Assembly (NCBI RefSeq): GCF_024498075.1
Contig: NZ_JANHOF010000009.1
Coordinates: 1-64,000, forward strand
From: Paenibacillus mendelii
GTDB lineage: Bacteria; Bacillota; Bacilli; Paenibacillales; Paenibacillaceae
Reading direction: 5' to 3'
Length of the DNA: 64,000 bases
In this document: positions 1 through 64,000 of the stretch, piece after piece
Layout: each line of letters starts with the position of its first letter
Numbering within the stretch: the first letter of the stretch is position 1
Program-made: the position numbers and the translations under genes
The notes under the pieces: generated by a model
What the model saw: the letters and a program-made list of their open reading frames with translations, nothing else
Told to the model about the DNA's origin: nothing
Database searches by the model: none

Positions 1-62
1 CGAGGTGGAAGTGCAGCAATGCATGCAGCTGACGAATACTAATCGGTCGAGGGCTTATCCTA
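1..62 (+). rRNA. 23S rRNA, 3' end (partial)
   Basis: The first ~60 bases match the conserved 3' end of bacterial 23S rRNA (GACGAATACTAATCGGTCGA then GGGCTTATCC). The gene starts outside the window. A 5S gene follows about 100 bases later, as in a normal Bacillota rRNA operon. The exact 3' end is uncertain by a few bases. Confidence 0.93.
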
Positions 63-164
63 AACGCTTTCACGAAGTGAAAGTCTTGCTTCGAAAGCAT
101 AAACACAGCTTTAGAGTTGCGCAAACTCGTATCCAGTTTTGAAGGTGTAACCACACCTGAAACG

Positions 165-281
165 TTTGGTGGTAATGGCGAAGGGGAACCACGCGTACCC
201 ATCTCGAACACGACCGTTAAGCCCTTCAGCGCCGATGGTACTTGGACCGCAGGGTCCTGGAAGAGTAGGACGTCGCCAAGC
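165..281 (+). rRNA. rrf: 5S rRNA
   Basis: A 117-base segment has the 5S hallmarks: a GGTGGTAATGGCGAAGGGGA start region, the loop with CCCATCTCGAACACG, and a 3' strand (GGACGTCGCCAAGC) pairing with the 5' strand. It lies about 100 bases after the 23S end and directly before a strong terminator, so it is the last gene of the rRNA operon. Ends are set by the pairing and could move by 1-2 bases. Confidence 0.93.
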
Positions 282-287
282 ACGAGG

Positions 288-316
288 AACCGACCGCGAA
301 CCGCGGTCGGTTTTTT
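288..316 (+). terminator. Intrinsic terminator of the rRNA operon
   Basis: An 11-bp perfect stem (AACCGACCGCG / CGCGGTCGGTT) with a 3-base loop runs into a T tract, seven bases after the 5S end. It ends the rRNA operon. Confidence 0.92.
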
Positions 317-531
317 GTTGATTCATGTTATTATGCTAGGATTCGCTTTCTTTTTTAACCCCCCATGTAATTCCTCGAATTCAATTTCCACTCACGTTCA
401 TTACCAATTAGCCCAATTCCATTCTAACCATGTTTGCCCTTATATGGTGCTATCTCCTTCACAATTCGCATGATGGTTACGCTCATACTACAGTCAACGA
501 ATGAAGTTGCGAATATGGGGGTGTTTTCAAC

Positions 532-1803
532 ATGCACAAATGGATACGATTAGACCAAGCCTTCATTATGGGGATTATACTGTTGTCCCTAGCTTCTGTC
601 ATGAGTGGTTGCAGCTCAATCGAACGGCAGCCTGAAGTGATCCTGCCGGAATTGAAGGAGCAGCAAGTGCAGCATAAGCCGGTGTCGATCCTGCAGCAAA
701 AGCTGGTCGTAAAAGGGAGTGCGGAACGAAAATATTCCTTTGTGATTAAGGATCATGCAGGAGAGTCGAAGCCACATCGACAAGCAGTAAATCACCCCCA
801 TAATGGAGTACATAAGCCTGTTAGAGGGATCTATGTATCAGGCTGGATTGCTGGTGACCGGAAGCGCCTTGATCGGCTCATCCAACTCGTGGACGAGACG
901 GATCTGAACGCGATGGTCATTGATGTGAAGAATGATTATGGTAATCTTACTTACCGGTCATCACTCCCGGAAGTGAAGGCTATCCACGCGGATCGAAACC
1001 CTTTAATCAGCGATATCCGCTCGTTGCTGTCTGAATTACGGGCGAAGCATATCTACACGATCGGCAGAGTCGTGGTCTTCAAGGACCCGCTGTATGCGCA
1101 AAGTATCCCGAATGGCGCGCTTCAGAAGAAAACAGGGGGAATATGGAAGGATCGTAAAGGCAAGCCATGGGTAGATCCTTATCTGGCTGCGGTCCAAAAC
1201 TACAATATTAGGATCGCTGAAGAAGCCGCGCGGCTGGGATTTGACGAAATTCAATTCGATTACGTTCGATTCCCTGATCACGGTGCCCGGGTTAATGAAG
1301 AGGTGCGCTTCAGCAACACGAAGGGAGTAAGCAAAGCCGAGATTATCGGATCGTTTCTGCGGCAGGCGCGCGCCCGCGTTCATGCTGCGGGCGCTCTAGT
1401 TTCGGCAGACGTATTTGGGCTTGTCACTTCTTCGGAGGACGATATGGGGATTGGCCAAAGTTGGCGCATCGTTTCAAGTGCGGTTGATTTCATTTCGCCA
1501 ATGACCTACCCGTCCCACTATTCGAATGGGATGTACGGCATCGATCAACCGGATCTGCACCCAAAGGAAATCATACGGCAAGCCATGGTGGATGCGAATA
1601 AGCGGAATACTTATCTTCATAAAAGCGGCAGGCAGCCGGCGGAAATCCGTCCATGGCTGCAGAGCTTCACGGCAACGTGGATCCATCCGCATCAGCATTA
1701 TGGAATGAATCAAATTCGAATGCAAATTCAAGCGGCGATGGAGCAGGGTGTCAATCAATTCCTGCTCTGGAGCTCGAATTGCAAGTATGATTATCATTCA
1801 TAA
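532..1803 (+). CDS. DUF4015-family putative glycoside hydrolase lipoprotein
   Basis: A 423-aa protein with a hydrophobic N-terminus (residues ~12-26) ending in a lipobox-like MSGC, so probably exported and lipid-anchored. From about residue 97 it reads as the DUF4015 / putative glycosyl hydrolase TIM-barrel family: VRGIYVSGW at the start, VIDVKNDYGNLTY, EIQFDYVRFP, and a late SPMTYPSHY. The EIQFDYVRFPD strand carries the acidic residues expected at the active site of this fold. The family is thought to act on cell-wall or surface polysaccharide, but the substrate is not known from sequence. The ATG is preceded by a GGGGGTG ribosome site. The gene stands alone between the rRNA operon and guaB. 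Confidence 0.82.
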   Translation: MHKWIRLDQAFIMGIILLSLASVMSGCSSIERQPEVILPELKEQQVQHKPVSILQQKLVVKGSAERKYSFVIKDHAGESKPHRQAVNHPHNGVHKPVRGIYVSGWIAGDRKRLDRLIQLVDETDLNAMVIDVKNDYGNLTYRSSLPEVKAIHADRNPLISDIRSLLSELRAKHIYTIGRVVVFKDPLYAQSIPNGALQKKTGGIWKDRKGKPWVDPYLAAVQNYNIRIAEEAARLGFDEIQFDYVRFPDHGARVNEEVRFSNTKGVSKAEIIGSFLRQARARVHAAGALVSADVFGLVTSSEDDMGIGQSWRIVSSAVDFISPMTYPSHYSNGMYGIDQPDLHPKEIIRQAMVDANKRNTYLHKSGRQPAEIRPWLQSFTATWIHPHQHYGMNQIRMQIQAAMEQGVNQFLLWSSNCKYDYHS

Positions 1804-1833
1804 TTTTGACATGGAAGCCCGCTGGCCGTTATC

Positions 1834-1862
1834 TTGACAGCCCCTACCCCCTCTGCTAATAT
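1834..1862 (+). promoter_or_regulatory. Sigma-A promoter for guaB
   Basis: TTGACA (1834-1839), 17-base spacer, TATAAT-like TAATAT (1857-1862), about 80 bases upstream of the guaB start. The match is near-consensus. No riboswitch fold was recognised in the ~80-base leader. Confidence 0.8.
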
Positions 1863-1919
1863 TGCTAATAATATACTGAGAGACATCGAATTAGGACGAT
1901 TTGGGGAACCTGGTGTTGA

Positions 1920-3407
<1,488 letters not shown>

Positions 3408-3423
3408 TAGATCGTCATATATT

Positions 3424-3478
3424 GAAGACAGGCAAGGATATGGTGAAATAATCACCATTGCCCCTGCTTGTCTTTTTT
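3424..3478 (+). terminator. Intrinsic terminator after guaB
   Basis: An imperfect inverted repeat (AAGACAGGCA ... TGCTTGTCTT, with an inner ATGGTGA/TCACCAT stem) is followed by a T run, 17 bases after the guaB stop. Confidence 0.8.
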
Positions 3479-3542
3479 CATATAGGTTTGGTGTGATACA
3501 ATAAGCGATAGACTATACCATGGGAGAAAAGGAGAGAAGACG

Positions 3543-4853
3543 TTGAAACGGAATCGAATACCGGTACGTCTGTTGCCGGTCATTTCCGCCATGCTTGCTG
3601 TGTGGTTGATAATGATGACAGTGGGTTCGACCGCTGTATTGGCAGCAGAAGAAAAGACCCCGACCAATAAGGCTGTAAATCCACTTGGACTTAACGTGGA
3701 AGCGGCTATTCTAATTGATGCGAGCACGGGACAGGTGCTCTACGAAATGAACGCAGATGAAGCTCGTCCTCCGGCAAGTATGACAAAATTGATGACGGAG
3801 TACATCGTACTGGAAGAAATCAAGGCGGGAAGACAGAAGTGGGATACCGTTGTGACGGCTTCAAAGGCCGCAGCTTCCACCCCTCCCGACGGTTCGCAGA
3901 TTTATTTAGCAGAAGGGGATCAACATCCCTTGAAGGACTTATACATCGCAATGGCAGTCGGATCCGCGAATGATGCAACCATCGCGTTAGCCGATCACAT
4001 TTCCGGCACGGAAGAAGCGTTTGTCCAAAAAATGAACGAGACCGCGAGCAAGCTGGGTCTGAAGACGGCTCATTTCACATCTGCAACGGGTCTATTGGAT
4101 ACAACGGTCATCTCGGCGAGAGACCTGGCGAAGTTCTCCAAGATTTTGCTTGAACAGCATAAAGAGTTTTTGGACTACTCTAAAATTTCTACTTATAAAT
4201 TCCGCGAACGCGACGCCAAACCGATGGTCAACTGGAACTGGATGTTGGAATCGCATAAGACCAACCCTGAAACGCCAAGCTTGAAGTCATTCTCTTATGC
4301 AGGCGTCGATGGGATGAAGACCGGTTATATCAGCGCGGCAGGCTATTGCTTTACGGGTACCGCACTGCGGGGCGATACGCGGATCATCTCTGTCGTGATG
4401 GGGGCCAAAACCAAGGAGTCCCGGTTCCGTGAAACGGCGAAGCTGTTCGACTACGGCTTCAACAATTTTGAACGGAAAACCGTCATTGCACCCAAAACGG
4501 TGGTAGAAAACGCAAAGACGGTCAAAATAAAGAAGGGCGTTTCTACGGAAGTGCCGATTGCAACGAAATCCGATATTACTTTCCTTGTGAAGAAAGCCTC
4601 CGAGCCAAAAGTGGAGCAAACGAAACTGGAGCTGATGACCGAGGATCAGCTGGTGGCACCGATCACGAACGGCCAGAAGGTCGGGACCGTAACGTATACC
4701 TATAAAGATCCGGATACAGGGAAAACGATGGATTCGACCGTCGATTTGATTGCTTCCGAGGAAGTCGATAAGGCCAGTTGGTGGCGCTTGATGTTCCGCG
4801 CAATCAAAGACTTTTTCGTCGGATTGTTTAAAGGGATCGTGAATCTGTTCTAA
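3543..4853 (+). CDS. dacA: D-alanyl-D-alanine carboxypeptidase (PBP5 type)
   Basis: A low-molecular-weight penicillin-binding protein that removes the terminal D-Ala from peptidoglycan stem peptides outside the membrane. The 436-aa product has a signal peptide ending near AVLAAEE (residue ~35) and the three catalytic motifs SMTK (Ser79-Lys82), SAN (141-143) and KTG (259-261). A C-terminal PBP5-type beta domain follows, and the last ~20 residues (WWRLMFRAIKDFFVGLFKGI) form an amphipathic membrane anchor. The start is TTG at 3543, after an AAAGGAGAG site. The guaB-dacA-pdxST order matches B. subtilis. DacA is the major vegetative carboxypeptidase there. Confidence 0.96.
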   Translation: MKRNRIPVRLLPVISAMLAVWLIMMTVGSTAVLAAEEKTPTNKAVNPLGLNVEAAILIDASTGQVLYEMNADEARPPASMTKLMTEYIVLEEIKAGRQKWDTVVTASKAAASTPPDGSQIYLAEGDQHPLKDLYIAMAVGSANDATIALADHISGTEEAFVQKMNETASKLGLKTAHFTSATGLLDTTVISARDLAKFSKILLEQHKEFLDYSKISTYKFRERDAKPMVNWNWMLESHKTNPETPSLKSFSYAGVDGMKTGYISAAGYCFTGTALRGDTRIISVVMGAKTKESRFRETAKLFDYGFNNFERKTVIAPKTVVENAKTVKIKKGVSTEVPIATKSDITFLVKKASEPKVEQTKLELMTEDQLVAPITNGQKVGTVTYTYKDPDTGKTMDSTVDLIASEEVDKASWWRLMFRAIKDFFVGLFKGIVNLF

Positions 4854-4890
4854 TCTTCTGATTAACGATTTGATTAGTATGAAATGATGG

Positions 4891-4919
4891 TTGTCGATTA
4901 TGCCTATATGCTGTAAAAT
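4891..4919 (+). promoter_or_regulatory. Probable promoter of pdxST
   Basis: TTGTCG, 17-base spacer, TAAAAT, about 60 bases upstream of the pdxS start. Two mismatches to consensus, so a moderate call. Confidence 0.5.
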
Positions 4920-4981
4920 CAATGGTTAGAGCGTGTTCGGAAGCTAGAATAATGATGCTAAACTACAGGAGGCTCTTTACT

Positions 4982-5863
4982 ATGGAAACAGGAACTTCTC
5001 GCGTTAAACGCGGTATGGCTGAAATGCAAAAAGGCGGCGTCATCATGGACGTCATGAATGCTGAACAAGCCAAGGTTGCAGAAGCAGCAGGCGCCACAGC
5101 GGTTATGGCTCTAGAGCGCGTACCATCAGATATCCGGGCTGCCGGGGGCGTAGCCCGCATGGCTGACCCGACCGTACTGGAAGAGGTTATGAAGGTCGTT
5201 TCGATTCCGGTAATGGCCAAAGCGCGTATCGGCCACTTTGTCGAAGCGAAAGTCCTCGAAGCTCTAGGCGCCGATTACATCGATGAAAGTGAAGTATTAA
5301 CGCCGGCCGACGAGGTATTCCACATCGACAAGCGTGATTTCACCGTACCTTTCGTCTGCGGAGCGAAAGACCTTGGTGAAGCCCTTCGCCGTATTCAAGA
5401 AGGCGCATCGATGATGCGTACGAAAGGCGAGCCGGGAACAGGCAATATCGTTGAAGCTGTTCGCCATATGCGTCTGATTATGGGTCAGCTTCGCAAAGTA
5501 CAAGGCTTGTCGAAAGACGAGCTGTATGCGGAAGCGAAAAACCTGGGAGTAAACTACGATTTGCTGCTTGGCGTACATGAGACAGGCAAATTGCCGGTTG
5601 TTAACTTCGCTGCAGGCGGCGTTGCGACACCTTCCGATGCCGCACTGATGATGCACTTGGGAGCAGACGGCGTATTCGTTGGTTCCGGTATTTTCAAATC
5701 CGACAATCCGGAGAAATTTGCCCGTGCGATCGTTGAAGCTACGACGCACTACCAAGATTACAAGCTGATCGCGGAAGTGTCCAAGAACCTTGGTGCTCCA
5801 ATGAAAGGCATTGAGATTTCCAAGCTTGATCCATCCCAGCGGATGCAGGATCGCGGCTGGTAA
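4982..5863 (+). CDS. pdxS: Pyridoxal 5'-phosphate synthase, synthase subunit PdxS
   Basis: The lyase subunit of the DXP-independent vitamin B6 pathway. It makes PLP from ribose 5-phosphate, glyceraldehyde 3-phosphate and ammonia from PdxT. The 293-aa protein is nearly invariant in the family: [21 protein letters not shown] at the start, the Schiff-base Lys80 in [12 protein letters not shown], and the phosphate-binding GVFVGSGIF near the C-terminus. A longer reading frame opens at 4922, but ATG 4982 follows CAGGAGG at proper distance and gives the conserved N-terminus. pdxT follows after 7 bases, so the two subunits of the dodecameric complex are co-expressed. Confidence 0.98.
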
Positions 5864-5870
5864 TCAACGG

Positions 5871-6455
5871 ATGAAGAAGATTGGCGTATTAGCGCTGCAG
5901 GGCGCGGTTGCAGAACATATGCGTAGCATAGCGGCTGCCGGCGGTGAACCGGTAGCAGTGAAACAGACGGAACAGCTGGATGAGCTGGATGGACTGATCA
6001 TCCCGGGCGGAGAAAGCACGACGATCGGCAAGCTGATGCGCAAGTATGGCTTCATGGAGGCGATCCGTGAATTCGCTGCGCAAGGCAAGCCATTGTTCGG
6101 CACATGCGCGGGGTTGATCGTCTTGGCGAAACGAATCGAGGGTCAGGAAGAAGCGCATCTTGGCCTGATGGACATGACGGTGGCGCGCAATGCGTTCGGC
6201 CGTCAGCGGGAAAGCTTTGAGACCGATCTGCCTGTCAAAGGCATCGAGGATCCGGTCCGCGCAGTCTTTATCCGTGCGCCGCTCATCAAGGAGGTATCGC
6301 CGGAGGTGGACGTGCTCTCGGTGTATAAGGATGAGATCGTTACTGCACGCCAAGGTCATCTGCTCGTATCCTCTTACCATCCGGAGTTGACCGATGATTA
6401 CCGGCTTCATGCTTACTTTCTGAAGATGGCGGAAGAAGCGGCGGAGAATCGGTAA
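5871..6455 (+). CDS. pdxT: Pyridoxal 5'-phosphate synthase, glutaminase subunit PdxT
   Basis: Hydrolyses glutamine and channels ammonia to PdxS. The 194-aa protein shows the class I-like triad: nucleophile Cys79 (FGTCAGL), and His170 and Glu172 (SSYHPEL). PGGEST near residue 45 forms the oxyanion-side loop. The frame is open from 5811, inside pdxS, but ATG 5871 gives the family N-terminus KKIGVLALQGAVAEH. The ribosome site is weak, consistent with translational coupling to pdxS. A terminator follows. Confidence 0.97.
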   Translation: MKKIGVLALQGAVAEHMRSIAAAGGEPVAVKQTEQLDELDGLIIPGGESTTIGKLMRKYGFMEAIREFAAQGKPLFGTCAGLIVLAKRIEGQEEAHLGLMDMTVARNAFGRQRESFETDLPVKGIEDPVRAVFIRAPLIKEVSPEVDVLSVYKDEIVTARQGHLLVSSYHPELTDDYRLHAYFLKMAEEAAENR

Positions 6456-6461
6456 AGGCAT

Positions 6462-6488
6462 AAGACTGCGTAGAACGCAGTCTTTTTG
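6462..6488 (+). terminator. Intrinsic terminator after pdxT
   Basis: A perfect 10-bp stem (AAGACTGCGT / ACGCAGTCTT), 3-base loop and T run, six bases after the pdxT stop. Confidence 0.9.
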
Positions 6489-6537
6489 CCGTATTAGGTA
6501 GTGAAGCATATCGTACTAAGAGAGGGGTTCATCGTTC

Positions 6538-7821
6538 GTGTTGGATGTTAAATTGCTGCGAAATGAGTTCGGCAAGGTCGAACAGGCGCTGCGCAATCGT
6601 GGGAAATCACTGGATATGATCGCTGGCTTCCCTGCGCTTGATGCCAGACGTCTGGAGCTGCTGCAGGAGAGCGAGCTGCTGAAGAGCCGTCGTAATACGG
6701 TCTCACAGGAAGTGGCCAAGCTTAAGAAGAGCGGTGGAGATGCAGAAGCGCTTATCGTCGAGATGCGCGAGGTGGGTGACCGCATCAAGGAGCTGGATGA
6801 AGAGCTCCGCGTTGCCGAAGCGGAAATTGAGGAGCTTACGCTGGCGATACCGAATATACCGCATGAGAGCGTCCCTCTGGGCGCATCGGAGGACGATAAC
6901 GTGGAGATCCGCCGTGTAGGCGACACACCTTCCTTCTCGTTCGAGCCGAAAGCGCATTGGGATCTTGCACAGCAGCTGGGCATTCTTGATTTTGAAGCGG
7001 CTGGGAAGGTAACGGGCTCCCGTTTCGTCTTCTACCGCGGTCTGGGGGCTCGTCTGGAGCGTGCGCTCATTAACTTCATGATGAATCTGCACAGCGATGA
7101 GCATGGCTATGAAGAGATGCTGCCGCCTTACATCGTCAATCGTGACAGCTTGATTGGTACCGGCCAGCTGCCTAAGTTTGAAGAGGATCTATTCAAGCTG
7201 GGAGAGAGTGATTATTATTTGATACCAACAGCAGAAGTGCCGGTAACAAACGTACATCGTGAGGAAATATTGAACGCGGAAGAGCTGCCGAAGAATTATG
7301 TCGCCTACAGTGCTTGTTTTCGTTCGGAAGCAGGAGCGGCAGGGCGGGATACGCGCGGCTTGATCCGTCAGCATCAATTCAATAAGGTTGAGCTGATTAA
7401 GCTGTGCAAGCCGGAAGAGTCGCACGCAGAGCTCGAGGCCATGACACAGAACGCTGAGAAGGTGCTGCAGCTGTTAGGGCTGCCATATCGCGTCCTCGCA
7501 CTGTGTACGGGAGATATGGGCTTCTCCGCTGCCAAGACCTATGATCTTGAGGTTTGGCTTCCAAGTGGCGGCACCTATCGTGAAATCTCCTCGTGTTCGA
7601 ACGTGGAGGATTTCCAAGCACGCCGTGCAGGGATACGGTTCCGCCGGGAGGCGAAGAGCAAGCCGGAGTTTGTTCATACCTTGAATGGATCGGGTTTGGC
7701 CGTCGGACGCACGTTCGCAGCTATTCTCGAGAATTACCAGCAAGAAGATGGAACCATCATCGTGCCAGAGGTATTGCGTCCCTATATGAACGGTTTAGAA
7801 GTTATAGGTCCTCGGGCTTAG
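6538..7821 (+). CDS. serS: Seryl-tRNA synthetase
   Basis: Charges tRNA-Ser with serine (class II synthetase). The 427-aa length is typical. The N-terminal ~110 residues form the antiparallel coiled-coil arm that grips the long variable arm of tRNA-Ser. The catalytic domain shows motif 2 ([19 protein letters not shown]) and motif 3 ([16 protein letters not shown]). The start is GTG at 6538, ten bases after an AGAGAGGGG site. A TTG three bases later is a possible alternative. Only ~80 bases separate it from pdxT, and no T-box leader is visible. The cognate tRNA-Ser gene follows directly. Confidence 0.98.
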
Positions 7822-7864
7822 TCGCTTTAAAGTGATTAATTAACACTACAGGTCAAAATTGCAG

Positions 7865-7894
7865 TTGCATTTCTGTTTTGGCCTGTGGTACAAT
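7865..7894 (+). promoter_or_regulatory. Promoter of tRNA-Ser
   Basis: TTGCAT, 18-base spacer, TACAAT, ending 40 bases before the tRNA. Confidence 0.55.
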
Positions 7895-7934
7895 ATTTCT
7901 TGTCCCCTCGACTTGAGGACTGACATCTATACAT

Positions 7935-8023
7935 GGAGAGGTACCGAAGCGGTCATAACGGGGCGGTCTTGAAAACCGTTAGGGTGCAAGCCCACGTGGG
8001 TTCGAATCCCACCCTCTCCGCCA
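7935..8023 (+). tRNA. trnS-Ser: tRNA-Ser (UGA)
   Basis: An 89-base class II tRNA. The acceptor stem GGAGAGG pairs with CCTCTCC, with a G discriminator and an encoded CCA (8021-8023). The anticodon loop CTTGAAA gives anticodon TGA at 7970-7972. A long variable arm (AGGGTGCAAGCCCA region) and the T arm GTGGGTTCGAATCCCAC are present. It sits right after serS, as in B. subtilis. Confidence 0.97.
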
Positions 8024-8044
8024 TAATCTTCTACTATAACCAAC

Positions 8045-8077
8045 AAGCCTGCATCGCTTAAGATGCGGGCTTTTTTT
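8045..8077 (+). terminator. Terminator after tRNA-Ser
   Basis: AAGCCTGCATC / GATGCGGGCTT stem (one mismatch) with a 6-base loop and seven Ts. Confidence 0.88.
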
Positions 8078-8152
8078 ATTTGTTTATGGCGACCCACAAG
8101 TACATAAAAAGGTGCTTGAAGCCGCATATTATCGGCATGGAGGTGGTAAGCG

Positions 8153-8500
8153 ATGAACAAACAGGATGGATTGCGTATCGGTCAACAGCAGCTGGCCGAA
8201 GCCTGGCAGCGGACGCTGCCCAATACGATTCATGAGACAGACAGCGCGATCGTCAAGCCGGATGAAGCGAATGAGCAAACACTGCGAGTCACCATTCAAA
8301 CGGCTGGCCATCAGATGTATAGCTTTGATTTTAGCGTGAGATATGTAGACAGCCGCGAGGTACGGGTGGAGCTCATCGATGTGGAGAGAGACGGCCGCTC
8401 CGTAGATGAGCGAACCGATATCATTCAACAATTAATTCAAGACTATACACGGCATATCCATGAATGCGCACAGACACTCCACGCGGTTACGAATGCGTAA
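8153..8500 (+). CDS. Conserved-looking hypothetical protein, 115 aa
   Basis: I do not recognise this family. The start ATG has a GGAGGTGGT site six bases upstream. The protein is soluble, acidic to neutral and free of membrane segments or a signal peptide. It alternates charged and hydrophobic residues in a likely beta-alpha fold (TLRVTIQTAGHQMYSFDFSV, then EVRVELIDVERDG) and ends in a helix (TDIIQQLIQDYTRHIHECAQTLHAV). It lies first in a short run of small genes that includes sspP, so a role around sporulation is possible, but this is only an inference from position. Confidence 0.7.
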   Translation: MNKQDGLRIGQQQLAEAWQRTLPNTIHETDSAIVKPDEANEQTLRVTIQTAGHQMYSFDFSVRYVDSREVRVELIDVERDGRSVDERTDIIQQLIQDYTRHIHECAQTLHAVTNA

Positions 8501-8539
8501 GAGTTTTCTCTGTCAACGGAAAGGATGGTTGGAGCGAGC

Positions 8540-8716
8540 ATGACGAAAGCTAAAGGCTCTGTTGATAAAAATTTAATCAATGTTGTCGATGATTTGGATG
8601 AGAATCCGGTCAATAGCCATCAAGCACAACAAATCCAGCAGGATGCGAACGATCGTCGCCATCAGGATATGTTGAACCACGATGAGCCGACCGATTTGTC
8701 GCATCCGCGGAGCTAA
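8540..8716 (+). CDS. Small hydrophilic hypothetical protein, 58 aa
   Basis: A very polar small protein rich in Asp, Asn, Gln and His, with no Cys and no hydrophobic stretch. It begins MTKAKGSVDKNLINVVDDLDENP and ends NHDEPTDLSHPRS. The frame also offers an ATG at 8525, but GTTGGAGCG sits at a better distance for 8540. Composition and size resemble minor spore or desiccation-type small proteins, and its neighbour is sspP. No family was recognised. Confidence 0.6.
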   Translation: MTKAKGSVDKNLINVVDDLDENPVNSHQAQQIQQDANDRRHQDMLNHDEPTDLSHPRS

Positions 8717-8804
8717 GCCAGATCGATGCGTTAGAAGGGAACCGGTGCGCGGACCACTTTATCGGATTCCTGAAACATATCACTGAGGTTGAGGAGGTTA
8801 TCGC

Positions 8805-8951
8805 ATGAGTAAGCCAAGAGCCGTTCCAGTACCCGACGGGCAAAATCATGAAGCAGGTAGAAAATCCCATTCCGGCCCGCAAGAGCCGCTGTCTGGCTCC
8901 AAAAAAGTGAAGAACCAGAATCACTCCCGTCATAATAACGGGGAAGGTTAA
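8805..8951 (+). CDS. sspP: Small acid-soluble spore protein P (SspP)
   Basis: A 48-aa protein whose second half (residues 25-40, PQEPLSGSKKVKNQNH) matches the signature of B. subtilis SspP (QPEPLSGSKKVKNRNH). The rest is polar with many Asn, Gln, Lys and His, as in minor acid-soluble spore proteins packed in the forespore. ATG 8805 follows a strong GAGGAGG site at 8791. A long hairpin terminator follows. In B. subtilis sspP lies elsewhere, next to sspO and acnA. Forespore (sigma-G) expression is expected from the family but no promoter was assigned here. Confidence 0.88.
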   Translation: MSKPRAVPVPDGQNHEAGRKSHSGPQEPLSGSKKVKNQNHSRHNNGEG

Positions 8952-8975
8952 CAACAGGGTAAAGCAGCGTAATCA

Positions 8976-9030
8976 AAGGAGTTCCTTTCATTCCAAATTA
9001 TGTTTTGGAAATGAAAGGACTTCTTTTTTT
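8976..9030 (+). terminator. Terminator after sspP
   Basis: A long stem (AGGAGTTCCTTTCATTCCAA / TTGGAAATGAAAGGACTTCT, small bulges) followed by seven Ts. Confidence 0.85.
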
Positions 9031-9120
9031 CATGCTTTAATAAATCTTTAGCTTCAAATTTTGGTTTTGATCGTATAGAATGTATAGATGTTATGAAAAT
9101 TAGGAAGGAGATTTACACAA

Positions 9121-10194
9121 ATGAAAGTATGGAAAGCCGGACTTGTTGCGCTGCTCGCAGCAATTCTGACCATTGTAACGGCTTGCAGTTCGGGGAAACC
9201 GCCGAAGGAAGCTGTCGTATCCGCAATGTCGAAAATGAGCGAATTGAAATCGTATACGGTTCAGGGGACGTTTGGATTTGATGATGTCGTCATTCCAGAG
9301 GGGGTTGCAGGTGATTCTGCAGAAGCAGCAGGCGTTACGGCTGTTGCCAATATGCTGAAAGGCTCGACTATTTCTTACAAAGGGACGTATCAAGCAGATC
9401 CAATGCGTACGGATATGACGCTGGACTTTAAGATGGGCGGCGATGGTTCGAGCTTCAATCTATCCATTCCGATGATTGTCACGCCGGAAAAAGTATGGAT
9501 TAAGGTTCCAGCCATACCAGGTGTCCCTCTCCCTGAGGAGATCTCCGGTAAATTCGTTGAACTCGATCTGAAGAAGCTTGCCGAGCAATCGGGTCAAGAA
9601 GTCGCTATGCCGGATACGGCAGTCACGCAGAAGATGGGTCAGGATATGGCCAAGATTCTGCTCGATAACTTCGATGAGAAGTCCTATTTCAGTGAGCCAA
9701 AAGCAGAAGAGGTTAAAGATCTTCCAGCGGATCTGAAGCCGGACCAAATCGTACGCTTTGCGATCACGCAGCAAAACTTTGATGAAGCGATCACGACGAT
9801 CGTCGACAAAGTAGCGCCGCAAATCATCGATTTGCTGCTTACGAACGAAGAGTACTTGAAGACCCTGCAATTGACCAAGGCTGATCTGGAAGAAGCGAAG
9901 AAAGAGCTTGCTTCTAAAGAGGATAGCGAGATCAAGAAGGGCATCGAGGAAATGAAGAAGAGCCTGAAGGTGAATGAGCTTAGCCTCACAGGAGCCATTA
10001 AGGACGACTACCTGACTTATCAAGACGTTCGTGCGAATCTCGAAATGACAGAAGAAGCACAGACGATTAAGCTGGGTATGCATCTGTTGATGACGTATGA
10101 TAACTTGAACAAAGACGTGAAGTTCGAGAATGAGATTCCAAAAGATGCCGTACCATTCGAGCAGCTGATCGAGATGTTCGGTGGCGGTCTGTAA
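9121..10194 (+). CDS. Predicted lipoprotein with LolA-like fold
   Basis: A 357-aa exported protein. Residues 1-21 form a signal peptide with lipobox IVTAC, then SSGK. The body starts with AVVSAMSKMSELKSYTVQG and carries alternating beta strands with repeated 'sTISYKGTYQADPMRTDMTLDFKMG' style pairs. This is the pattern of LolA/LppX-like or DUF6612-type lipoproteins that bind lipids or hydrophobic ligands at the outer face of the membrane. Assignment to one of these families is from pattern only. ATG 9121 follows AGGAAGGAGA. It is a single gene, and its terminator has been split by the insertion sequence downstream. Confidence 0.7.
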   Translation: MKVWKAGLVALLAAILTIVTACSSGKPPKEAVVSAMSKMSELKSYTVQGTFGFDDVVIPEGVAGDSAEAAGVTAVANMLKGSTISYKGTYQADPMRTDMTLDFKMGGDGSSFNLSIPMIVTPEKVWIKVPAIPGVPLPEEISGKFVELDLKKLAEQSGQEVAMPDTAVTQKMGQDMAKILLDNFDEKSYFSEPKAEEVKDLPADLKPDQIVRFAITQQNFDEAITTIVDKVAPQIIDLLLTNEEYLKTLQLTKADLEEAKKELASKEDSEIKKGIEEMKKSLKVNELSLTGAIKDDYLTYQDVRANLEMTEEAQTIKLGMHLLMTYDNLNKDVKFENEIPKDAVPFEQLIEMFGGGL

Positions 10195-10239
10195 GAAACC
10201 CGCAATTATAAATAGGATCCTGTCATCATAACGCAGAAG

Positions 10240-10269
10240 AGAAGAGCGCCCTCCGGAAGGAGGGCGCTC
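10240..10269 (+). repeat. Left copy of duplicated terminator hairpin (IS target)
   Basis: The 26-bp palindrome at 10244-10269 (GAGCGCCCTCC, loop GGAA, GGAGGGCGCTC) occurs again, base for base, at 11831-11856 on the far side of the insertion sequence. Left flank AGAA (10240-10243) and right flank TTCT (11857-11860) would extend the stem to 15 bp if joined, followed by TATTTATT. This is the original intrinsic terminator of the lipoprotein gene at 9121. Confidence 0.88.
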
Positions 10270-10372
10270 AGCTTGTCGAGAAAGCCTATGTTTTTCGGGC
10301 TTTCTTTTTTGCGTTTAGGTTAAAGAGAATACGCATCACCAATATATGTAAAATTAAAGCATGAAGATCGCT

Positions 10373-11158
10373 CTACTCCCTCTTACTGAGGTGCATGGCG
10401 ATCTTCTTCATGTTTTGAACGGCTGCTGTCATCAGCGCCTGTTCCGTCACATTTTTAAGCCCTCGTAACCGGCAATAGCGAAGCCCGTGGAGCTCTTTAG
10501 CATCCGCGAAGCTTCGCTCAATCGTTTCTTTCCTCTTCTTGTACAGTTTCTTTCCATCTGGAGATAATCGGTTTCCTCGCACCCATTCTTTACTCTCTTC
10601 CCACACATGTCGCGTAATCACTTTTCGGTGGTTTTTTGAACGGGTGCACTCGGCAAGCATCGGGCAACTTTTGCAAACCTCCGGATTCGATGCATAGTGG
10701 CGGTAGCCGTGACGGTCTGTTGTTCGGTAAGTAAGAGGCTGGCTATTGGGACAGGTATACGTATCACTTTGAGCGTCATAATGGAATTTCCATTTTGCAA
10801 ACAATCCTTGCGTCGGGTGGAAGCGACGATGGGCAATAACAGCAAAAATCTTCTTCTCTTTTAGTTTTTTACAAATGGGTGTCGTTAAATAACCCGCGTC
10901 CAATGTGACAGCCTCTACCTTAAACGCAAAACGCTGTGTTTGCCGCTCGAGTCGATCGAGGTAGGGCAAAGAGTCATGTACATTGCCAGGGGTAACATAA
11001 ACGTCCGTGATCACGTTATACTTCAAGTCGACTGTCCGATGATCGAGATAAAAGAATCCTTCAGGTTTCCCGTCTCGAACCATATAACCGCTTTCGGGGT
11101 CCGTTGTGCTGCGCTTAATTTCCTTCTTTTCTTCCACCACCTCTTTAGGTTTTAGTTC
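10373..11158 (-). CDS. IS1182-family transposase, C-terminal part (-1 frame)
   Basis: Continues the transposase after a -1 shift at the A AAA AAG heptamer: [19 protein letters not shown], then [30 protein letters not shown]. It contains the second catalytic Asp ([14 protein letters not shown]), a Cys cluster ([11 protein letters not shown]) and the terminal Glu in the [25 protein letters not shown] motif of DDE transposases. Joined product about 454 aa, the normal IS1182 size. An internal GTG at 11140 could start this part alone, but no good ribosome site precedes it. The alternative is a one-base indel that inactivated the gene. Confidence 0.82.
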
Positions 11159-11736
11159 TTTTTTCCGCGTTCTTTACGCTCCTGATCGACAGCTTCATTG
11201 AGTTCTTCGATGTAGCTTTTCGTGTTCTGCAACACTTCTTCTCGTGTGTACTTATGTTTATTGGCGTTGGCTTTTAAGTGCGTCGAATCCGAAATCAGTA
11301 CGCGGCCGCCAACCATTCGATGCTGGATGGCTTGAAGAACGATCTCATCGAAGATGTCCTGAAAAATGGTGGTGTCTTTGAATCGCTTCCGGCGATTCCA
11401 ACTAATCGTGGAATGATCCGGAACGCGGTCCGTTAAGCCTAAGCCGAGAAACCAACGATACGCTACATTGGTTTGGATTTCTTGCTCCAGGCGGCGTTCA
11501 GAGCGAATCCCATAAAAATAGCCGAGAAAAACCATCTTGAACAAGACAAGAGGATCTATTGCCGGGCGTCCATTATCTTCACAATATAAAGGACGAACCT
11601 TTTCTAAGATAAAAGAAAAGTCGATGTATTGATCAATCTTTCGAAGCATGTGATCCTGAGGGACAAGGCTTTCGAGAGACACAAATTCAAAGGCAGTTTG
11701 TTTATCTTTAGGAGTGCGTAACATGATCATCACCAT
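11158..11736 (-). CDS. IS1182-family transposase, N-terminal part (frame 0)
   Basis: Encodes about 193 residues up to a slippery A AAA AAG site at 11158-11164. Without slippage, translation adds Asn and stops at 11152-11154. Begins near [30 protein letters not shown], the usual IS1182 start, then [22 protein letters not shown], a DUF772-type N-terminal domain, and the first catalytic Asp in [13 protein letters not shown]. Starts at ATG 11736, 11730 or 11724 are all possible and the ribosome site is poor, which suits low transposase expression. The rest of the protein is in the -1 frame. Confidence 0.85.
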
Positions 11737-11830
11737 CCGTAAGAGTTATATATGTATTATAACACATTAACGCGGTAATTGGTTAAATTATATAAGCGCA
11801 AAAATGGCTGTCGAGGTTTCTCGACAGCCT

Positions 11831-11860
11831 GAGCGCCCTCCGGAAGGAGGGCGCTCTTCT
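11831..11860 (+). repeat. Right copy of duplicated terminator hairpin
   Basis: Identical 26-bp palindrome (11831-11856) to the one at 10244-10269, followed by TTCTTATTTATT, the likely original downstream side of the terminator. Confidence 0.88.
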
Positions 11861-11973
11861 TATTTATTCTGTCGAAAATTGGAATCATATCGGATCAGAT
11901 GAGAAATCGGAGTGGATTCCTGTGTACGACTAGCTTCTGCCGAAAGGGGACGATGGACCTAGCCCGTTCCGGT

Positions 11974-12969
11974 TCAAGGCTTGGTCTTGCGGGGGGCCAC
12001 TGTCCCTCCCTCAAAGCGTTCAAACTTCGTAAAGAAGCTTGCGGTGCCGTAGGCGGCACGGGTCTTAATAATATTGATAAGTAAGGCGACAATCTTCGCT
12101 GTCTGCTCTGTGGAAGCATATAACGTCGTTAACGGAGGTACGCTGATTCGCGCCAGTTCAGTCAAGCCCGACCCGATCAGGCTAATATGCTGAGGTACAG
12201 CTACTCCGGTCTCCTTCAACCGTTGAAGAACGCCGAACTGGATGACCGTATTGGCGCAGAAAGCGGCCGTATAGTCAAGCTGAAGCATCTCAGCCCTTCT
12301 GCAGAGCTCATAGCCATTCTCTTCATTGCTAATTTGAATGAGTGATTTATCGAGCGGAAGCCCATTATCCTCCAGTGCTTGGCAATAGCCTTCCATACCT
12401 AGCTTATGCGTGTTATAGTCCATGCTTCCCATGAATAACGCGATACGGGTATGACCAATGGAGATCAAATAATTCGTGGCGTCATAGGCCAGCTTCCGAT
12501 CGTCGTTCGCGGCGAAGTTCACCTTGTCGATGATGTCAGGCAAAGGGAGCCCGGAGATGATATAGGATGTCTGGGAATGACGAAACATGTCGATCAAGGT
12601 TTCATCCACATCACCAGATACGATGAACCCATCAATCTCCTGATTATTCAGCAGCCGCTGTAGCTTGTGCAGCGACTCCTCGGTAGACGTTATGTTCATG
12701 AACACAAGTCCATAGCTAAATTGGCTAGCAGCCTCTTCCATCACTCTTAAATCGCCCATATAACGCGGGTCATTCGCTTCACGATTGTATAGGACGTAGC
12801 ATAGCTTGGGACTAACCTCGACATCACGGTATCCGAGCTCTTGAGCGGCCTGCAGGATGCGGTTTCTTGTCTCGGCAGAGATTGTGCTGCTGGGCGTATT
12901 GTTTAACACAAGGGACACGGCTGTACGTGAAATACCGAGATACTCGGCAATCTCTTTCTTCGTAACCAT
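11974..12969 (-). CDS. LacI-family transcriptional regulator
   Basis: A 331-aa regulator with an N-terminal helix-turn-helix and hinge (VTKKEIAEYLGISRTAVSLVLNNTPSSTISAETRNRILQAAQELGY) and a periplasmic-binding-protein-like sugar sensor domain (IDGFIVSG, YLISIGHTRIALFMGS, SVPPLTTLYASTEQTAKIVALLI). ATG 12969 follows AAGGAGA on the minus strand. It is divergent from the dehydrogenase-ABC-glycosidase operon starting at 13260, so it is the likely local repressor of that locus. A palindrome with the central CG of LacI operators lies inside the divergent promoter (13196-13209). The effector is probably a sugar and is not identifiable here. Confidence 0.93.
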   Translation of the reverse strand: MVTKKEIAEYLGISRTAVSLVLNNTPSSTISAETRNRILQAAQELGYRDVEVSPKLCYVLYNREANDPRYMGDLRVMEEAASQFSYGLVFMNITSTEESLHKLQRLLNNQEIDGFIVSGDVDETLIDMFRHSQTSYIISGLPLPDIIDKVNFAANDDRKLAYDATNYLISIGHTRIALFMGSMDYNTHKLGMEGYCQALEDNGLPLDKSLIQISNEENGYELCRRAEMLQLDYTAAFCANTVIQFGVLQRLKETGVAVPQHISLIGSGLTELARISVPPLTTLYASTEQTAKIVALLINIIKTRAAYGTASFFTKFERFEGGTVAPRKTKP

Positions 12970-13183
12970 CAGGCAATCTCCTTCATGAAATCCTGTTTAG
13001 ACAACTATTAGCATAACGATAGGTATATTTTACCGATAGCGCAGCTAGGACGTCAATCCATAAATACGATACCAATTCGCCCGCGAGGGTGAAAAGAGTA
13101 CGAAACACCGGCATAACATGGCAATCGAGCATCATAATTTCAATTTATGACCAAATCCACGACTAAATATTGGAAGAAAATTG

Positions 13184-13212
13184 TTGACAGTCCACATAAC
13201 GCGAGTTATATT
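13184..13212 (+). promoter_or_regulatory. Promoter with embedded LacI-type operator for the 13260 operon
   Basis: TTGACA (13184-13189), 17-base spacer and TATATT (13207-13212) lie 48 bases upstream of ATG 13260. The palindrome ATAAC GCGA GTTAT (13196-13209, central CG) fills the spacer and overlaps the -10 element, so a bound LacI-type protein would block polymerase. Confidence 0.72.
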
Positions 13213-13259
13213 CTTACTTGATTAATAAAACCTATTTCTGGAAGGAGGTTGAAGGCTCA

Positions 13260-14513
13260 ATGCACCGAATCACCGCGGTACTCATAGGAGCTGGAGCAAG
13301 AGGGAGGTTTGCTTACGGTCAGTATGCACGAAATTATCCGGATGAGATGCAAATCTTCGCTGTTGCGGATCCTGATCAAGAGCGTAGGCAGCGAGCGGTG
13401 GAGGAGCATAGCATTCCGGAGTCTCTCAGCTTCGATAGCTGGGAACAAGTCTTGGCCAAGGACAAACTTGCCGATGTGGCGGTCATATCAACCCAAGATA
13501 AGATGCACTATCAACCTACTTTGAAAGCGCTCTCTCAAGGTTATCATGTACTACTGGAAAAGCCAATGTCCCCTAATGTGGACGAGGTTCTGCAAATGGC
13601 GGAGGCTGCGGAGCGGCATGACCGGCTGCTAACGGTGTGCCATGTCCTTCGGTACACGCCTTTCTGGTCGAAGGTGAAAGAGCTGCTTCTTGAGCGCACT
13701 ATAGGGGAGATCGTATCGATTCAGCTGAACGAGAACGTTGGTTATTTTCATATGGCTCACAGCTTCGTTCGCGGAAATTGGCGCAGAGTGGACGAGACAA
13801 GTCCGATGATCTTGCAGAAGTCATGCCATGACATGGATCTTATTGCGTGGCTAATGGATCAGCCTTGTGTTCGTATCAGCTCGTACGGTTCGCTGCTGCA
13901 TTTTCGCCCGGAACGCGCACCAGAAATATCGTCTGACCGCTGCACCAGCTGCAGGATCGAGCGTGAATGTCCATACTCCGCGATAAAAATATATGCGGAG
14001 GACAAGACGCGTGAATGGTCGAGATTTATAACGAACGATCTATCTGAAGCTGGCATTGAACAGGCGATCCGCGAAGGTCCGTTCGGTCGCTGCGTATACC
14101 GCTGCGATAATGATGTGGTCGACCATCAGGTAGTGAACATGGAATTCGAAACCGGGGCGACGGCGGCATTCACCATGTCGGGGTTCACGCATGATTGCTC
14201 CAGATCAGTTCAAATCATGGGGACGCTCGGTGAGATTAGAGGACGTATGGAGGACCAGGAAATTATACTCTACCCCTTCGGCAAGCAGCCGGTGCACATT
14301 CCAGTCGTAGTAGACACGGAGGGTCATGGGGGCGGGGATGAGCTTCTCGTTCGGTCGTTTCTAGCGCAAGTGAGAGCAGGCAAGGCTGCAGAAGGGCTAA
14401 CCTCCGCCCGGGCCTCCGTCCAAAGCCACCTGATGGCTTTTGCTGCGGAGCAATCCAGGCTTAAGGGGGGCAGTTCCATAGAGCTTGGCAGCATGATACC
14501 TCAGATGAGCTAA
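13260..14513 (+). CDS. Gfo/Idh/MocA-family oxidoreductase with Cys cluster
   Basis: A 417-aa NAD(P)-dependent sugar dehydrogenase-like protein. The N-terminal Rossmann fold has GAGARG (residues 10-15) and the EKP signature (100-102). The C-terminal alpha/beta domain follows. It carries an insert at ~225-245 with CTSC(6)C (Cys228, Cys231, Cys237), which looks like a metal-binding or structural knot found in one subgroup of the family. The frame is open from 13218, but ATG 13260 follows GAAGGAGG with correct spacing. First gene of an operon with an ABC importer and a secreted glycosidase, so it probably processes an imported sugar. Substrate unknown. Confidence 0.88.
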   Translation: MHRITAVLIGAGARGRFAYGQYARNYPDEMQIFAVADPDQERRQRAVEEHSIPESLSFDSWEQVLAKDKLADVAVISTQDKMHYQPTLKALSQGYHVLLEKPMSPNVDEVLQMAEAAERHDRLLTVCHVLRYTPFWSKVKELLLERTIGEIVSIQLNENVGYFHMAHSFVRGNWRRVDETSPMILQKSCHDMDLIAWLMDQPCVRISSYGSLLHFRPERAPEISSDRCTSCRIERECPYSAIKIYAEDKTREWSRFITNDLSEAGIEQAIREGPFGRCVYRCDNDVVDHQVVNMEFETGATAAFTMSGFTHDCSRSVQIMGTLGEIRGRMEDQEIILYPFGKQPVHIPVVVDTEGHGGGDELLVRSFLAQVRAGKAAEGLTSARASVQSHLMAFAAEQSRLKGGSSIELGSMIPQMS

Positions 14514-14569
14514 TCGTTAGTGGAAAGTTGCAAGGAAGGATAACCATAAACGATACCGGGGGATGGAAA

Positions 14570-16087
14570 ATGAAAAAACCATTGACGTTGTTGTTAGCCG
14601 TAATCATGGTAGTAACCTTGTTAGCCGGATGCTCGGGGGGCAATAAGAACGGGAATGGCGGGAGCACCGCCGACAACGAAAACAAGAGCGGGAATAAGAA
14701 CTCCAACACGAACGCGAATGCAGGTACGGAAGGCAAGACGAATACGGCTGCGGAGGATGACGTATATCCGGAGAACGGGCTGTCGAAGAGTGAGAAGGTG
14801 ACGCTGAAGGTAGGTTTCTGGGAAAATGGCGGCGGTCGCTCCTGGATGGATACGGCCGTGAAGAAATTTTCGGAGAAATATCCAAACGTCTCCTTCGACA
14901 TAACCTCGACACCGACGCTGGAAACGATATTGGAGCCGATGATCGCCGCAGGCGATGACGAGGAAATGTTCGATCTGTTCTTTCCGAGATTCACGGCGGC
15001 TGGTCAAGCTGAGAAATTAGTAGAGGCAGGCAAGATTGAACCGCAGGACGATCTGTGGAACCGCGTCCTGCCAGGCGAAACCGACAAGACACTCCGATCC
15101 GTCATTTCGGATGACATGTTCGAAGCGGTTCAGTTCAAGGGAATGACAAGCCGGGTGCCGGTGGGCGGCTATACGGCCGGATTGTTCTTCGATCAGAATC
15201 TATTCGATGAGCATGGTTGGAACAAGAATCCAAGCACTTGGGATGAATTCGTTGCCTTGCTTGGCGATATTAAAGCCAAAGATATTATCCCCATTACGTT
15301 CCCGGGCGTCTACGCGGGTTATCTGACCAACTACACGTTCGATCTGCTGCCTTTTGGCTTAGCCAAGGGAGAGGGGAATTTCGATACGTATCTAGACAAT
15401 TTCCGCAATTATACAGGACCGCAATTAACGACAGAGCACAATAAGGAAGAGTGGAGCCGGCTATACGATCTAGGCAAAAAGGGGTATTTCCCGCCAGGGG
15501 TTGCGGCGCTTAATCATACCCAGTCCCAGATGCAGGTGCTGCAGCACAAGGCTGCTCTCGTGTCTACGGGCGATTGGGTGGGCAACGAAATGAAAACAAG
15601 CACGCCGGAAGGCTTTAAGTGGGGCTTCATGGCTATACCTGCGACGAATGACAAGGATCAAACGATATTTATTAACTCCGGCGTTACCGATATCGGATTC
15701 AGCATATGGAAGAACAAGCCCGATCTCGTGAAACAATGGTCGAAGGAATTCATACTAAGCCTGTATACCTTTGAAATCCAGGAGATCCTTGCAGCTGAAG
15801 CGGGAGCCTTCCCAGCCCGTCTTGACTTTGGCGACGATCCTGCGCGGATAGCTAAGCTACAACCAGCTCCTGCGGCTGTCATGGAGTATGCGACTAAGCA
15901 TGAGGTGCAGTATATCTCATTCCGCCGTAATTTCAGCTTGATGAGTCCGGAATCCGCCCAATCGTCGAAGCTCGTATCGGAAATGATTACAGCGGTGGCA
16001 TCAGGGAAGAAGGATCCGCTTCCGGTGCTGGAACAAGCCGAGAAGCTGCTCCAGAAGAGCATCGAGAAGGATCGGCCTAAGAAGTAA
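14570..16087 (+). CDS. Extracellular solute-binding lipoprotein (family 1-like) of a sugar ABC importer
   Basis: A 505-aa lipoprotein with signal peptide and lipobox (LLAGCSGG), then a low-complexity Asn/Ser/Gly-rich linker of ~40 residues that reaches across the wall. The binding domain follows (KVTLKVGFWENGGGRSWMDTAVKKFSEKYPNV). It captures a sugar or oligosaccharide for the two permeases that follow. Start taken at ATG 14570 (MKKPLTLLLAV) after CCGGGGGATGG. A frame opening at 14528 would put the signal peptide too far in. Typical for Paenibacillus carbohydrate clusters. Confidence 0.92.
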   Translation: MKKPLTLLLAVIMVVTLLAGCSGGNKNGNGGSTADNENKSGNKNSNTNANAGTEGKTNTAAEDDVYPENGLSKSEKVTLKVGFWENGGGRSWMDTAVKKFSEKYPNVSFDITSTPTLETILEPMIAAGDDEEMFDLFFPRFTAAGQAEKLVEAGKIEPQDDLWNRVLPGETDKTLRSVISDDMFEAVQFKGMTSRVPVGGYTAGLFFDQNLFDEHGWNKNPSTWDEFVALLGDIKAKDIIPITFPGVYAGYLTNYTFDLLPFGLAKGEGNFDTYLDNFRNYTGPQLTTEHNKEEWSRLYDLGKKGYFPPGVAALNHTQSQMQVLQHKAALVSTGDWVGNEMKTSTPEGFKWGFMAIPATNDKDQTIFINSGVTDIGFSIWKNKPDLVKQWSKEFILSLYTFEIQEILAAEAGAFPARLDFGDDPARIAKLQPAPAAVMEYATKHEVQYISFRRNFSLMSPESAQSSKLVSEMITAVASGKKDPLPVLEQAEKLLQKSIEKDRPKK

Positions 16088-16105
16088 GGATGTCTTGCAA
16101 TCGGG

Positions 16106-16162
16106 CGCCTTCCGAATGCGCGAAGGCGGTGTCATCGAAGGGGATTCGCTTCTCCCTTCGAT
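16106..16162 (+). promoter_or_regulatory. Two hairpins between binding-protein and permease genes
   Basis: CGCCTTC / GAAGGCG (16106-16128) and ATCGAAGGG / CCCTTCGAT (16134-16162), neither followed by a T run. Such intercistronic stems often protect the upstream mRNA and give more binding protein than permease. This is inferred, not shown. Confidence 0.5.
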
Positions 16163-16188
16163 CATTCACGACGTAAGGAGGCAGCATT

Positions 16189-17133
16189 GTGGCAGCAGAA
16201 GTGAAGAAGATCGCGGTCAGCATGCGCAAGCGGGCGGGCGCGGGCAAAGTTAAACGGCAAAAGGCGGTATTCTTGCTCATTGCGATCGTGCCATCGTTTG
16301 GCGGCTACCTGTTATTTACTCTGTATCCCAATATATTGTCCATCTATTATTCATTATTGAATTGGGATGGCTTGAGTGAACCCAAGTTTGTCGGGTTCAG
16401 CAACTATATCTTTATGGTGAGCGATCAATTTGTATGGAGGGCGCTGTACCACAACCTGCTGTATATGATTGTCGTGCCGTTCGCGATCCTAATTATTTCG
16501 CTTCTGCTCGCCTATTTACTGAATAATAAGCCGTATCGAGAGAACGGGTTCTATAAGGTCTTGTATTTCTTTACGAATATTCTCTCCGCAGTCGTCGTTG
16601 CCCTGCTATGGTCCTTTATCTTCGATGGCAGCTTCGGGCTATTAAATGGCATTCTTGAGCTGGTGGGCATTCCGGCGGGGGGCTATTACTGGCTGGGGGA
16701 TACCCGGACGGCACTGTGGGCCTTGGTCATTCCTATGGTGTGGGGGGGTGTCGGACTCTATGCAGTCATCTTCATGAATGCGATCAGCGGGATTCCGAAA
16801 TCGATTTATGAGGCGGCTATTATCGAAGGTGCCCGGCCGATGCAAATTTTGATTAAAATTACGATCCCGCTAATAAGGGGGGTCATCCGTGTCTGTGCAT
16901 TGTTCGTCGTATTAGGCACGATAAAGGGCTTCGAGATGATTATGATCATGACGAACGGCGGACCGGAAGGCTCGACCGATGTGATCGGGTTGTACATGTT
17001 TAATATGGCGTTCGGCAAGGAGTATCACAATTATGGGTACGCTTCCGCAATTGGCATGGTTCTATTCGTGATTCTCGTTGCGGCCAAACTCATCCTAGAT
17101 AAATATTATCCGGACGAAGGAGTCGAATATTAA
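16189..17133 (+). CDS. ABC transporter permease, MalF/LplB-like
   Basis: A 314-aa inner-membrane protein with six predicted membrane helices and the binding-protein-dependent transport signature near residues 205-225 (SIYEAAIIEGARPMQILIKITIPLI, the EAA-G motif that docks the ATPase). The basic N-terminus (KKIAVSMRKRAGAGKVKRQK) is cytoplasmic. GTG start at 16189 after TAAGGAGG. It forms a pair with the next gene. No ATPase is encoded nearby, so a shared MsmX-type ATPase is likely. Confidence 0.93.
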   Translation: MAAEVKKIAVSMRKRAGAGKVKRQKAVFLLIAIVPSFGGYLLFTLYPNILSIYYSLLNWDGLSEPKFVGFSNYIFMVSDQFVWRALYHNLLYMIVVPFAILIISLLLAYLLNNKPYRENGFYKVLYFFTNILSAVVVALLWSFIFDGSFGLLNGILELVGIPAGGYYWLGDTRTALWALVIPMVWGGVGLYAVIFMNAISGIPKSIYEAAIIEGARPMQILIKITIPLIRGVIRVCALFVVLGTIKGFEMIMIMTNGGPEGSTDVIGLYMFNMAFGKEYHNYGYASAIGMVLFVILVAAKLILDKYYPDEGVEY

Positions 17134-18003
17134 TTGTCCCAAATTCGTGCGAAGAAGGTGGCCGTAATCGAGAAACGTCTTTCTTTGATGGACCTGATAT
17201 GGCGAGTTCTGCTTCTACTATGGTGTCTATCGATTATTTTTCCGGTGATATGGATCTTAGTCCAGTCGCTTCGAACGAATGCGGATTTCTTCCAAAATAT
17301 ATGGGGGCTTCCGGTTCAAATACAGTGGCGCAACTACTATGAAGCCTGGACGAGTTACAATATTGGCAAATCGATGCTCAATACGCTGTATTATGTCGGC
17401 GTAGGGCTGGCCTTAGGCACATTCCTAACGGCACTTAATGCGTATGCGTTAACGCGAATTACGTTCAAAGGCAGGAAGCTGATTTGGTCGATTATCATGC
17501 TGTCGTTATTCCTGCCCGGCATTAATGCCCTCATCCCCCAGTACATCTTGATGAAAACGCTTCATCTGACGAATAGCCTAACCGGTCTCATTGTGCTCGA
17601 CAGCTTGGGGGAGAACGTATTCTTCCTGATGCTGCTCGGCGGATTCATGTCCTCGTTGCCGAAGGACCTGGAGGAGAGCGGTTATGTGGACGGGGCGACG
17701 CTCTTCCAGGTGTTCTGGCGGATTATCGTCCCCCTGTCGACACCCGGAATCGTCACAGTGGCCATCTTCAAATTTCTAGGGCTGTACAACAATTTTCTGG
17801 GGCCGTTTATTTATTTGAGCGATCCCGCGAAATATACAATCGGTGTCAACATGTACCAGGCCAATATGAGAATGAGCTATACGGCTGATTGGGTGACCAT
17901 GTTTGCTGGCGTCATGATTGTGATGGTGCCATCAATCATCATCTATATCCTGTTTCAACGACGGATTATGGAGGGGGCGACGCTAGGAGCAACGAAAGGG
18001 TAA
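17134..18003 (+). CDS. ABC transporter permease, MalG/LplC-like
   Basis: A 289-aa second permease with six membrane helices and the EAA-type loop (LEESGYVDGATLFQVFWRIIVPLSTPG). It begins with TTG at 17134 directly after the stop of the first permease, with GAAGGAG inside that gene as ribosome site, so the two are translationally coupled. The C-terminus QRRIMEGATLGATKG is the usual ending of this subfamily (more often 'EGLTAGAVKG'). Confidence 0.92.
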   Translation: MSQIRAKKVAVIEKRLSLMDLIWRVLLLLWCLSIIFPVIWILVQSLRTNADFFQNIWGLPVQIQWRNYYEAWTSYNIGKSMLNTLYYVGVGLALGTFLTALNAYALTRITFKGRKLIWSIIMLSLFLPGINALIPQYILMKTLHLTNSLTGLIVLDSLGENVFFLMLLGGFMSSLPKDLEESGYVDGATLFQVFWRIIVPLSTPGIVTVAIFKFLGLYNNFLGPFIYLSDPAKYTIGVNMYQANMRMSYTADWVTMFAGVMIVMVPSIIIYILFQRRIMEGATLGATKG

Positions 18004-18057
18004 CGAAAAGCAAGGCTGGAATGATGATGACGATAATCGAATGAGGAGAGTGTACCG

Positions 18058-21000
18058 ATGGCAAGGTTGTCTGCTCGATGTAGAAGTACGATGGTATGGA
18101 TGTTGATTGTCTGCTTGATCATCCCATTCATGGCCGGAGGAGGGGCGGCGGTGAAGGCCGAAGCTGCGGCTCCGGAAAATTGGATTGTTAATCCCGGATT
18201 CGAGAATGTAAGCGATGGGAGGCCGGTTAGTTGGGCGCATTCCACCGGTCAATGGGGCATTGATTATGGAATAAGCACGGAGCAAGCCCATACGGGAACG
18301 TATAGTGCTTTCGTTAATCATTCGACAGGCGATGGGCTGCCCAATATCGTTGCGGTGGAGAAGCCGTCGATTCAAGATTCGGAAGAATATGTGTTCTCGG
18401 CATGGCTGAAGGTAGAAGACAAGGCTATGACGGGGACTCCGATGCTCAACATGGATTTCTACGGCGATGAGATTAATGAAGTGACAGGAGATACCTGGAT
18501 AGGCTCCTTGAATAAACGCTTGGAGAAAGGGGATTTTTCTGGCGAATGGCAGCAGCTCACCTACAGATTCACGCCGCTGCCGGGCTCGAACAAGGTCACG
18601 ATTTATTTGATGGTAGCTGGGGGGAAGGGTAAGGTTTATTTTGATGATGCATCATTCACTTTGGCTGCCGATGACCCTGAGCCAGAGCCAGAATTAGGGC
18701 CATATCAGATCTGGACGGGGCCGAATACGGTGAATGTGACGAAGACAGCGAAGCCGCTTACGTCGACCGATCTGAAGCTGGATATGGCGAAACGGGAATA
18801 TCAGAGCGGGCAGGTGTTTGTGACCGCACAGGATGGAAGGGCGGAAATAACGAGTGCGGGCATATCGGATCTCACCTCCGAGGGAGCAGTGATTCCCGCT
18901 GGCAATGTACAAATTTTCGTCCAGCAGTATGTAAAAATCGAGAAGAACTCCAACGGCGCCTATCAGCCGGGCGAATACCCGGATGCGCTAATTCCACTTG
19001 ACGCATATATGTCGGTACATGGAAAGGTGGACGTCACGAAGGGCCAGAACCAGTCGATCTGGTTTACCGTCAAGACGGAGGAAACGACACCGTCCGGAAT
19101 CTATCAAGGTACGATTACGTTAACTGTAAACGGGGAATTGAAGACCGTACCTGTTGAAGTTAAAGTAAGAGACTTTGCGATTCCGGAAGAAAATCATGCA
19201 GAAACCGCGTTTGCGATTTGGGGCGGCGATATGCTGCTTGCAGGGCATCCCGGAATTACCAACAACTCTGAAGCGTATTGGAAGCTCATGCGGAATTATT
19301 ATGAATTCATGCTCGACTACCATGTTACGCCTACGGCTCTGCCAATCCCGACTGATGATTACAGTCAATATGTCGTTGATGCAGAACCGTATATTAAAGA
19401 TCCGCGTGTTTCCGCCTATAACCTTCCCTATACAGTCGGTGACTTGGATGACCCGGTCAACGGCAGGGCGGCCTTGTTAATCAAGGAGTTGAAGGCAAAA
19501 GGCCTGCTCGATAAGGCGTACTACTATTTGGGCGGCGAGATTGATGAACCGACGCCGGCTATGTTTCCGAAGGTAATCCAGCGGAGCGAGCAAATCAAGG
19601 CGATCGAACCGACGCTGCGGCATCTGGTTACGACGGGAATACATCCCGAATTGAGTGAGGCCGTGAACACGTTCACCCCGTTATTCAATGAGTTTGTGAC
19701 CGATGCTTACTTGGAAGCGGCACATGAACACCAGGCTAATGGCGGGCATATCTGGTGGTACGGATGCGTCGCGCCCAAGAATCCGTATCCAACCTATCAT
19801 ATCGACGATGATATTATTGGTGCCCGGCTCGTATCCTGGATGCAGCGGTCGTACGGCATCGAAGGGAATTTGTACTGGTCGGTTAATATTTTCAAGAAAT
19901 ATGACGGCACCAAATATATTGACCGTGATATTTGGAACGACTCGTTTGCATTCCCGGGGGCCAATGGTGACGGCTATCTGCTGTATCCGGGAACCAAATA
20001 CGGCATCAATGGTCCGATTGCCACCTTAAGATTGCAGACCATCCGGGATGGTAATCAGGATTATGAATACTTATGGCTGCTGGAGCAAAAGATCAAGCAG
20101 GCTGCCGAGAGTCTGCAGGTCAATGTGACTGCAAATGACATTATGAAGCCTTACTATGATCGGTTGTTCACAGACGTTAAATCTTTCACGAAGGATGTAG
20201 GCGTGCTGCAGTCCGTACGCAGCGAAGTGGCCGATATGATTGAGCAGCTGGATCAAGATCCGAAGGCGTTAATCCTGCTGAGCAATCATGCTTCCGATGC
20301 ATCGAAGCGGGAGATTACGGTCTATGCCGCCAAAGGAACGGAAGTTTCCGTGAACGGTCAAGAAATAACTGCGGAGGCTCTACAGAACAATGAGGTGGCT
20401 GACCAGTACAAGACAGCCTTTAGCGTTGTTCCGGGTACGAACGAAATGACGGTCGTACTAAAGAAGGACGGCCGGGAGATGACCGTGACGAGGAATGTGG
20501 TCGTCAAGTCGCGGGCGATCGAGCCGATTATGAAGAAGACCGTGATTAACAATTTCAGTGATGAGCAATCGTTGGCGGGAATTGTCGGGGAATACGACGT
20601 TACGATCGAAGGAACATCTGAAGACCATGCTCCGGATGGCGGCAAGTCGCTGAAGGTGAAGATTCCGTATCTGGAAGGAGAGGCCTATCCGGGCATCCAT
20701 CTGCCGGTGGCTGCAGATCGGAAGGATATTTCTGAAGCGGACACATTAGAGCTGGATGTTTATAATGATTCGAGCCAGACGATGAATCTGTTCGCGAAAT
20801 TATTCGATGCACAGGGGAAACCCTCCGATCACAAAATCGGAACCCTCCTGCCGGGAGCCAATCATTTGGCACTGCCTCTTGCACAACTAAACCCGATTGA
20901 CAAGACGAATATTGCCTCTATTCTGTTCTGGACGTTCTCGGGTACGTCCGAGGTCACGCTATATTTCAGTGATGTTCATATTTTAGGCGTCGATAAAGAG

Positions 21001-23622
21001 GCGATGAAATCGTTTCAAATCCCCTATACGCCAATCGTTCCGGATATCACAGCAGGGTTGAATGGACCGGTATGGAAACTGGATAAACAGCTGGCTTATA
21101 CAACAGGGGACACGGAGATCAATGCCGCTTATGATCTTAAATACAATGAGACTTACTTATATGTTGGCGTTGACGTGACCGACAATGAAGTCGTGAACAC
21201 GAATGCCGCCAATCCGTGGGAGGATGATTCGGTAGAAATCTATCTGGATGGCATCGGGGCAAAGGGTGTCTATAACGAGCATACGGTCAGGTACGTGTTC
21301 CGTAATGATGACGACCAAGTCCATGCCTATGGACTGCTCAATCAGCAGACCGGCGGTATTCTGCATCAGTCTGACCGCACAGCGGACGGCTATGCAATGA
21401 AAATTGCGATACCATGGCGCTTAATCGGGATCAGCCCTGCTAATGGAGACGTGATCAGCTTTACGATGCATGTTAATGATGCCGACCATGGCAAGCGGAG
21501 CTTGACGCAAGATATTTCAACGGACGCTACGTCTTCGGAAAATTGGGCGGACCGTGTGTTCGTCAATGAAAAAGTGACTTACAGCATGGACAGCATTGCG
21601 GATGACCGGATTGTTATCGACGGCAAACCGGACGAATCGTTCTGGAAGCTGGAATACAGTCTCGGACAGCAGACCTTCGGAGTTCTGAACGACAAGCAAA
21701 ATGGGGCAAAGCTGGGCCTGCGGTGGAGTCCGACACATCTGTACGCTGCGTTTGACGTGACGGACAGCCTGGTGCATGCGCCGAAGGAAAAGCCGGTCTG
21801 GGAAGAGAGCAGTGTGGAGCTCTTCATTGACGGGAAATTTACCCAAGGACCGCGCGATGCGTTCTCACCGCAATATACCATTCGCTTCGGAGACGAGACC
21901 TTCTATCTGAATGGGGCTGCCAAAGCGGATAAGGAAGGGATTGTGCATCAATCCGTCGAGACGGATAAGGGCTATCAGGTTGAAATGGCCATCCCTTGGG
22001 AGGCGATCGGCATTACGGCTGAAGAGGGACAATGGATAGGCATCACTTCCCATGTTAACTTTTATCAAGAATCAGGCGGGGCTGTATTAGGATTAACCGA
22101 GAACGGCACCAGTGACGTGTCGAACACGGCTAATTATCTGGCGTTCCAGCTGCGAAACGACGTGCCGGTACCGGTACCTGTGACGTCTATTGCGGTCATG
22201 GGGGCGGGGAATACCAGCACGATCGCCCTTAAGGGCGGGACGCTGCAGATGGAAGCAGCTGTAACGCCAGCGAATGCAGACATGCAATCCGTGTCGTGGA
22301 CAGTGCTGAGCGAGGACGGCAGTTCCGCTACGGATCTGGCGGCGATCTCGACAGCCGGTCTGCTCAGTGCGAAGAAGAATGGCAAGGTAAGAGTCGTGGC
22401 AACAGCGCTTGACGGGTCAGGAGTCCAAGGTTATGCGATCATTACGATCAGCGGGCAGTCGACGGATCCTGGAACGTATTATCCGGGTGCGACAACGGGT
22501 ACGGTAACCGGAGGATCATCCAATGAGACAGCTAACGAAGCGGCTGTCAGCATTGAGAACGGCGTGGCTATCGTGAAATTGGATGCAAACCAGACGAGTG
22601 CGGTTATTCCAGCAGCCAGTCTGCTTGGTCATCCGATCCGGGTGGAAGCGGGCGATGCGGTTATTACGATCGATCCAGCGGTATGGGAGGACTTGATCAC
22701 ACAAGCCGATAGCGGAAAGGCTGTTCTCCACGTATCCGTTAATCCAGTGAAGGATTCGGAAGCGAATCTCTCCCTGGATGGTGAGAAGGGACGGTTGCAG
22801 CTGGCCGGTCAAGCGTACGATATCCACATTGTGATTAAGACGGCCGATGGCAAGGAGATCCAACTCGGTCAGGCGGCAGGCGGGATTAAGCTCGAGCTTC
22901 CCTATCGTTCTAATATTATCGATGATGGATTATTAGGCATCTACTACTATAACGAAGCAACCAAACGATGGGAATACGTCGGCGGCAGGGTCAATTCCAC
23001 GGATGGCCTGGTCGGGGTACAGCTGGAGCATCTAAGCCGGTATGCGGTGCTGGCCTTTAACAAGCGGTTTACCGATGTACCTTCTGGGCATTGGGCATAT
23101 CGTACCCTGCAGCTCATGGCCGCCAAGCACATTGTCACCGGAATAACGGATGACGAATTCAAGCCTGCGATTCTGACGACACGGGCAGAATTCGTGACAC
23201 TGTTGGTTCGAGCACTGGGTTTGAAGGAGCAGGATGGTAAACATCCGTTCACGGACGTGCCGAATAACGCGTGGTATAAGGCGGAGCTAAGCGCAGCCTA
23301 CTCGGCAGGACTCATCCAGGGTGTTAACGAACATACGTTCCATCCGAATGGTCCAATCACCCGGGAGGAAATGGCTGTTCTGCTCGTTCGAGCCTATGAA
23401 TCGCTAGCAGAAGGTGAAGAAAGTTCTGCAGGAAACGAAGCTGTAGCCTATGTGGACCAAGACCAAATCTCGCCTTGGGCAGCGGAGTCGATTCATGCTG
23501 CAGCTATCCAGGGGCTGATGATCGGCCAAGCGGGCAGCAGCTTCGCACCTAAGAACCATGCAACCCGAGCAGAATGCGCGAAGGCCGTCCATAATTTGAT
23601 GAAAGCAGCCGGGCTGCTATAA
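18058..23622 (+). CDS. Giant S-layer-anchored glycosidase-like protein (DUF4091, CBM9-like, Big2, SLH)
   Basis: A 1854-aa secreted protein. In order: signal peptide (~1-37); a carbohydrate-binding module-like domain ([12 protein letters not shown], ~39-205); a DUF4091-containing catalytic-type region (~220-740) with [11 protein letters not shown] and the family hallmark [15 protein letters not shown] near 661; Ig-like and further sugar-binding segments (~740-985); two CBM9-like domains (~996-1170 and ~1180-1370, each with [13 protein letters not shown]-type motifs); a Big2-like domain (~1373-1467); a linker; and three SLH repeats (~1671-1854: [32 protein letters not shown]) that hold it on the cell wall. 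DUF4091 proteins are GH-like. It probably degrades a complex glycan at the surface and feeds the ABC importer upstream. ATG 18058 follows GAGGAGAG. Confidence 0.9.
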
Positions 23623-23637
23623 TCATGCTGTAAATAA

Positions 23638-23670
23638 GGGCTTTGGATTTCGATCCAGAGCCCGTTTCTT
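23638..23670 (+). terminator. Terminator after the giant SLH protein
   Basis: GGGCTTTGGAT / (G)ATCCAGAGCCC stem followed by GTTTCTTAT. The T tract is weak. Confidence 0.6.
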
Positions 23671-23910
23671 ATCCTTGCTCAACATTCATGGAGTATATAG
23701 GTGGAAGAGGAGCGGGTTAATTGAAATAAATGGGGGAGAAACGCAGGAATTGGATCTTTTCATTCCGAATAAGTTAAGGGGCACCGATATTTTATTCGAA
23801 GGCTGATGATCAGGCTTCAAGAGGGGTATTCATCCAGGAGCGTCGGCTGTTCGAACGGAGCAGGAATCAACGTTGCTGCTTGTTTGTACATGGAGAATGG
23901 AGGGATAACA

Positions 23911-24948
23911 ATGTCAATCTTGCGGTTTGTCGTCGCAGGTACGGGATGGGTAGCCGGTGAGTATTTGAAGGCGATTCATGACCGGGAGGATGCAGAGGTG
24001 TATGGTATCGTTAGCCAAAGTGCGGAACGCGCGCAGCAGCGGCTCACGGAATTGGCAATTGATGCACGTGTGTTCGAGCGTTACGAGGATGCGGTACTGG
24101 ACCCTAATGTCGATGCCATCGTCCTGTGTTCCACACCGGAGCTTCGCCCCGAGCAAACGATTCTGGCTGCGCGCCACGGCAAGCATGTTGTGCTGGAGAA
24201 GCCGCTTGCCATGAATCGGAAAGACCTGCTGGAGATGGCCGATGCCATCGATTCTGCGGCGATTAAGACGGTAGCCGGGTTCGTGCTGCGGTGGAATCCA
24301 TCGTTCCTGAATACGAAAGCGCTCGTGGAGGATGATGCGATCGGCCGCGTGTTTATGGCGCAGATTGATTATTGGCATCATGTCGGTCCACAATACCCGC
24401 AATACCGCTGGAGCAAGAGCAAGGAGCTCGGCGGCAGCAGCATGCTGTCAGCGGGCTGCCATGCGGTGGACGCTGTCCGTTATTTTGCCGGCGATATTGA
24501 AGAGGTAACCGCTTACGGCTGCCGTACCTGGGCCGATAGCGATTATGAATTCGACGCCAATGCAATTGCCATCTTTAAGCTGAGTAACGGTGGAATCGGC
24601 AAGGTGTCCTCATCCCTGGAGTGCAAGACGCCATACAAGTTTAATGTGCACCTGCTCGGGGAGAAGGGGGCTATCATGAATAATCAACTCTTCAGCCATA
24701 AGCTCCCCGGCCAGGTTGAATATGCGACGATCCCGACTATCCTACCGGACAGCGGAGACGTGTCCCATCACCCCTTTGCCGACGAAATCGATGATTTCAT
24801 CTCGTCTGTCCTTCAGGGTACGAAGACTCGCTGCGATTTCTTTGATGCCCTGCAGTCGATGGAGGTTTGCTTCGCAATCGATGAGTCGATCGCAAGCGGA
24901 CGCAGCATCAAGGTACCGGATTGGCGCAGCCAGGTCAGCGCGAATTAA
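23911..24948 (+). CDS. Gfo/Idh/MocA-family oxidoreductase
   Basis: A 345-aa NAD(P)-binding dehydrogenase-like protein with GTGWVA (residues 10-15) and EKP (96-98), and a catalytic-type His region (GGSSMLSAGCHAVDAVRYF). It lacks the Cys insert of the dehydrogenase at 13260. The frame is open from 23806, but ATG 23911 after GGAGGGATA gives the standard N-terminus. It is separated from the SLH gene by a terminator and followed by its own terminator. Probably a second sugar-oxidising step of the same pathway. Substrate unknown. Confidence 0.88.
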   Translation: MSILRFVVAGTGWVAGEYLKAIHDREDAEVYGIVSQSAERAQQRLTELAIDARVFERYEDAVLDPNVDAIVLCSTPELRPEQTILAARHGKHVVLEKPLAMNRKDLLEMADAIDSAAIKTVAGFVLRWNPSFLNTKALVEDDAIGRVFMAQIDYWHHVGPQYPQYRWSKSKELGGSSMLSAGCHAVDAVRYFAGDIEEVTAYGCRTWADSDYEFDANAIAIFKLSNGGIGKVSSSLECKTPYKFNVHLLGEKGAIMNNQLFSHKLPGQVEYATIPTILPDSGDVSHHPFADEIDDFISSVLQGTKTRCDFFDALQSMEVCFAIDESIASGRSIKVPDWRSQVSAN

Positions 24949-24957
24949 TTCAAATAC

Positions 24958-25001
24958 AGGCTTTTTACGATGTGTGTTTATATCGTAAGAAGCCTTTTTT
25001 T
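24958..25001 (+). terminator. Terminator after the second dehydrogenase
   Basis: AGGCTTTTTACGAT / ATCGTAAGAAGCCT stem and seven Ts. Confidence 0.88.
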
Positions 25002-25038
25002 AATATGGAGAATGGTGGGTTCAAGGTAAAGCAAGCCG

Positions 25039-25875
25039 TCAAGGCTTGTTCATTTGGCGGTAGGCGGACGGGGTAAAGCCGGTATGATCGCGGAACAGGC
25101 GGGAGAAATAAAATAGTGTCATGCCAACCTTCTCCGCGACATCGGAGACGGTCATTTGCGTTGCTGACAGCCAGTGCTTCGCCCGTTCCACCCGCATGGC
25201 GTTTAAGTATTGGACGGGGGTGCGGCCGGTAAATTGCTTGAACACTTGAATGAAATAGTTGGGATGATAATGAACCAGCCCGGCCAGCTCTTCGATCGTC
25301 ATATGCTCACTAAGCCGCTGCTCCATGTAACGCAGCACGGTATACATTTTATCTACAATAGAAGAGGAACGGTTGAATTTGACGTCCTCTGCTTGCTCGA
25401 CAAAACAAGCCATCATCTCCATCATCACGGCATTCAACCGGAATCCGGCAGACAGCTGATTGCTGTCCATTGCTTCTATTAAGGTCTGAAATAGCGAAAC
25501 CCAGTGATCCCAGTCCTTAGGGTCATCAATCGTCAGCAAATAAGGCGTTTCCATAACATCAAAAAGCCGGAGGTCACCGACTGTCGCGGTGAAATGGCAC
25601 CAATACTTGCTGTAGGTGTGATCGCTGATCGCGGAATAGCTTTGACGAACACCTGCAGGCATGAAGACGAGCTGGCGCTCGACAGGATGGAGCTCGGTAT
25701 CCTCGATACGAACCAGCCCTTCGCCCTCCTCGATGAGATAGAAGCGGTTGAAATCCGGCACAAAATCAAGGTCACGCCAGGACCTCGATACTTTCGTATA
25801 TTCGGCAGACCAGACCTGAAAACGTGTGGCATTCATGAACTCTTTCCATAAACGTCGTTTATCATCCATCGTCAA
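25039..25875 (-). CDS. AraC-family transcriptional regulator
   Basis: A 278-aa regulator with an N-terminal cupin-type ligand domain (FNRFYLIEEGEGLVRIEDTELHPVERQLVFMPAGV) and a C-terminal pair of helix-turn-helix motifs (MTIEELAGLVHYHPNYFIQVFKQFTGRTPVQYL and TVSDVAEKVGMTLFYFSRLFRDHTGFTPSAYR). Start taken as TTG 25875, eight bases after GGGAG. ATG 25869 is the alternative. It is convergent with the dehydrogenase at 23911 and is a likely regulator of that gene or of the carbohydrate locus. Confidence 0.92.
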   Translation of the reverse strand: MTMDDKRRLWKEFMNATRFQVWSAEYTKVSRSWRDLDFVPDFNRFYLIEEGEGLVRIEDTELHPVERQLVFMPAGVRQSYSAISDHTYSKYWCHFTATVGDLRLFDVMETPYLLTIDDPKDWDHWVSLFQTLIEAMDSNQLSAGFRLNAVMMEMMACFVEQAEDVKFNRSSSIVDKMYTVLRYMEQRLSEHMTIEELAGLVHYHPNYFIQVFKQFTGRTPVQYLNAMRVERAKHWLSATQMTVSDVAEKVGMTLFYFSRLFRDHTGFTPSAYRQMNKP

Positions 25876-26346
25876 AGTGCCAATCTCCCTTATGCTGGAA
25901 TCAATGAATGGTTATTAATGCATTACCATTATATAACGTGAAGTCATAGAAACGCGAGGGCAAGGTTTATGCCGGGAAGGCAATGGCTGCGGCTGCAAGA
26001 TTATGCATATTCAATAATTGAAAAAGAGATCATGAAGAATAAAGTATATAATTATATCAAAAATGGAAAATAGAAGTCTGTCGAAATTTGTCGCCTTCGT
26101 AAGAGAATTCAAACGGATGAAATGTCGTTTACATTCTATAGGATTTCCTTGATAATTAATCGAATAGAAATATTATACAGATATTTTAAATTTAAGGGAT
26201 TGAATTTGGAATATGTGGTCCATAGAATCCACCTAGCTTGCAATTTAGAGTGCATGGTGCAAGAGAGGGGGAGAAGGATCGGGAGCAGCGGCTGGAGAGC
26301 TTCGGTTCACAGCGATCCCGACATGGAATAACCAATGAACAAATAA
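25876..26346. other. Gene-free region, ~470 bases
   Basis: AT-rich in its first half. It contains adjacent Spo0A-box-like sites (CTGTCGAAA at 26078 and TTTGTCGCC at 26087) and a hairpin-rich stretch near 26250-26330 (GGATCG ... CGATCC). A 69-codon frame at 26122-26331 lacks a ribosome site and any recognisable sequence, so I do not call it. Confidence 0.5.
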
Positions 26347-26373
26347 AAACCCCGTTCATATAATGAAGGGGTT
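26347..26373 (-). terminator. Terminator of tRNA-Arg
   Basis: AACCCC-(G)-TTCAT / ATGAA-GGGGTT stem. Read on the minus strand it ends in a T run, just after the tRNA. Confidence 0.82.
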
Positions 26374-26384
26374 TAATAGTTATA

Positions 26385-26461
26385 TGGCGCGCCCGATACG
26401 ATTCGAACGTACGACCTGCAGTTTAGGAAACTGTCGCTCTATCCTGCTGAGCTACGGGCGC
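26385..26461 (-). tRNA. tRNA-Arg (CCU)
   Basis: A 77-base tRNA on the minus strand: acceptor GCGCCCG / CGGGCGC, G discriminator, encoded CCA at 26385-26387, D arm TAGCTCAGCAGGATAGAGC, anticodon loop TTCCTAA (anticodon CCT, complementary to 26425-26427), T arm with GTTCGAATC. It reads the rare AGG codon. Confidence 0.95.
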
Positions 26462-26629
26462 GTGGCAATGTTAATAATAGCATGGAAGCCTGAGGCGGCG
26501 CAAGCTCCTTAAAGGCCAGAAAAACCAGTCGTTCTGTTGCATTCCCTAAGGGAAGAATGATGAAGGCTCATGTCATCTAGCATCGTCAACAACCCACATC
26601 ATACGCAGACCGGAGATGAAATGTAGAAA

Positions 26630-26639
26630 TTTGTCGAAA
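26630..26639 (+). promoter_or_regulatory. Spo0A box upstream of the Spo0E-like gene
   Basis: TTTGTCGAAA matches the Spo0A recognition element TTTGTCRAA. A degenerate inverted copy (ATCGACAA) lies at 26665-26672, and a TATAAT -10 element at 26703-26708 precedes the gene at 26763. Spo0A control of a phosphatase that acts on Spo0A~P would be a feedback loop. Confidence 0.5.
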
Positions 26640-26762
26640 ATTTACTTGCAAAATTCGCGTGGTTATCGACAAGATTTTACAAAAATCTCTGTCTGTAAGG
26701 CGTATAATGGAATTGTTACCGATTGTAACATTCGATGCGATAGGAGCGATTCCCGAGGCGTC

Positions 26763-26969
26763 ATGAAAGACAAAACTAAACTACTCGACGAGCTGCATGC
26801 GCTTCGCTTAAAGCTACTGGAGACCGCGGAGGCACGAGGCAGTCTGACCGACCCGGAAGTACTTGCCATTAGCGAAGCGGCCGATCAGCTGATCGTTTCC
26901 TTACAGCAACTACAGAAAGAAGAGCTTACACGAATACGATCAGACGATCAGCAACCTTCACCGTCATAA
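26763..26969 (+). CDS. Spo0E-family aspartyl-phosphate phosphatase
   Basis: A 68-aa protein of the Spo0E type: a two-helix hairpin with LLDELHALRLKLLETAEARGSLTDPEVLAISEAADQLIVSLQQLQ. The S-x-x-x-D motif (SEAAD) in the second helix is the family active site, acting on phosphorylated Spo0A. The canonical residue before D is often Leu, but Ala is seen here. The frame is open from 26616; ATG 26763 fits the family length and has GAGG upstream. Such proteins delay sporulation. Convergent with tadA (11 bases between stops). Confidence 0.82.
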   Translation: MKDKTKLLDELHALRLKLLETAEARGSLTDPEVLAISEAADQLIVSLQQLQKEELTRIRSDDQQPSPS

Positions 26970-26980
26970 CGTTACACCCT

Positions 26981-27451
<471 letters not shown>

Positions 27452-27556
27452 CTATAATCGTCCTTCCACAATATGTTATATTATTACATTCGACATGAAT
27501 CGAGCTGAAAAATTAGTCGAAATATGCCGCGAACACATATTCGTTTGTTAACACGT

Positions 27557-27639
27557 TGTGCACAAAGTTGTGGATAACTAAATTTTATACACAAATCTAT
27601 GCACATTTTATCCAAAACACCTGTGTACAACGGGGATAA
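27557..27639. promoter_or_regulatory. DnaA-box cluster
   Basis: Within 83 bases there is one perfect DnaA box (TGTGGATAA, 27569-27577), one fitting TTATNCACA (TTATACACA, 27585-27593), and four more with one mismatch: TGTGCACAA 27558-27566 (read on both strands), CTATGCACA 27597-27605, TTATCCAAA 27608-27616, TGTGTACAA 27622-27630. Weaker copies are at 27631-27639 and 27649-27657. The cluster fills the intergenic space between divergent tadA and the sensor kinase. Confidence 0.75.
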
Positions 27640-27787
27640 CTTTTGAATTATCCTGACATTTTTGAAAAATATCATGAATTTTCTTGTTACAATGTGATAA
27701 TCATTATTGCTCACTTTTACTTTTTCCTAAATATGTTATGATTCAGATAGATTCATTCACTCGGTTTAAAAAAGGGTGTGTCGTAAG

Positions 27788-30067
27788 ATGTCGGTCAAAA
27801 CGAAACTGTCTTTAATGGTTTCGCTCATCGTATTCGTCTTACTCGTTCTTAATGTGATTCTGAACGAATATTCGACGCGGGTCAACCTCCGGTCCGATGT
27901 GGAATCCACCATACTGCATACCAGCAATCAAATTGCAGCATCGGTTGCCCAATACGACAAGGGAAACCAATTGTATGACCGGGCCTTGGAAGACAAATTA
28001 AGAGCGGCATCCATCGAAGCGGCCGAACAATTAGGCAGTTCGGCGGAGGACATATCCAACGAAGAATTAGTCCTTCTTGCCTATCGGATTGGGGTATCAC
28101 AGCTGGTTCTTCTTAAGAAAGAAGGAAATAGCTATGTCGTGAAGCGTTCCACCCGCAAGGGGGAGATCGGGTTAAATACCCAAGCATGGGGAAGCTGGGA
28201 TCGTGTGCTTAAGCAGGGAGCGGGGAAAGCGCAATCATCGGCGAAGGCTTTCTGGACCGGACCCACGGAGTCAATCATCTCAGAGACGAATTATACGGAG
28301 AAATGGAGCTTCTACATAGACGAAAATCAGGATTACATAATCAGCTGCAGCCTTCAAGACCTTCAGGCAAGTACATATACCCCCATTTATAATCCTGGGG
28401 CCACAATAAAGCAGACGATGGCGAATAAACCAGCCATTCTAGAAATAACTGGTTTTGATCCGGCATATATAGAAGAGAACGCAAGCAAGACGGTCGACCG
28501 AAGGGCGGTCCGTTTCGGAACCTATGACTTTGAGGAAGCTTCAGCAGATGCTGCTTACATACGCAGAGCGATTGCAGGAGAGAACATATTTCATGATGCC
28601 GAGTTGCTCGGCAGGAGTGTCATTAAGAGCTTTCTTTACGTGGATGATCCGAATCCTTATGTCATTAGCGTCGTGATGGATAAGGGACCCATGTCAGCGG
28701 TAGTCCAAGAACAGCGGATCAATCAGATTATCATCTGCGGCGGGCTTCTGCTCATCGTGATTCTATGCAGCTATTGGCTGTCCGATATTCTGATGCGCCC
28801 TGTCCGCTCGATATTGTGGAAGGTGAATGAAGTCTCATTCGGACGTTTCGATAACTCTATAGAAGTGAAGCGTAAGGACGAGCTGGGGCAGTTGGCACAG
28901 CGCGTGAATGCCATGTCCAAAAACTTGGGAATCTATATGGCGAAGCTCAAGCTTGCCTTCGAAGAGAATCGTTCTATGAAGGAATACCTGGAATCGTTCA
29001 TTAATCATACGACGGATGCGATACATGTTGTAGATCTGGAAGGGAGGATTACGCAAGTGAACCGAGCCTTCGAGCAGCTATTCGGGTACGAGGCGAGTGA
29101 AGCCATTGACAATATTCTGCCGCTCATTCCCGAGCACTTGGTGGAGGAAGAGCAGGAAGTGATGGAATGGCTGAAGGAAGGCAAGCTGCTCTCCTCCAGA
29201 GAAACGACACGAATGACCAAGAGCGGCGAGCTGATTGATGTAAGCATTACCACTTCGCCAATTCGTGATAAGCATGGTGCCATTCGGGCCATTGCCAGTA
29301 TTACGCGGGATATGACGAGCCGCAACAAAATGGAGGAGCTGCTGCGGCGTTCAGAGAAATTGACGACCGTGGGCCAGCTCGCAGCCGGCGTCGCCCATGA
29401 AATCCGCAACCCGCTCACGACGCTGCGCGGCTTCCTCCAGCTGCAGCTGGAAACGGGTAAGTTGAACAACCGGCACATCAATATCATGCTCTCTGAGCTG
29501 GATCGGATCAACTTGATTGTCGGCGAATTTTTGATTTTGGCCAAACCGCAGGTAACGCGCTTCGAAGAGAAGGATATTCGGCTCGTGCTTAACGATGTCA
29601 TTTCACTGCTAGATAGTCAGGCGCATCTTTGCAACATCGAGTTTGTCACGAAGTACACAGAGGAGTCGTGCCAGATCTCCTGTGAGGATAATCAACTGAA
29701 GCAGGTATTTATCAACGTGCTGAAGAATGCGATCGAAGCCATGCCGGAGGGGGGTCAAATCTCCATCGTTATTGGCCGGGAGGCTAATCGCTCCGTGATG
29801 GTCTCCATCACCGATCAAGGAATCGGCATACCTGAAGACATGATCTCGAAGCTCGGCGATCCGTTCTTCACCGGTAAAGAGAGCGGAACAGGGCTAGGCA
29901 TCATGGTCAGCCAACGTATTATCCAGAGTCACCAGGGTACGATGGATATTGACAGCCGCGTCAACGTCGGCACCGTTGTTACGATCACGCTACCGCTGCT
30001 GACAGAGAAGAGTTTAGCCCAGAGAGAAGTCTCGGCAAGCCGAGACCATGCGAATATTGTACAATAG
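27788..30067 (+). CDS. Sporulation-type membrane sensor histidine kinase (PAS, HisKA, HATPase)
   Basis: A 759-aa kinase: membrane helix at ~8-26, large extracytoplasmic sensor (~27-305), second helix (~310-330, IIICGGLLLIVILCSYWL), HAMP linker (~332-385), PAS domain (~395-510; INHTTDAIHVVDLEGRITQVNRAFEQLFGY), HisKA with phospho-acceptor His537 in AAGVAHEIRNPLTTLRG, and HATPase_c with N box (NVLKNAIEAM), DQGIGIP and SGTGLGIMVS. The HEIRNPLTTLRGFLQL form is typical of the KinA-E and related kinases that feed the Spo0F/Spo0A phosphorelay. No response regulator lies beside it, which also fits an orphan sporulation kinase. ATG 27788 chosen (AAAAGGGTG upstream). DnaA boxes fill its upstream region. 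Confidence 0.9.
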   Translation: MSVKTKLSLMVSLIVFVLLVLNVILNEYSTRVNLRSDVESTILHTSNQIAASVAQYDKGNQLYDRALEDKLRAASIEAAEQLGSSAEDISNEELVLLAYRIGVSQLVLLKKEGNSYVVKRSTRKGEIGLNTQAWGSWDRVLKQGAGKAQSSAKAFWTGPTESIISETNYTEKWSFYIDENQDYIISCSLQDLQASTYTPIYNPGATIKQTMANKPAILEITGFDPAYIEENASKTVDRRAVRFGTYDFEEASADAAYIRRAIAGENIFHDAELLGRSVIKSFLYVDDPNPYVISVVMDKGPMSAVVQEQRINQIIICGGLLLIVILCSYWLSDILMRPVRSILWKVNEVSFGRFDNSIEVKRKDELGQLAQRVNAMSKNLGIYMAKLKLAFEENRSMKEYLESFINHTTDAIHVVDLEGRITQVNRAFEQLFGYEASEAIDNILPLIPEHLVEEEQEVMEWLKEGKLLSSRETTRMTKSGELIDVSITTSPIRDKHGAIRAIASITRDMTSRNKMEELLRRSEKLTTVGQLAAGVAHEIRNPLTTLRGFLQLQLETGKLNNRHINIMLSELDRINLIVGEFLILAKPQVTRFEEKDIRLVLNDVISLLDSQAHLCNIEFVTKYTEESCQISCEDNQLKQVFINVLKNAIEAMPEGGQISIVIGREANRSVMVSITDQGIGIPEDMISKLGDPFFTGKESGTGLGIMVSQRIIQSHQGTMDIDSRVNVGTVVTITLPLLTEKSLAQREVSASRDHANIVQ

Positions 30068-30090
30068 AGGAATAAGGCAGGTGGACGTAA

Positions 30091-30822
30091 ATGGGTGAGC
30101 GGAGAAACGACCGTTCGAATGGTTATCGGGCCTTGCTTGTCGGGGCCACGGGACTTGTGGGCAGCGCGCTGCTCCGCCAGCTTCTAGCTGACAAGCAGTG
30201 CACACAAGTTACGGTGCTTGCTCGCCGTCCGCTTGCCGATGCGGTGTCTGCGGAGCTGCAAGGTAAGCTGCAGGTCATTATAGCAGACTTTGAGCAGATG
30301 GAAGAGGCGCTTGCCGGCGTAGAGGCCGAGGTTGTATTCTGTGCCCTAGGCACGACGATCAAGAAGGCGAGGACGCAGGAAGCATTCCGGCGGGTTGATT
30401 ACGATTATCCGGTTGCGCTTGGTGAATGGTCAGTGCAGCAGGGCATCCAGAAGATGATCGTGGTGTCAGCCATGGGGGCGAATGCATCCTCGCGTATCTT
30501 CTACAGCCGGGTGAAAGGCGAGATGGAGCATCAACTGTCCGCATTCGGATTGCCTGAACTGCATGTGCTGCGTCCTTCTTTATTGCTTGGGAATCGGGCA
30601 GAGCTGCGAGTTGGGGAGAAAGTGGCGACGCTGTTGTCCCCCTTGCTTCGCGTTCTAACAGTCGGTCCCTTCCGCAGATACAGACCCATCTATGACGGGC
30701 AGGTGGCTGCTGCTATGCGTGCAGCCGCTGTCGATGATGGGCTGCTCTCCAAGCAGGGAAAGGTTCGAATGTATGAGAGTGACGAGATTGCTGCCGCGGC
30801 AGCTGTAATGGGTATGAGGTGA
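30091..30822 (+). CDS. NAD(P)-binding atypical SDR-type oxidoreductase
   Basis: A 243-aa protein with an N-terminal Rossmann motif GATGLVGSALLRQLL and the LARRPL / VVFCALGTTIKKA pattern of the HTATIP2/TIP30-like and YeeZ-like NAD(P)H-binding group. The YSRVKGEMEH segment gives the Tyr-x-x-x-Lys pair of SDR enzymes. Substrate unknown. The family resembles flavin reductase or epimerase-like enzymes. ATG 30091 after GCAGGTGG. Eight bases separate it from the pseudouridine synthase, so they are co-transcribed. Confidence 0.85.
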   Translation: MGERRNDRSNGYRALLVGATGLVGSALLRQLLADKQCTQVTVLARRPLADAVSAELQGKLQVIIADFEQMEEALAGVEAEVVFCALGTTIKKARTQEAFRRVDYDYPVALGEWSVQQGIQKMIVVSAMGANASSRIFYSRVKGEMEHQLSAFGLPELHVLRPSLLLGNRAELRVGEKVATLLSPLLRVLTVGPFRRYRPIYDGQVAAAMRAAAVDDGLLSKQGKVRMYESDEIAAAAAVMGMR

Positions 30823-30829
30823 AGGTACG

Positions 30830-31525
30830 TTGAGGATCAATAAGTTTATTAGCGAAACAGGCTACTGCTCAAGACGAGAAGCGGACAAGCTCGTAGAGAG
30901 CGGCCGGGTAACCATTAATGGACAGGTGGCCGAGCTTGGCAGTCAGGCGGAGCTGGTTGATGATGTCCGTATCGACGGTAAACCGATTGGGGAGCAGAGG
31001 GGACATGTCTATCTCGCCTTGAACAAGCCCATTGGAATTACTTCGACGACGGAGACGCATGTGGAAGGCAACATCGTTGATTATATCGGCCACGCGGAAC
31101 GGATCTTCCCGATTGGACGGCTCGATAAAGATTCGGAAGGTCTTATTCTGCTGACCAATGATGGAGATATTGTGAACCGGATTCTGCGGTCCGAGGGCCG
31201 GCATGAGAAGGAATATGTCGTGACGGTGGATCGTCCGATCACGCCGCGTTTCGTGAAAGGGATGAGCGAGGGTGTGCATGTGCTCGGCAGCATGACACTG
31301 CCCTGCATCGTGAAGCAGGAAGGTGAACGGGTCTTTCGCATGATTCTGACCGAAGGGCGCAACCGTCAGATCCGGCGGATGTGCGCAGCCTTCGGCTACA
31401 GTGTCCGCCGGCTGCGCCGGGAACGAATCATGAACATTGAACTCGGCAGTCTCGGTTATGGAAAGTGGCGCGACTTAACCCGCGAGGAGCTGACTCAGCT
31501 GTTCGCCACGCTGGATAGCCATTAA
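30830..31525 (+). CDS. rluF: 23S rRNA pseudouridine synthase, RluF/RluB type
   Basis: A 231-aa RNA-modifying enzyme. The N-terminal S4 RNA-binding domain (RINKFISETGYCSRREADKLVESGRVTINGQ) is followed by the catalytic domain with the conserved Asp in GRLDKDSEGLILLTNDG and the late motif EGRNRQIRRMCAAFGY. The form NKPIGITSTTE and the length are closest to RluF; the exact target uridine cannot be fixed from sequence. TTG start at 30830 after GAGGTGAAGG. Confidence 0.9.
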   Translation: MRINKFISETGYCSRREADKLVESGRVTINGQVAELGSQAELVDDVRIDGKPIGEQRGHVYLALNKPIGITSTTETHVEGNIVDYIGHAERIFPIGRLDKDSEGLILLTNDGDIVNRILRSEGRHEKEYVVTVDRPITPRFVKGMSEGVHVLGSMTLPCIVKQEGERVFRMILTEGRNRQIRRMCAAFGYSVRRLRRERIMNIELGSLGYGKWRDLTREELTQLFATLDSH

Positions 31526-31562
31526 TTCATGTCGATTGGTGACCATTTCCCAGGGAATAAAA

Positions 31563-31602
31563 AACAACGCCTTGAGACGAATCGTCCAGGGCGTTGTTGT
31601 AT
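31563..31602. terminator. Bidirectional terminator between rluF and motB
   Basis: AACAACGCC ... GGCGTTGTT stem. On the minus strand it ends in a run of Ts; on the plus strand the tail is weaker. It serves the convergent rluF and motAB units. Confidence 0.75.
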
Positions 31603-31704
31603 TATGAGGACCATAGAAGGAATTGGGGCACATACGCGTCATGGCCATGCATGTTTTGTTACCATAATGGGCATATATGCTTCTATCAGGAGTTTCATCT
31701 ACTC

Positions 31705-32523
31705 TTACTGCTTCGGTGTAGCCGGAATGGGCGATGAGTTCTCCGGATCGATGAACTTGCGGATAATGGAGACTTCTACGCGGCGGTTCTTCGCACGCCC
31801 AAGCGCGTTGTTGTTCGAATCGACAGGACGGTGCTCCCCGTATCCGATTGCACTGAACAGTCGTGGGTCAAGCGACTTATTCGACAGCAAAATATCCATA
31901 AAGCGGATGGCCCGGCTTGAACTTAAATCCCAGTTCGACTTAAACTCCGAGTTCGAAATAGGCTCATTGTCCGTGTGACCGGAAACGACAATTTCATATC
32001 CGGGATATTTGTCGAACATATCCGAGATGGCGACGGCCAAATTGCGGGCTTCGGGCTTCACCGCGGCGCTGCCGGAAGCGAATAACGCTTTGTCGCTAAT
32101 TGTAATCATCAGTTGGGATTGATTGAGCTTCGTATCCAGCTGCGTGGTCATGCCGTTCGTCTGAATGTATTTGTCGAGCTGCTTCTTCAGCTCTTCGAGC
32201 TCCTGCTGCTCCTGCTTCATCAGCGCTTCCCGATCCTTGGTGCGTGAATTGGTCTCGTCGGAAGGCCGGCGATTCCGCTTATCCGCATCATCCATCTGTT
32301 TGCCGGTCTCCATGATGGTCGTATTGTCCAGCACGCCGACGCCCGTGTTGAAGGCGATGTTGAATGCTTTGCTCATGTCTTCGAATTTTTTGGAATCGAC
32401 CGAGCTCATTGCATACAATACGATAAACATAGCAAGCAGAAGCGTCAGCAGATCGGCATAAGGGATAAGCCATGATTCGTCCATATGCTCATCATGGTGG
32501 TCGCTTTTATACTTTTTGCTCAA
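31705..32523 (-). CDS. motB: Flagellar motor stator protein MotB
   Basis: A ~272-aa stator subunit: short basic cytoplasmic tail, one membrane helix (~20-42) with the proton-accepting Asp in PYADLLTLLLAMF, a plug and linker, and a C-terminal OmpA-like peptidoglycan-binding domain (VVSGHTDNEPISNSEFKSNWDLSSSRAIRFMD and GYGEHRPVDSNNNALGRAKNRRVEV). Start chosen as TTG 32523 (MSKKYKSDHH) after GGAGCGGAGGG. GTG 32544 is an alternative. It overlaps motA by 17 bases. The rest of the flagellar genes are not in the window. Confidence 0.94.
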   Translation of the reverse strand: MSKKYKSDHHDEHMDESWLIPYADLLTLLLAMFIVLYAMSSVDSKKFEDMSKAFNIAFNTGVGVLDNTTIMETGKQMDDADKRNRRPSDETNSRTKDREALMKQEQQELEELKKQLDKYIQTNGMTTQLDTKLNQSQLMITISDKALFASGSAAVKPEARNLAVAISDMFDKYPGYEIVVSGHTDNEPISNSEFKSNWDLSSSRAIRFMDILLSNKSLDPRLFSAIGYGEHRPVDSNNNALGRAKNRRVEVSIIRKFIDPENSSPIPATPKQ

Positions 32524-33307
32524 CGCCCTCCGCTCCCTTCTCACTCAATTTCAACCTTTCGGTCGGGGTCAGGAAGACGGATAGTTTCTGATTGATCGCA
32601 ATGGTCGAAACGCCTGATTGAATGGAGAGCAAGCCTTCGACCATCATGAGGCGGAGGTCGATTTCCCGCTTGGAGAGACGCTTCAGCTTATTGGCGATTG
32701 GATGCCACAAGACGTAACCGGTAAAAATACCGAGCAAGGTTGCGATGAATGCTCCTGCGATAGCGTGAGCGAGCTTGCCCATATCACTCATATCGGAGAG
32801 CGCTGCAATGAGTCCGACAACGGCGCCCAGAACCCCGAGGGTTGGAGCGTAAGTGCCGGCCTGGGTGAAGATGAGCGCGCCACCGCGGTGGCGTTCTTCT
32901 GTTGCATGAATATCTTCGAGCAGGACGTCGCGTACCAGATCTTGGTCGTTGCCGTCGATGATCATGCGCATCCCATTGCGCAGGAAGCGGTCTTCAATCT
33001 CGTCGACATGCGTCTCCAATGCGAGCAATCCCTCACGGCGTGTAATTGTCGCCCATTGGGTGAACATTTGAATCAAGTCTTGACGCGGCATGAGCTTCTG
33101 TGGAAAGAAGATCATCTTAATTAATTGGGGAAACTTGGCAAGCTCCGATAGAGGGAAACCAATAAACAAGGAAGCCGCAGTTCCTACGAAAATGATCATG
33201 ATAGCGGCGCCATTGACCAGATTCGAGATTGGGGCTCCTTTGAGCGTCATTCCGACAAGTACGGCAAGAACGCCAAGCACAACACCGATAACAGTTGATT
33301 TTTCCAT
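32507..33307 (-). CDS. motA: Flagellar motor stator protein MotA
   Basis: A 266-aa protein with four membrane helices (~4-22, ~32-55, ~147-170, ~180-203) and the large cytoplasmic loop containing FLRNGMRMIIDGNDQDLVRDVL that meets the rotor. The GTYAPTLGVLGAVVGLI helix and PIANKLK segment are family hallmarks. With MotB it forms the proton-driven stator. ATG 33307 after GACGAGGTG. Upstream (33308-33588) are two Spo0A-box-like sites but no clear sigma-D promoter. Confidence 0.96.
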   Translation of the reverse strand: MEKSTVIGVVLGVLAVLVGMTLKGAPISNLVNGAAIMIIFVGTAASLFIGFPLSELAKFPQLIKMIFFPQKLMPRQDLIQMFTQWATITRREGLLALETHVDEIEDRFLRNGMRMIIDGNDQDLVRDVLLEDIHATEERHRGGALIFTQAGTYAPTLGVLGAVVGLIAALSDMSDMGKLAHAIAGAFIATLLGIFTGYVLWHPIANKLKRLSKREIDLRLMMVEGLLSIQSGVSTIAINQKLSVFLTPTERLKLSEKGAEGVEQKV

Positions 33308-33433
33308 GATGACACACCTCGTCCAGAAGAAATATAGTAATAAGCCGTGAGCCCGCGGTCACTTCGTCCGCTGACCCTGGTTAGGAGCCTGTCGAGGACA
33401 AAACTGATGTCTCTATTCTGACAATATAAACAG

Positions 33434-33470
33434 TTTTTCGACAACGCTATTCTATATTAATTATCGACAG
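33434..33470 (-). promoter_or_regulatory. Spo0A-box-like pair upstream of motAB
   Basis: On the minus strand, GTTGTCGAAAAA (33434-33445) and CTGTCGATA (33462-33470) resemble Spo0A boxes and lie ~130-160 bases upstream of motA. Repression of motility genes on entry to sporulation would make sense. The match is partial. Confidence 0.35.
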
Positions 33471-33588
33471 AAACCTGCCGTAGATTAGAGCAAAATGGAT
33501 GTTTTACGCGTCTAATGTTAATTTTCCGTGGATTTCGTGTAGAATAATCGTAAAGAAGAACAAATTCAAGCGAAGGTGGTCCATCATA

Positions 33589-33882
33589 ATGGGCGTAAAG
33601 CACGCTAGAGAGTATAAGGAAATACTGGAGGAATTGACGGAGGCGATCGGATCGATCGACGACGGTTATCTGTTCTTCGATATGGAATCCGATGAATGGG
33701 AAGCATTGGCTGAGCCTGAGCGGATGGATGTCATGGAAGCGCTGGCGGACGATGTGTTCTATGGACTTGGCGTAGAGCCGGTCATTAAAGTCGGCGGCGG
33801 TATGGTGGCATACCGGCAGAAGCATCACTGTATTGAAGTATCCGTAGACGGCAGGGAAAGCCGGATCATTCGCTTGATTTGA
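33589..33882 (+). CDS. Hypothetical acidic protein, 97 aa
   Basis: Not recognised. A small soluble acidic protein (many Asp and Glu) with a helical N-terminal half (EYKEILEELTEAIG, AEPERMDVMEALADDVFYGLG) and a short basic beta-like end (MVAYRQKHHCIEVSVDGRESRIIRLI). The frame is open from 33499; ATG 33589 after CGAAGGTGG is preferred. Twenty bases precede the pterin dehydratase gene, so the two are probably co-transcribed. Confidence 0.75.
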   Translation: MGVKHAREYKEILEELTEAIGSIDDGYLFFDMESDEWEALAEPERMDVMEALADDVFYGLGVEPVIKVGGGMVAYRQKHHCIEVSVDGRESRIIRLI

Positions 33883-33902
33883 CCTATGGGAGGGGAAAAT
33901 CG

Positions 33903-34205
33903 ATGAGTAAGATGGAGAAGATGTCTGTGGCGTCGGCCGATGAAGCAATCGCGGCACTGGATGGCTGGGTACGCGAGGATGAGAAGTGGATTCATAGAAG
34001 CTACCGGTTCAAGACGTTCCCCGAGGCGATTGCTTTCGTGAATCTGGTTGCGGCTATTGCTGAGGAGATGGTGCATCATCCGTTCATCTCCATCGATTAT
34101 AAGAGGGTTACGCTGCGGCTGACATCTTGGCATGCAGGCGGTTTAACCGAGCTCGATATGGATTCTGCCCGCAGATATAATGAAGCGTATACAACGGCTT
34201 CATAG
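33903..34205 (+). CDS. phhB: Pterin-4a-carbinolamine dehydratase
   Basis: A 100-aa protein matching the PCD/DCoH family: FKTFPEAIAFVNLVAAIAEEMVHHPFISIDYKRVTLRLTSWHAGGLTELD, with the active-site HHP and the later His in a W-H pair (family usually T-H-D). It recycles 4a-hydroxytetrahydropterin after aromatic hydroxylation. No hydroxylase is nearby, so its physiological partner is unclear. ATG 33903 follows GGGAGGGG. Confidence 0.92.
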   Translation: MSKMEKMSVASADEAIAALDGWVREDEKWIHRSYRFKTFPEAIAFVNLVAAIAEEMVHHPFISIDYKRVTLRLTSWHAGGLTELDMDSARRYNEAYTTAS

Positions 34206-34223
34206 GCGAATGATGAGAATTCG

Positions 34224-34269
34224 AGTCGAATGACACGAAACAAGTCGAATGACACGACACAAGTCGAAT
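34224..34269 (+). repeat. Three direct repeats at 19-bp period upstream of the EAL gene
   Basis: AGTCGAATGACACGA occurs at 34224 and 34243, and AGTCGAAT again at 34262, a strict 19-bp period (about two helical turns). The third copy ends two bases before the -35 hexamer. A further ATGACACGA lies near 34335. Confidence 0.8.
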
Positions 34270-34270
34270 C

Positions 34271-34299
34271 TTTACAGAAAGGCTCGCCTCTCGTAAAAT
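34271..34299 (+). promoter_or_regulatory. Promoter of the EAL gene
   Basis: TTTACA (34271-34276), 17-base spacer, TAAAAT (34294-34299), 59 bases before the ATG. A GTCAGA-N15-TCTGAC inverted repeat (34303-34329) lies in the leader. Confidence 0.7.
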
Positions 34300-34357
34300 A
34301 AAGTCAGAATTTATGTTATAAAATCTGACAAGCAGATGACACGAGGGGCGCGGCGAT

Positions 34358-35662
34358 ATGGAAGCTTACAGATTGGCACGTTTGCTGCAAGGCGGGGCCG
34401 ATAATGAACTGATCCCCTATTACCAGCCTATTCTGGCGCTGGATACACGCAAAATTATGGGCTACGAAGCGCTTGCACGCATTCAGACTGGCGCTGGCAT
34501 GCGGAGCTTGGGGCCTTTCTTCGAAGATAAGACCGTGCCGATGAACGAGCAGATTCGAGTCGATCGGCTGCTCAGAGAGAAGGCGTTGTCTCATTTTTCA
34601 CAGAGAGGGTTCGGGGAAACGGCCATGCTGTTTCTTAATATCAAGCCTTCCTGGATGTATCAAACCTATGTCGAAACCGGGGAATTGCCTACACTGCGAC
34701 TGCTGGAGCAGTACGGGATCGATCCGCGGCGGATTGTGATCGAGATTACGGAGGAAGCCTTCCAGGGGCCGATGGAGCAGCTGCGCACCGTCGTTGATGT
34801 CTATCGGGGGCGGGGCTGCCGCATTGCGATCGATGATGTTGGGAGCGGGTTCAGCAATATGGACCGGATCGCGCAGATCGAGCCGCACATCCTTAAGATT
34901 GATATTCATATGCTGCAGAATAGTGAGAACCATCGCGGCTATTACGGGGTGCTCCGGTCCTTCTCCATGCTCGCTGATCAGATCGGCGCATCGCTGCTGG
35001 TCGAGGGTGTGGAGACGGAACAGGACTTTCAGAGAGCGATAGAAATCGGGGCGCGCTACGTGCAGGGATTTCTCTTCGCAAGGGCCGAGCCGGAGCTTCG
35101 GCCAGCTCTTTCTTTTGCGGGGATGATCGAACGCGGGCTAGAGGAGCGCCGAACAGCGATGATCGATGAGGAGCGCTATTGGCAGCTGCAGGCGGAGCGG
35201 CTGCGGTTGGTGACGGGAGCGGCCGCGGTCTGTCCTAATGCGCGGCCAGGACATGGTGGTATAGGGGCCGGTGCGGGTCTTGCGGTGCGGGGTACAGCTG
35301 GGGAAAGGGTTGGAGTGGAGCAGCAGGATCGATTCGTGGAGTCGCTCCTGCCTGAGCTTGAGCATTCCTGTATTCGCGTCTATATATGCGATGAGGCTGG
35401 TATTCAGCTTTCATCCAATTATATTCGCGATGGGGCTGGCGTATGGTGTCGGGAGGCGGAATATCGGGGGCTGAACTGGAGCTGGCGGCCGTACTTCATC
35501 CCCTTGTCGATTCAGCTGGAGGGTGACTCCGAGCAGGTCATGGTTTCGCGGACCTATACCGATCTGGACTCATTCGACCGCATTCGCACGCTGTCGGTAC
35601 CCATGCCCGAAAATGGAATCTTATTCGCTGATTTTTCGGTTCCTTGTGATGATGAGATATGA
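34358..35662 (+). CDS. EAL-domain protein, YkuI-like (cyclic-di-GMP)
   Basis: A 434-aa cytoplasmic protein. The EAL domain (~18-245) keeps the metal and catalytic residues: Glu37 (YEALAR), Asn94 (NIKP), Glu129 (IEITEE), Asp159-Asp160 (IDDVG), Lys180 (LKID), Glu216 (EGVET) and Gln236 (QGF). It may therefore hydrolyse cyclic-di-GMP to pGpG. The C-terminal ~110 residues (CIRVYICDEAGIQLSSNYIRDGAGVW ... NWSWRPYFIPLS ... DLDSFDRIRTLSVPM) match the PAS-like domain of B. subtilis YkuI. A Gly/Ala-rich linker joins the two. ATG 34358 after CGAGGGGCG. YkuI itself binds cyclic-di-GMP with little activity, so activity is uncertain. Confidence 0.88.
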   Translation: MEAYRLARLLQGGADNELIPYYQPILALDTRKIMGYEALARIQTGAGMRSLGPFFEDKTVPMNEQIRVDRLLREKALSHFSQRGFGETAMLFLNIKPSWMYQTYVETGELPTLRLLEQYGIDPRRIVIEITEEAFQGPMEQLRTVVDVYRGRGCRIAIDDVGSGFSNMDRIAQIEPHILKIDIHMLQNSENHRGYYGVLRSFSMLADQIGASLLVEGVETEQDFQRAIEIGARYVQGFLFARAEPELRPALSFAGMIERGLEERRTAMIDEERYWQLQAERLRLVTGAAAVCPNARPGHGGIGAGAGLAVRGTAGERVGVEQQDRFVESLLPELEHSCIRVYICDEAGIQLSSNYIRDGAGVWCREAEYRGLNWSWRPYFIPLSIQLEGDSEQVMVSRTYTDLDSFDRIRTLSVPMPENGILFADFSVPCDDEI

Positions 35663-35683
35663 AACGAAGTTCAATATGAAGGA

Positions 35684-35720
35684 AGTCGACTTTGGGATGA
35701 ATCCGAAGTCGGCTTTTTTG
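35684..35720 (+). terminator. Terminator after the EAL gene
   Basis: AAGTCGACTTTGG / CCGAAGTCGGCTT stem with a T run. Confidence 0.82.
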
Positions 35721-35905
35721 TTTGGAGCATTTCAATATATAACATGTCATGTAATAATAACTGGGATTATGACCGATTACATTCAAATTCAATAGAATAA
35801 GCTTCAAATAACGATTGATTTTAAAGTAGACCTCTGTTATATTGGCAGAAACGTGTCATATAATATAACATAACTATTAATCGATTATAAGGGGATGAAG
35901 TGGGA

Positions 35906-37468
35906 ATGAAGAAGAGTACGAAGAAAGTCAAATTGGCTGCGCTGCTAACGTTATCCTGCCTGGTCATGCAATCGATAAGCACATCGGTGTATGCCGAGGC
36001 TTCTATCAACGATTCTTCTGCTCAGCCCAAGACCCATCATCTCCCGGCTAACTCGGATCATGTCCGTTGGGGCAATATCGGCATGGGTGAACCCGTGCTG
36101 AGCGTAAACACCGGAGATATCATAACCGTAGAAGCTGTGACTCATCACTCGGGCGACGATTACGATAGAATGATTAAGGGAGACGCCGGGGTTGAAGATA
36201 TTTTTCAATGGACCAAAGAGAGGAAGAATGAGTCTGATCGTGCGCCGGGGGTTCACATTCTGACGGGGCCGATTGAAGTTAAAGGGGCTGAACCTGGAGA
36301 TGTGCTGGAAGTGCGAATTCTGGATATGAACTTGCGCCCTAGCGGGAATCCTGATTACGAGGGGAAGACCTATGGATCGAATGCGGCCGCCAACTGGGGC
36401 TATCTAAACGGGGATATGCTTGAGGATCCGAAGACGCGCGAAGTGATCACGATATACGAGATGGAGTCGGACGGCACGACAGATTATGCGAAAGCCGCAT
36501 ACAGCTATACCTGGACGCCGCAGACCGATCCGGACGGAAAGGTACATAACACAATCGATTATCCCGGCGTCATTGTGGATCACGATACGATCGTGAAGAA
36601 GCAGGATGTTCTGAAGGATGTCAGAATACCGGTGCGTCTACATTTCGGGACGATGGGTGTAGCGCCTAAGGAAGCGGATGTCGTCGATTCGGTACCGCCT
36701 TCCTATTTTGGAGGCAATATTGATGACTGGCGAATTGGGGAAGGATCGACGATGTACTATCCCGTATCGGTACCCGGCGCGCTGCTATCCGTAGGCGATC
36801 CGCATGCCGCTCAGGGCGATTCGGAGATGAACGGAACGGCTATCGAGACCTCGCTGACGGGCGATATTCAGGTCATTCTGCATAAGAAGAAGAATCTGGA
36901 CGCCAAGCTGGCCGATCTGAGCTTCCCGCTATTGGAGACGGAGAAGGAATGGGTCTTGCATGGCTTCAGTTACGCGAACTATTTGGCGGAGCTTGGTGCC
37001 GATGCCCAGAAAGCGATTTATAAGAACTCATCCATTGATAAAGCAATGAAGGATGCAGCTTACAAATCGAGACGGTTTCTCATGGACGGTATGGGATTGA
37101 CGGAGGACGAAGCGTATTCTCTCATGTCTGTTGCCGTAGATTACGGCATTACGCAGGTGGTTGACGGGAACTGGGGTGTCCATGCGTCTATCGACCGCAC
37201 GATGTTCTCGGAAAAGGCGACGAGACTCATTACGCTGCGTGACCGGTTCGAGAGCTTCGGTGCGAAGGTCAAATGGAACAATACCGAACAAGCGATCACG
37301 ATCACATACAGAAATAATACGCTCGTATTGAAGATCGGCTCGAATGAAGCAAGCTTCAACGACAAGAAGGTGAAGCTCCACTCGCCCATCCAGCTTGTAG
37401 AGGGATCGGTGAAAGGGACGGAGTACTTCGCGAAGATTTTTCAAGCGAAATTGATGACGGATAAGTAG
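35906..37468 (+). CDS. Secreted acetamidase/formamidase-family protein with copper-amine-oxidase-like stalk
   Basis: A ~520-aa protein with a signal peptide (cut near VYAEA, residue ~31). The body (~40-390) is the acetamidase/formamidase fold: HVRWGNIGMGEPVLSVNTGDIITVEAVTHHSGDD, PGDVLEVRILDM, RIPVRLHFGTMGVAP, PPSYFGGNIDDWRIGEGSTMYYPVSVPGALLSVGDPHAAQGDSEMNGTAIE. These keep the family's His, Asp and Glu metal and catalytic positions. Residues ~415-515 form a copper-amine-oxidase N1-like domain (ITLRDRFESFGAKVKWNNTEQAITITY...), a module common on Paenibacillus surface proteins. Most family members are cytoplasmic, so the signal peptide is unusual. ATG 35906 chosen; GTG 35900 is possible. Confidence 0.87.
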   Translation: MKKSTKKVKLAALLTLSCLVMQSISTSVYAEASINDSSAQPKTHHLPANSDHVRWGNIGMGEPVLSVNTGDIITVEAVTHHSGDDYDRMIKGDAGVEDIFQWTKERKNESDRAPGVHILTGPIEVKGAEPGDVLEVRILDMNLRPSGNPDYEGKTYGSNAAANWGYLNGDMLEDPKTREVITIYEMESDGTTDYAKAAYSYTWTPQTDPDGKVHNTIDYPGVIVDHDTIVKKQDVLKDVRIPVRLHFGTMGVAPKEADVVDSVPPSYFGGNIDDWRIGEGSTMYYPVSVPGALLSVGDPHAAQGDSEMNGTAIETSLTGDIQVILHKKKNLDAKLADLSFPLLETEKEWVLHGFSYANYLAELGADAQKAIYKNSSIDKAMKDAAYKSRRFLMDGMGLTEDEAYSLMSVAVDYGITQVVDGNWGVHASIDRTMFSEKATRLITLRDRFESFGAKVKWNNTEQAITITYRNNTLVLKIGSNEASFNDKKVKLHSPIQLVEGSVKGTEYFAKIFQAKLMTDK

Positions 37469-37539
37469 AGAGGGACGGCTTTAAGGACTGAAAGTCCGGA
37501 TTGGTAACACTTAGGACCACTCGGCATTACTTATCGAGA

Positions 37540-37590
37540 AAAATCGCCCTTTATGATGCCTTTGCGAGGCAAAATGAAGGGCGATTTTCT
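37540..37590. terminator. Terminator between acetamidase and DUF378 genes
   Basis: AAAATCGCCCTT ... AAGGGCGATTTT 12-bp perfect outer stem with an inner GCCTTTGCGAGGC stem. T-rich on both strands, so it can serve both convergent genes. Confidence 0.82.
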
Positions 37591-37624
37591 TGGTTGTTGT
37601 CCTTGGAAAACGCGCGGTTCGGGA

Positions 37625-37825
37625 TTATTCTTCCGAAACCTTAGAGAAGAATGACAATGCGTATAGAGCAGACAAACCGACAATGATATAGACGATTTTG
37701 GCACCTATCGTATCCGACCCATCGAATATTTCCTCGACCACATTCCATTCGAAAATCCCGACTAACAACCAGTTTAAGCCGCCGATAATGAGAATAATCA
37801 AACTGATGATGTTCAACGCTTTCAC
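37625..37825 (-). CDS. DUF378 (YuzA-like) small membrane protein
   Basis: A 66-aa protein with two membrane helices: ALNIISLIILIIGGLNWLLVGIF (with the family GGLNWLL motif) and IGAKIVYIIVGLSALYAL. Function of DUF378 is unknown. GTG start at 37825, nine bases after GGGGAGG; an upstream frame to 37915 would add a charged non-family extension. Confidence 0.88.
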   Translation of the reverse strand: MKALNIISLIILIIGGLNWLLVGIFEWNVVEEIFDGSDTIGAKIVYIIVGLSALYALSFFSKVSEE

Positions 37826-37990
37826 TGAAGCTCGCCTCCCCTTTAGGTATAATACGGGTATCAAACGCGGCTTCGCAGGCATCTGCGAAATCATGCAACC
37901 CTTCCTGAGGGACACCTGAGGAACGATTGCACGGTACTCCCTAAAGGGTTATGCGGGAAAGCAGTCGAATAGTACGGAATTATGATTCGT

Positions 37991-38503
37991 TTAATCCGGG
38001 TTGTCCGGAGTTTCGTAGGTCATGCAGTGGACAAGTGCTATTCCTTGTGTCGAATGCCGTTCATAGGTGTCGGAGATGACAAAACCTGCGTTCTCGTACA
38101 CCTTAATCGCCCGTGTGTTCCACACATGAACCTCTAGGTCGATTTCATCGCCGGGTGCTCTGCGCTGCGCCTCTCGAACGATGGCGGTGATAAAGCCGAG
38201 GCCCTGTCCTTGTCCGCAAAGATCCGGCCGCAGGCCCAGGCCTAGACGGGTAACGCCAAGAAGGGGAAAGAATTGCGCGAATCCGACAAATGTTCCTTCG
38301 CGATCTAGAACGGCCGCATATTGAAGTGCGCGAAGGACGGGATCGCCGAATTCGCGACCCTCTACCTGCATCTCCGCCCAGCTCGTCCAATTGTAAAAGT
38401 CGAACGGCGGCTCATAGTGCCACTCGCAAAGCTGCTGGGCCAGATGTTCGTCGAGCGGGGTGACGGTATAGGGAGCAGCGTCTGCATGATTGCAATCAGA
38501 CAT
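37991..38503 (-). CDS. GNAT-family N-acetyltransferase
   Basis: A 170-aa acetyl-CoA-dependent transferase with the GNAT core: FVGFAQFFPLLGVTRLGLGLRPDLCGQGQGLGFITAIVREAQ (motif A, Q/R-x-x-G-x-G/A) and LEVHVWNTRAIKVYENAGF (motif B, typical of RimI/RimJ-like members). Acceptor substrate unknown. ATG 38503 after CAGGAGG. Confidence 0.88.
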   Translation of the reverse strand: MSDCNHADAAPYTVTPLDEHLAQQLCEWHYEPPFDFYNWTSWAEMQVEGREFGDPVLRALQYAAVLDREGTFVGFAQFFPLLGVTRLGLGLRPDLCGQGQGLGFITAIVREAQRRAPGDEIDLEVHVWNTRAIKVYENAGFVISDTYERHSTQGIALVHCMTYETPDNPD

Positions 38504-38661
38504 GGCATAACCTCCTGCGTAAGATGAAGGGACGTTCCGTTATGACGATGTGCTTCATTATAACAAATTCCGGACAGGCATGATAAAATGGGGAGAAGAA
38601 CGCGAGCAGCAGCTTGATCAATCGGATGTTATGGATCCGAACTGTGGAAGGGGTAATTCGA

Positions 38662-39498
38662 ATGGAAGCAATCGTATCCGCAAAATGGACGTTGGCCCGG
38701 CTTTACGAGCCTGATCTGGTGATCGTGGATTGCCGGTATATGATGGGACAGCCGGATGCCGGACGTGAAGCCTATGAGCAATCTCATATTCCAGGCGCCG
38801 TGTATTTGGATTTAGAACGGGATCTTTCCGGTGAATTGGACGAGTATGGAGGAAGGCATCCGCTGCCTGATCCGGCGACGCTGGCACATCGCTTTGCACA
38901 AGCGGGTATTAGCAATGACAGCCGTGTCGTGGCGTATGACAGCCAAGGCGGGGCTATGGCTTCCCGGCTATGGTGGCTGCTTCGCTATTTGGGGCATGAG
39001 AAGGTATATGTGATGGACGGGGGATATACAGCGTGGCAGGAAGCGGGTTTCCCGGTGACTGCAGAGCAGCGCATTACAATTCCGGCTTCATTCTACGCCA
39101 TTGTCCAGCATCGAATGCTAGCCGAGGTGTACGATGTCCAGTCGAAGCTGGGTGCGCCTGATGTCGTGCTGATCGATTCGCGTGAAGCCCCGCGCTACCG
39201 CGGCGAAGTCGAGCCGCTTGACCGGGTCGCCGGCCATATCCCTGGCGCCATCAATCGTTTCTGGAAGGACGGAATTGATGATCAGGGGCTGTTCAAAAGT
39301 GCTGAAGCACAGAAGGAACGGTTTGCCGCGCTGCAGGGCGCGAAGGAAATTATTGTGTACTGCGGTTCTGGCGTAACCGCCTGCCCGAATGTACTGGCGC
39401 TGCAGCAAGCGGGTTTCGACAATGTGAAACTGTATGCGGGAAGCTGGAGCGATTGGATTAGTTATGAGGAGAATCCGGTGGCGACGGGGGAAGAGTAA
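38662..39498 (+). CDS. Thiosulfate / 3-mercaptopyruvate sulfurtransferase
   Basis: A 278-aa tandem-rhodanese enzyme. The N-terminal inactive domain (VIVDCRYMMGQPDAGREAYEQSHIPGAVYLDLERDLSG) lacks the Cys (AYDSQGG). The C-terminal domain has the active Cys234 in CGSGVTA, a loop that favours 3-mercaptopyruvate over thiosulfate. It transfers sulfane sulfur to cyanide or thiols. ATG 38662 after GAAGGGGTAA is preferred over an upstream frame at 38614. Fragments of a homologous 3' end (from AGCTGGAGCG) recur at 43901 and 46173, so this gene's end marks a hotspot. Confidence 0.92.
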   Translation: MEAIVSAKWTLARLYEPDLVIVDCRYMMGQPDAGREAYEQSHIPGAVYLDLERDLSGELDEYGGRHPLPDPATLAHRFAQAGISNDSRVVAYDSQGGAMASRLWWLLRYLGHEKVYVMDGGYTAWQEAGFPVTAEQRITIPASFYAIVQHRMLAEVYDVQSKLGAPDVVLIDSREAPRYRGEVEPLDRVAGHIPGAINRFWKDGIDDQGLFKSAEAQKERFAALQGAKEIIVYCGSGVTACPNVLALQQAGFDNVKLYAGSWSDWISYEENPVATGEE

Positions 39499-39535
39499 GA
39501 ACCTAAAAACGTATAGCAGTACATGAAGTTCAATT

Positions 39536-39574
39536 CAGAGCGCGGTGATCTCAACACCGCTGCTCTGTTTTTTT
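39536..39574 (+). terminator. Terminator after the sulfurtransferase
   Basis: CAGAGC-gcGGTG / CACCgct-GCTCTG stem followed by seven Ts. Confidence 0.88.
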
Positions 39575-39644
39575 ATGCCCAAGTGTCAACACGGAGTCAA
39601 CAAGCAGCTCCTGAAAATATAATGCTGCTACGTTTGCTGCTTCA

Positions 39645-39676
39645 AGGACCCGCAGAGATGCGAGTCCTATTTTTAT
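39645..39676 (+). terminator. Second terminator-like hairpin
   Basis: AGGACcCGCA / TGCGaGTCCT stem then ATTTTTA. It lies in the leader of the GMC gene and may be an attenuator or a remnant. Confidence 0.5.
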
Positions 39677-39745
39677 TTCTTTATAAAACAAGCACGAGAC
39701 AGCTGAGAAAACAATACGCTACATTAGCCTATTGGAGGTGTTACG

Positions 39746-41347
39746 GTGGTTAAAAAATTGACATTTGATTATATCATTATAGGAACAGGACCGGCTGGCG
39801 CGGTAATCGCCAAAACTTTAACGGATGATCACAAGACCTCGGCGCTTCTTATAGAAGCAGGCGAGAATAATGATAAGGATAAGCCAATCAGGGATTCCGC
39901 ATATGCTCTAGAGTTGGAAGAGCGATTTTACCCGCAATATTTTTGGCAAGGGGAAGGGGTGCCTCAAGAAGGGCTGGATGACCGGATGTTCGAATGGACA
40001 ACGGGTCGGTTATTGGGCGGAGGTTCGTCGATTAATGGAGAACAATACGTAAGACCTACATCGGCGGTTTTGAGGCAGTGGGAACGATTGCTCGGTTCCA
40101 TGTGGTCGCCTAAACGTGCGATCCTTCACTTCAAACAATTGGAGAAATATAACGGCCGATCAGACAATCAACGGTCCCGCGGTTTTAGAGGGAGAATTGA
40201 CATCAGGCAAGCACCGAGAAATCCAACGGCCATGACTGAGAAATTCACGGCGGCTGTTGAGCAAGCTACAGGGTATCCGGAAATTCTCGACTATAATGAT
40301 CCTCGAACCCCGCTAGGGCCATTTACGCGTTGGCAGCTATATCAAAACCCGAACGGAACAAGAGAAAATTCGTCCAGCGCTTTTTTATCGTCGGATATTA
40401 TGCTTCCGAATGGGCGAGGGGTGAAGGGGCGAAAGCTACGGGTCTTTTTTAAGACGACCGCACTTCGCGTTCTCTTTACCAATAAACGTGCGAACGGAGT
40501 GGAGCTATTAAAGGAAGGTAAGAGACTTAGAGCCTTTGCTCGGAAAAAGGTGATTATCTCAGCCGGAATAAACAGCGCACAGCTTCTCATGCTCTCGGGA
40601 ATCGGGCCAGCGAAAATGCTTCAACAAGCGGGCATACCGGTCGTATTCAATAATCCTAATGTAGGGAAGAAGCTAAGAAACCATACGCTTAATTTTGCCT
40701 CCTTCACAACCAACCCCGTAGATGAGGCATTGCCTTCGAACGATTCGAATGCTTTGTATACAGGAGGAGCTTTTTTACCCGATCCTACCGGAAAAGATCC
40801 TGACAAACGAGCGGTTCAACTTGTCGGTATTGCGGCCGACGGAATATTAACGCTAGCGATTATATTCTTACGTCCTAAAAGCCACGGAAGTATTGCTATC
40901 CAGAATAATGATCCCTTAAAAATAGTGCTGGCGGATGAAGGTTTTCTGGCTAACCAAGATGATCTGGACTCCGTTAAAAATATATACAAAATCTACATTA
41001 AGGAGATTGCGGCGCAGCTTGAGGCCATCGATCCCTCCTATAGGCTCGTTTCTCCAACATTGGATGTGATCAATGACGATTCGCAATTGGAGGCGTTCAT
41101 AAAGCAAAATTTCGACCATAACCATCACCAACAAGGATCGTTGCGTATGGCTCCTTTAAACCGCGGGGGAGTTGTTGATCGACGAGGCAGCGTCCATGGG
41201 GTAAGAGATCTGATTGTTGCGGACGCCTCCATTATTCCATTCACGGTCGACGGCAATACCTCGGCTGCGGCTTTTCTGATCGGTTATACCATTGCCCGGC
41301 AAATCAAGAGACGAACTAATCATCTCTACAAAGAAAATGAGGAATAA
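39746..41347 (+). CDS. GMC-family FAD oxidoreductase
   Basis: A 533-aa flavoenzyme (choline/glucose dehydrogenase superfamily). FAD-binding N-terminus DYIIIGTGPAGAVIAKTL with IEAG; GMC signature 1 in GRLLGGGSSINGEQYVRP; signature 2 in ISAGINSAQLLMLSGIGPA; C-terminal active-site His in NHHQQGSLRMAPLNRGGVVDRRGSVHGVRDLIVADASIIP and VDGNTSAAAFLIGY. Oxidises an unknown alcohol or sugar. GTG start 39746 after GGAGGTG. Codon use is more AT-rich than the flanking core genes. First gene of the accessory island, next to two DUF1259 genes. Confidence 0.92.
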   Translation: MVKKLTFDYIIIGTGPAGAVIAKTLTDDHKTSALLIEAGENNDKDKPIRDSAYALELEERFYPQYFWQGEGVPQEGLDDRMFEWTTGRLLGGGSSINGEQYVRPTSAVLRQWERLLGSMWSPKRAILHFKQLEKYNGRSDNQRSRGFRGRIDIRQAPRNPTAMTEKFTAAVEQATGYPEILDYNDPRTPLGPFTRWQLYQNPNGTRENSSSAFLSSDIMLPNGRGVKGRKLRVFFKTTALRVLFTNKRANGVELLKEGKRLRAFARKKVIISAGINSAQLLMLSGIGPAKMLQQAGIPVVFNNPNVGKKLRNHTLNFASFTTNPVDEALPSNDSNALYTGGAFLPDPTGKDPDKRAVQLVGIAADGILTLAIIFLRPKSHGSIAIQNNDPLKIVLADEGFLANQDDLDSVKNIYKIYIKEIAAQLEAIDPSYRLVSPTLDVINDDSQLEAFIKQNFDHNHHQQGSLRMAPLNRGGVVDRRGSVHGVRDLIVADASIIPFTVDGNTSAAAFLIGYTIARQIKRRTNHLYKENEE

Positions 41348-41368
41348 CCGGTAGACGTAAACAACACG

Positions 41369-41408
41369 AAAGAGAAGAGCTCGAGTCTTGAGCCCTTCTC
41401 TTTTTATA
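41369..41408 (+). terminator. Terminator after the GMC oxidoreductase
   Basis: AAAGAGAAG-aGCTC / GAGCc-CTTCTCTTT stem with a T-rich tail. Confidence 0.85.
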
Positions 41409-41504
41409 TTTGTTAGAGTTTTTTTTGCAATAGTAGTGATCTGTCCAATACGCTTATCTATTTTGATCATAAGCTATTCAGAAAGTGAATAAAGGAGGAT
41501 TCAT

Positions 41505-41924
41505 ATGGCAGAAAAAGTGAAGGTTAGCCCGCAGTTCAGAAGGCTTTGTACCCAATTTGGAAATATCCTAGGCGGCGAATCGGAAATCGAAGCAGGTCCG
41601 GTTTGTTTTGTCACGCGGATGACGAACTTAAGTGAGACAATCTTGGGCAGAAGAACGCGCTCTCCCTTGGTTCAAATGCAAATGTTCTCGTTTGAATCGC
41701 TCGATAAGAATGGCCGCGCGCTTTGCTTGGGTGAAACTGCCGTACATCAAAATCAGGTTAATCGACTGATGTCGAATCTCCGTAGACGCGGGATTAAAGT
41801 CACTGCGCTTCACAACCACTGGTTAAAAGAAAATCCCCGATTAATGTATATGCATTGGGAAGCCATTATGAATCCTGTTGTGTTCGCCAGAAGAACCAAA
41901 GATTCTATTAATTTCTTGGGTTAA
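41505..41924 (+). CDS. DUF1259 protein, paralogue 1
   Basis: A 139-aa soluble protein. The C-terminal half has the DUF1259 (LppY/LpqO-type) motif GIKVTALHNHWLKENPRLMYMHWEA. The earlier part shows FGNILGGESEIEAGPVCFVTR and RALCLGETAVHQNQVNRLMSNLRR. Family function is unknown; the His-rich ALHNHW and MHW could bind a metal. ATG 41505 after AAAGGAGG. No signal peptide, unlike many relatives. It has a neighbouring paralogue (about two thirds identical by eye), a tandem duplication. Confidence 0.85.
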   Translation: MAEKVKVSPQFRRLCTQFGNILGGESEIEAGPVCFVTRMTNLSETILGRRTRSPLVQMQMFSFESLDKNGRALCLGETAVHQNQVNRLMSNLRRRGIKVTALHNHWLKENPRLMYMHWEAIMNPVVFARRTKDSINFLG

Positions 41925-41974
41925 TGGTTGAGGTGAAGCTGTATTTTTAAGAAATAACGAAAGGATGATCTCTT

Positions 41975-42397
41975 ATGGCAGGACAAGTGAAAGCAAGTCC
42001 GCAATTTATAAGGCTATGCAACCAATTTTCATCGATATTAGGCGGAACAGAGCATGAAATTACCAAAGGACCGGTGTGTTTTGTCACTAGAAATCGGATA
42101 GTAAACGCCTCTATTTTAGGAAGGCGTACCACATCTCCTTTGGTCCGTTATCAATTGTTTTCGTTTGAATCGCTGGACAGTTCGGGACGCGCACTCTGTC
42201 TAGGGGAAACGGCACTCTTCCAAAACCAAGCCAATCGATTGCTGTCAAACCTTCGTAAAAATGGGATTAAAGTAACGGCGCTCCACAATCACTGGTTGTT
42301 CGAGAATCCGCGTCTTATGTATATTCACTGGGAGTCGATCGATAATCCCATTGCCTTTGCAAGGAAAGTAAAACGTTCTATCGCTTTCTTGGGTTAG
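41975..42397 (+). CDS. DUF1259 protein, paralogue 2
   Basis: A 140-aa second copy of the previous gene, 50 bases downstream. Shared blocks include GPVCFVTR, ILGRRT.SPLV, SFESLD..GRALCLGET, GIKVTALHNHWL.ENPRLMY.HWE and FLG at the end. The N-terminal ~25 residues differ most. ATG 41975 after CGAAAGGATG. The stop is directly followed by copy 1 of a dispersed repeat. Confidence 0.85.
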   Translation: MAGQVKASPQFIRLCNQFSSILGGTEHEITKGPVCFVTRNRIVNASILGRRTTSPLVRYQLFSFESLDSSGRALCLGETALFQNQANRLLSNLRKNGIKVTALHNHWLFENPRLMYIHWESIDNPIAFARKVKRSIAFLG

Positions 42398-42500
42398 AGG
42401 CCGCGTCGGACGCGGGTTTGGGGGCTGTGACAGGTTGCCGTGAGGCGGGCTGTTGCAGCCCTTTTTGGGCTGTTCTGCAAACAGCTTGCAAACAAGAAAT
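42397..42500 (+). repeat. Dispersed structured repeat, copy 1
   Basis: Begins GAGGCCGCGTCGGACGCGGG (a small palindrome) and continues GGGGCTGTGACAGG ... CTGTTGCAGCCC, a second stem, then CTTTTT and CAGCTTGCAAACAAGAA. Related copies are at 43965-44067 and 47535-47610. The second stem plus T run can act as a terminator for the gene before it. Confidence 0.8.
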
Positions 42501-42565
42501 CGAGGAAAGTACATTTACATTATTAATGTGTAATTAAGATTGGCTAAGTGTTGTCTGTGGATATC

Positions 42566-42585
42566 CATTAAGATTTCATTAAGAT
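42566..42585 (+). promoter_or_regulatory. Direct repeat CATTAAGAT x2 (11-bp period)
   Basis: CATTAAGAT at 42566 and 42577, with a third weaker AATTAAGAT upstream. The 11-bp period resembles OmpR/PhoP-type response-regulator sites. It lies ~90 bases before the SLH gene at 42675. Confidence 0.45.
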
Positions 42586-42674
42586 ATGACGATGCAAACG
42601 ATGCTAGGATGAGAAAGGACATGTGGGTAAGTAGCAATAAAAAGTATAACTAGAAGGTAGGATGAGTAACGATC

Positions 42675-43865
42675 ATGAACAAGAAATCTCTTATCCGCTC
42701 TATCGTATTGGCTCTTGGTTTGACTTTAGCCGTGCCGTATGGCGGCAGCATGATTTCAGCAAAGGCGTCAGCCGATTTCAGCGACCTAAAGGACTTGGAC
42801 GCAGCGACGAAGGCCAAGTTCGATGCGTTGATATCAGCAGGCGTCTTTGACGGTGTATCCGATAGCAATTTCGGATTGAAAGAAGAGATGAATCGCGCCC
42901 AATTCGCAAAGGTGGCAGCGCTGATTTTCGGACTAAAAGTCGATACAGATCTCAAGGAATCATCCTTCAAAGACGTAAAGTCCGACGCTTCCGGGTCCGG
43001 CTATGCGTTACCTTATATCGAAGCGGTGAAGCAAGCAGGAATAACGGATGGCGTGGGTGGAGGTAACTTCGACCCTGCGGGCAAGGTGACCAAGGAGCAA
43101 TTAGCCACGTTTCTAGTTCGAGGATTGGGCTTGTATAAGGAAGCAGAGGCGGCCCCAGGTGTTAACGATCAGACCGTTTCCGACTGGGCTAAAGGTTACG
43201 TCGATTTGGCTCTCAAGCTTGACTTACTAAATAACGATGCAAAAGGTACGTTCGGTGGAAGTGCACCAGCAGATCGAGGACTGCTCGCTATTGGAGCCTT
43301 CGAATCCGCTAAAACGTTCGAAGAGTCCCAACCTCTGTTTGTGACAGGAGGACTCTTTGAGGCAGCCGACAAGTTGAATCTGAAGTTAACTGTACGGATC
43401 GACCCCAAGTCAATCGACCTGTCCAAAATTAAAATCAACGGTGTGCCGCTCGATCCAAAGCTTGACAGCATCGAGCTGTCCGAGGACATGAAAACGATCA
43501 TTATTAAGTTGCATAAAGCTTTACCATTCGATGATCCGTCCAACATGCCGTTAATCGATATAAGCGACCTGATGACGCTATATGGCAACTCGGTGAAGAA
43601 TGATGAGAGTAACCCGATCCCGGTTACAGCAAGCGAATCTATAACCACACCTGAGACCACTACACCATCGACATCGGAGCCTGCGACGAACCCGAACCCG
43701 GACACGTATCCAAATCCAAATCCAAATCCAAATCCGAACCCGAACCCGAACCCGAATCCGAACCCGAACCCGAACCCGGACACGAACCCGGACCCGAACA
43801 CGGATTCGAACTCGAATCCGGACTCGAATTCGAACCCAAACCCAAACCCGAACGCAGGCACCTAA
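42675..43865 (+). CDS. SLH-domain surface protein with Asn-Pro repeat tail
   Basis: A 396-aa exported protein: signal peptide (~1-32), three S-layer homology-type repeats (DFSDLKDLDAATKAKFDALISAGVFDG; SFKDVKSDASGSGYALPYIEAVKQAGITDGVGGGNFDPAGKVTKEQLATFLVRGLGL; then a diverged third), a ~90-residue region with DPKSIDLSKIKINGVPLDPKLDSIELSEDMKTIII, and a C-terminal tail of ~55 residues of NP repeats broken by D, T and S. The SLH part binds secondary wall polymer. The tail could be a spacer through the wall. ATG 42675. The last ~165 bases are a hexamer repeat prone to length change. Confidence 0.88.
   Translation: MNKKSLIRSIVLALGLTLAVPYGGSMISAKASADFSDLKDLDAATKAKFDALISAGVFDGVSDSNFGLKEEMNRAQFAKVAALIFGLKVDTDLKESSFKDVKSDASGSGYALPYIEAVKQAGITDGVGGGNFDPAGKVTKEQLATFLVRGLGLYKEAEAAPGVNDQTVSDWAKGYVDLALKLDLLNNDAKGTFGGSAPADRGLLAIGAFESAKTFEESQPLFVTGGLFEAADKLNLKLTVRIDPKSIDLSKIKINGVPLDPKLDSIELSEDMKTIIIKLHKALPFDDPSNMPLIDISDLMTLYGNSVKNDESNPIPVTASESITTPETTTPSTSEPATNPNPDTYPNPNPNPNPNPNPNPNPNPNPNPDTNPDPNTDSNSNPDSNSNPNPNPNAGT
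43690..43855 (+). repeat. Hexanucleotide tandem repeat (AAYCCN) in the SLH gene
   Basis: About 25 units of AAYCCN encode alternating Asn-Pro with a few Asp, Thr and Ser replacements. The same bases read on the other strand give a spurious Phe-Gly frame. Confidence 0.9.
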
Positions 43866-43900
43866 TCTGACGATTGTTGTCGTGAAAGTGGGCAAACAGT

Positions 43901-43957
43901 AGCTGGAGCGATTGGATTTCTTACAGTGACAATCCGATTGCTACGGGTGAGGGGTAA
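43901..43957 (+). pseudogene. 3' remnant of a sulfurtransferase gene
   Basis: Reads SWSDWISYSDNPIATGEG and stop, matching the end of the sulfurtransferase at 38662 (SWSDWISYEENPVATGEE, stop). Both are followed by AGAACC. Homology begins abruptly at AGCTGGAGCG. The DNA is diverged at wobble positions, so this is a related but not identical gene. Confidence 0.85.
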
Positions 43958-43964
43958 GAACCGA

Positions 43965-44067
43965 GAAGCCGCGTCAGACGCGGGCTTGGGGGCTGTAACA
44001 GGTTAGAAGCAAGTGACCTGTTGCAGCCCTCTTTAGGCGTTCCGTTCAACAGCTTGCAGACAAGAAC
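43965..44067 (+). repeat. Dispersed structured repeat, copy 2
   Basis: GAAGCCGCGTCAGACGCGGG, then GGGGCTGTAACAGGT ... ACCTGTTGCAGCCC, CTCTTTAGG, and CAGCTTGCAGACAAGAA. The longer stem here is 14-15 bp. It follows the sulfurtransferase remnant after seven bases. No supported gene lies between 43957 and 44320. Confidence 0.8.
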
Positions 44068-44319
44068 CCGACGGAAGCTTTTGCAGGAACCCCGGAACCC
44101 GCCACAGTTGGGCGGTCTGATCAGCTGGTTGTTAAATGTTTGTTCACTCTTCTTCGGTCCACACTCAGTCGATAAGCTCAGGTTGTTTAAGGCAGCGTAT
44201 CAAGCAACAATTTTGTTGACTATCTACTTTTATACACATATACTTAGGTTACCTATTTAATTGCTAACCAAACTATTTGGAGATCTATGTATTTTGGGAG
44301 CGTAAGGAGTTAGTCTATT

Positions 44320-45342
44320 ATGCGCATGCGTGGAGTGACCTATGACACGGGATTTCTAAGTGAAGGAACCAGCACACACCCCAACTTTGATACGGCGAGA
44401 GTGTATAGGGAGATGGAAATTATACGGCGCGACCTGCATTGCACTGCCGTACGCGTGACAGGCGGCGAGCCTGATCGCTTGGAGATCGCCGCGCAAGCGG
44501 CAGCGGCAGCGGGCCTCGAGGTGTGGTTCTCACCGTTCACAAACGATCTTGATCAAGAAGAGTTGCTTGCCTTGCTCGCGGACTGTGCCGCACGGGCCGA
44601 ACGTCTGCGGGTTACGGGGGCGGAGGTGATCATGGTCACGGGTGCCGAACTGATGCTCTTTACCCGCGGCTTCTTGCCCGGCGAGACTCTGCAAGAACGC
44701 ATCGCGGCTTTGTCCGAACAGACGGTTAGCCGTGCTGCGTTCGCGAAACTACCGACTCTGACCAACGACTTCCTAGCACGTGCTGTAGATGTCGTGCGAG
44801 CCCGATTCGGGGGTCGTGTTACGTACGCGGCCCTGCCTAGCGAACCTGTGAACTGGGAGCCTTTCGACTTCATCGCTGTCGACGCCTACAACTCTACTGA
44901 GATTGCGGATCTCTATGAGGATTCAATCAAGAAGCTGGCCAGCTCAAATAAGCCACTGGTGATCTCCGAGTTCGGATGCACGACCTTTAAGGGTGCATTC
45001 GATCTGGGAGCACGAGGAATGTTCATCGTCGAGTGGGACGGTGCGCGTGCCGTTCGACTGACAGGCAGCTTCGAGCGTGATGAGTCCGAGCAGAGCCAAT
45101 ATTTCAACGATAGCGTCGACGTGTTCGAAGATGCTGGAGTCGACACAGCATTCTGGTGTACCTTTGCTAGCCACAACCTGCCGTTCGACGAAGACCCCAA
45201 TCACGATTTTGATCGAGCGTCTTACGGGATCGTGCGGGTGCTGAAAGAAAGCCATGGATCGACTTACCCCGACATGCCATGGGAGCCGAAGGAAGTATTT
45301 TACACCATCGCAGCTCGATATGCAGCTGTAATGGAATCTTAG
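44320..45342 (+). CDS. TIM-barrel glycosidase-like protein (actinobacterial 'abortive infection' annotation group)
   Basis: A 340-aa cytoplasmic protein beginning RGVTYDTGF, with LHCTAVRVTGGEPDRLEIAAQAAAAAGLEVWFSPFTNDL, TLTNDFLARAVDVVRARFGGRVTYAALPSEPVNWEPFDFIAVDAYNS and LVISEFGCTTFKGA. These strands and acidic residues (VDAYN, ISEFG) follow the pattern of GH-A TIM barrels. Similar proteins are common in Actinobacteria and are often labelled 'abortive infection protein', a label with little experimental support that I recall only from annotation. It looks more GC-rich than its neighbours, a sign of transfer. ATG 44320 after AAGGAG. It lies 80 bases before a marR gene. Confidence 0.7.
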   Translation: MRMRGVTYDTGFLSEGTSTHPNFDTARVYREMEIIRRDLHCTAVRVTGGEPDRLEIAAQAAAAAGLEVWFSPFTNDLDQEELLALLADCAARAERLRVTGAEVIMVTGAELMLFTRGFLPGETLQERIAALSEQTVSRAAFAKLPTLTNDFLARAVDVVRARFGGRVTYAALPSEPVNWEPFDFIAVDAYNSTEIADLYEDSIKKLASSNKPLVISEFGCTTFKGAFDLGARGMFIVEWDGARAVRLTGSFERDESEQSQYFNDSVDVFEDAGVDTAFWCTFASHNLPFDEDPNHDFDRASYGIVRVLKESHGSTYPDMPWEPKEVFYTIAARYAAVMES

Positions 45343-45422
45343 CATAATAGCGTAATTGCATCTGGAACCGATCTACAAAATGATGCAGTTTCCAATGAAT
45401 TCGTATTCGAGGAGTGAATGGA

Positions 45423-45920
45423 TTGTCGGATGAGCAGAAGAAAATTGCTAAGCAGTTAATGGAATCGTACTTCCAATCGCAAGTTAGTGGAAATATGGTG
45501 CAGAATCGCTCGATATACAATCAAAAGCCAGGCGAGATAATGGTTCTCTATTTCATCAGCATGAATGCCAAGGATGACAGTCCGGGATTGATGGTTTCGG
45601 AAATAAGCGGAAAACTGAATGTCACTTCTCCAACGGTAACGCAGCATATCAACAGTCTGGAAGCACAGGAGCTTGTCGAGCGTCATGCCGATCCTGCCGA
45701 TCGGCGAGTTGTCAGAATCCAGCTTTCGGATAAAGGTAAAAAGTATATACAACGCATTAATGAGGCCCGCCTCAATATGTTCGTTGATCTCGTTAAGCAT
45801 CTAGGGGAGGAAGAAAGCCTGCTCTTTGCCGAGATGATGAGTAAAGCTTCGGATTATATGCTCAAACAACAGGAATTTTATATCCGGAGTTTCTTCGTGG
45901 GTGAGAATGATGAGAAGTGA
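45423..45920 (+). CDS. MarR-family transcriptional regulator
   Basis: A 165-aa winged-helix regulator: LMVSEISGKLNVTSPTVTQHINSLEAQELVERHADPADRRVVRIQLSDKGKKYI contains the recognition helix and the D.RDRR-type wing of MarR proteins. TTG start 45423, eight bases after GAGG. It may control the gene before it (44320) or the broken SDR gene after it. The SDR start lies 64 bases downstream of its stop. Confidence 0.92.
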   Translation: MSDEQKKIAKQLMESYFQSQVSGNMVQNRSIYNQKPGEIMVLYFISMNAKDDSPGLMVSEISGKLNVTSPTVTQHINSLEAQELVERHADPADRRVVRIQLSDKGKKYIQRINEARLNMFVDLVKHLGEEESLLFAEMMSKASDYMLKQQEFYIRSFFVGENDEK

Positions 45921-45984
45921 GTAAGCGACTAACTCTATTTCTTGGAAGGCAAGAATAGGCTTGCTGGGAAGGGAGGATTTTATT

Positions 45985-46065
45985 ATGAAGTATACGGTTA
46001 TTACGGGAGCCAGTTCGGGGACTGGGTATGAAGCGGCTCTTGCTTTTGCGGCTCGTGGAAAAAAT
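45985..46065 (+). pseudogene. Truncated short-chain dehydrogenase (5' fragment)
   Basis: The first ~27 codons read KYTVITGASSGTGYEAALAFAARGKN, a clear SDR Rossmann N-terminus (family usually TGASSGIG). After this the frame continues with unrelated residues and stops by 46170. The ribosome site GGGAGGA is intact. The rest of the gene is gone, with an inverted repeat and a sulfurtransferase remnant following. Confidence 0.8.
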
Positions 46066-46113
46066 GCACATGAGCGTTGGCATATTCTCCGAGGCATTCC
46101 CGCCGCGTTGCTC

Positions 46114-46160
46114 CGAACCCCTACTTTTCAACGTTGGAACATTCCAATAATAGGGGTTCG
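46114..46160. repeat. Inverted repeat after the SDR fragment
   Basis: CGAACCCCTA (46114-46123) and TAGGGGTTCG (46151-46160), perfect 10-bp arms, with TTGGAAcaTTCCAA nested between. It may be a terminator relic or the scar of a small mobile element. Confidence 0.6.
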
Positions 46161-46172
46161 TGGGAGATAAAA

Positions 46173-46204
46173 AGCGGAGCGATTGGATTAGCTATGAGGA
46201 GAAG
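46173..46204 (+). pseudogene. Second 3' remnant of the sulfurtransferase gene
   Basis: GGAGCGATTGGATTAG.TATGAGGAGAA matches the functional gene at 39449-39473 with one substitution, encoding SDWISYEE. It is cut off after GAGGAGAA. It overlaps the 3' end of the convergent metallophosphoesterase gene. Confidence 0.75.
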
Positions 46205-47309
46205 GCGAATTGGAGAAACGGACATGAATGGAGACAACTTCTGACCGCGACCCAATCCGGATCGGCGGGCCCCAGAAGCCGTAGCCGGAAGATACGATTG
46301 AATGCAGCTGCCCTTTCTGCAAGTGGCCCAAATCATTCTCAAACAACCTAGCGGTTATTAGATTGCCGGGTGCGATCTGTCCATGATGCGTATGGCCGGA
46401 TACCACCAAATCAATACCTTGCTCCTCCGCAATATCCAAGTCTACCGGTTGATGCTCCAGCATAAATACCGGCCCCGAGCGATCGATATTTTCTGTTAAA
46501 TGAGCCAGTTCCGCTCTATTCGTATCACTGTAATCCTTCCGCCCGACCAGCGTCAACCAGCCTCCAATCTCAATCGTCTCGTCATAAAGCACCTGGATCC
46601 CGCTCTCCTCAATAAGCCCGATCAGTTCCTCCGTTTCACCTTTGAACCGATCATGATTACCCAGAGAGGCGAAGACGCCAAGAGGCGCTTCAATCCCTGA
46701 TAAAATATCGCCGATCCCCTTGTCTTTATAAGGCACAATATCGTCATCTACAATATCGCCAGGTAACAATACGATGTCCGGTTCCAACGCGTTTATTTCC
46801 TTAACCATCCGTTCCGCATGCCCTTTTCCCGATAAATAGCCAAAATGCATATCGGACGCCATCACGATATGAAGCTCACCGTTCACTGGGCCTTCCTTGT
46901 CGATATGTATGTCATAGGATCGCACTGTCGGACTAAAAGCATTGAAGCTTCCATAACCGAGCAGAACGACTAGCAGGATCAATGTGATGATTCCCGACCA
47001 CTTCTGTACGGAATGGCGCGGCAGCTGTGTCAGCTTCGTTAACCAGACCGTAAGGTGGACGAGCGGCAGCAGCATGACCAATAAGCTGAATAGGGCTATC
47101 CAATAGCTGCCGATGACGCTTAAAATGGTTGACCCCGCGACAACTCTGGAGAGAATGAGAGAGCTTGCCAGAAAGACGAGCGCAATGATATAGAATAGCC
47201 GGAACCTGCGCGATACCGCCGGCTTTATCCATGTCCAGCCGCTCCATCCGATGTAGAATACGATTAAGGCGTACAGAACGATAAATACGAGCCCGATGAC
47301 GATAAACAT
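46188..47309 (-). CDS. Membrane-anchored metallophosphoesterase (YkuE/YaeI-like)
   Basis: A 373-aa protein with four to five N-terminal membrane helices (~1-140) and a calcineurin-like phosphoesterase domain with the metal-binding motifs ASDMHFG (DxH), LLPGDIVDD (GDxxD), SLGNHDRF (GNHD), and SGHTHHGQ (GHxH). Probably acts on a lipid pyrophosphate or similar substrate at the membrane, as inferred for relatives. ATG 47309 after AAGGGGG. The last ~8 residues (NSPSPHS) are encoded by the sulfurtransferase remnant, so the natural 3' end was likely replaced. Confidence 0.88.
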   Translation of the reverse strand: MFIVIGLVFIVLYALIVFYIGWSGWTWIKPAVSRRFRLFYIIALVFLASSLILSRVVAGSTILSVIGSYWIALFSLLVMLLPLVHLTVWLTKLTQLPRHSVQKWSGIITLILLVVLLGYGSFNAFSPTVRSYDIHIDKEGPVNGELHIVMASDMHFGYLSGKGHAERMVKEINALEPDIVLLPGDIVDDDIVPYKDKGIGDILSGIEAPLGVFASLGNHDRFKGETEELIGLIEESGIQVLYDETIEIGGWLTLVGRKDYSDTNRAELAHLTENIDRSGPVFMLEHQPVDLDIAEEQGIDLVVSGHTHHGQIAPGNLITARLFENDLGHLQKGQLHSIVSSGYGFWGPPIRIGSRSEVVSIHVRFSNSPSPHS

Positions 47310-47534
47310 GTTGTCCCCCTTTATAATACTGCCTTCTATTATTTCTCGGATTCCAATTATTACGTACGAACTCCATAATTGGTGCCACGATGTGAAGCAG
47401 GAGGGAGGGGCGATGTTTTTGAACAGGAGTGGGTAAAGGAGCCTGAACTCGGGAAATCTGGGTTATGAGGATTTGTGGAGGGATTAGAGCGCTAATCCGG
47501 ATAATCCGGTGGGACAGGAGAAGCATAAGCGTAG

Positions 47535-47610
47535 GGAGGCCGCGTCCGACGCGGTTTGGGGCTGTGACAGATTGCCGAGGGGCAGGCTGTTGCAGCCCTC
47601 TTTAGGTTTC
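47535..47610 (+). repeat. Dispersed structured repeat, copy 3
   Basis: GAGGCCGCGTCCGACGCGG, then GGGGCTGTGACAG ... CTGTTGCAGCCCTCTTTAGG. It lacks the CAGCTTGCA part shared by copies 1 and 2. It lies in the intergenic space (47310-47629) between metallophosphoesterase and VOC genes, where I see no other feature. Confidence 0.8.
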
Positions 47611-47629
47611 TTTGCTAATATGTGCTGTG

Positions 47630-48070
47630 CTATCGGGCTAACTTCGCTCCCCAGCTCTCGGGATCAACATCTCGAATATGTTTTGCGAACATCCAGATAT
47701 GGCCTTCTAAATCCTGTGCCGAATATTGACGTTCGCTATATTCCGTGTCGAATAACTCTTCGACAATTTGGGCGCCTGAAGATTTCGCATGGCGATAATG
47801 TTCGTCAATATCTTCCACGAATACCATAAGAGATTGCGTGGCAGCACCGAGCTTGACTGGGCTCGTCAGCGTTCGACCCGAATTTTTCAGCATGATCCAG
47901 GCATCACCGTGATGCATCATGACGCCATGGAGCTGCCCGCCCGAGAGCTCGAAGCGAAAATGCTCCACGAAACCGAACGTATCGATTAACCAGGTGAGCG
48001 CTTCGGACATGTTCTCATAATAGATATGCGGAAGAATGTAATCGGCAGGTACGGAGCGGTTCTTCTTCAT
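47630..48070 (-). CDS. VOC/glyoxalase-superfamily protein
   Basis: A 146-aa protein of the vicinal oxygen chelate fold: ILPHIYYENMSEALTWLIDTFGFVEHFRFEL in the first beta-alpha-beta half, VMMHHGDAWIMLKNSG, and SLMVFVEDIDEHYRHAKSSGAQIVEELFDTEYSERQYSAQDLEGHIWMF in the second. Likely ligand-binding or resistance-type dioxygenase; substrate unknown. ATG 48070 after GAGGAGG. Confidence 0.88.
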   Translation of the reverse strand: MKKNRSVPADYILPHIYYENMSEALTWLIDTFGFVEHFRFELSGGQLHGVMMHHGDAWIMLKNSGRTLTSPVKLGAATQSLMVFVEDIDEHYRHAKSSGAQIVEELFDTEYSERQYSAQDLEGHIWMFAKHIRDVDPESWGAKLAR

Positions 48071-48110
48071 GGAGTGCCTCCTCAACAACCTTATTTACTA
48101 ATCATGACTT

Positions 48111-48389
48111 CACTTGTAAGGTGTAATTTCCCCGGTTAATCGCTTTCATTTTATCATAATAGAGCTGTATTTAAAAAAGGAATCGGACAGCCGGAGTAAT
48201 AGGGTTTCCCTCAAGAATATTCCGTAGGGTAGGGGAGAGGAAGAAACAAATGAGGTCTGGCAATAAGGAGTAATAACAGAAACATTAATTCAATAAATCT
48301 ACCTAAATTTCTAAATAATGTATTTAATATCACCGGCAGGCCGATAACCCACCTCCTTCGAGTGGTTACCGGCCTTATCATTCACATTG
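48111..48389. other. Intergenic region with a hairpin
   Basis: No gene is supported. A GGCCGATAACCCAC / GTGGTTACCGGCC stem (48331-48374) downstream of the GH43-like gene is its probable terminator on the minus strand, though the T tract is poor. Confidence 0.5.
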
Positions 48390-49391
48390 TTATTTTTTAT
48401 CCGGTATAGCGATCGGTAAATCAAGCCAGGCAACGCCGATATCGCGGAAAAAATGATCGAAGCCGTCGCCTTCCACGCCATCGTAATAAACGGCTAGTTT
48501 ATTGCCTTTGCGGAATACGCTAGGTGCGCCAATAACGGACTTGGACCACGTACACATGCTGCCGTCAAACACGAGGGCTTTGTTGTCGACATCCCATTGC
48601 TGAATATCCTTCGTCCAATATACCCAGATCGCGTCCGTGTATTCCTTGATTTCGTTGATCCCTACGTGATTGGTGAACAAGAACCATGTACCGGTTTCTT
48701 CCTCGTAGAATACCGTGCTGTTCTCGATCTGTTCCTCAAGAGGGAATAAAGGTTCGGGGTCTACCGTCCATTCTTTGTCCAAATCCTTCGTGCGGGCAAT
48801 GCCCAGCGTGCGTTTCGTAATGTTATTAGAATCTAGCACCGATGCGCTGAAAAATTGCAAATACTCGTCGCCGTCTTTAACAATTGCTCCCGAGCTTGCG
48901 GTGGTGCTGTAGTACGTATTTTCCTTCATCCGGAACGGAACGATATCCTGTTTGATCCAAGGGCCGTAAGGAGAATCGGACTTGGCCTTCATCGTCACAT
49001 AGGGGAAATCCGGGATATCATATGGGTGCTCGCGATGGTAATCGGAGCCGATATAGAACATATGCCAGACGCCGTCCTCGAGGTAGGTTACACCATATAC
49101 CGCGCAGCTGGAATCGTCTTCGCCTTCTTGGCCCAGCTCCAGAATGACACCCTTTTTATCCCAATTTATTAAATCTTTACTCGTTGCAAGATAGTTTCTC
49201 CAGCCGGTCTTGTCGTCAGATGCGTCGTAATGCATGAAATAAGTGCCGTCACACTCAAAAACAAGGGGCTCCCTAATCCCGTAACCATCAAGTTCCTCAC
49301 TGCCTCGTTTTAATACGATGCCTTGATCCACTGCGGGTATTGTTAGCTGTGCTTCCGGTCTGCCATCCATATATTTATTGCTCAAATTCAT
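48390..49391 (-). CDS. GH43/GH32-type five-bladed beta-propeller glycosidase-like protein
   Basis: A 333-aa protein with repeated blades: YGIREPLVFECDGTYFMHYDASDD (first acidic strand), YVTMKAKSDSPYGPW, TTASSGAIVKDGDEYLQFFSAS, TRTLGIARTKDL-like and TVFYEEETGTWFLFTNHVG. The pattern fits beta-xylosidase/levanase-type propellers. Intracellular (no signal). ATG 49391 (MNLSNKYMDG) after GGGAAGGCG. It is divergent from the FCD regulator and ABC operon, so it probably acts on the imported sugar. Confidence 0.82.
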   Translation of the reverse strand: MNLSNKYMDGRPEAQLTIPAVDQGIVLKRGSEELDGYGIREPLVFECDGTYFMHYDASDDKTGWRNYLATSKDLINWDKKGVILELGQEGEDDSSCAVYGVTYLEDGVWHMFYIGSDYHREHPYDIPDFPYVTMKAKSDSPYGPWIKQDIVPFRMKENTYYSTTASSGAIVKDGDEYLQFFSASVLDSNNITKRTLGIARTKDLDKEWTVDPEPLFPLEEQIENSTVFYEEETGTWFLFTNHVGINEIKEYTDAIWVYWTKDIQQWDVDNKALVFDGSMCTWSKSVIGAPSVFRKGNKLAVYYDGVEGDGFDHFFRDIGVAWLDLPIAIPDKK

Positions 49392-49547
49392 CACGCCTTC
49401 CCTCGTTTGTTGAGTGTCACTGCATGGCATGTGACGCAATGGGTCTCATAATAACGGTTACATTCGAAACTTTCAAGACCATATTTTTCAGATCATCGTC
49501 AAGCGCTGTCTCCTTAGGAAGCTCGAGGGACGTATGACAAATTTTGT

Positions 49548-49576
49548 TTGACAGCGGTTTCAGGAGGTTGTACAAT
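49548..49576 (+). promoter_or_regulatory. Promoter of the FCD regulator
   Basis: TTGACA, 17-base spacer, TACAAT. Near-consensus, 50 bases before ATG 49626. Confidence 0.8.
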
Positions 49577-49582
49577 TCGATT

Positions 49583-49598
49583 AATTGGTCAGACAACT
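49583..49598 (+). promoter_or_regulatory. FCD/FadR-type operator 1
   Basis: AATTGGTCAGACAACT contains TGGTCAGACAA, a perfect match to the FadR-subfamily consensus TNGTNNNACNA. It sits about +1 to +20 of the regulator's own promoter, so the gene is likely autoregulated. Confidence 0.75.
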
Positions 49599-49625
49599 TA
49601 CTGGTTATGAACTGGAGAGATGAGC

Positions 49626-50330
49626 ATGTTGAAGTCGTTAAAGAGACAGAAGCTGCACGAATCCATTACGGAGGAAGTGCTCAAATTCATAGAGCAGAAG
49701 GGATACAGCCAAGGAGACCGGCTGCCTACGGAGCGATTCTTTTGTGAACAGTTTCAGATCAGCCGTCCTTCATTCCGGGAAGCGATGAAGAAGCTGGAGA
49801 GCTACGGCGTCATTGAAATTAAACCGGGCAGCGGGATGTACTTACGTGCGGAGAAAACGATATTGGCGGAAATGACGAACTTCACGCTGAAGGTTGCGAT
49901 GGAGAAGAAAGCTATATTCGAACTGATTGACATGCGTGAAATGATGGAGAAGCATGCGATCGAACAAATCATAAAGAATAAGCAAACCTTTTATCTGGAT
50001 AAGCTTGGGGAGATCGTGGATGAATACGACCGCATCATAAGCAAAGGCGGCATTCCCCGCAAAGAGGATTACCTGTTCCACCTTACGCTGTATGAAGGAT
50101 CCGACAATGGCTTGATGCTCACCTTGTTTCAATCGATCAAGGAAATGGACTCCTTATGGGCGGATCGCGTCATTGACGGATTGGATGTACATGTGTTTGG
50201 CAGAGAGACCGAGCCGCTGCACCGTCTCATCTATGAAGCAATGAAAAGCGGCGATACGAAGAAGGCTAAGAAGCTGATCAGCACGCACTTTGATATTATG
50301 CGCGACGACCTTAAGAAAATCGGGGGATAG
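49626..50330 (+). CDS. GntR-family (FadR/FCD-type) transcriptional regulator
   Basis: A 234-aa regulator. N-terminal winged helix (SITEEVLKFIEQKGYSQGDRLPTERFFCEQFQISRPSFREAMKKLESYGVIEIKPGSGMYL) and C-terminal all-helical FCD domain (ELIDMREMMEKHAIEQI, DYLFHLTLYEGSDNGLMLTLFQSI, HRLIYEAMKSGDTKKAKKLISTHF) with the D and H residues that bind metal and carboxylic acid effectors. ATG 49626 chosen (GGAG at -9); ATG 49620 is too close to the site. Identical operators at 49583 and 50347 make it the regulator of itself and the ABC operon. Confidence 0.92.
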   Translation: MLKSLKRQKLHESITEEVLKFIEQKGYSQGDRLPTERFFCEQFQISRPSFREAMKKLESYGVIEIKPGSGMYLRAEKTILAEMTNFTLKVAMEKKAIFELIDMREMMEKHAIEQIIKNKQTFYLDKLGEIVDEYDRIISKGGIPRKEDYLFHLTLYEGSDNGLMLTLFQSIKEMDSLWADRVIDGLDVHVFGRETEPLHRLIYEAMKSGDTKKAKKLISTHFDIMRDDLKKIGG

Positions 50331-50346
50331 CTTCTCTCCAATTCCA

Positions 50347-50362
50347 AATTGGTCAGACAACT
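50347..50362 (+). promoter_or_regulatory. FCD/FadR-type operator 2 (ABC operon)
   Basis: AATTGGTCAGACAACT, identical for all 16 bases to operator 1, lies between the regulator stop and the binding-protein gene. No clear -35/-10 pair was found next to it. Confidence 0.72.
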
Positions 50363-50454
50363 ATCCACAAAGTCCGGTTTTTGAGGAGGTGAGTGAAATA
50401 ATGCCCAGCTGCTAGCCCAATGTATGGACCACAACTTATAAGGGGGATTACCGC

Positions 50455-51810
50455 ATGTTGAAGAAAATTACAATGGGGATACTTGCCAGCCTAATGCTAG
50501 TGATCAGCGCTTGTTCATCATCCAATTCCAATGGAGAAGACAAGGGCAGCAATAATGAAAAGGTGGAGATCAGTTTTCTTGACGTTACACCATCTCCGGA
50601 CCGGACCAAATACTTCAATGAAATCATAGCCGCATTCGAACAGGAGAACCCGGATATTAAAGTAAAGCTGGAGACGGTTCCTTGGGATCAGGCCTTTAAT
50701 AAGCTGACGATGCAGGGAGCGAGCAAAACGCTGCCCGATGTCATGAACATGTATCCGGCTTGGTTGAATACCTTCGTTCCGGCAGGTTATTTGGAACCGC
50801 TTACCGCTAATTATGACGCATGGCCCGATAAGGCGAAATTGACGAGCTTCGTATCCAATATCACGATGGATGAGCAGCAGCGTAAATTGTACAAGGACAT
50901 CTACTATATGCCGGATGCTCTGATGTCAGGCGCTTTGTTCGTCCGCAAGGATTGGTTCGAAGAAGCCAAGCTGCCGCTTCCGAAGACATGGGAAGAGATC
51001 TTCGCAGCTTCAGAGAAGCTGACCGATCCATCCAAGAACCGGTATGGATGGGCTTACCGCGGCGCGCGTGCAGGATTTGACCAAATCCTGGCTTATATTA
51101 CGTCCGTTACGGGCGGAGAGACGTATGAGAAGGATGGCAAATCCGTGTTGTACAGACCGGAAGCGCTGGAAGCTTTCGTTAAATTCACGGATATCTATAA
51201 AAAAGGCTGGGCCCCGAAGGATTCCATCAACTGGGGTTATCAGGAGATGGTGCAAGGCTTTACATCCGGCGTCACCGGTATTCTGAACCAAACGACGGAA
51301 GTTATTGCCGCAGCCAAGTCTTCTATGGCTGATGATAGCTGGACTGTCATCCCTTGGCCGAAAGGCGCAGACGGCAAGAGATACATCGGCGCAGGAGCAA
51401 GCTGGGGCTACAGCGTCTCGGCCGAATCCGAGCATAAGGAAGCTTCATGGAAGTTTATCGCGTTTCTGTCCACACCAGAGAATAACCTGAAGTACGCAAA
51501 TGCCATGACGATGATTCCGATCTTCAAGAGCGAAGGCGGAGCAGCCGTAGATGGTCCGATGCAGGGCTTTATCGACACCTTGGATGATCCGGACAGCTAT
51601 CTGGTTGCCAATCTTGGTAACTTCCCGGAGCTTGGTGAATTCCGTGAAGGCTTCATGGATGCCGAAGTACAGAAGTACTTGCTCAACAAACAGACAGCAG
51701 AACAAACTCTGAAGAACTTGGGCGACTTCCTCACGAATGCCCAGCAGAAATATATGAAAGATAACCCGGATGCAGGGGTACCGCAAGTGACGAAGCCGCA
51801 AATGAGATAA
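50455..51810 (+). CDS. Extracellular solute-binding lipoprotein (family 1)
   Basis: A 451-aa lipoprotein with lipobox VISACSSS, then KVEISFLDVTPSPDRTKYFNEIIAAFEQENPDIKVKLETVPWDQAFNKL, the standard start of CUT1-type sugar-binding proteins. Later GASWGYSVSAESEHKEASWKFIAFLSTPENNLKYA matches the family hinge region. First gene of an importer operon under the FCD operator. ATG 50455 after AAGGGGG. Confidence 0.92.
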   Translation: MLKKITMGILASLMLVISACSSSNSNGEDKGSNNEKVEISFLDVTPSPDRTKYFNEIIAAFEQENPDIKVKLETVPWDQAFNKLTMQGASKTLPDVMNMYPAWLNTFVPAGYLEPLTANYDAWPDKAKLTSFVSNITMDEQQRKLYKDIYYMPDALMSGALFVRKDWFEEAKLPLPKTWEEIFAASEKLTDPSKNRYGWAYRGARAGFDQILAYITSVTGGETYEKDGKSVLYRPEALEAFVKFTDIYKKGWAPKDSINWGYQEMVQGFTSGVTGILNQTTEVIAAAKSSMADDSWTVIPWPKGADGKRYIGAGASWGYSVSAESEHKEASWKFIAFLSTPENNLKYANAMTMIPIFKSEGGAAVDGPMQGFIDTLDDPDSYLVANLGNFPELGEFREGFMDAEVQKYLLNKQTAEQTLKNLGDFLTNAQQKYMKDNPDAGVPQVTKPQMR

Positions 51811-51829
51811 TAGCCGGACCAGCCAAGGA

Positions 51830-51853
51830 GCAGGGAAAAGAGATTTTCCCTGC
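51830..51853 (+). promoter_or_regulatory. Intercistronic hairpin after the binding protein
   Basis: GCAGGGAAAA / TTTTCCCTGC, perfect 10-bp stem with a 4-base loop and no T run downstream. Probably stabilises the binding-protein mRNA, as proposed for the stems at 16106. Confidence 0.6.
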
Positions 51854-51889
51854 TGCTTACATTCATCTCCGGCAAGGAGGACCCCTCGA

Positions 51890-52774
51890 ATGAAACGGAT
51901 TAAATCGAAAGAGCCTTATTATATGCTGGCCCCAAGCTTCCTGCTATTGTGTATTTTTTTACTGTATCCCTTGTTGAGTTCCTTCTTGTATGCCTTCCAA
52001 AGCTATAAGCTGACTGCACCGAACGCGATTGGCTTTAACGGGATCAATAACTTCAAGGCCGTATTTCAAGACTCCAATTTTGGCTTGATACTTAAAAACT
52101 CTTTTATCTGGGTTGTACTGACGGTAGGCGGACAGTTTATTCTCGGCTTCATTCTAGCCTTGGCGCTGCGCCGGCCTTTCCCGGGAAGGAACTTCTATCA
52201 GGCCATCGTATTTCTCCCATGGGCGATCTCTTCCTTCGTCGTCGGGCTCACCTTCCGCTGGCTGCTCAATGCAGAGTATGGCCCGGTTAATGATCTGCTG
52301 CTCAGGCTGGGCATTATTAAGGATAAAATCTATTTTTTGTCCGATCCGGAGCTGGCTTTGTATACCGTGATTGTGACAATGACCTGGTACGGCATTCCTT
52401 TCTTCGCGATCATGCTGCTTGCGGCTATGCAATCTATACCTGAGGATCTGTACGAAGCCGCCGATATCGACGGAGCGGGAATCTGGTCTAAATTCTGGCA
52501 TATTACGTTCAGCTATATTAAACAAACGATTATACTGACATTGCTGCTCAGGACAATATGGGTATTTGCTTCGGCTGATCTTATTTATATTATGACGGCA
52601 GGCGGTCCGGCCAACTCATCTAGCATTCTATCCTCCTACATGTTCATGAAAGCTTATTCATCCTTGGATTATGGACAGGCATCGGCGATCGGTTTATTCT
52701 TCATGGCGCTGCTGATCCTATTCTGCTACTTGTTCATGAAGGCGACTAAATTCGAGAAGGCGGGTAATTTCTAA
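51890..52774 (+). CDS. ABC transporter permease, MalF-like
   Basis: A 294-aa six-helix protein with the EAA loop (IPEDLYEAADIDGAGIWSKFWHITFSYIKQ). ATG 51890 after AAGGAGG. Its stop overlaps the next start. Part of a CUT1 importer that lacks its own ATPase. Confidence 0.94.
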   Translation: MKRIKSKEPYYMLAPSFLLLCIFLLYPLLSSFLYAFQSYKLTAPNAIGFNGINNFKAVFQDSNFGLILKNSFIWVVLTVGGQFILGFILALALRRPFPGRNFYQAIVFLPWAISSFVVGLTFRWLLNAEYGPVNDLLLRLGIIKDKIYFLSDPELALYTVIVTMTWYGIPFFAIMLLAAMQSIPEDLYEAADIDGAGIWSKFWHITFSYIKQTIILTLLLRTIWVFASADLIYIMTAGGPANSSSILSSYMFMKAYSSLDYGQASAIGLFFMALLILFCYLFMKATKFEKAGNF

Positions 52775-53610
52775 TGATAAGAACCCAACGCGCCTTTTTT
52801 ATAACTGTCCGTATCTGTATTCTGATGTTTTACCTGTTGATGGTGCTGCTGCCGTTTTACTGGCTGTTCATTACGTCCGTTAAACCCCGTATGGATATTC
52901 TAACGACCAATATCCAATACTGGCCCAAGAACTTCACGCTTGATAATTACAGAGTGTTATGGTCCTCATCCAATTTCGATGTTTTCCTGAAGAACAGCAT
53001 CCTGGTTTCTCTTGGAACCGGCGTGTTTACGACCTGCTTCGCGATTCTTGGCGGCTATGCGCTGGCACGTTATACGTTCAAGTTAAAAACCATGGCGGTG
53101 TACGGTCTGCTGCTCACGCAAATGATTCCCGGCGTTCTGGTTATGATTCCGACTGCGATCTTATTCAGCAAGGTTGGTCTCATGAATAGTCTGGGCGGCC
53201 TGATCATTATTTACATCGTCGGCAATATTCCATTCTGCCTGATTCTGATGCGCAGCTTCTTCGACCGGATACCTGTTGATCTGGAGGAGGCGGCTTTGAT
53301 CGACGGCTGCAGCAAGCTGGGGGCGCTCTTCCGGATTGTACTGCCGATTATGCTGCCGGGCATTGTGGCCACCTTCGTATTTGCTTTTATCGGAGCGTGG
53401 AATGAACTGCTCTGCGCAATCATGTTTATCAGCAGCGATGAGCTTAAAACCATTCCTGTAGGACTCTCCATGTTTGTGCAAAATTATGATGTCAATTGGG
53501 GAGTCATGACGGCAGGTGCAGTTATGGCACTGCTTCCTTCATTAATTATGTTTGCCATCGTTCAACGATTCGTGGTCGAGGGATTGTCGGATGGAGCCGT
53601 TAAAGGATAA
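52774..53610 (+). CDS. ABC transporter permease, MalG-like
   Basis: A 278-aa six-helix protein with the EAA loop (IPVDLEEAALIDGCSKLGALFRIVLPIMLPG) and C-terminus QRFVVEGLSDGAVKG, standard for CUT1 permeases. The start overlaps the first permease's stop by one base (TAATGA), so translation is coupled. Confidence 0.94.
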   Translation: MIRTQRAFFITVRICILMFYLLMVLLPFYWLFITSVKPRMDILTTNIQYWPKNFTLDNYRVLWSSSNFDVFLKNSILVSLGTGVFTTCFAILGGYALARYTFKLKTMAVYGLLLTQMIPGVLVMIPTAILFSKVGLMNSLGGLIIIYIVGNIPFCLILMRSFFDRIPVDLEEAALIDGCSKLGALFRIVLPIMLPGIVATFVFAFIGAWNELLCAIMFISSDELKTIPVGLSMFVQNYDVNWGVMTAGAVMALLPSLIMFAIVQRFVVEGLSDGAVKG

Positions 53611-53655
53611 TACGGGATTGGATTGATTAGAAGAGGCAGAAGGTGGAGAGAGCAG

Positions 53656-54846
53656 ATGAGCAAGCTGATCGAGAAGGAAACCAAGGATGCGGGTAGCCAA
53701 ACCATGCTTACCCATTATGGGGATGAAACGTTTCACGGTGCGGTTGTTCCACCTGTATTTATAAATACATTATTTGCATTCGATTCCTATGAAGCCTTCC
53801 AGAAATCGCAATTCCAGGAGGAAGCTTATTATTATTCGAGGGTATCCAATCCCACGCAGGAAATCGCAGAGAAGAAGCTTGCGGCATTGGAAAAGGGCGA
53901 GGCGGCGAAGCTGTTCTCTTCTGGAATGGCCGCGATTTCGTCCACGCTGCTTCACTGCCTGGGCCAAGGCGACCATGTCGTCTGCAGCTATCCGATTTAT
54001 AACGGTACGTATCAGCTGCTTCAGAAGTTCATGAATAAATTCGGAATTACGGCGGATTTCGTTGATTTCAGACAGCTGGATCAAGTCCGCGCTGCAATTA
54101 AGCCGAATACGAGAGTATTGTATTGCGAGGGTTATTCTACTTTTTTCATGGACGTGTTCGATATCCCGGCCGTTGTTGCAATCGCGAAAGAGCATCAATT
54201 GCTGACGATCATGGATAACACCTGTGCGACGCCGGCCACGCTGCGGCCGATTGAATGGGGCATCGATATCGTGATCCACTCCGCTTCCAAGTACTTGTCC
54301 GGCCACAGTGACGTGACAGCCGGTGTTGTCATCTCTACGAAAGCATGGATCGATGAGCTCACGCAGAATGAAGTGGTTCTACTTGGATCCTCTCTGGCCC
54401 CATTGGAATCGTGGTTGCTGACGCGCGGACTGAAGACATTCGGAATTCGCATGAAGCAGCATGCTGAATCCGCGATGCGGATTGCTGTTATGTTGAGCCA
54501 TCATCCACAAGTGGCCCGCGTGAATTTACCGTTACTCGAGCAGCATGAACAGCATGAGCTGGCCGTGCGGCAGTTCAGCGATATTACAGGTCTGTTCAGC
54601 TTTGAGCTGCATGGCGGCGTCACTGCGGTGAAACGATTGATGAACAGCATGAAGCTATTCCAGATTGGCGTGAGCTGGGGAGGCTTCGAGAGCTTGATCT
54701 ATTCCCCGGGCCTTGGCATTCATCCCGATCAGACATCACGAACCGAGTGGGAAACCAGGCTGGAGCGCACGGTGCGGATCTCTGTCGGACTTGAGGATAT
54801 TGAGGATCTCATGGAGGATTTCAAGCAGGCGCTGGATGGTTTGTGA
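53656..54846 (+). CDS. PLP-dependent Cys/Met-metabolism (transsulfuration) enzyme
   Basis: A 396-aa enzyme of the cystathionine gamma-synthase / methionine gamma-lyase family. Signature: the Lys in IVIHSASKYLSGHSDVTAGVV forms the aldimine with PLP. YYYSRVSNPTQEIAEKKLAALEKGEAAKLFSSGMAAIS is the standard N-terminal part. The TGLFSFEL and GVSWGGFESLIYSPG segments complete the fold. The reaction (synthase, lyase or racemase-type) cannot be settled by eye. ATG 53656 after GAAGGTGGAGAG. It is the last gene of the ABC operon, an uncommon partner for a sugar importer. Confidence 0.88.
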   Translation: MSKLIEKETKDAGSQTMLTHYGDETFHGAVVPPVFINTLFAFDSYEAFQKSQFQEEAYYYSRVSNPTQEIAEKKLAALEKGEAAKLFSSGMAAISSTLLHCLGQGDHVVCSYPIYNGTYQLLQKFMNKFGITADFVDFRQLDQVRAAIKPNTRVLYCEGYSTFFMDVFDIPAVVAIAKEHQLLTIMDNTCATPATLRPIEWGIDIVIHSASKYLSGHSDVTAGVVISTKAWIDELTQNEVVLLGSSLAPLESWLLTRGLKTFGIRMKQHAESAMRIAVMLSHHPQVARVNLPLLEQHEQHELAVRQFSDITGLFSFELHGGVTAVKRLMNSMKLFQIGVSWGGFESLIYSPGLGIHPDQTSRTEWETRLERTVRISVGLEDIEDLMEDFKQALDGL

Positions 54847-54927
54847 GGCAAATGTTGCGGAACATCCTCTAGCCGATGGCGCTAGAGACAAGCAGTGGAA
54901 CATCCTAGCATCCTAGCGATGTTGAAT

Positions 54928-54968
54928 ACAGAGCATAGGAGGTTACGGCCTCTCTTGCTCTGTTTTTT
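54928..54968 (+). terminator. Terminator of the ABC/PLP operon
   Basis: ACAGAGCA ... TGCTCTGT stem, inner AGGAGG/CCTCT pairing, and six Ts. Confidence 0.85.
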
Positions 54969-55304
54969 GTTTAAAATGAGCATGGAGTCAACACTCCGCG
55001 CTCAGCAGGAGGAATTCACGGAATAAAGAAATGAGTATCGTCGGGCAAAGATGATACTATACATAGGCCAAAAGGCATGGTATATTCGATCTTGATGAAA
55101 ATTTATCCAGTTAAATCGACTGATTTCTCAGTGAGAAGCGATGCTGCTGAAACTGGAATAAGTACGGGTGGGGGCAAAACGACCTAGAAATCTACATTAG
55201 ATATCGTTTTCCGATAATTAAAACTAAATATCGACAAAATAATACATTATAACTATAATCAAATAGAAATGGAAAATGATATAATAAAAGGGGAGTTTAT
55301 ACTT
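54969..55304. other. Gene-free region
   Basis: I see no supported gene, RNA or strong repeat here. It is AT-rich near 55190-55270. Confidence 0.5.
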
Positions 55305-55613
55305 ATGAAGGTAAGGTTGAAAAATGCGGTAGGCGGATTGAAGGAAGTGAAGGTCGGGTTTAGTTGGACGACTTTCTTTTTTGGGTTTTTCCCTGCTCTT
55401 TTCAGAGGAGACCTGAAATGGGCAGTAATTATGTTTATTACTTCGGTTGCAATCGGAATATTCACATTAGGATTCGGAGCATGGATTCCAGGCATTATCT
55501 TTTCTTTTATTTATAACAAGATGTATATTAAAGAATTGCTGGAAAAAGGATACCGCCCAGCCGATGATCATGCTCAATCTGCATTGCAAACAAAAGGAAT
55601 CATTGCTGCATAG
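55305..55613 (+). CDS. Small membrane protein, DUF2628/HrgC-like
   Basis: A 102-aa protein: MKVRLKNAVGGLKEVKVGFSWTTFFFGFFPALFRGDLKWAVIMFITSVAIGIFTLGFGAWIPGIIFSFIYNKMYIKELLEKGYRP, in which VKVGFSWTTFFFGFFPALFRGD is the recognisable start of a widespread family of short two-to-three-helix membrane proteins of unknown role. ATG 55305 after AGGGGAG; the frame is also open from 55269. Confidence 0.8.
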   Translation: MKVRLKNAVGGLKEVKVGFSWTTFFFGFFPALFRGDLKWAVIMFITSVAIGIFTLGFGAWIPGIIFSFIYNKMYIKELLEKGYRPADDHAQSALQTKGIIAA

Positions 55614-55668
55614 GGCACCTCTCATCGGGTAGTAAGCCTGCCACATCGAACTTATCAGACTATTTCTA

Positions 55669-55702
55669 GTAGCCGCTCCTTCTAAGGGACGGTTACTTTT
55701 TT
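55669..55702 (+). terminator. Terminator after the small membrane protein
   Basis: GTAGCCGCTCC / GGGACGGTTAC stem with six Ts. Confidence 0.8.
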
Positions 55703-55751
55703 ATTTCGTTTATAATGAAGGATATATATACTAAAATCATACCATTCGTCT

Positions 55752-55779
55752 TGTCGATTTCATTGCTAGTTATTCGTCG
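55752..55779 (+). promoter_or_regulatory. Putative ECF42 promoter 1 (DGPF gene and sigma factor)
   Basis: TGTCGA-N17-CGTCG, 80 bases before ATG 55860. The same arrangement recurs at 57693, 58236 and 58775. Confidence 0.75.
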
Positions 55780-55859
55780 TCCATGTAGGAGCGGGTTTAC
55801 CTCTCGGAGTTAGAACGGATCTAATCGAGTGGCCAAAATGAATGCAGGAGGGTAATTAT

Positions 55860-56291
55860 ATGCGATTTATGATGATCGTCAAAGGCACGAAGGATTCCGA
55901 GGCGGGCACTATGCCCAGCCAGGAGTTGCTCGAAGCGATGCTGCGCTATAACGAAGAATTGGCTAAGGCCGGGGTGCTGCTCGCTGCCGACGGCTTGCAC
56001 GCAAGCTCGCAAGGCATTCGGATATCCTATCCGGAGCCTGGCGGGAAGCCGAAGGTTATGGACGGGCCATTCACCGAAGCGAAGGAAATCATAGCCGGAT
56101 ACACCCTTATTGAAGTGAAATCTAGGGAAGAAGCCATCGAATGGGCGATGCGCATGCCGGATCCCCACGGTTACGGAGAAGGGCAAATTGAGCTTCGCCA
56201 GATCATCGATGCGACCGATCTGACGCAGAATCCCGATACGCTTGCAATGGAAGCCTCGATTCGTGAGCAAATAGAAAGGCGCAAAACATGA
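55860..56291 (+). CDS. YCII/DGPF-family protein 1
   Basis: A 143-aa protein with the DGPF motif (VMDGPFTEAKEIIAGYTLIEVKSREEAIEWAMRMPDPHG) that names the family; RFMMIVKGTKDSEAG at the start. DGPF/YCII proteins have a ferredoxin-like fold and no settled function. Here the stop overlaps the sigma factor start (ATGA), the known ECF42 arrangement. ATG 55860 after CAGGAGGG. Confidence 0.93.
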   Translation: MRFMMIVKGTKDSEAGTMPSQELLEAMLRYNEELAKAGVLLAADGLHASSQGIRISYPEPGGKPKVMDGPFTEAKEIIAGYTLIEVKSREEAIEWAMRMPDPHGYGEGQIELRQIIDATDLTQNPDTLAMEASIREQIERRKT

Positions 56292-57544
56292 GCGATTCCT
56301 CCGTCTTGCGTACAATCGATGCCATCTGGCGCATTGAATCGGCCAAGCTTATCGCCGGTCTGGCACGAATGGTTCGCGATGTCGGCCTAGCGGAGGATCT
56401 TGCGCAGGATGCGCTTGTCATCGCGTTGGAGCGGTGGCCGGCCACCGGCATCCCGGATAATCCGGGTGCTTGGCTCATGACGACGGCGAAACGCCGTGCG
56501 ATCGATCTCCTGCGCAGGAACAAGCTGCGCGATCAGAAGTATGAGGAGTTCGGACGCGGAAGCGATTTGTATACCGAGAATGACATGGACCTTACCATGG
56601 ATGGCGAGGTTGGAGACGATCTTCTCCGATTGATCTTCACGACCTGCCACCCCGTCTTATCCCAAGAGGCCAGAGTAGCGCTGACGCTGCGCCTGCTCGG
56701 AGGGCTCACAACGGATGAGATCGCGCATGCTTTTCTCGTCGCCGAATCAACGATCGCACAGCGAATCGTCCGGGCCAAACGGACGCTTAGTGCTAAGCGG
56801 GTGGACTTCGAGGTTCCTGTAGGTGAAGAGCTCCAGGATCGTCTGTCCACAGTGCTCGAAGTGATCTATCTGATGTTCAATGAAGGGTATTCAGCGACTT
56901 CCGGCGGCAGCTGGATTCGCCCGCTGTTGTGCCAGGAAGCGCTCAGGCTCGGGCGTATTCTGGCGGAAATTGCACCTGCCGAGCCGGAGGTTCACGGCTT
57001 GGTTGCTCTGATGGAAATCCAATCGTCGCGCTTCAAAACCCGGGTAAACGCTTCAGGAGAACCCATCCTTCTCATGGACCAAAACCGCGCGTTATGGGAT
57101 CAGCTGCTGATCCGCCGCGGCTTGGCTGCCCTCGAGCGTGCCCGCAGGCTCGGACGGCCGCTCGGTCCGTATGCGCTTCAAGCTGCGATATCCGCATGCC
57201 ACGCACAGGCTCGTCTCGCATCCGAGACCGATTGGGCGCGTATTGCCGCTTTATATGAGGCCTTGTCGCGCGTCATGCCGTCGCCTATCGTTGAATTGAA
57301 CCGCGCGGTGGCCATCGCCATGGCATTCGGCCCGGCTTTCGGCTTGCAAATTGTCGATGAGCTGGCATCCGAACCGTCTTTGAAGGATTACCACCTGCTG
57401 CCGAGTGTGCGCGGCGATTTTCTCGTCAAATTGGACCGTATCGACGAAGCCCGCGGAGAGTTTGAGCGTGCGGCTTCGCTGACGCGAAATGTACGGGAAC
57501 GGGAGCTCCTGCTGAAGCGCGCGGCGGAATGCTCGAACCAATAA
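56288..57544 (+). CDS. ECF42-type RNA polymerase sigma factor with C-terminal helical domain
   Basis: A 418-aa protein, twice the size of ordinary ECF sigma factors. Sigma-2 region at ~15-80 (MVRDVGLAEDLAQDALVIALERWPATGIPDNPGAWLMTTAKRRAIDLLRRNK), sigma-4 region at ~115-170 (RVALTLRLLGGLTTDEIAHAFLVAESTIAQRIVRAKRTL). Residues ~175-415 form an all-helical TPR-like extension (FNEGYSATSGGSW, RRGLAALERARRLGRPLGPYALQAAISACHAQAR, VELNRAVAIAMAFGPA, DFLVKLDRIDEARGEFERAA) that is required for activity in studied ECF42 members. No anti-sigma factor is encoded next to it, as usual for this group. Translationally coupled to the DGPF gene. Confidence 0.93.
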   Translation: MSDSSVLRTIDAIWRIESAKLIAGLARMVRDVGLAEDLAQDALVIALERWPATGIPDNPGAWLMTTAKRRAIDLLRRNKLRDQKYEEFGRGSDLYTENDMDLTMDGEVGDDLLRLIFTTCHPVLSQEARVALTLRLLGGLTTDEIAHAFLVAESTIAQRIVRAKRTLSAKRVDFEVPVGEELQDRLSTVLEVIYLMFNEGYSATSGGSWIRPLLCQEALRLGRILAEIAPAEPEVHGLVALMEIQSSRFKTRVNASGEPILLMDQNRALWDQLLIRRGLAALERARRLGRPLGPYALQAAISACHAQARLASETDWARIAALYEALSRVMPSPIVELNRAVAIAMAFGPAFGLQIVDELASEPSLKDYHLLPSVRGDFLVKLDRIDEARGEFERAASLTRNVRERELLLKRAAECSNQ

Positions 57545-57692
57545 GTTGAACACAACCCGCTGCGCAGGCAGAATGTTCTTACGATCGCTGTTGTTCCCGG
57601 TTTTCCTTGCATTCTTCCTGCTCCAATCCTTACATAGACGCGAATGGACAAACGTTCATTAACGTCTTTTTTTATAATAAATTTATCCGGCA

Positions 57693-57720
57693 TGTCGATA
57701 ATTCCGCTTCCCGTTCGTTG
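57693..57720 (+). promoter_or_regulatory. Putative ECF42 promoter 2 (DGPF protein 2)
   Basis: TGTCGA-N17-CGTTG, 63 bases before ATG 57784. Confidence 0.72.
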
Positions 57721-57783
57721 CTTAAGTAGAGGCGGGAATACGGATAGACCCGGTCTCATTATGGTATCGGGAGGGAAGCACGG

Positions 57784-58218
57784 ATGCGATATATATTGAT
57801 CGTCAAAGGCAGCAGGTATTCCGAAGCTAGCTTGAAGACCAGCCGGGAACACAGGGATGCAATGGCAGCATATAACGAGTTATTGGCAAGAGCCGGCGTG
57901 CTCCTCGCTGCAGAAGGACTGCAGCCGAGTTCGAGCGGGATGCGGATCACCTATCCGGTACACGGCGGCATGCCGAAGGTAACGGTTGGACCGTTCACAC
58001 TGGAGAAGGAGCTGGTCGCGGGCTTTAAGATGATTGAGGTCAAGTCAGAAGAAGAAGCGATCGATTGGGCGATGCGCATGCCGAATCCCAGCGGCTTCGG
58101 CGATGGTGAAATTGAGCTCCGCCTGCTTAGCGAGGATGTAAACCTGCTGCACGTTTCCCCAACCATGGCCTTGGAGGCCGATTTGCGGGACCAAATTGAC
58201 ATGCTAAAAAAAAGTTGA
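57784..58218 (+). CDS. YCII/DGPF-family protein 2
   Basis: A 144-aa protein: RYILIVKGSRYSEAS, then VTVGPFTLEKELVAGFKMIEVKSEEEAIDWAMRMPNPSGFGDGEIELR, in which the DGPF signature has become VGPF. It has the same length and layout as the protein at 55860. ATG 57784 after CGGGAGGG. Its last ~12 codons are copied in the tandem duplication (58724-58757). Confidence 0.92.
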   Translation: MRYILIVKGSRYSEASLKTSREHRDAMAAYNELLARAGVLLAAEGLQPSSSGMRITYPVHGGMPKVTVGPFTLEKELVAGFKMIEVKSEEEAIDWAMRMPNPSGFGDGEIELRLLSEDVNLLHVSPTMALEADLRDQIDMLKKS

Positions 58219-58235
58219 ACTTTTTTTCTCCGATC

Positions 58236-58263
58236 TGTCGATTTGGTCATCACCCGTTCGTCG
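58236..58263 (+). promoter_or_regulatory. Putative ECF42 promoter 3 (VOC copy 1)
   Basis: TGTCGA-N17-CGTCG, 55 bases before ATG 58319. Confidence 0.75.
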
Positions 58264-58318
58264 TGTATATATAGAGGCCGAGTTTTACCAAAAAAACAAA
58301 GTGAGAGGTTGATCAAAA

Positions 58319-58714
58319 ATGGGAGCACAGCTTACAACTTATTTGATGTCGGAGAATGCAAGAGCGCAGGCGGAATTTTATAAGCAGGCATTGGGCGGAG
58401 AAATCGGGTTCGTCAAGACGTTCGGAGAGACGCCGGGAACACCGGAAGCGGTCAAGGACAAAGTGATGCACATGGTGCTGACGGTTGCCGGAGCCAATAC
58501 GCTGTTCCTGTCCGATTCCTTCGGACCGGTATCGGGTAACAGAAGTATTAGTCTATCCTTGTCATACAATAGTGAATCCGAAGCTCGGGAGGCCTTCGCG
58601 AACCTCGGTGAGGGCGGCGAGGTCAAGTATCCGTTCGAACTTCAGCCATGGGGAGCTTACTACGGCGAAATCATGGATAAATTCGGTGTTACGTGGCAGA
58701 TCGTCAAGCAATAG
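58319..58714 (+). CDS. VOC-superfamily protein (PhnB-like), copy 1
   Basis: A 131-aa protein: QLTTYLMSENARAQAEFYKQALGGEIGFVKTFGETPG and NTLFLSDSFGPVSGNRSISLSLSYNSESEAREAFANLGEGGEVKYPFELQPWGAYYGEIMDKFGVTWQIV, the PhnB/glyoxalase-like pattern. Function in the family is unclear; PhnB-like members bind small ligands and do not act as glyoxalases. ATG 58319 after GTGAGAGG. The DNA is identical to copy 2. VOC proteins are a recurrent partner of ECF42 sigma factors. Confidence 0.92.
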   Translation: MGAQLTTYLMSENARAQAEFYKQALGGEIGFVKTFGETPGTPEAVKDKVMHMVLTVAGANTLFLSDSFGPVSGNRSISLSLSYNSESEAREAFANLGEGGEVKYPFELQPWGAYYGEIMDKFGVTWQIVKQ

Positions 58715-58774
58715 GAAAGGGTCTGCGGGACCAAATTGACATGCCAAAAAAAGTTGAACTTTTTTTCTCCGATC

Positions 58775-58802
58775 TGTCGATTTGGTCATCACCCGTTCGT
58801 CG
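58775..58802 (+). promoter_or_regulatory. Putative ECF42 promoter 4 (VOC copy 2)
   Basis: Exact duplicate of promoter 3, 55 bases before ATG 58858. Confidence 0.72.
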
Positions 58803-58857
58803 TGTATATATAGAGGCCGAGTTTTACCAAAAAAACAAAGTGAGAGGTTGATCAAAA

Positions 58858-59253
58858 ATGGGAGCACAGCTTACAACTTATTTGATGTCGGAGAATGCAA
58901 GAGCGCAGGCGGAATTTTATAAGCAGGCATTGGGCGGAGAAATCGGGTTCGTCAAGACGTTCGGAGAGACGCCGGGAACACCGGAAGCGGTCAAGGACAA
59001 AGTGATGCACATGGTGCTGACGGTTGCCGGAGCCAATACGCTGTTCCTGTCCGATTCCTTCGGACCGGTATCGGGTAACAGAAGTATTAGTCTATCCTTG
59101 TCATACAATAGTGAATCCGAAGCTCGGGAGGCCTTCGCGAACCTCGGTGAGGGCGGCGAGGTCAAGTATCCGTTCGAACTTCAGCCATGGGGAGCTTACT
59201 ACGGCGAAATCATGGATAAATTCGGTGTTACGTGGCAGATCGTCAAGCAATAG
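58858..59253 (+). CDS. VOC-superfamily protein (PhnB-like), copy 2
   Basis: Encodes the same 131 aa as the gene at 58319. The duplicated promoter region is included, so gene dosage of this product is doubled under the same control. DUF1801 follows after 39 bases and is likely co-transcribed with this copy. Confidence 0.92.
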   Translation: MGAQLTTYLMSENARAQAEFYKQALGGEIGFVKTFGETPGTPEAVKDKVMHMVLTVAGANTLFLSDSFGPVSGNRSISLSLSYNSESEAREAFANLGEGGEVKYPFELQPWGAYYGEIMDKFGVTWQIVKQ

Positions 59254-59292
59254 GACGACACAGTCATTCTACTTATTAAGGGAGCAAAGCAT

Positions 59293-59634
59293 ATGAACCA
59301 GGAAGTAACAGACTTTATTGAAGCGATTAAAGAGCCTTGGCAAAGAGAGCTAAGTGCCAGTCTGCGGGAGGTTGTCCTTGGCGCGATACCGGACGTTAAG
59401 GAGCGCATCCAGTACAAGAAGCCCCATTTTCTGAAAAACGGAAAATACGCAGCTGCTATTTCAACTTCGAAGGATGCGGTAAGCTTTACGATCTTCAATA
59501 CCAGCGAGCTGTCACTCCCGAAAGGGCTGTTCGACGGTCCTCCGGAAAGGAAGACCATCAAGCTGAGACAAGGGCAGTCTGTCGATACCGCTGAACTGTC
59601 GTCACTGGTAAGTCAAGCCTCTTCGGCCTTATAA
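59293..59634 (+). CDS. DUF1801 (YdhG-like) protein
   Basis: A 113-aa soluble protein with VTDFIEAIKEPWQRELSASLREVVLGAIPDVKERIQYKKPHFLKNGKYAAAISTSKDAVSFTIFN, the DUF1801 pattern (KWGxPxF-type core here as KKPHF). Function unknown; DUF1801 proteins often accompany stress regulons. ATG 59293 after AAGGGAG. Confidence 0.85.
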   Translation: MNQEVTDFIEAIKEPWQRELSASLREVVLGAIPDVKERIQYKKPHFLKNGKYAAAISTSKDAVSFTIFNTSELSLPKGLFDGPPERKTIKLRQGQSVDTAELSSLVSQASSAL

Positions 59635-59912
59635 TGGCAGACTGATATGCTCTCCATACGGTAGACAGGTGAAATAATAGAACCTGCTATTGTAGGGGGG
59701 GCTTTTCCATGATTAGAATTGCGCGTTCCATCCGTAGTGGCTGCTCTTTCGCACACTATTCTCCACCCATATGCATCCATTTATACAACAACAAGTTCCG
59801 TTCATAAGGCGCTGTCCTTGTCCCGAACCTTCCGTATCGCTATTCTATGCAAAAAATTAAAGGATCTTGGCCTTGATGCCTTTACTATTGAAGCGTTATA
59901 CGACAATGTGGC

Positions 59913-60998
59913 TTAGTGCTGGACCCGCCGTTTTCTTAACCAAGCGAGAACCAAAAGAAGCAATGGAAAGAACAGACCGAATATCAATTCGTATTCAAAG
60001 ACGTAGCGTTTGTCCCACGATATATTTTCAACGACATTTTCATTAGATAAGGACAAGCCAGATACGATCAATGTTAGGGGGACCGCCACCCACGTTCTGT
60101 CGGTCAATTGAAACAATTGACAAATACCCGTCACTGCACAATAGAAAGTAGTGGAGAGCTTGATGAAAATGGCAACCAGCAGAATAACGGTTATCGAAGC
60201 TTCGAGATGTTCGATTAACGATCCGATCCGAATCTCCTGTACGATCACATACAGGGGGTAGGTTTCATGAGAAGCGCGAGTGACTCCGAGCACACCGACT
60301 GTAAAGGCTGTTACGGCAACCAATATTAACGTTGCTATTGTCATACCCCAAACAAAACTGGCCTTTTGCCTGCTTTTCACATACGGAAACATCATCATGA
60401 GAACGATGGACTCGATATAAGGAAATGCGATTACGTTTCGCGTTTCTTTCATCGTTTTCCATACCTCGAGACGGAATGCAGGTTGAAATCGATCCGTATT
60501 CCACTCCGGAAGCATGAGAAAGCAAATGATGATAAACGTCAACAAAATGATCGGCGTTAACATCTCGTTTGTCCTGGCGATGGATTCCAGCCCTTTGACG
60601 GTTGCATAACAAACAACAGCCAGAATCATCACATGAAATACAGTTATCGGGGTATGGGGCATTAAGGTGGACTTCATGAAATCGCCAAGATTGCGGACGA
60701 CCCAGCTGGCTAATTGCACAAAAAAACCTATATAACACATTGCAATAAACCCGCCGGCCAGTTTTCCTCCTGCCTTCGTGCACACTTGTACGATACTTAA
60801 TCCGGGATAATACGCAGCCAGTTTCATCCAGAGATACGCCATCGCAACCCCGATAGCTCCCGTCCACAACCAAATCATCCAGGCATCCTGCCTGGCTACA
60901 GCAATTAGTCCTCCCGGGCGAAGGAAGAACGTGGTTCCAAGCACATACATGAACGTCAACAGAAAAAACTGCCAGCTGCTAATTCGGGCTTGTTCCAT
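59913..60998 (-). CDS. Spore germinant receptor B subunit (GerAB/ArcD/ProY family)
   Basis: A 361-aa inner spore-membrane protein with ~10 membrane helices, of the APC-like permease fold. Features: SSWQFFLLTFMYVLGTTFFLRPGG, the central helices, and C-terminal LIFGLFFPLLLLVLAWLRKRR. The B subunit binds the germinant (an amino acid in studied cases). ATG 60998 after AGGGGCGGAG. Last gene of the operon. Confidence 0.94.
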   Translation of the reverse strand: MEQARISSWQFFLLTFMYVLGTTFFLRPGGLIAVARQDAWMIWLWTGAIGVAMAYLWMKLAAYYPGLSIVQVCTKAGGKLAGGFIAMCYIGFFVQLASWVVRNLGDFMKSTLMPHTPITVFHVMILAVVCYATVKGLESIARTNEMLTPIILLTFIIICFLMLPEWNTDRFQPAFRLEVWKTMKETRNVIAFPYIESIVLMMMFPYVKSRQKASFVWGMTIATLILVAVTAFTVGVLGVTRASHETYPLYVIVQEIRIGSLIEHLEASITVILLVAIFIKLSTTFYCAVTGICQLFQLTDRTWVAVPLTLIVSGLSLSNENVVENISWDKRYVFEYELIFGLFFPLLLLVLAWLRKRRVQH

Positions 60999-61038
60999 GA
61001 TCTCCGCCCCTTTACACGCAAGTATTTTTAATCTGGAA

Positions 61039-61242
61039 CTACAATCCGGTTATGTCGATCACCCGAGCGATCCATCGATACGGATTAATTGTTTTATCCA
61101 TAAAAATGGCGATCCAGACCGTAAAACCGATCAGAGCCAATGTAACAAATATGGATATTTCTTTTGCGTGTTTTTTCATTCGCACCATGAAGAAGATGGC
61201 GAGACCGAAGGATGTCATAAAGAAAATGATAAAACCGGTCAC
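61039..61242 (-). CDS. Small two-helix Ger operon protein (D-type subunit candidate)
   Basis: A 67-aa protein with two membrane helices: TGFIIFFMTSFGLAIFFMV and ISIFVTLALIGFTVWIAIFM, and a short charged loop (RMKKHAKEIS). Small two-helix 'D' subunits occur in many germinant receptor operons and modulate receptor function. GTG start 61242 after AAAGGAGGG. It sits between the C and B genes. Confidence 0.78.
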   Translation of the reverse strand: MTGFIIFFMTSFGLAIFFMVRMKKHAKEISIFVTLALIGFTVWIAIFMDKTINPYRWIARVIDITGL

Positions 61243-61264
61243 AGAGGGCCCTCCTTTGTTTAGC

Positions 61265-62455
61265 CTAATTTCCTCTGTAGGGGTCTATAATTTCGCCGAT
61301 ATCCGTTATTTTGCTGTTTATTGTACAATACAGCTTCGTCTGCCGCCAGAAGTCCTTTTCTTGCAGCGCTTTCGCCCATTCTTTGCCTCGCTTGTTTTTC
61401 ATCTGACCTTCAAGGCCGAACAAGTCCCATCTTTTCGATTGAGCCTGTTCGAAAAAATCATTTATTTTAGCGGCGGTCTGACGGTTGAAAGCTTCTTTTA
61501 TCTCCGCTAGATTCTTCGTCGTTAATTTCTGCTGCTGTTCATTGCTCATAATCTGTAAGTGGGCGTGGATGTCCAGCCTCCAGACCGGTCTGCCTGAAAT
61601 ATAGGAGAGCTTCTTGTGAACCTTAATTTTGGTCGCGCGAAGATCCACATTATTCGAATTTAGCTTAACCGTATCATAGAAGACCTTGGCTTCTCCCTTC
61701 ATCAAGTAGTACAACGGCATTTGCGTCAATTTCAATTTGCCAATCATTCGGTCCTGTTTAAAAACGGCCCCTCCGCTCAACCTGAGCTCTCCTCCGTTTG
61801 CATTGATTTTTTCATAACGATCCGTGGATGAAGCATGCTTCAATGTCTGGAGGGCTACCATGGGCAGTACGGTTAAGATGGAAGATTCCATGTTCTCGAC
61901 TAAATCTTTCACGCGGCACTTTCTGCTAACCCTGCCGGACGATTTGGATTGTAGTTCAATCAACGAACGCAGCGAGCGTCCCGGCAATCTTTCCAACAAT
62001 GTGTATGTATTCATCACATCCGATAACGGTGAATCTGTGATGATCAAGTAAAGGTCGGTCCGCCGGTTGAACTGACGCTCAAGAAAATTAAGAAAAGGGC
62101 GCAGTCCCTGCCGGGCGCTTCTTTCCGTAATCAGATGCGATTGATAATGGTCGGGGAACAAATCTCGAGGAAGGCTTTCGGAAGACTTCAGCGCTAACTC
62201 CGCTATAGACGACGCTTCAACCCGGTAGGTATAAACAGGGGCCTTGATGCCGGCTCCTCCTTGAGCGGTAACGGCTTTGGGATTCACAATTTGATAATAA
62301 ACAATCTGATTCCCTGATTTGGGGTCAATATCGCCTCCAATCAGACTTCCAATGGCCAACTGGTTGATTTCCACCATATCCCAGCACCCTGTTAATCCAC
62401 ATAAGCAGAGTATCGTAAAGATCAGCATCAGCTTCTTGCTGCGCATGCGATTCAC
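61265..62455 (-). CDS. Spore germinant receptor C subunit (Ger(x)C lipoprotein)
   Basis: A 396-aa lipoprotein with lipobox GLTGCWD, the hallmark of Ger(x)C proteins, followed by EINQLAIGSLIGGDIDPKSGNQIVYYQIVNPKAV. The three-domain C subunit sits outside the inner spore membrane and needs diacylglycerol addition to work. ATG 62455 overlaps the A subunit stop by four bases (ATGA). Confidence 0.94.
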   Translation of the reverse strand: MNRMRSKKLMLIFTILCLCGLTGCWDMVEINQLAIGSLIGGDIDPKSGNQIVYYQIVNPKAVTAQGGAGIKAPVYTYRVEASSIAELALKSSESLPRDLFPDHYQSHLITERSARQGLRPFLNFLERQFNRRTDLYLIITDSPLSDVMNTYTLLERLPGRSLRSLIELQSKSSGRVSRKCRVKDLVENMESSILTVLPMVALQTLKHASSTDRYEKINANGGELRLSGGAVFKQDRMIGKLKLTQMPLYYLMKGEAKVFYDTVKLNSNNVDLRATKIKVHKKLSYISGRPVWRLDIHAHLQIMSNEQQQKLTTKNLAEIKEAFNRQTAAKINDFFEQAQSKRWDLFGLEGQMKNKRGKEWAKALQEKDFWRQTKLYCTINSKITDIGEIIDPYRGN

Positions 62456-63912
62456 CTTCTGTTTCTTTTGCTCCGATTCATTCTCGGGTATGTCTTCATT
62501 AATGGACGCGGCACCCTAACCAGGATGTCTTTCCAATCGGAAATAAAAGTCGGCGCGATCGGGGCCAGATATGGAACGCTAAACGATTTAAGCGAGGCCA
62601 GATGCACTATGGTGAACAACACGCCGCACATGATGCCGAATAACCCCATAAACCCGCCTAACGCCATATAGGCAAATTGCAAAAGCCGCTGCGCAATGCC
62701 GAAACTGTAGGATGGCGACACGAAGTTGGAAATGGCCGTTACCGCAACCACAATGACCATTGCAGCCGTTACCAGTCCTGCCTGCACGGCCGCTTCTCCC
62801 AGCACGAGTGCACCGACGATGGAAATCGCCTGGCCGGCTACCCGCGGCATGCGCAGACCAGCCTCACGCAGTACTTCAAAGGTAGTAAGCATCAAGATCG
62901 CTTCTATATAAGCCGGAAACGGGACGCCCTCCCGTTGCGCCGCTATGTTGATCAGTAGAGGATTCGGAAGCAGTTCCTGGTGATACGACATGACCGCTAT
63001 GAATACCGATGGCACCAATATAGCCAGCAAGAAAGCGAGCATGCGCAGCCAGCGGAGCATAGTAGCGATATCCGCTCGTTGATAATAATCTTCAGGAGCG
63101 GTAAAAAGTTGAAAAAAGGTAATCGGACCAATAAGCGCAAACGGGGTGCCGTCGACCAGCACCACTACCCTTCCTTCCAGAAGGTGCGAGGCAACAACGT
63201 CCGGACGTTCTGATTCCAGCAATGTGGGAAATGGGGAAACCATACTGTCCTGAATCCACTCTTCAACATAAGAGCTGCCAATAACCCCATCGGTATGGAT
63301 GGATTGAAGACGCGAACGAAAGTCATTCACGACATCCGCTGGCGCCAATTCCTGCAGATAGGCAATGATGATTTTCGTTTGTGTGGTTGTGCCAAGTTCG
63401 TATTGTTCCATCCGGAAGCCAGGGGTTTTGATTCTTTTGCGGAGTAAGGACAAATTCAGTTTGATATCCTCCGTCAATCCTTCGCGAGGCCCTCGAACGG
63501 TTGTTTCTGTTTGCGGCTCGGTGATGTCGCGATGAGCCGGATTGGCCGCGTCCAGCAGCAGAGCTTGATTTGCGTGCGGGAGCAGCAGGATACATTGTCC
63601 ATCAAGAAGACCTCGAACGCAGGAATCGAAGTCGGAGACAGCACTCACCGGAACTAGCGGTATCCGATGGATCAAAGTTGGAATGAGATCCTCGCTCCCT
63701 TGCAGATCTGCGGTGATGAGCCCCTCGCGAAAAACGCGCAAGATGTAATTGTCGATTTGTTCCTTATCGGCCATGGTTTCGATGAATAAACAATTCCCAT
63801 GAATATCGTTCGACAGGGCAAATGTTTGGTTCACCAAGTCAGACGGGTAGTAGAGCTGTTCAGCAAGCTTGTCCGCCAACACTTTTGGATTGATATCGAA
63901 TAATGCTGACAT
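62452..63912 (-). CDS. Spore germinant receptor A subunit (GerA family)
   Basis: A 486-aa protein: a soluble N-terminal domain (~1-240, ALFDINPKVLADKLAEQLYYPSDLVNQTF...) and a membrane half with several helices (AFLLAILVPSVFIAVMSYHQELLPNPLLINIAAQREGVPFPAYIEAILMLTTFEVLREAGLRMPRVAGQAISIVGALVLGEAAVQAG), the most conserved block of GerAA proteins. It forms the pore subunit of the receptor complex. ATG 63912 after CGAGGGGG; an in-frame ATG at 63978 has no ribosome site. First gene of gerA-gerC-D-gerB. Confidence 0.94.
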   Translation of the reverse strand: MSALFDINPKVLADKLAEQLYYPSDLVNQTFALSNDIHGNCLFIETMADKEQIDNYILRVFREGLITADLQGSEDLIPTLIHRIPLVPVSAVSDFDSCVRGLLDGQCILLLPHANQALLLDAANPAHRDITEPQTETTVRGPREGLTEDIKLNLSLLRKRIKTPGFRMEQYELGTTTQTKIIIAYLQELAPADVVNDFRSRLQSIHTDGVIGSSYVEEWIQDSMVSPFPTLLESERPDVVASHLLEGRVVVLVDGTPFALIGPITFFQLFTAPEDYYQRADIATMLRWLRMLAFLLAILVPSVFIAVMSYHQELLPNPLLINIAAQREGVPFPAYIEAILMLTTFEVLREAGLRMPRVAGQAISIVGALVLGEAAVQAGLVTAAMVIVVAVTAISNFVSPSYSFGIAQRLLQFAYMALGGFMGLFGIMCGVLFTIVHLASLKSFSVPYLAPIAPTFISDWKDILVRVPRPLMKTYPRMNRSKRNRR

Positions 63913-64000
63913 AAAGCCCCCTCGACTGCTGTCTTTGATACTTACCGTGGTTCTCTCTTGAAATCGCGGGTAAGGCATACTTATATTTCTGCTCTTTCGC

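Follow-up and report, generated by a model that had tools for sequence, protein, structure and literature searches.

The window, a 64,000-nucleotide stretch of Paenibacillus mendelii DNA analysed at its full length, holds the gene of a stress-type sigma factor among small YCII-related (DGPF) and VOC-type genes. The DGPF1 and sigma genes overlap and would form a two-gene operon. The features of the locus are as follows.

55752–55779, + strand: putative ECF42-type promoter of DGPF1–sigma, TGTCGA-N17-CGTCG
55786–55792, + strand: start-site element of this promoter, TAGGAGC, at offset 34
55860–56291, + strand: DGPF1 (YCII-related, 143 aa), its stop overlapping the sigma start by 4 nt
56288–57544, + strand: ECF42-type sigma factor, 418 aa, with sigma2, sigma4 and a DUF6596/TPR-like C-terminal extension
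57693–57720, + strand: putative promoter of DGPF2, TGTCGA-N17-CGTTG
57727–57733, + strand: start-site element of this promoter, TAGAGGC, at offset 34
57784–58218, + strand: DGPF2 (YCII-related, 144 aa), with VGPF in place of the DGPF of DGPF1
58236–58263, + strand: putative promoter of VOC copy 1, TGTCGA-N17-CGTCG
58272–58278, + strand: start-site element of this promoter, TAGAGGC, at offset 36 (shifted by 2)
58319–58714, + strand: VOC-type protein copy 1 (PF06983/PF00903, 131 aa)
58724–59255, + strand: tandem copy of 58184–58716 (promoter and VOC gene), 531 of 532 aligned bases identical, plus one gap
58775–58802, + strand: putative promoter of VOC copy 2, its -10 also CGTC, copied together with the gene
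58811–58817, + strand: start-site element of this promoter, TAGAGGC, at offset 36
58858–59253, + strand: VOC-type protein copy 2, identical in protein to copy 1
59293–59634, + strand: DUF1801 protein, 113 aa

The nearest solved relative of DGPF1 is PA1349 (1s7i). Judging from the 39-base gap between them, VOC copy 2 and the DUF1801 gene are probably read in one transcript; at other loci, DUF1801-type genes have the site directly upstream (136 downstream ORFs yielded a cluster of six).

The domains of the sigma factor and its TPR-like extension were computed directly. The Pfam families Sigma70_r2, r4_2 and DUF6596 (the last at 185–285) all score above their cut-offs, as does TIGR02937 (sigma70-ECF). 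The predicted structure (pLDDT 84.6) shows helical hairpins in its C-terminal half, with helices as far as residue 416, and a fold search returned TPR proteins as the top matches, two of them with E < 0.001. It is the only DUF6596 sigma gene in the genome. By a distance rule, 64 of 80 relatives have a DGPF/YCII gene immediately 5′ of the sigma gene, and the other 16 lack one at that position. The ECF42 promoter motif consists of TGTCGA at -35 and CGWC at -10, and the promoter of the cognate operon at 55752 matches it with TGTCGA and CGTC. The assignment to ECF42 in the initial annotation is backed by the domain content, the TPR-like extension and the adjoining DGPF gene. ECF42 sigmas occur in several phyla. 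Those of S. venezuelae (Sven_0747) and P. putida (ECF-10), reviewed in PMC8999054, share with the window sigma a TPR-rich extension of roughly 200 residues and a nearby YCII gene. In that review, the extension is stated to be essential for activity in the group, and the partner controlling these sigmas to be still awaiting identification. We consider that the extension may set sigma activity by way of another protein, for which the DGPF protein encoded in the same operon is the leading candidate. A Pfam scan of the 12 proteins from 51890 to 63978 detected none of the known anti-sigma families, and an unassigned 114-aa ORF at 55269 was rejected as an anti-sigma, having no counterpart in 80 relative loci.

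The four TGTCGA-N17-CGTYG sites reported in the initial annotation are exact at 55752, 57693, 58236 and 58775. They end 80, 63, 55 and 55 bases before the start codons, as the proposed range of 55–80 bases requires, with the 80-base gap for DGPF1 assuming a start at 55860, just 3′ of AGGAGGG. Five matches lie in the window against 0.09 expected, and none of 100 shuffles gave five or more. The spacing of 17, described as invariant, held up in the 80 related loci (both strands), where 108 matches had this spacing and no other spacing between 8 and 27 had more than 7. As had been argued, simple copying accounts for one of the four sites and not for the other three: only 58775 is a duplicate (of 58236), made by tandem duplication, and therefore three sites are independent. 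The -10 in the window reads TTCGTYG, with CGTT in one of the three.

The fifth exact match, at 33442 on the - strand, is absent from the earlier list. It sits inside TAAT-N15-GTCGATAA, ahead of a MotA_ExbB gene; the sigma-D promoter consensus is TAAA-N15-GCCGATAT. At the counterpart of 33442 in the relative L198, TGTCGATAA is retained and CGTTG is lost. Because of this fit to a sigma-D-like, flagellar-type promoter and the loss of CGTTG in L198, we take the match as a decoy and rejected it as a member of the regulon.

The sites and their distribution were likewise computed over the whole 8.13 Mb genome. The bare motif, with which the initial annotation had proposed to scan it, is not enriched (75 matches to TGTCGA-N15-19-CGTYG versus 133 for the backward pattern) and was rejected as a genome-wide signature. 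The strict motif TGTCGAT-N14-TTCGTYG has 11 genomic sites and no match in the reversed control, and the motif should be extended by a T after TGTCGA, TT before CGTYG and TARARGC at the start site. Seven of the 11 strict sites are outside the window; therefore, the local sites of the proposed local regulon stand and its restriction to this locus does not. Behind the remote sites are a third DGPF gene, an alpha/beta hydrolase, a RibD_C protein, three VOC genes and a DGPF remnant, and each of the three detected YCII genes of the genome carries the site. In relatives, sites also precede DoxX-like and DUF998 proteins.

The tie of the strict motif to the sigma class was computed over 197 genomes of the family. 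All 56 genomes with this class have the motif, as do 12 of the 141 others, the class being cut at 116 bits, a value chosen after the scores were seen, and the genomes being akin, so that a statistical test on these counts overstates their independence. The 12 motif-bearing genomes outside the class hold 13 sites, not above the 24 control matches in the 141 genomes. Within the window's genus, strict sites occur in 14 of 14 sigma genomes versus two of eight others. At more than 10 kb from the sigma, at least 63 strict sites in 52 sigma genomes compare with at least 11 in the 141 others, as counted from the best 150 of 165 entries. Of the seven genomes whose DUF6596 sigmas are all of the more distant class, one has a strict site. 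Within the bacterial family, the more distant DUF6596 sigmas share the DUF6596 extension with the window sigma, at 33–37% identity to it; 18 of their loci (about 8 kb, both strands) contain no strict site, and four of these carry TGTCGAAAT-N14-CGWCAT ahead of the sigma gene, a motif not seen in any of the 80 loci with the window class. Outside Bacillales, TGTCGR-N15-TTCGTYG was not found in five of 18 genomes having a sigma relative, and in Actinobacteria the single genome searched, L104's, has no site.

Overexpression of RpoE10 in S. meliloti raised six genes and raised two operons holding glyoxalase-like (VOC) genes (PMC6180224); by our count, TGTCGG-N17-CGTC stands ahead of both operons. 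The two systems are alike in the YCII gene upstream of the sigma, the VOC-type targets, the N17 spacing and the CGTC -10. They differ in the -35, which is TGTCGG in S. meliloti and TGTCGA in the window, and in one S. meliloti target predicted to have a hydrophobic-ligand domain; the passages on the targets name neither a hydrolase nor a reductase. Furthermore, the YCII gene that opens the RpoE10 operon was not raised by the overexpression (PMC6180224), and therefore autoregulation may not be general.

A third conserved element, TARARGC at offsets 34–40, did not appear in the initial annotation. To our knowledge, conservation of sequence at the transcription start and beyond it would be unusual for an ECF sigma. 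Of 135 sites, 74 have TARARR at offset 34, no other offset having it in more than three, and a matrix of the element peaks at the same offset outside Bacillales. The mapped start of SMc01149, an S. meliloti ECF42 promoter (PMC6180224), coincides with offset 35 of this layout. On balance, we lean slightly towards ECF42 promoters being three-part, with a -35, a -10 and a start-site or early-transcribed T-R-R-A-R-G-C (about -1 to +6) kept across phyla. If so, sequence would dictate in the ECF42 group at which nucleotide transcription starts and how the promoter is escaped, or else what becomes of the RNA 5′ end, and the three-part promoter would be a genome-wide signature for reading ECF42 regulons. 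A literature search covering few subscription papers returned no paper on a conserved initially transcribed ECF element and one promoter-design paper on initially transcribed sequence with extracytoplasmic function; the same search matched no paper joining ECF42 with DGPF, or TGTCGA with ECF.

TARARGC could instead be an RNA element, the 5′ end of a folded leader, or the operator of a second regulator, and not be read by the sigma–polymerase, which we regard as rather doubtful. In the Bacillales set, leaders from the predicted +1 do fold more stably than their shuffles (mean z -0.71, s.e.m. 0.11), compared to mean z values between -0.28 and +0.40 when the window begins outside offsets 30–40, and 13 of 153 leaders have a downstream complement to their own TARARGC, versus 6.2 with swapped arms. 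The two-base downstream shift of the element in the VOC promoters of the window would also suit this explanation. However, the pairing concerns few leaders, several element-bearing leaders are nearly unstructured, the folding signal outside Bacillales is noisy, with an upstream window scoring equally low, and the position of the element is as rigid as the TARARR counts indicate. With folding and pairing this weak, a 5′ stem-loop was rejected as the main reason for the element.

The sigma itself very probably drives its own operon, the neighbouring DGPF2, VOC and VOC–DUF1801 units and the seven remote sites via the three-part promoter. The promoters to which it would bring RNA polymerase read TGTCGAT-N14-TTCGTYGT-N5-TA(+1)RARGC; it would bind these sites, with transcription predicted to start at offset 35, and its action on its own operon would be positive feedback. 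Use of the sites by the sigma itself, as the initial annotation had suggested, is supported by the domain content, the co-occurrence, the motif kept despite spacer change and the agreement of the RpoE10 promoters. The system is a member of the ECF42 group, from which it differs in the TTCGTYG -10, the added start-site element, possibly its novel part, and the arrangement of one sigma with 11 scattered sites.

It is improbable that the half-sites are a transcription-factor operator or the promoter of another sigma, with this sigma gene merely another target. Direct binding is something we infer, the S. meliloti sigma operon did not respond to RpoE10 (PMC6180224), and two genomes (L126 and L137) keep strict sites before YCII genes without a detected sigma of this class. 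Against this, the sites track the class in all 56 genomes, including at least 63 remote sites, and only one of the seven genomes with just the distant class has one; the spacing also fits a -35/-10 promoter, as does the SMc01149 start at offset 35. More improbable still is that the sites were merely carried along by gene duplication and have no function. A copied origin is true for 58775, which came with VOC copy 2, and likewise for one site of the C30 pair. The other sites, however, differ in their spacers with the motif kept, the DGPF1–sigma promoter showing mismatches at 0 of 23 motif positions and 8 of 13 spacer positions in comparison with each of L032 and L095, and unrelated gene families carry the site.

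With 11 sites and no control match in an 8 Mb genome, the strict motif turns the question of ECF42 control into a gene list, and since the same promoter marks seven further genomic sites, the genes controlled by the sigma can be listed and tested. The list comprises DGPF, VOC, alpha/beta hydrolase, RibD_C and DUF1801 proteins, which look like small enzymes handling reactive or toxic small molecules, joined in relatives by the DoxX-like and DUF998 proteins.

Computation shows that a single sigma factor, the ECF42-type protein encoded at 56288-57544 (+), is linked across genomes to a specific promoter that includes a third conserved element, present at 11 sites in the genome of Paenibacillus mendelii. 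All genes in 55752-59634 lie on the plus strand: a YCII (DGPF) gene overlapping the sigma gene by 4 nt, the sigma gene, a second YCII gene, two VOC-type genes encoding identical proteins, and a DUF1801 gene. The surroundings hold spore germination genes, a Cys/Met PLP enzyme gene and sugar-type ABC permeases. A Pfam scan of the sigma factor (418 aa) found Sigma70_r2, Sigma70_r4_2 and DUF6596, the last matched only once in the whole genome. In a structure model based on an alignment of this protein with 37 of its 80 relatives (mean pLDDT 84.6; residues 89-106 weak), the C-terminal half forms helical hairpins, and the top PDB fold matches are TPR proteins, with E below 0.001 for two and TM-scores by query length of ~0.2-0.4. 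By sequence, the sigma part matched solved ECF sigma factors and DGPF1, the first YCII protein, matched PA1349 (1s7i). A Pfam scan of 12 proteins between 51890 and 63978 turned up no anti-sigma family. The sigma factor shows every ECF42 feature testable here. Further upstream, the 114-aa ORF at 55269-55613 (+) is hydrophobic, matches no Pfam family and has a counterpart in none of the 80 related loci.

The sequence TGTCGA-N17-CGTYG, reported by the initial annotation at 55752 (DGPF1-sigma), 57693 (DGPF2), 58236 (VOC copy 1) and 58775 (VOC copy 2), is exact at each place, and the window holds five matches vs 0.09 expected. Three of the four are independent; the 58775 site is a copy, because 58184-58716 and 58724-59255 share 531 of 532 aligned bases, the alignment having one gap. 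Judged from the sequence, 58184-59255 is a recent tandem duplication of promoter and VOC gene, or may be an assembly artefact. The VOC copy 2 unit starts within the copied tail of the DGPF2 gene. The fifth match is:

33442-33469, minus strand: exact TGTCGA-N17-CGTTG inside TAAT-N15-GTCGATAA, ahead of a MotA_ExbB gene

The yardstick for TAAT-N15-GTCGATAA is the flagellar sigma-D promoter consensus. We rejected this match as an ECF42-type site, as a related locus (L198) keeps TAAT-N15-GTCGATAA and loses the CGTTG half, and take it as a predicted flagellar sigma-D-type promoter. DNA matches to this region occur in 10 of the 19 other genomes searched, all of the same genus.

Scanning the whole genome (8,134,755 bases, 79 contigs) gave 75 matches to TGTCGA-N15-19-CGTYG, fewer than the 133 for the reversed pattern; the bare motif therefore carries no weight at that scale. 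The fixed 17-base spacing is borne out in 80 loci that surround related sigma genes, with 108 matches at N17 and at most 7 at every other length from 8 to 27. Alignment of 107 distinct N17 sites, at least two of which fall within the sigma gene, probably by chance, extended the motif: T follows TGTCGA in all, TT precedes CGTYG (94 and 97%) and T stands behind it (85%), and a further element, T-A-R-A-R-G-C, occupies offsets 34-40 from the site start, conserved from 91% (R, 38) down to 64% (C, 40). The strict form TGTCGATN14TTCGTYG has 11 sites in the genome and no control match; a longer form allowing up to three mismatches returned the same 11 plus three with three mismatches (control, 5).

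Of 135 distinct strict sites, 74 place TARARR at offset 34; elsewhere between offsets 28 and 109 no position holds it more than three times, and in 1000 single-base shuffles the count for one offset peaked at 7. TARRR at offsets 32-37 is missing from 36/135, and both VOC promoters of the window carry the element 2 bases further on. The start site of SMc01149, a Sinorhizobium meliloti promoter dependent on the ECF42 sigma RpoE10, was mapped by two methods (Table 1, PMC6180224) and, counted here from the sequence in that source, corresponds to offset 35 in this layout, so that the element spans about -1 to +6. Beyond Bacillales, we sampled 18 genomes (Myxococcus, Proteobacteria, Acidobacteria and others), five of which, including the sole actinobacterium, had no site by the pattern used. 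A weight matrix built on 130 Bacillales sites gave its highest mean, 1.0, at offset 34 when run over 23 non-Bacillales strict sites (next best -3.8; offsets 28-99, mean -6.9, s.d. 1.6), with 9/23 single sites having their own best match there. Among 11 strict sites in Myxococcus, eight have TGRA at 34-37 and four TGRAGGC. Leader folding dips at the expected RNA start in the Bacillales set and is noisy elsewhere; the element itself pairs weakly. The literature searched gave no description of the element, which may be reported already, the S. venezuelae ECF42 paper lying outside the search.

The four sites at the locus agree with the local regulon first proposed, which is too narrow in that seven of the 11 strict sites lie beyond the window:

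C1, 20089: upstream of a third YCII gene
C9, 153420: upstream of an alpha/beta hydrolase gene
C12, 175493: upstream of a gene for a RibD_C-domain protein
C30, 14918 and 17275 (L115): one before each of two near-identical VOC genes
C44, 3468 (L116): upstream of a VOC gene
C44, 3254 (L116, 3254-3447): before an apparent YCII remnant, followed by the VOC gene with its own promoter

The C30 sites are 2.36 kb apart and the VOC pair identical at 559/564 aligned bases. The 3254 site precedes what looks like a YCII gene remnant, with a 14-codon tail, MEADLRDQIDMLNK, recognisable by eye. Sites stand ahead of all three YCII genes detected in the genome and 5 of 12 PF06983 genes. A slightly relaxed pattern yielded 139 distinct sites across the genome's own loci, related loci and those of the family, and 136 of them had a downstream ORF: YCII 74, alpha/beta hydrolase 21, VOC 17, DUF1801 6, DoxX-like 4, RibD_C 3, DUF998 3 and singletons 8, with names based on one or few members per cluster and counts biased toward sigma neighbours, most loci having been chosen for carrying the sigma gene. 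The target genes appear to encode small enzymes with reactive or toxic small molecules as substrates. The RpoE10 regulon likewise holds VOC genes, so a VOC regulon is known.

In the mechanism we propose, the sigma factor would start transcription at these sites, its TPR extension would set its activity via a protein partner, and it would also activate its own operon, giving positive feedback. Autoregulation as a general rule is doubtful, since RpoE10 did not raise the first gene of its own operon in the data of PMC6180224. A regulatory part has been suggested for the YCII protein (PMC8999054).

DUF6596 was found in 63 of 197 genomes of the family, with bit scores in two groups, split at 116 bits, a value chosen after the scores were seen. 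Strict sites occur in 56/56 high-class genomes (152 sites, 6 control matches), vs 1/7 with the low class only and 11/134 without DUF6596; the 13 sites in these 141 other genomes, against 24 control matches (30 in all 197), are at chance level. Because the sigma operon bears its own promoter, sites more than 10 kb away from the sigma gene were counted separately: among the 150 rows listed of 165, at least 63 lie in 52 sigma genomes, at least 34 of which have one, compared with at least 11 sites in the 141 others. Within the window's genus, strict sites occur in 14/14 high-class genomes vs 2/8 others, and the window's genome has the highest number of all 197. Against the relatives L032 and L095, the DGPF1-sigma promoter differs at 0/23 motif and 8/13 spacer positions, and against L032, L095 and L105 the DGPF2 promoter differs at 2/23 and 5-7 of 13. 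Two loci (L126, L137; genomes G093, G042) have strict sites ahead of YCII genes, with no DUF6596 sigma detected in either genome; these are possibly relics, or the sigma was possibly missed through assembly gaps.

No strict site was found on either strand of the 18 low-class loci fetched. Four of them (L152, L153, L157, L158) carry TGTCGAAAT-N14-CGWCAT 435-566 bases ahead of the matched sigma part. None of the 80 high-class loci searched has this pattern, which suggests that low- and high-class DUF6596 sigma factors have separate promoter specificities.
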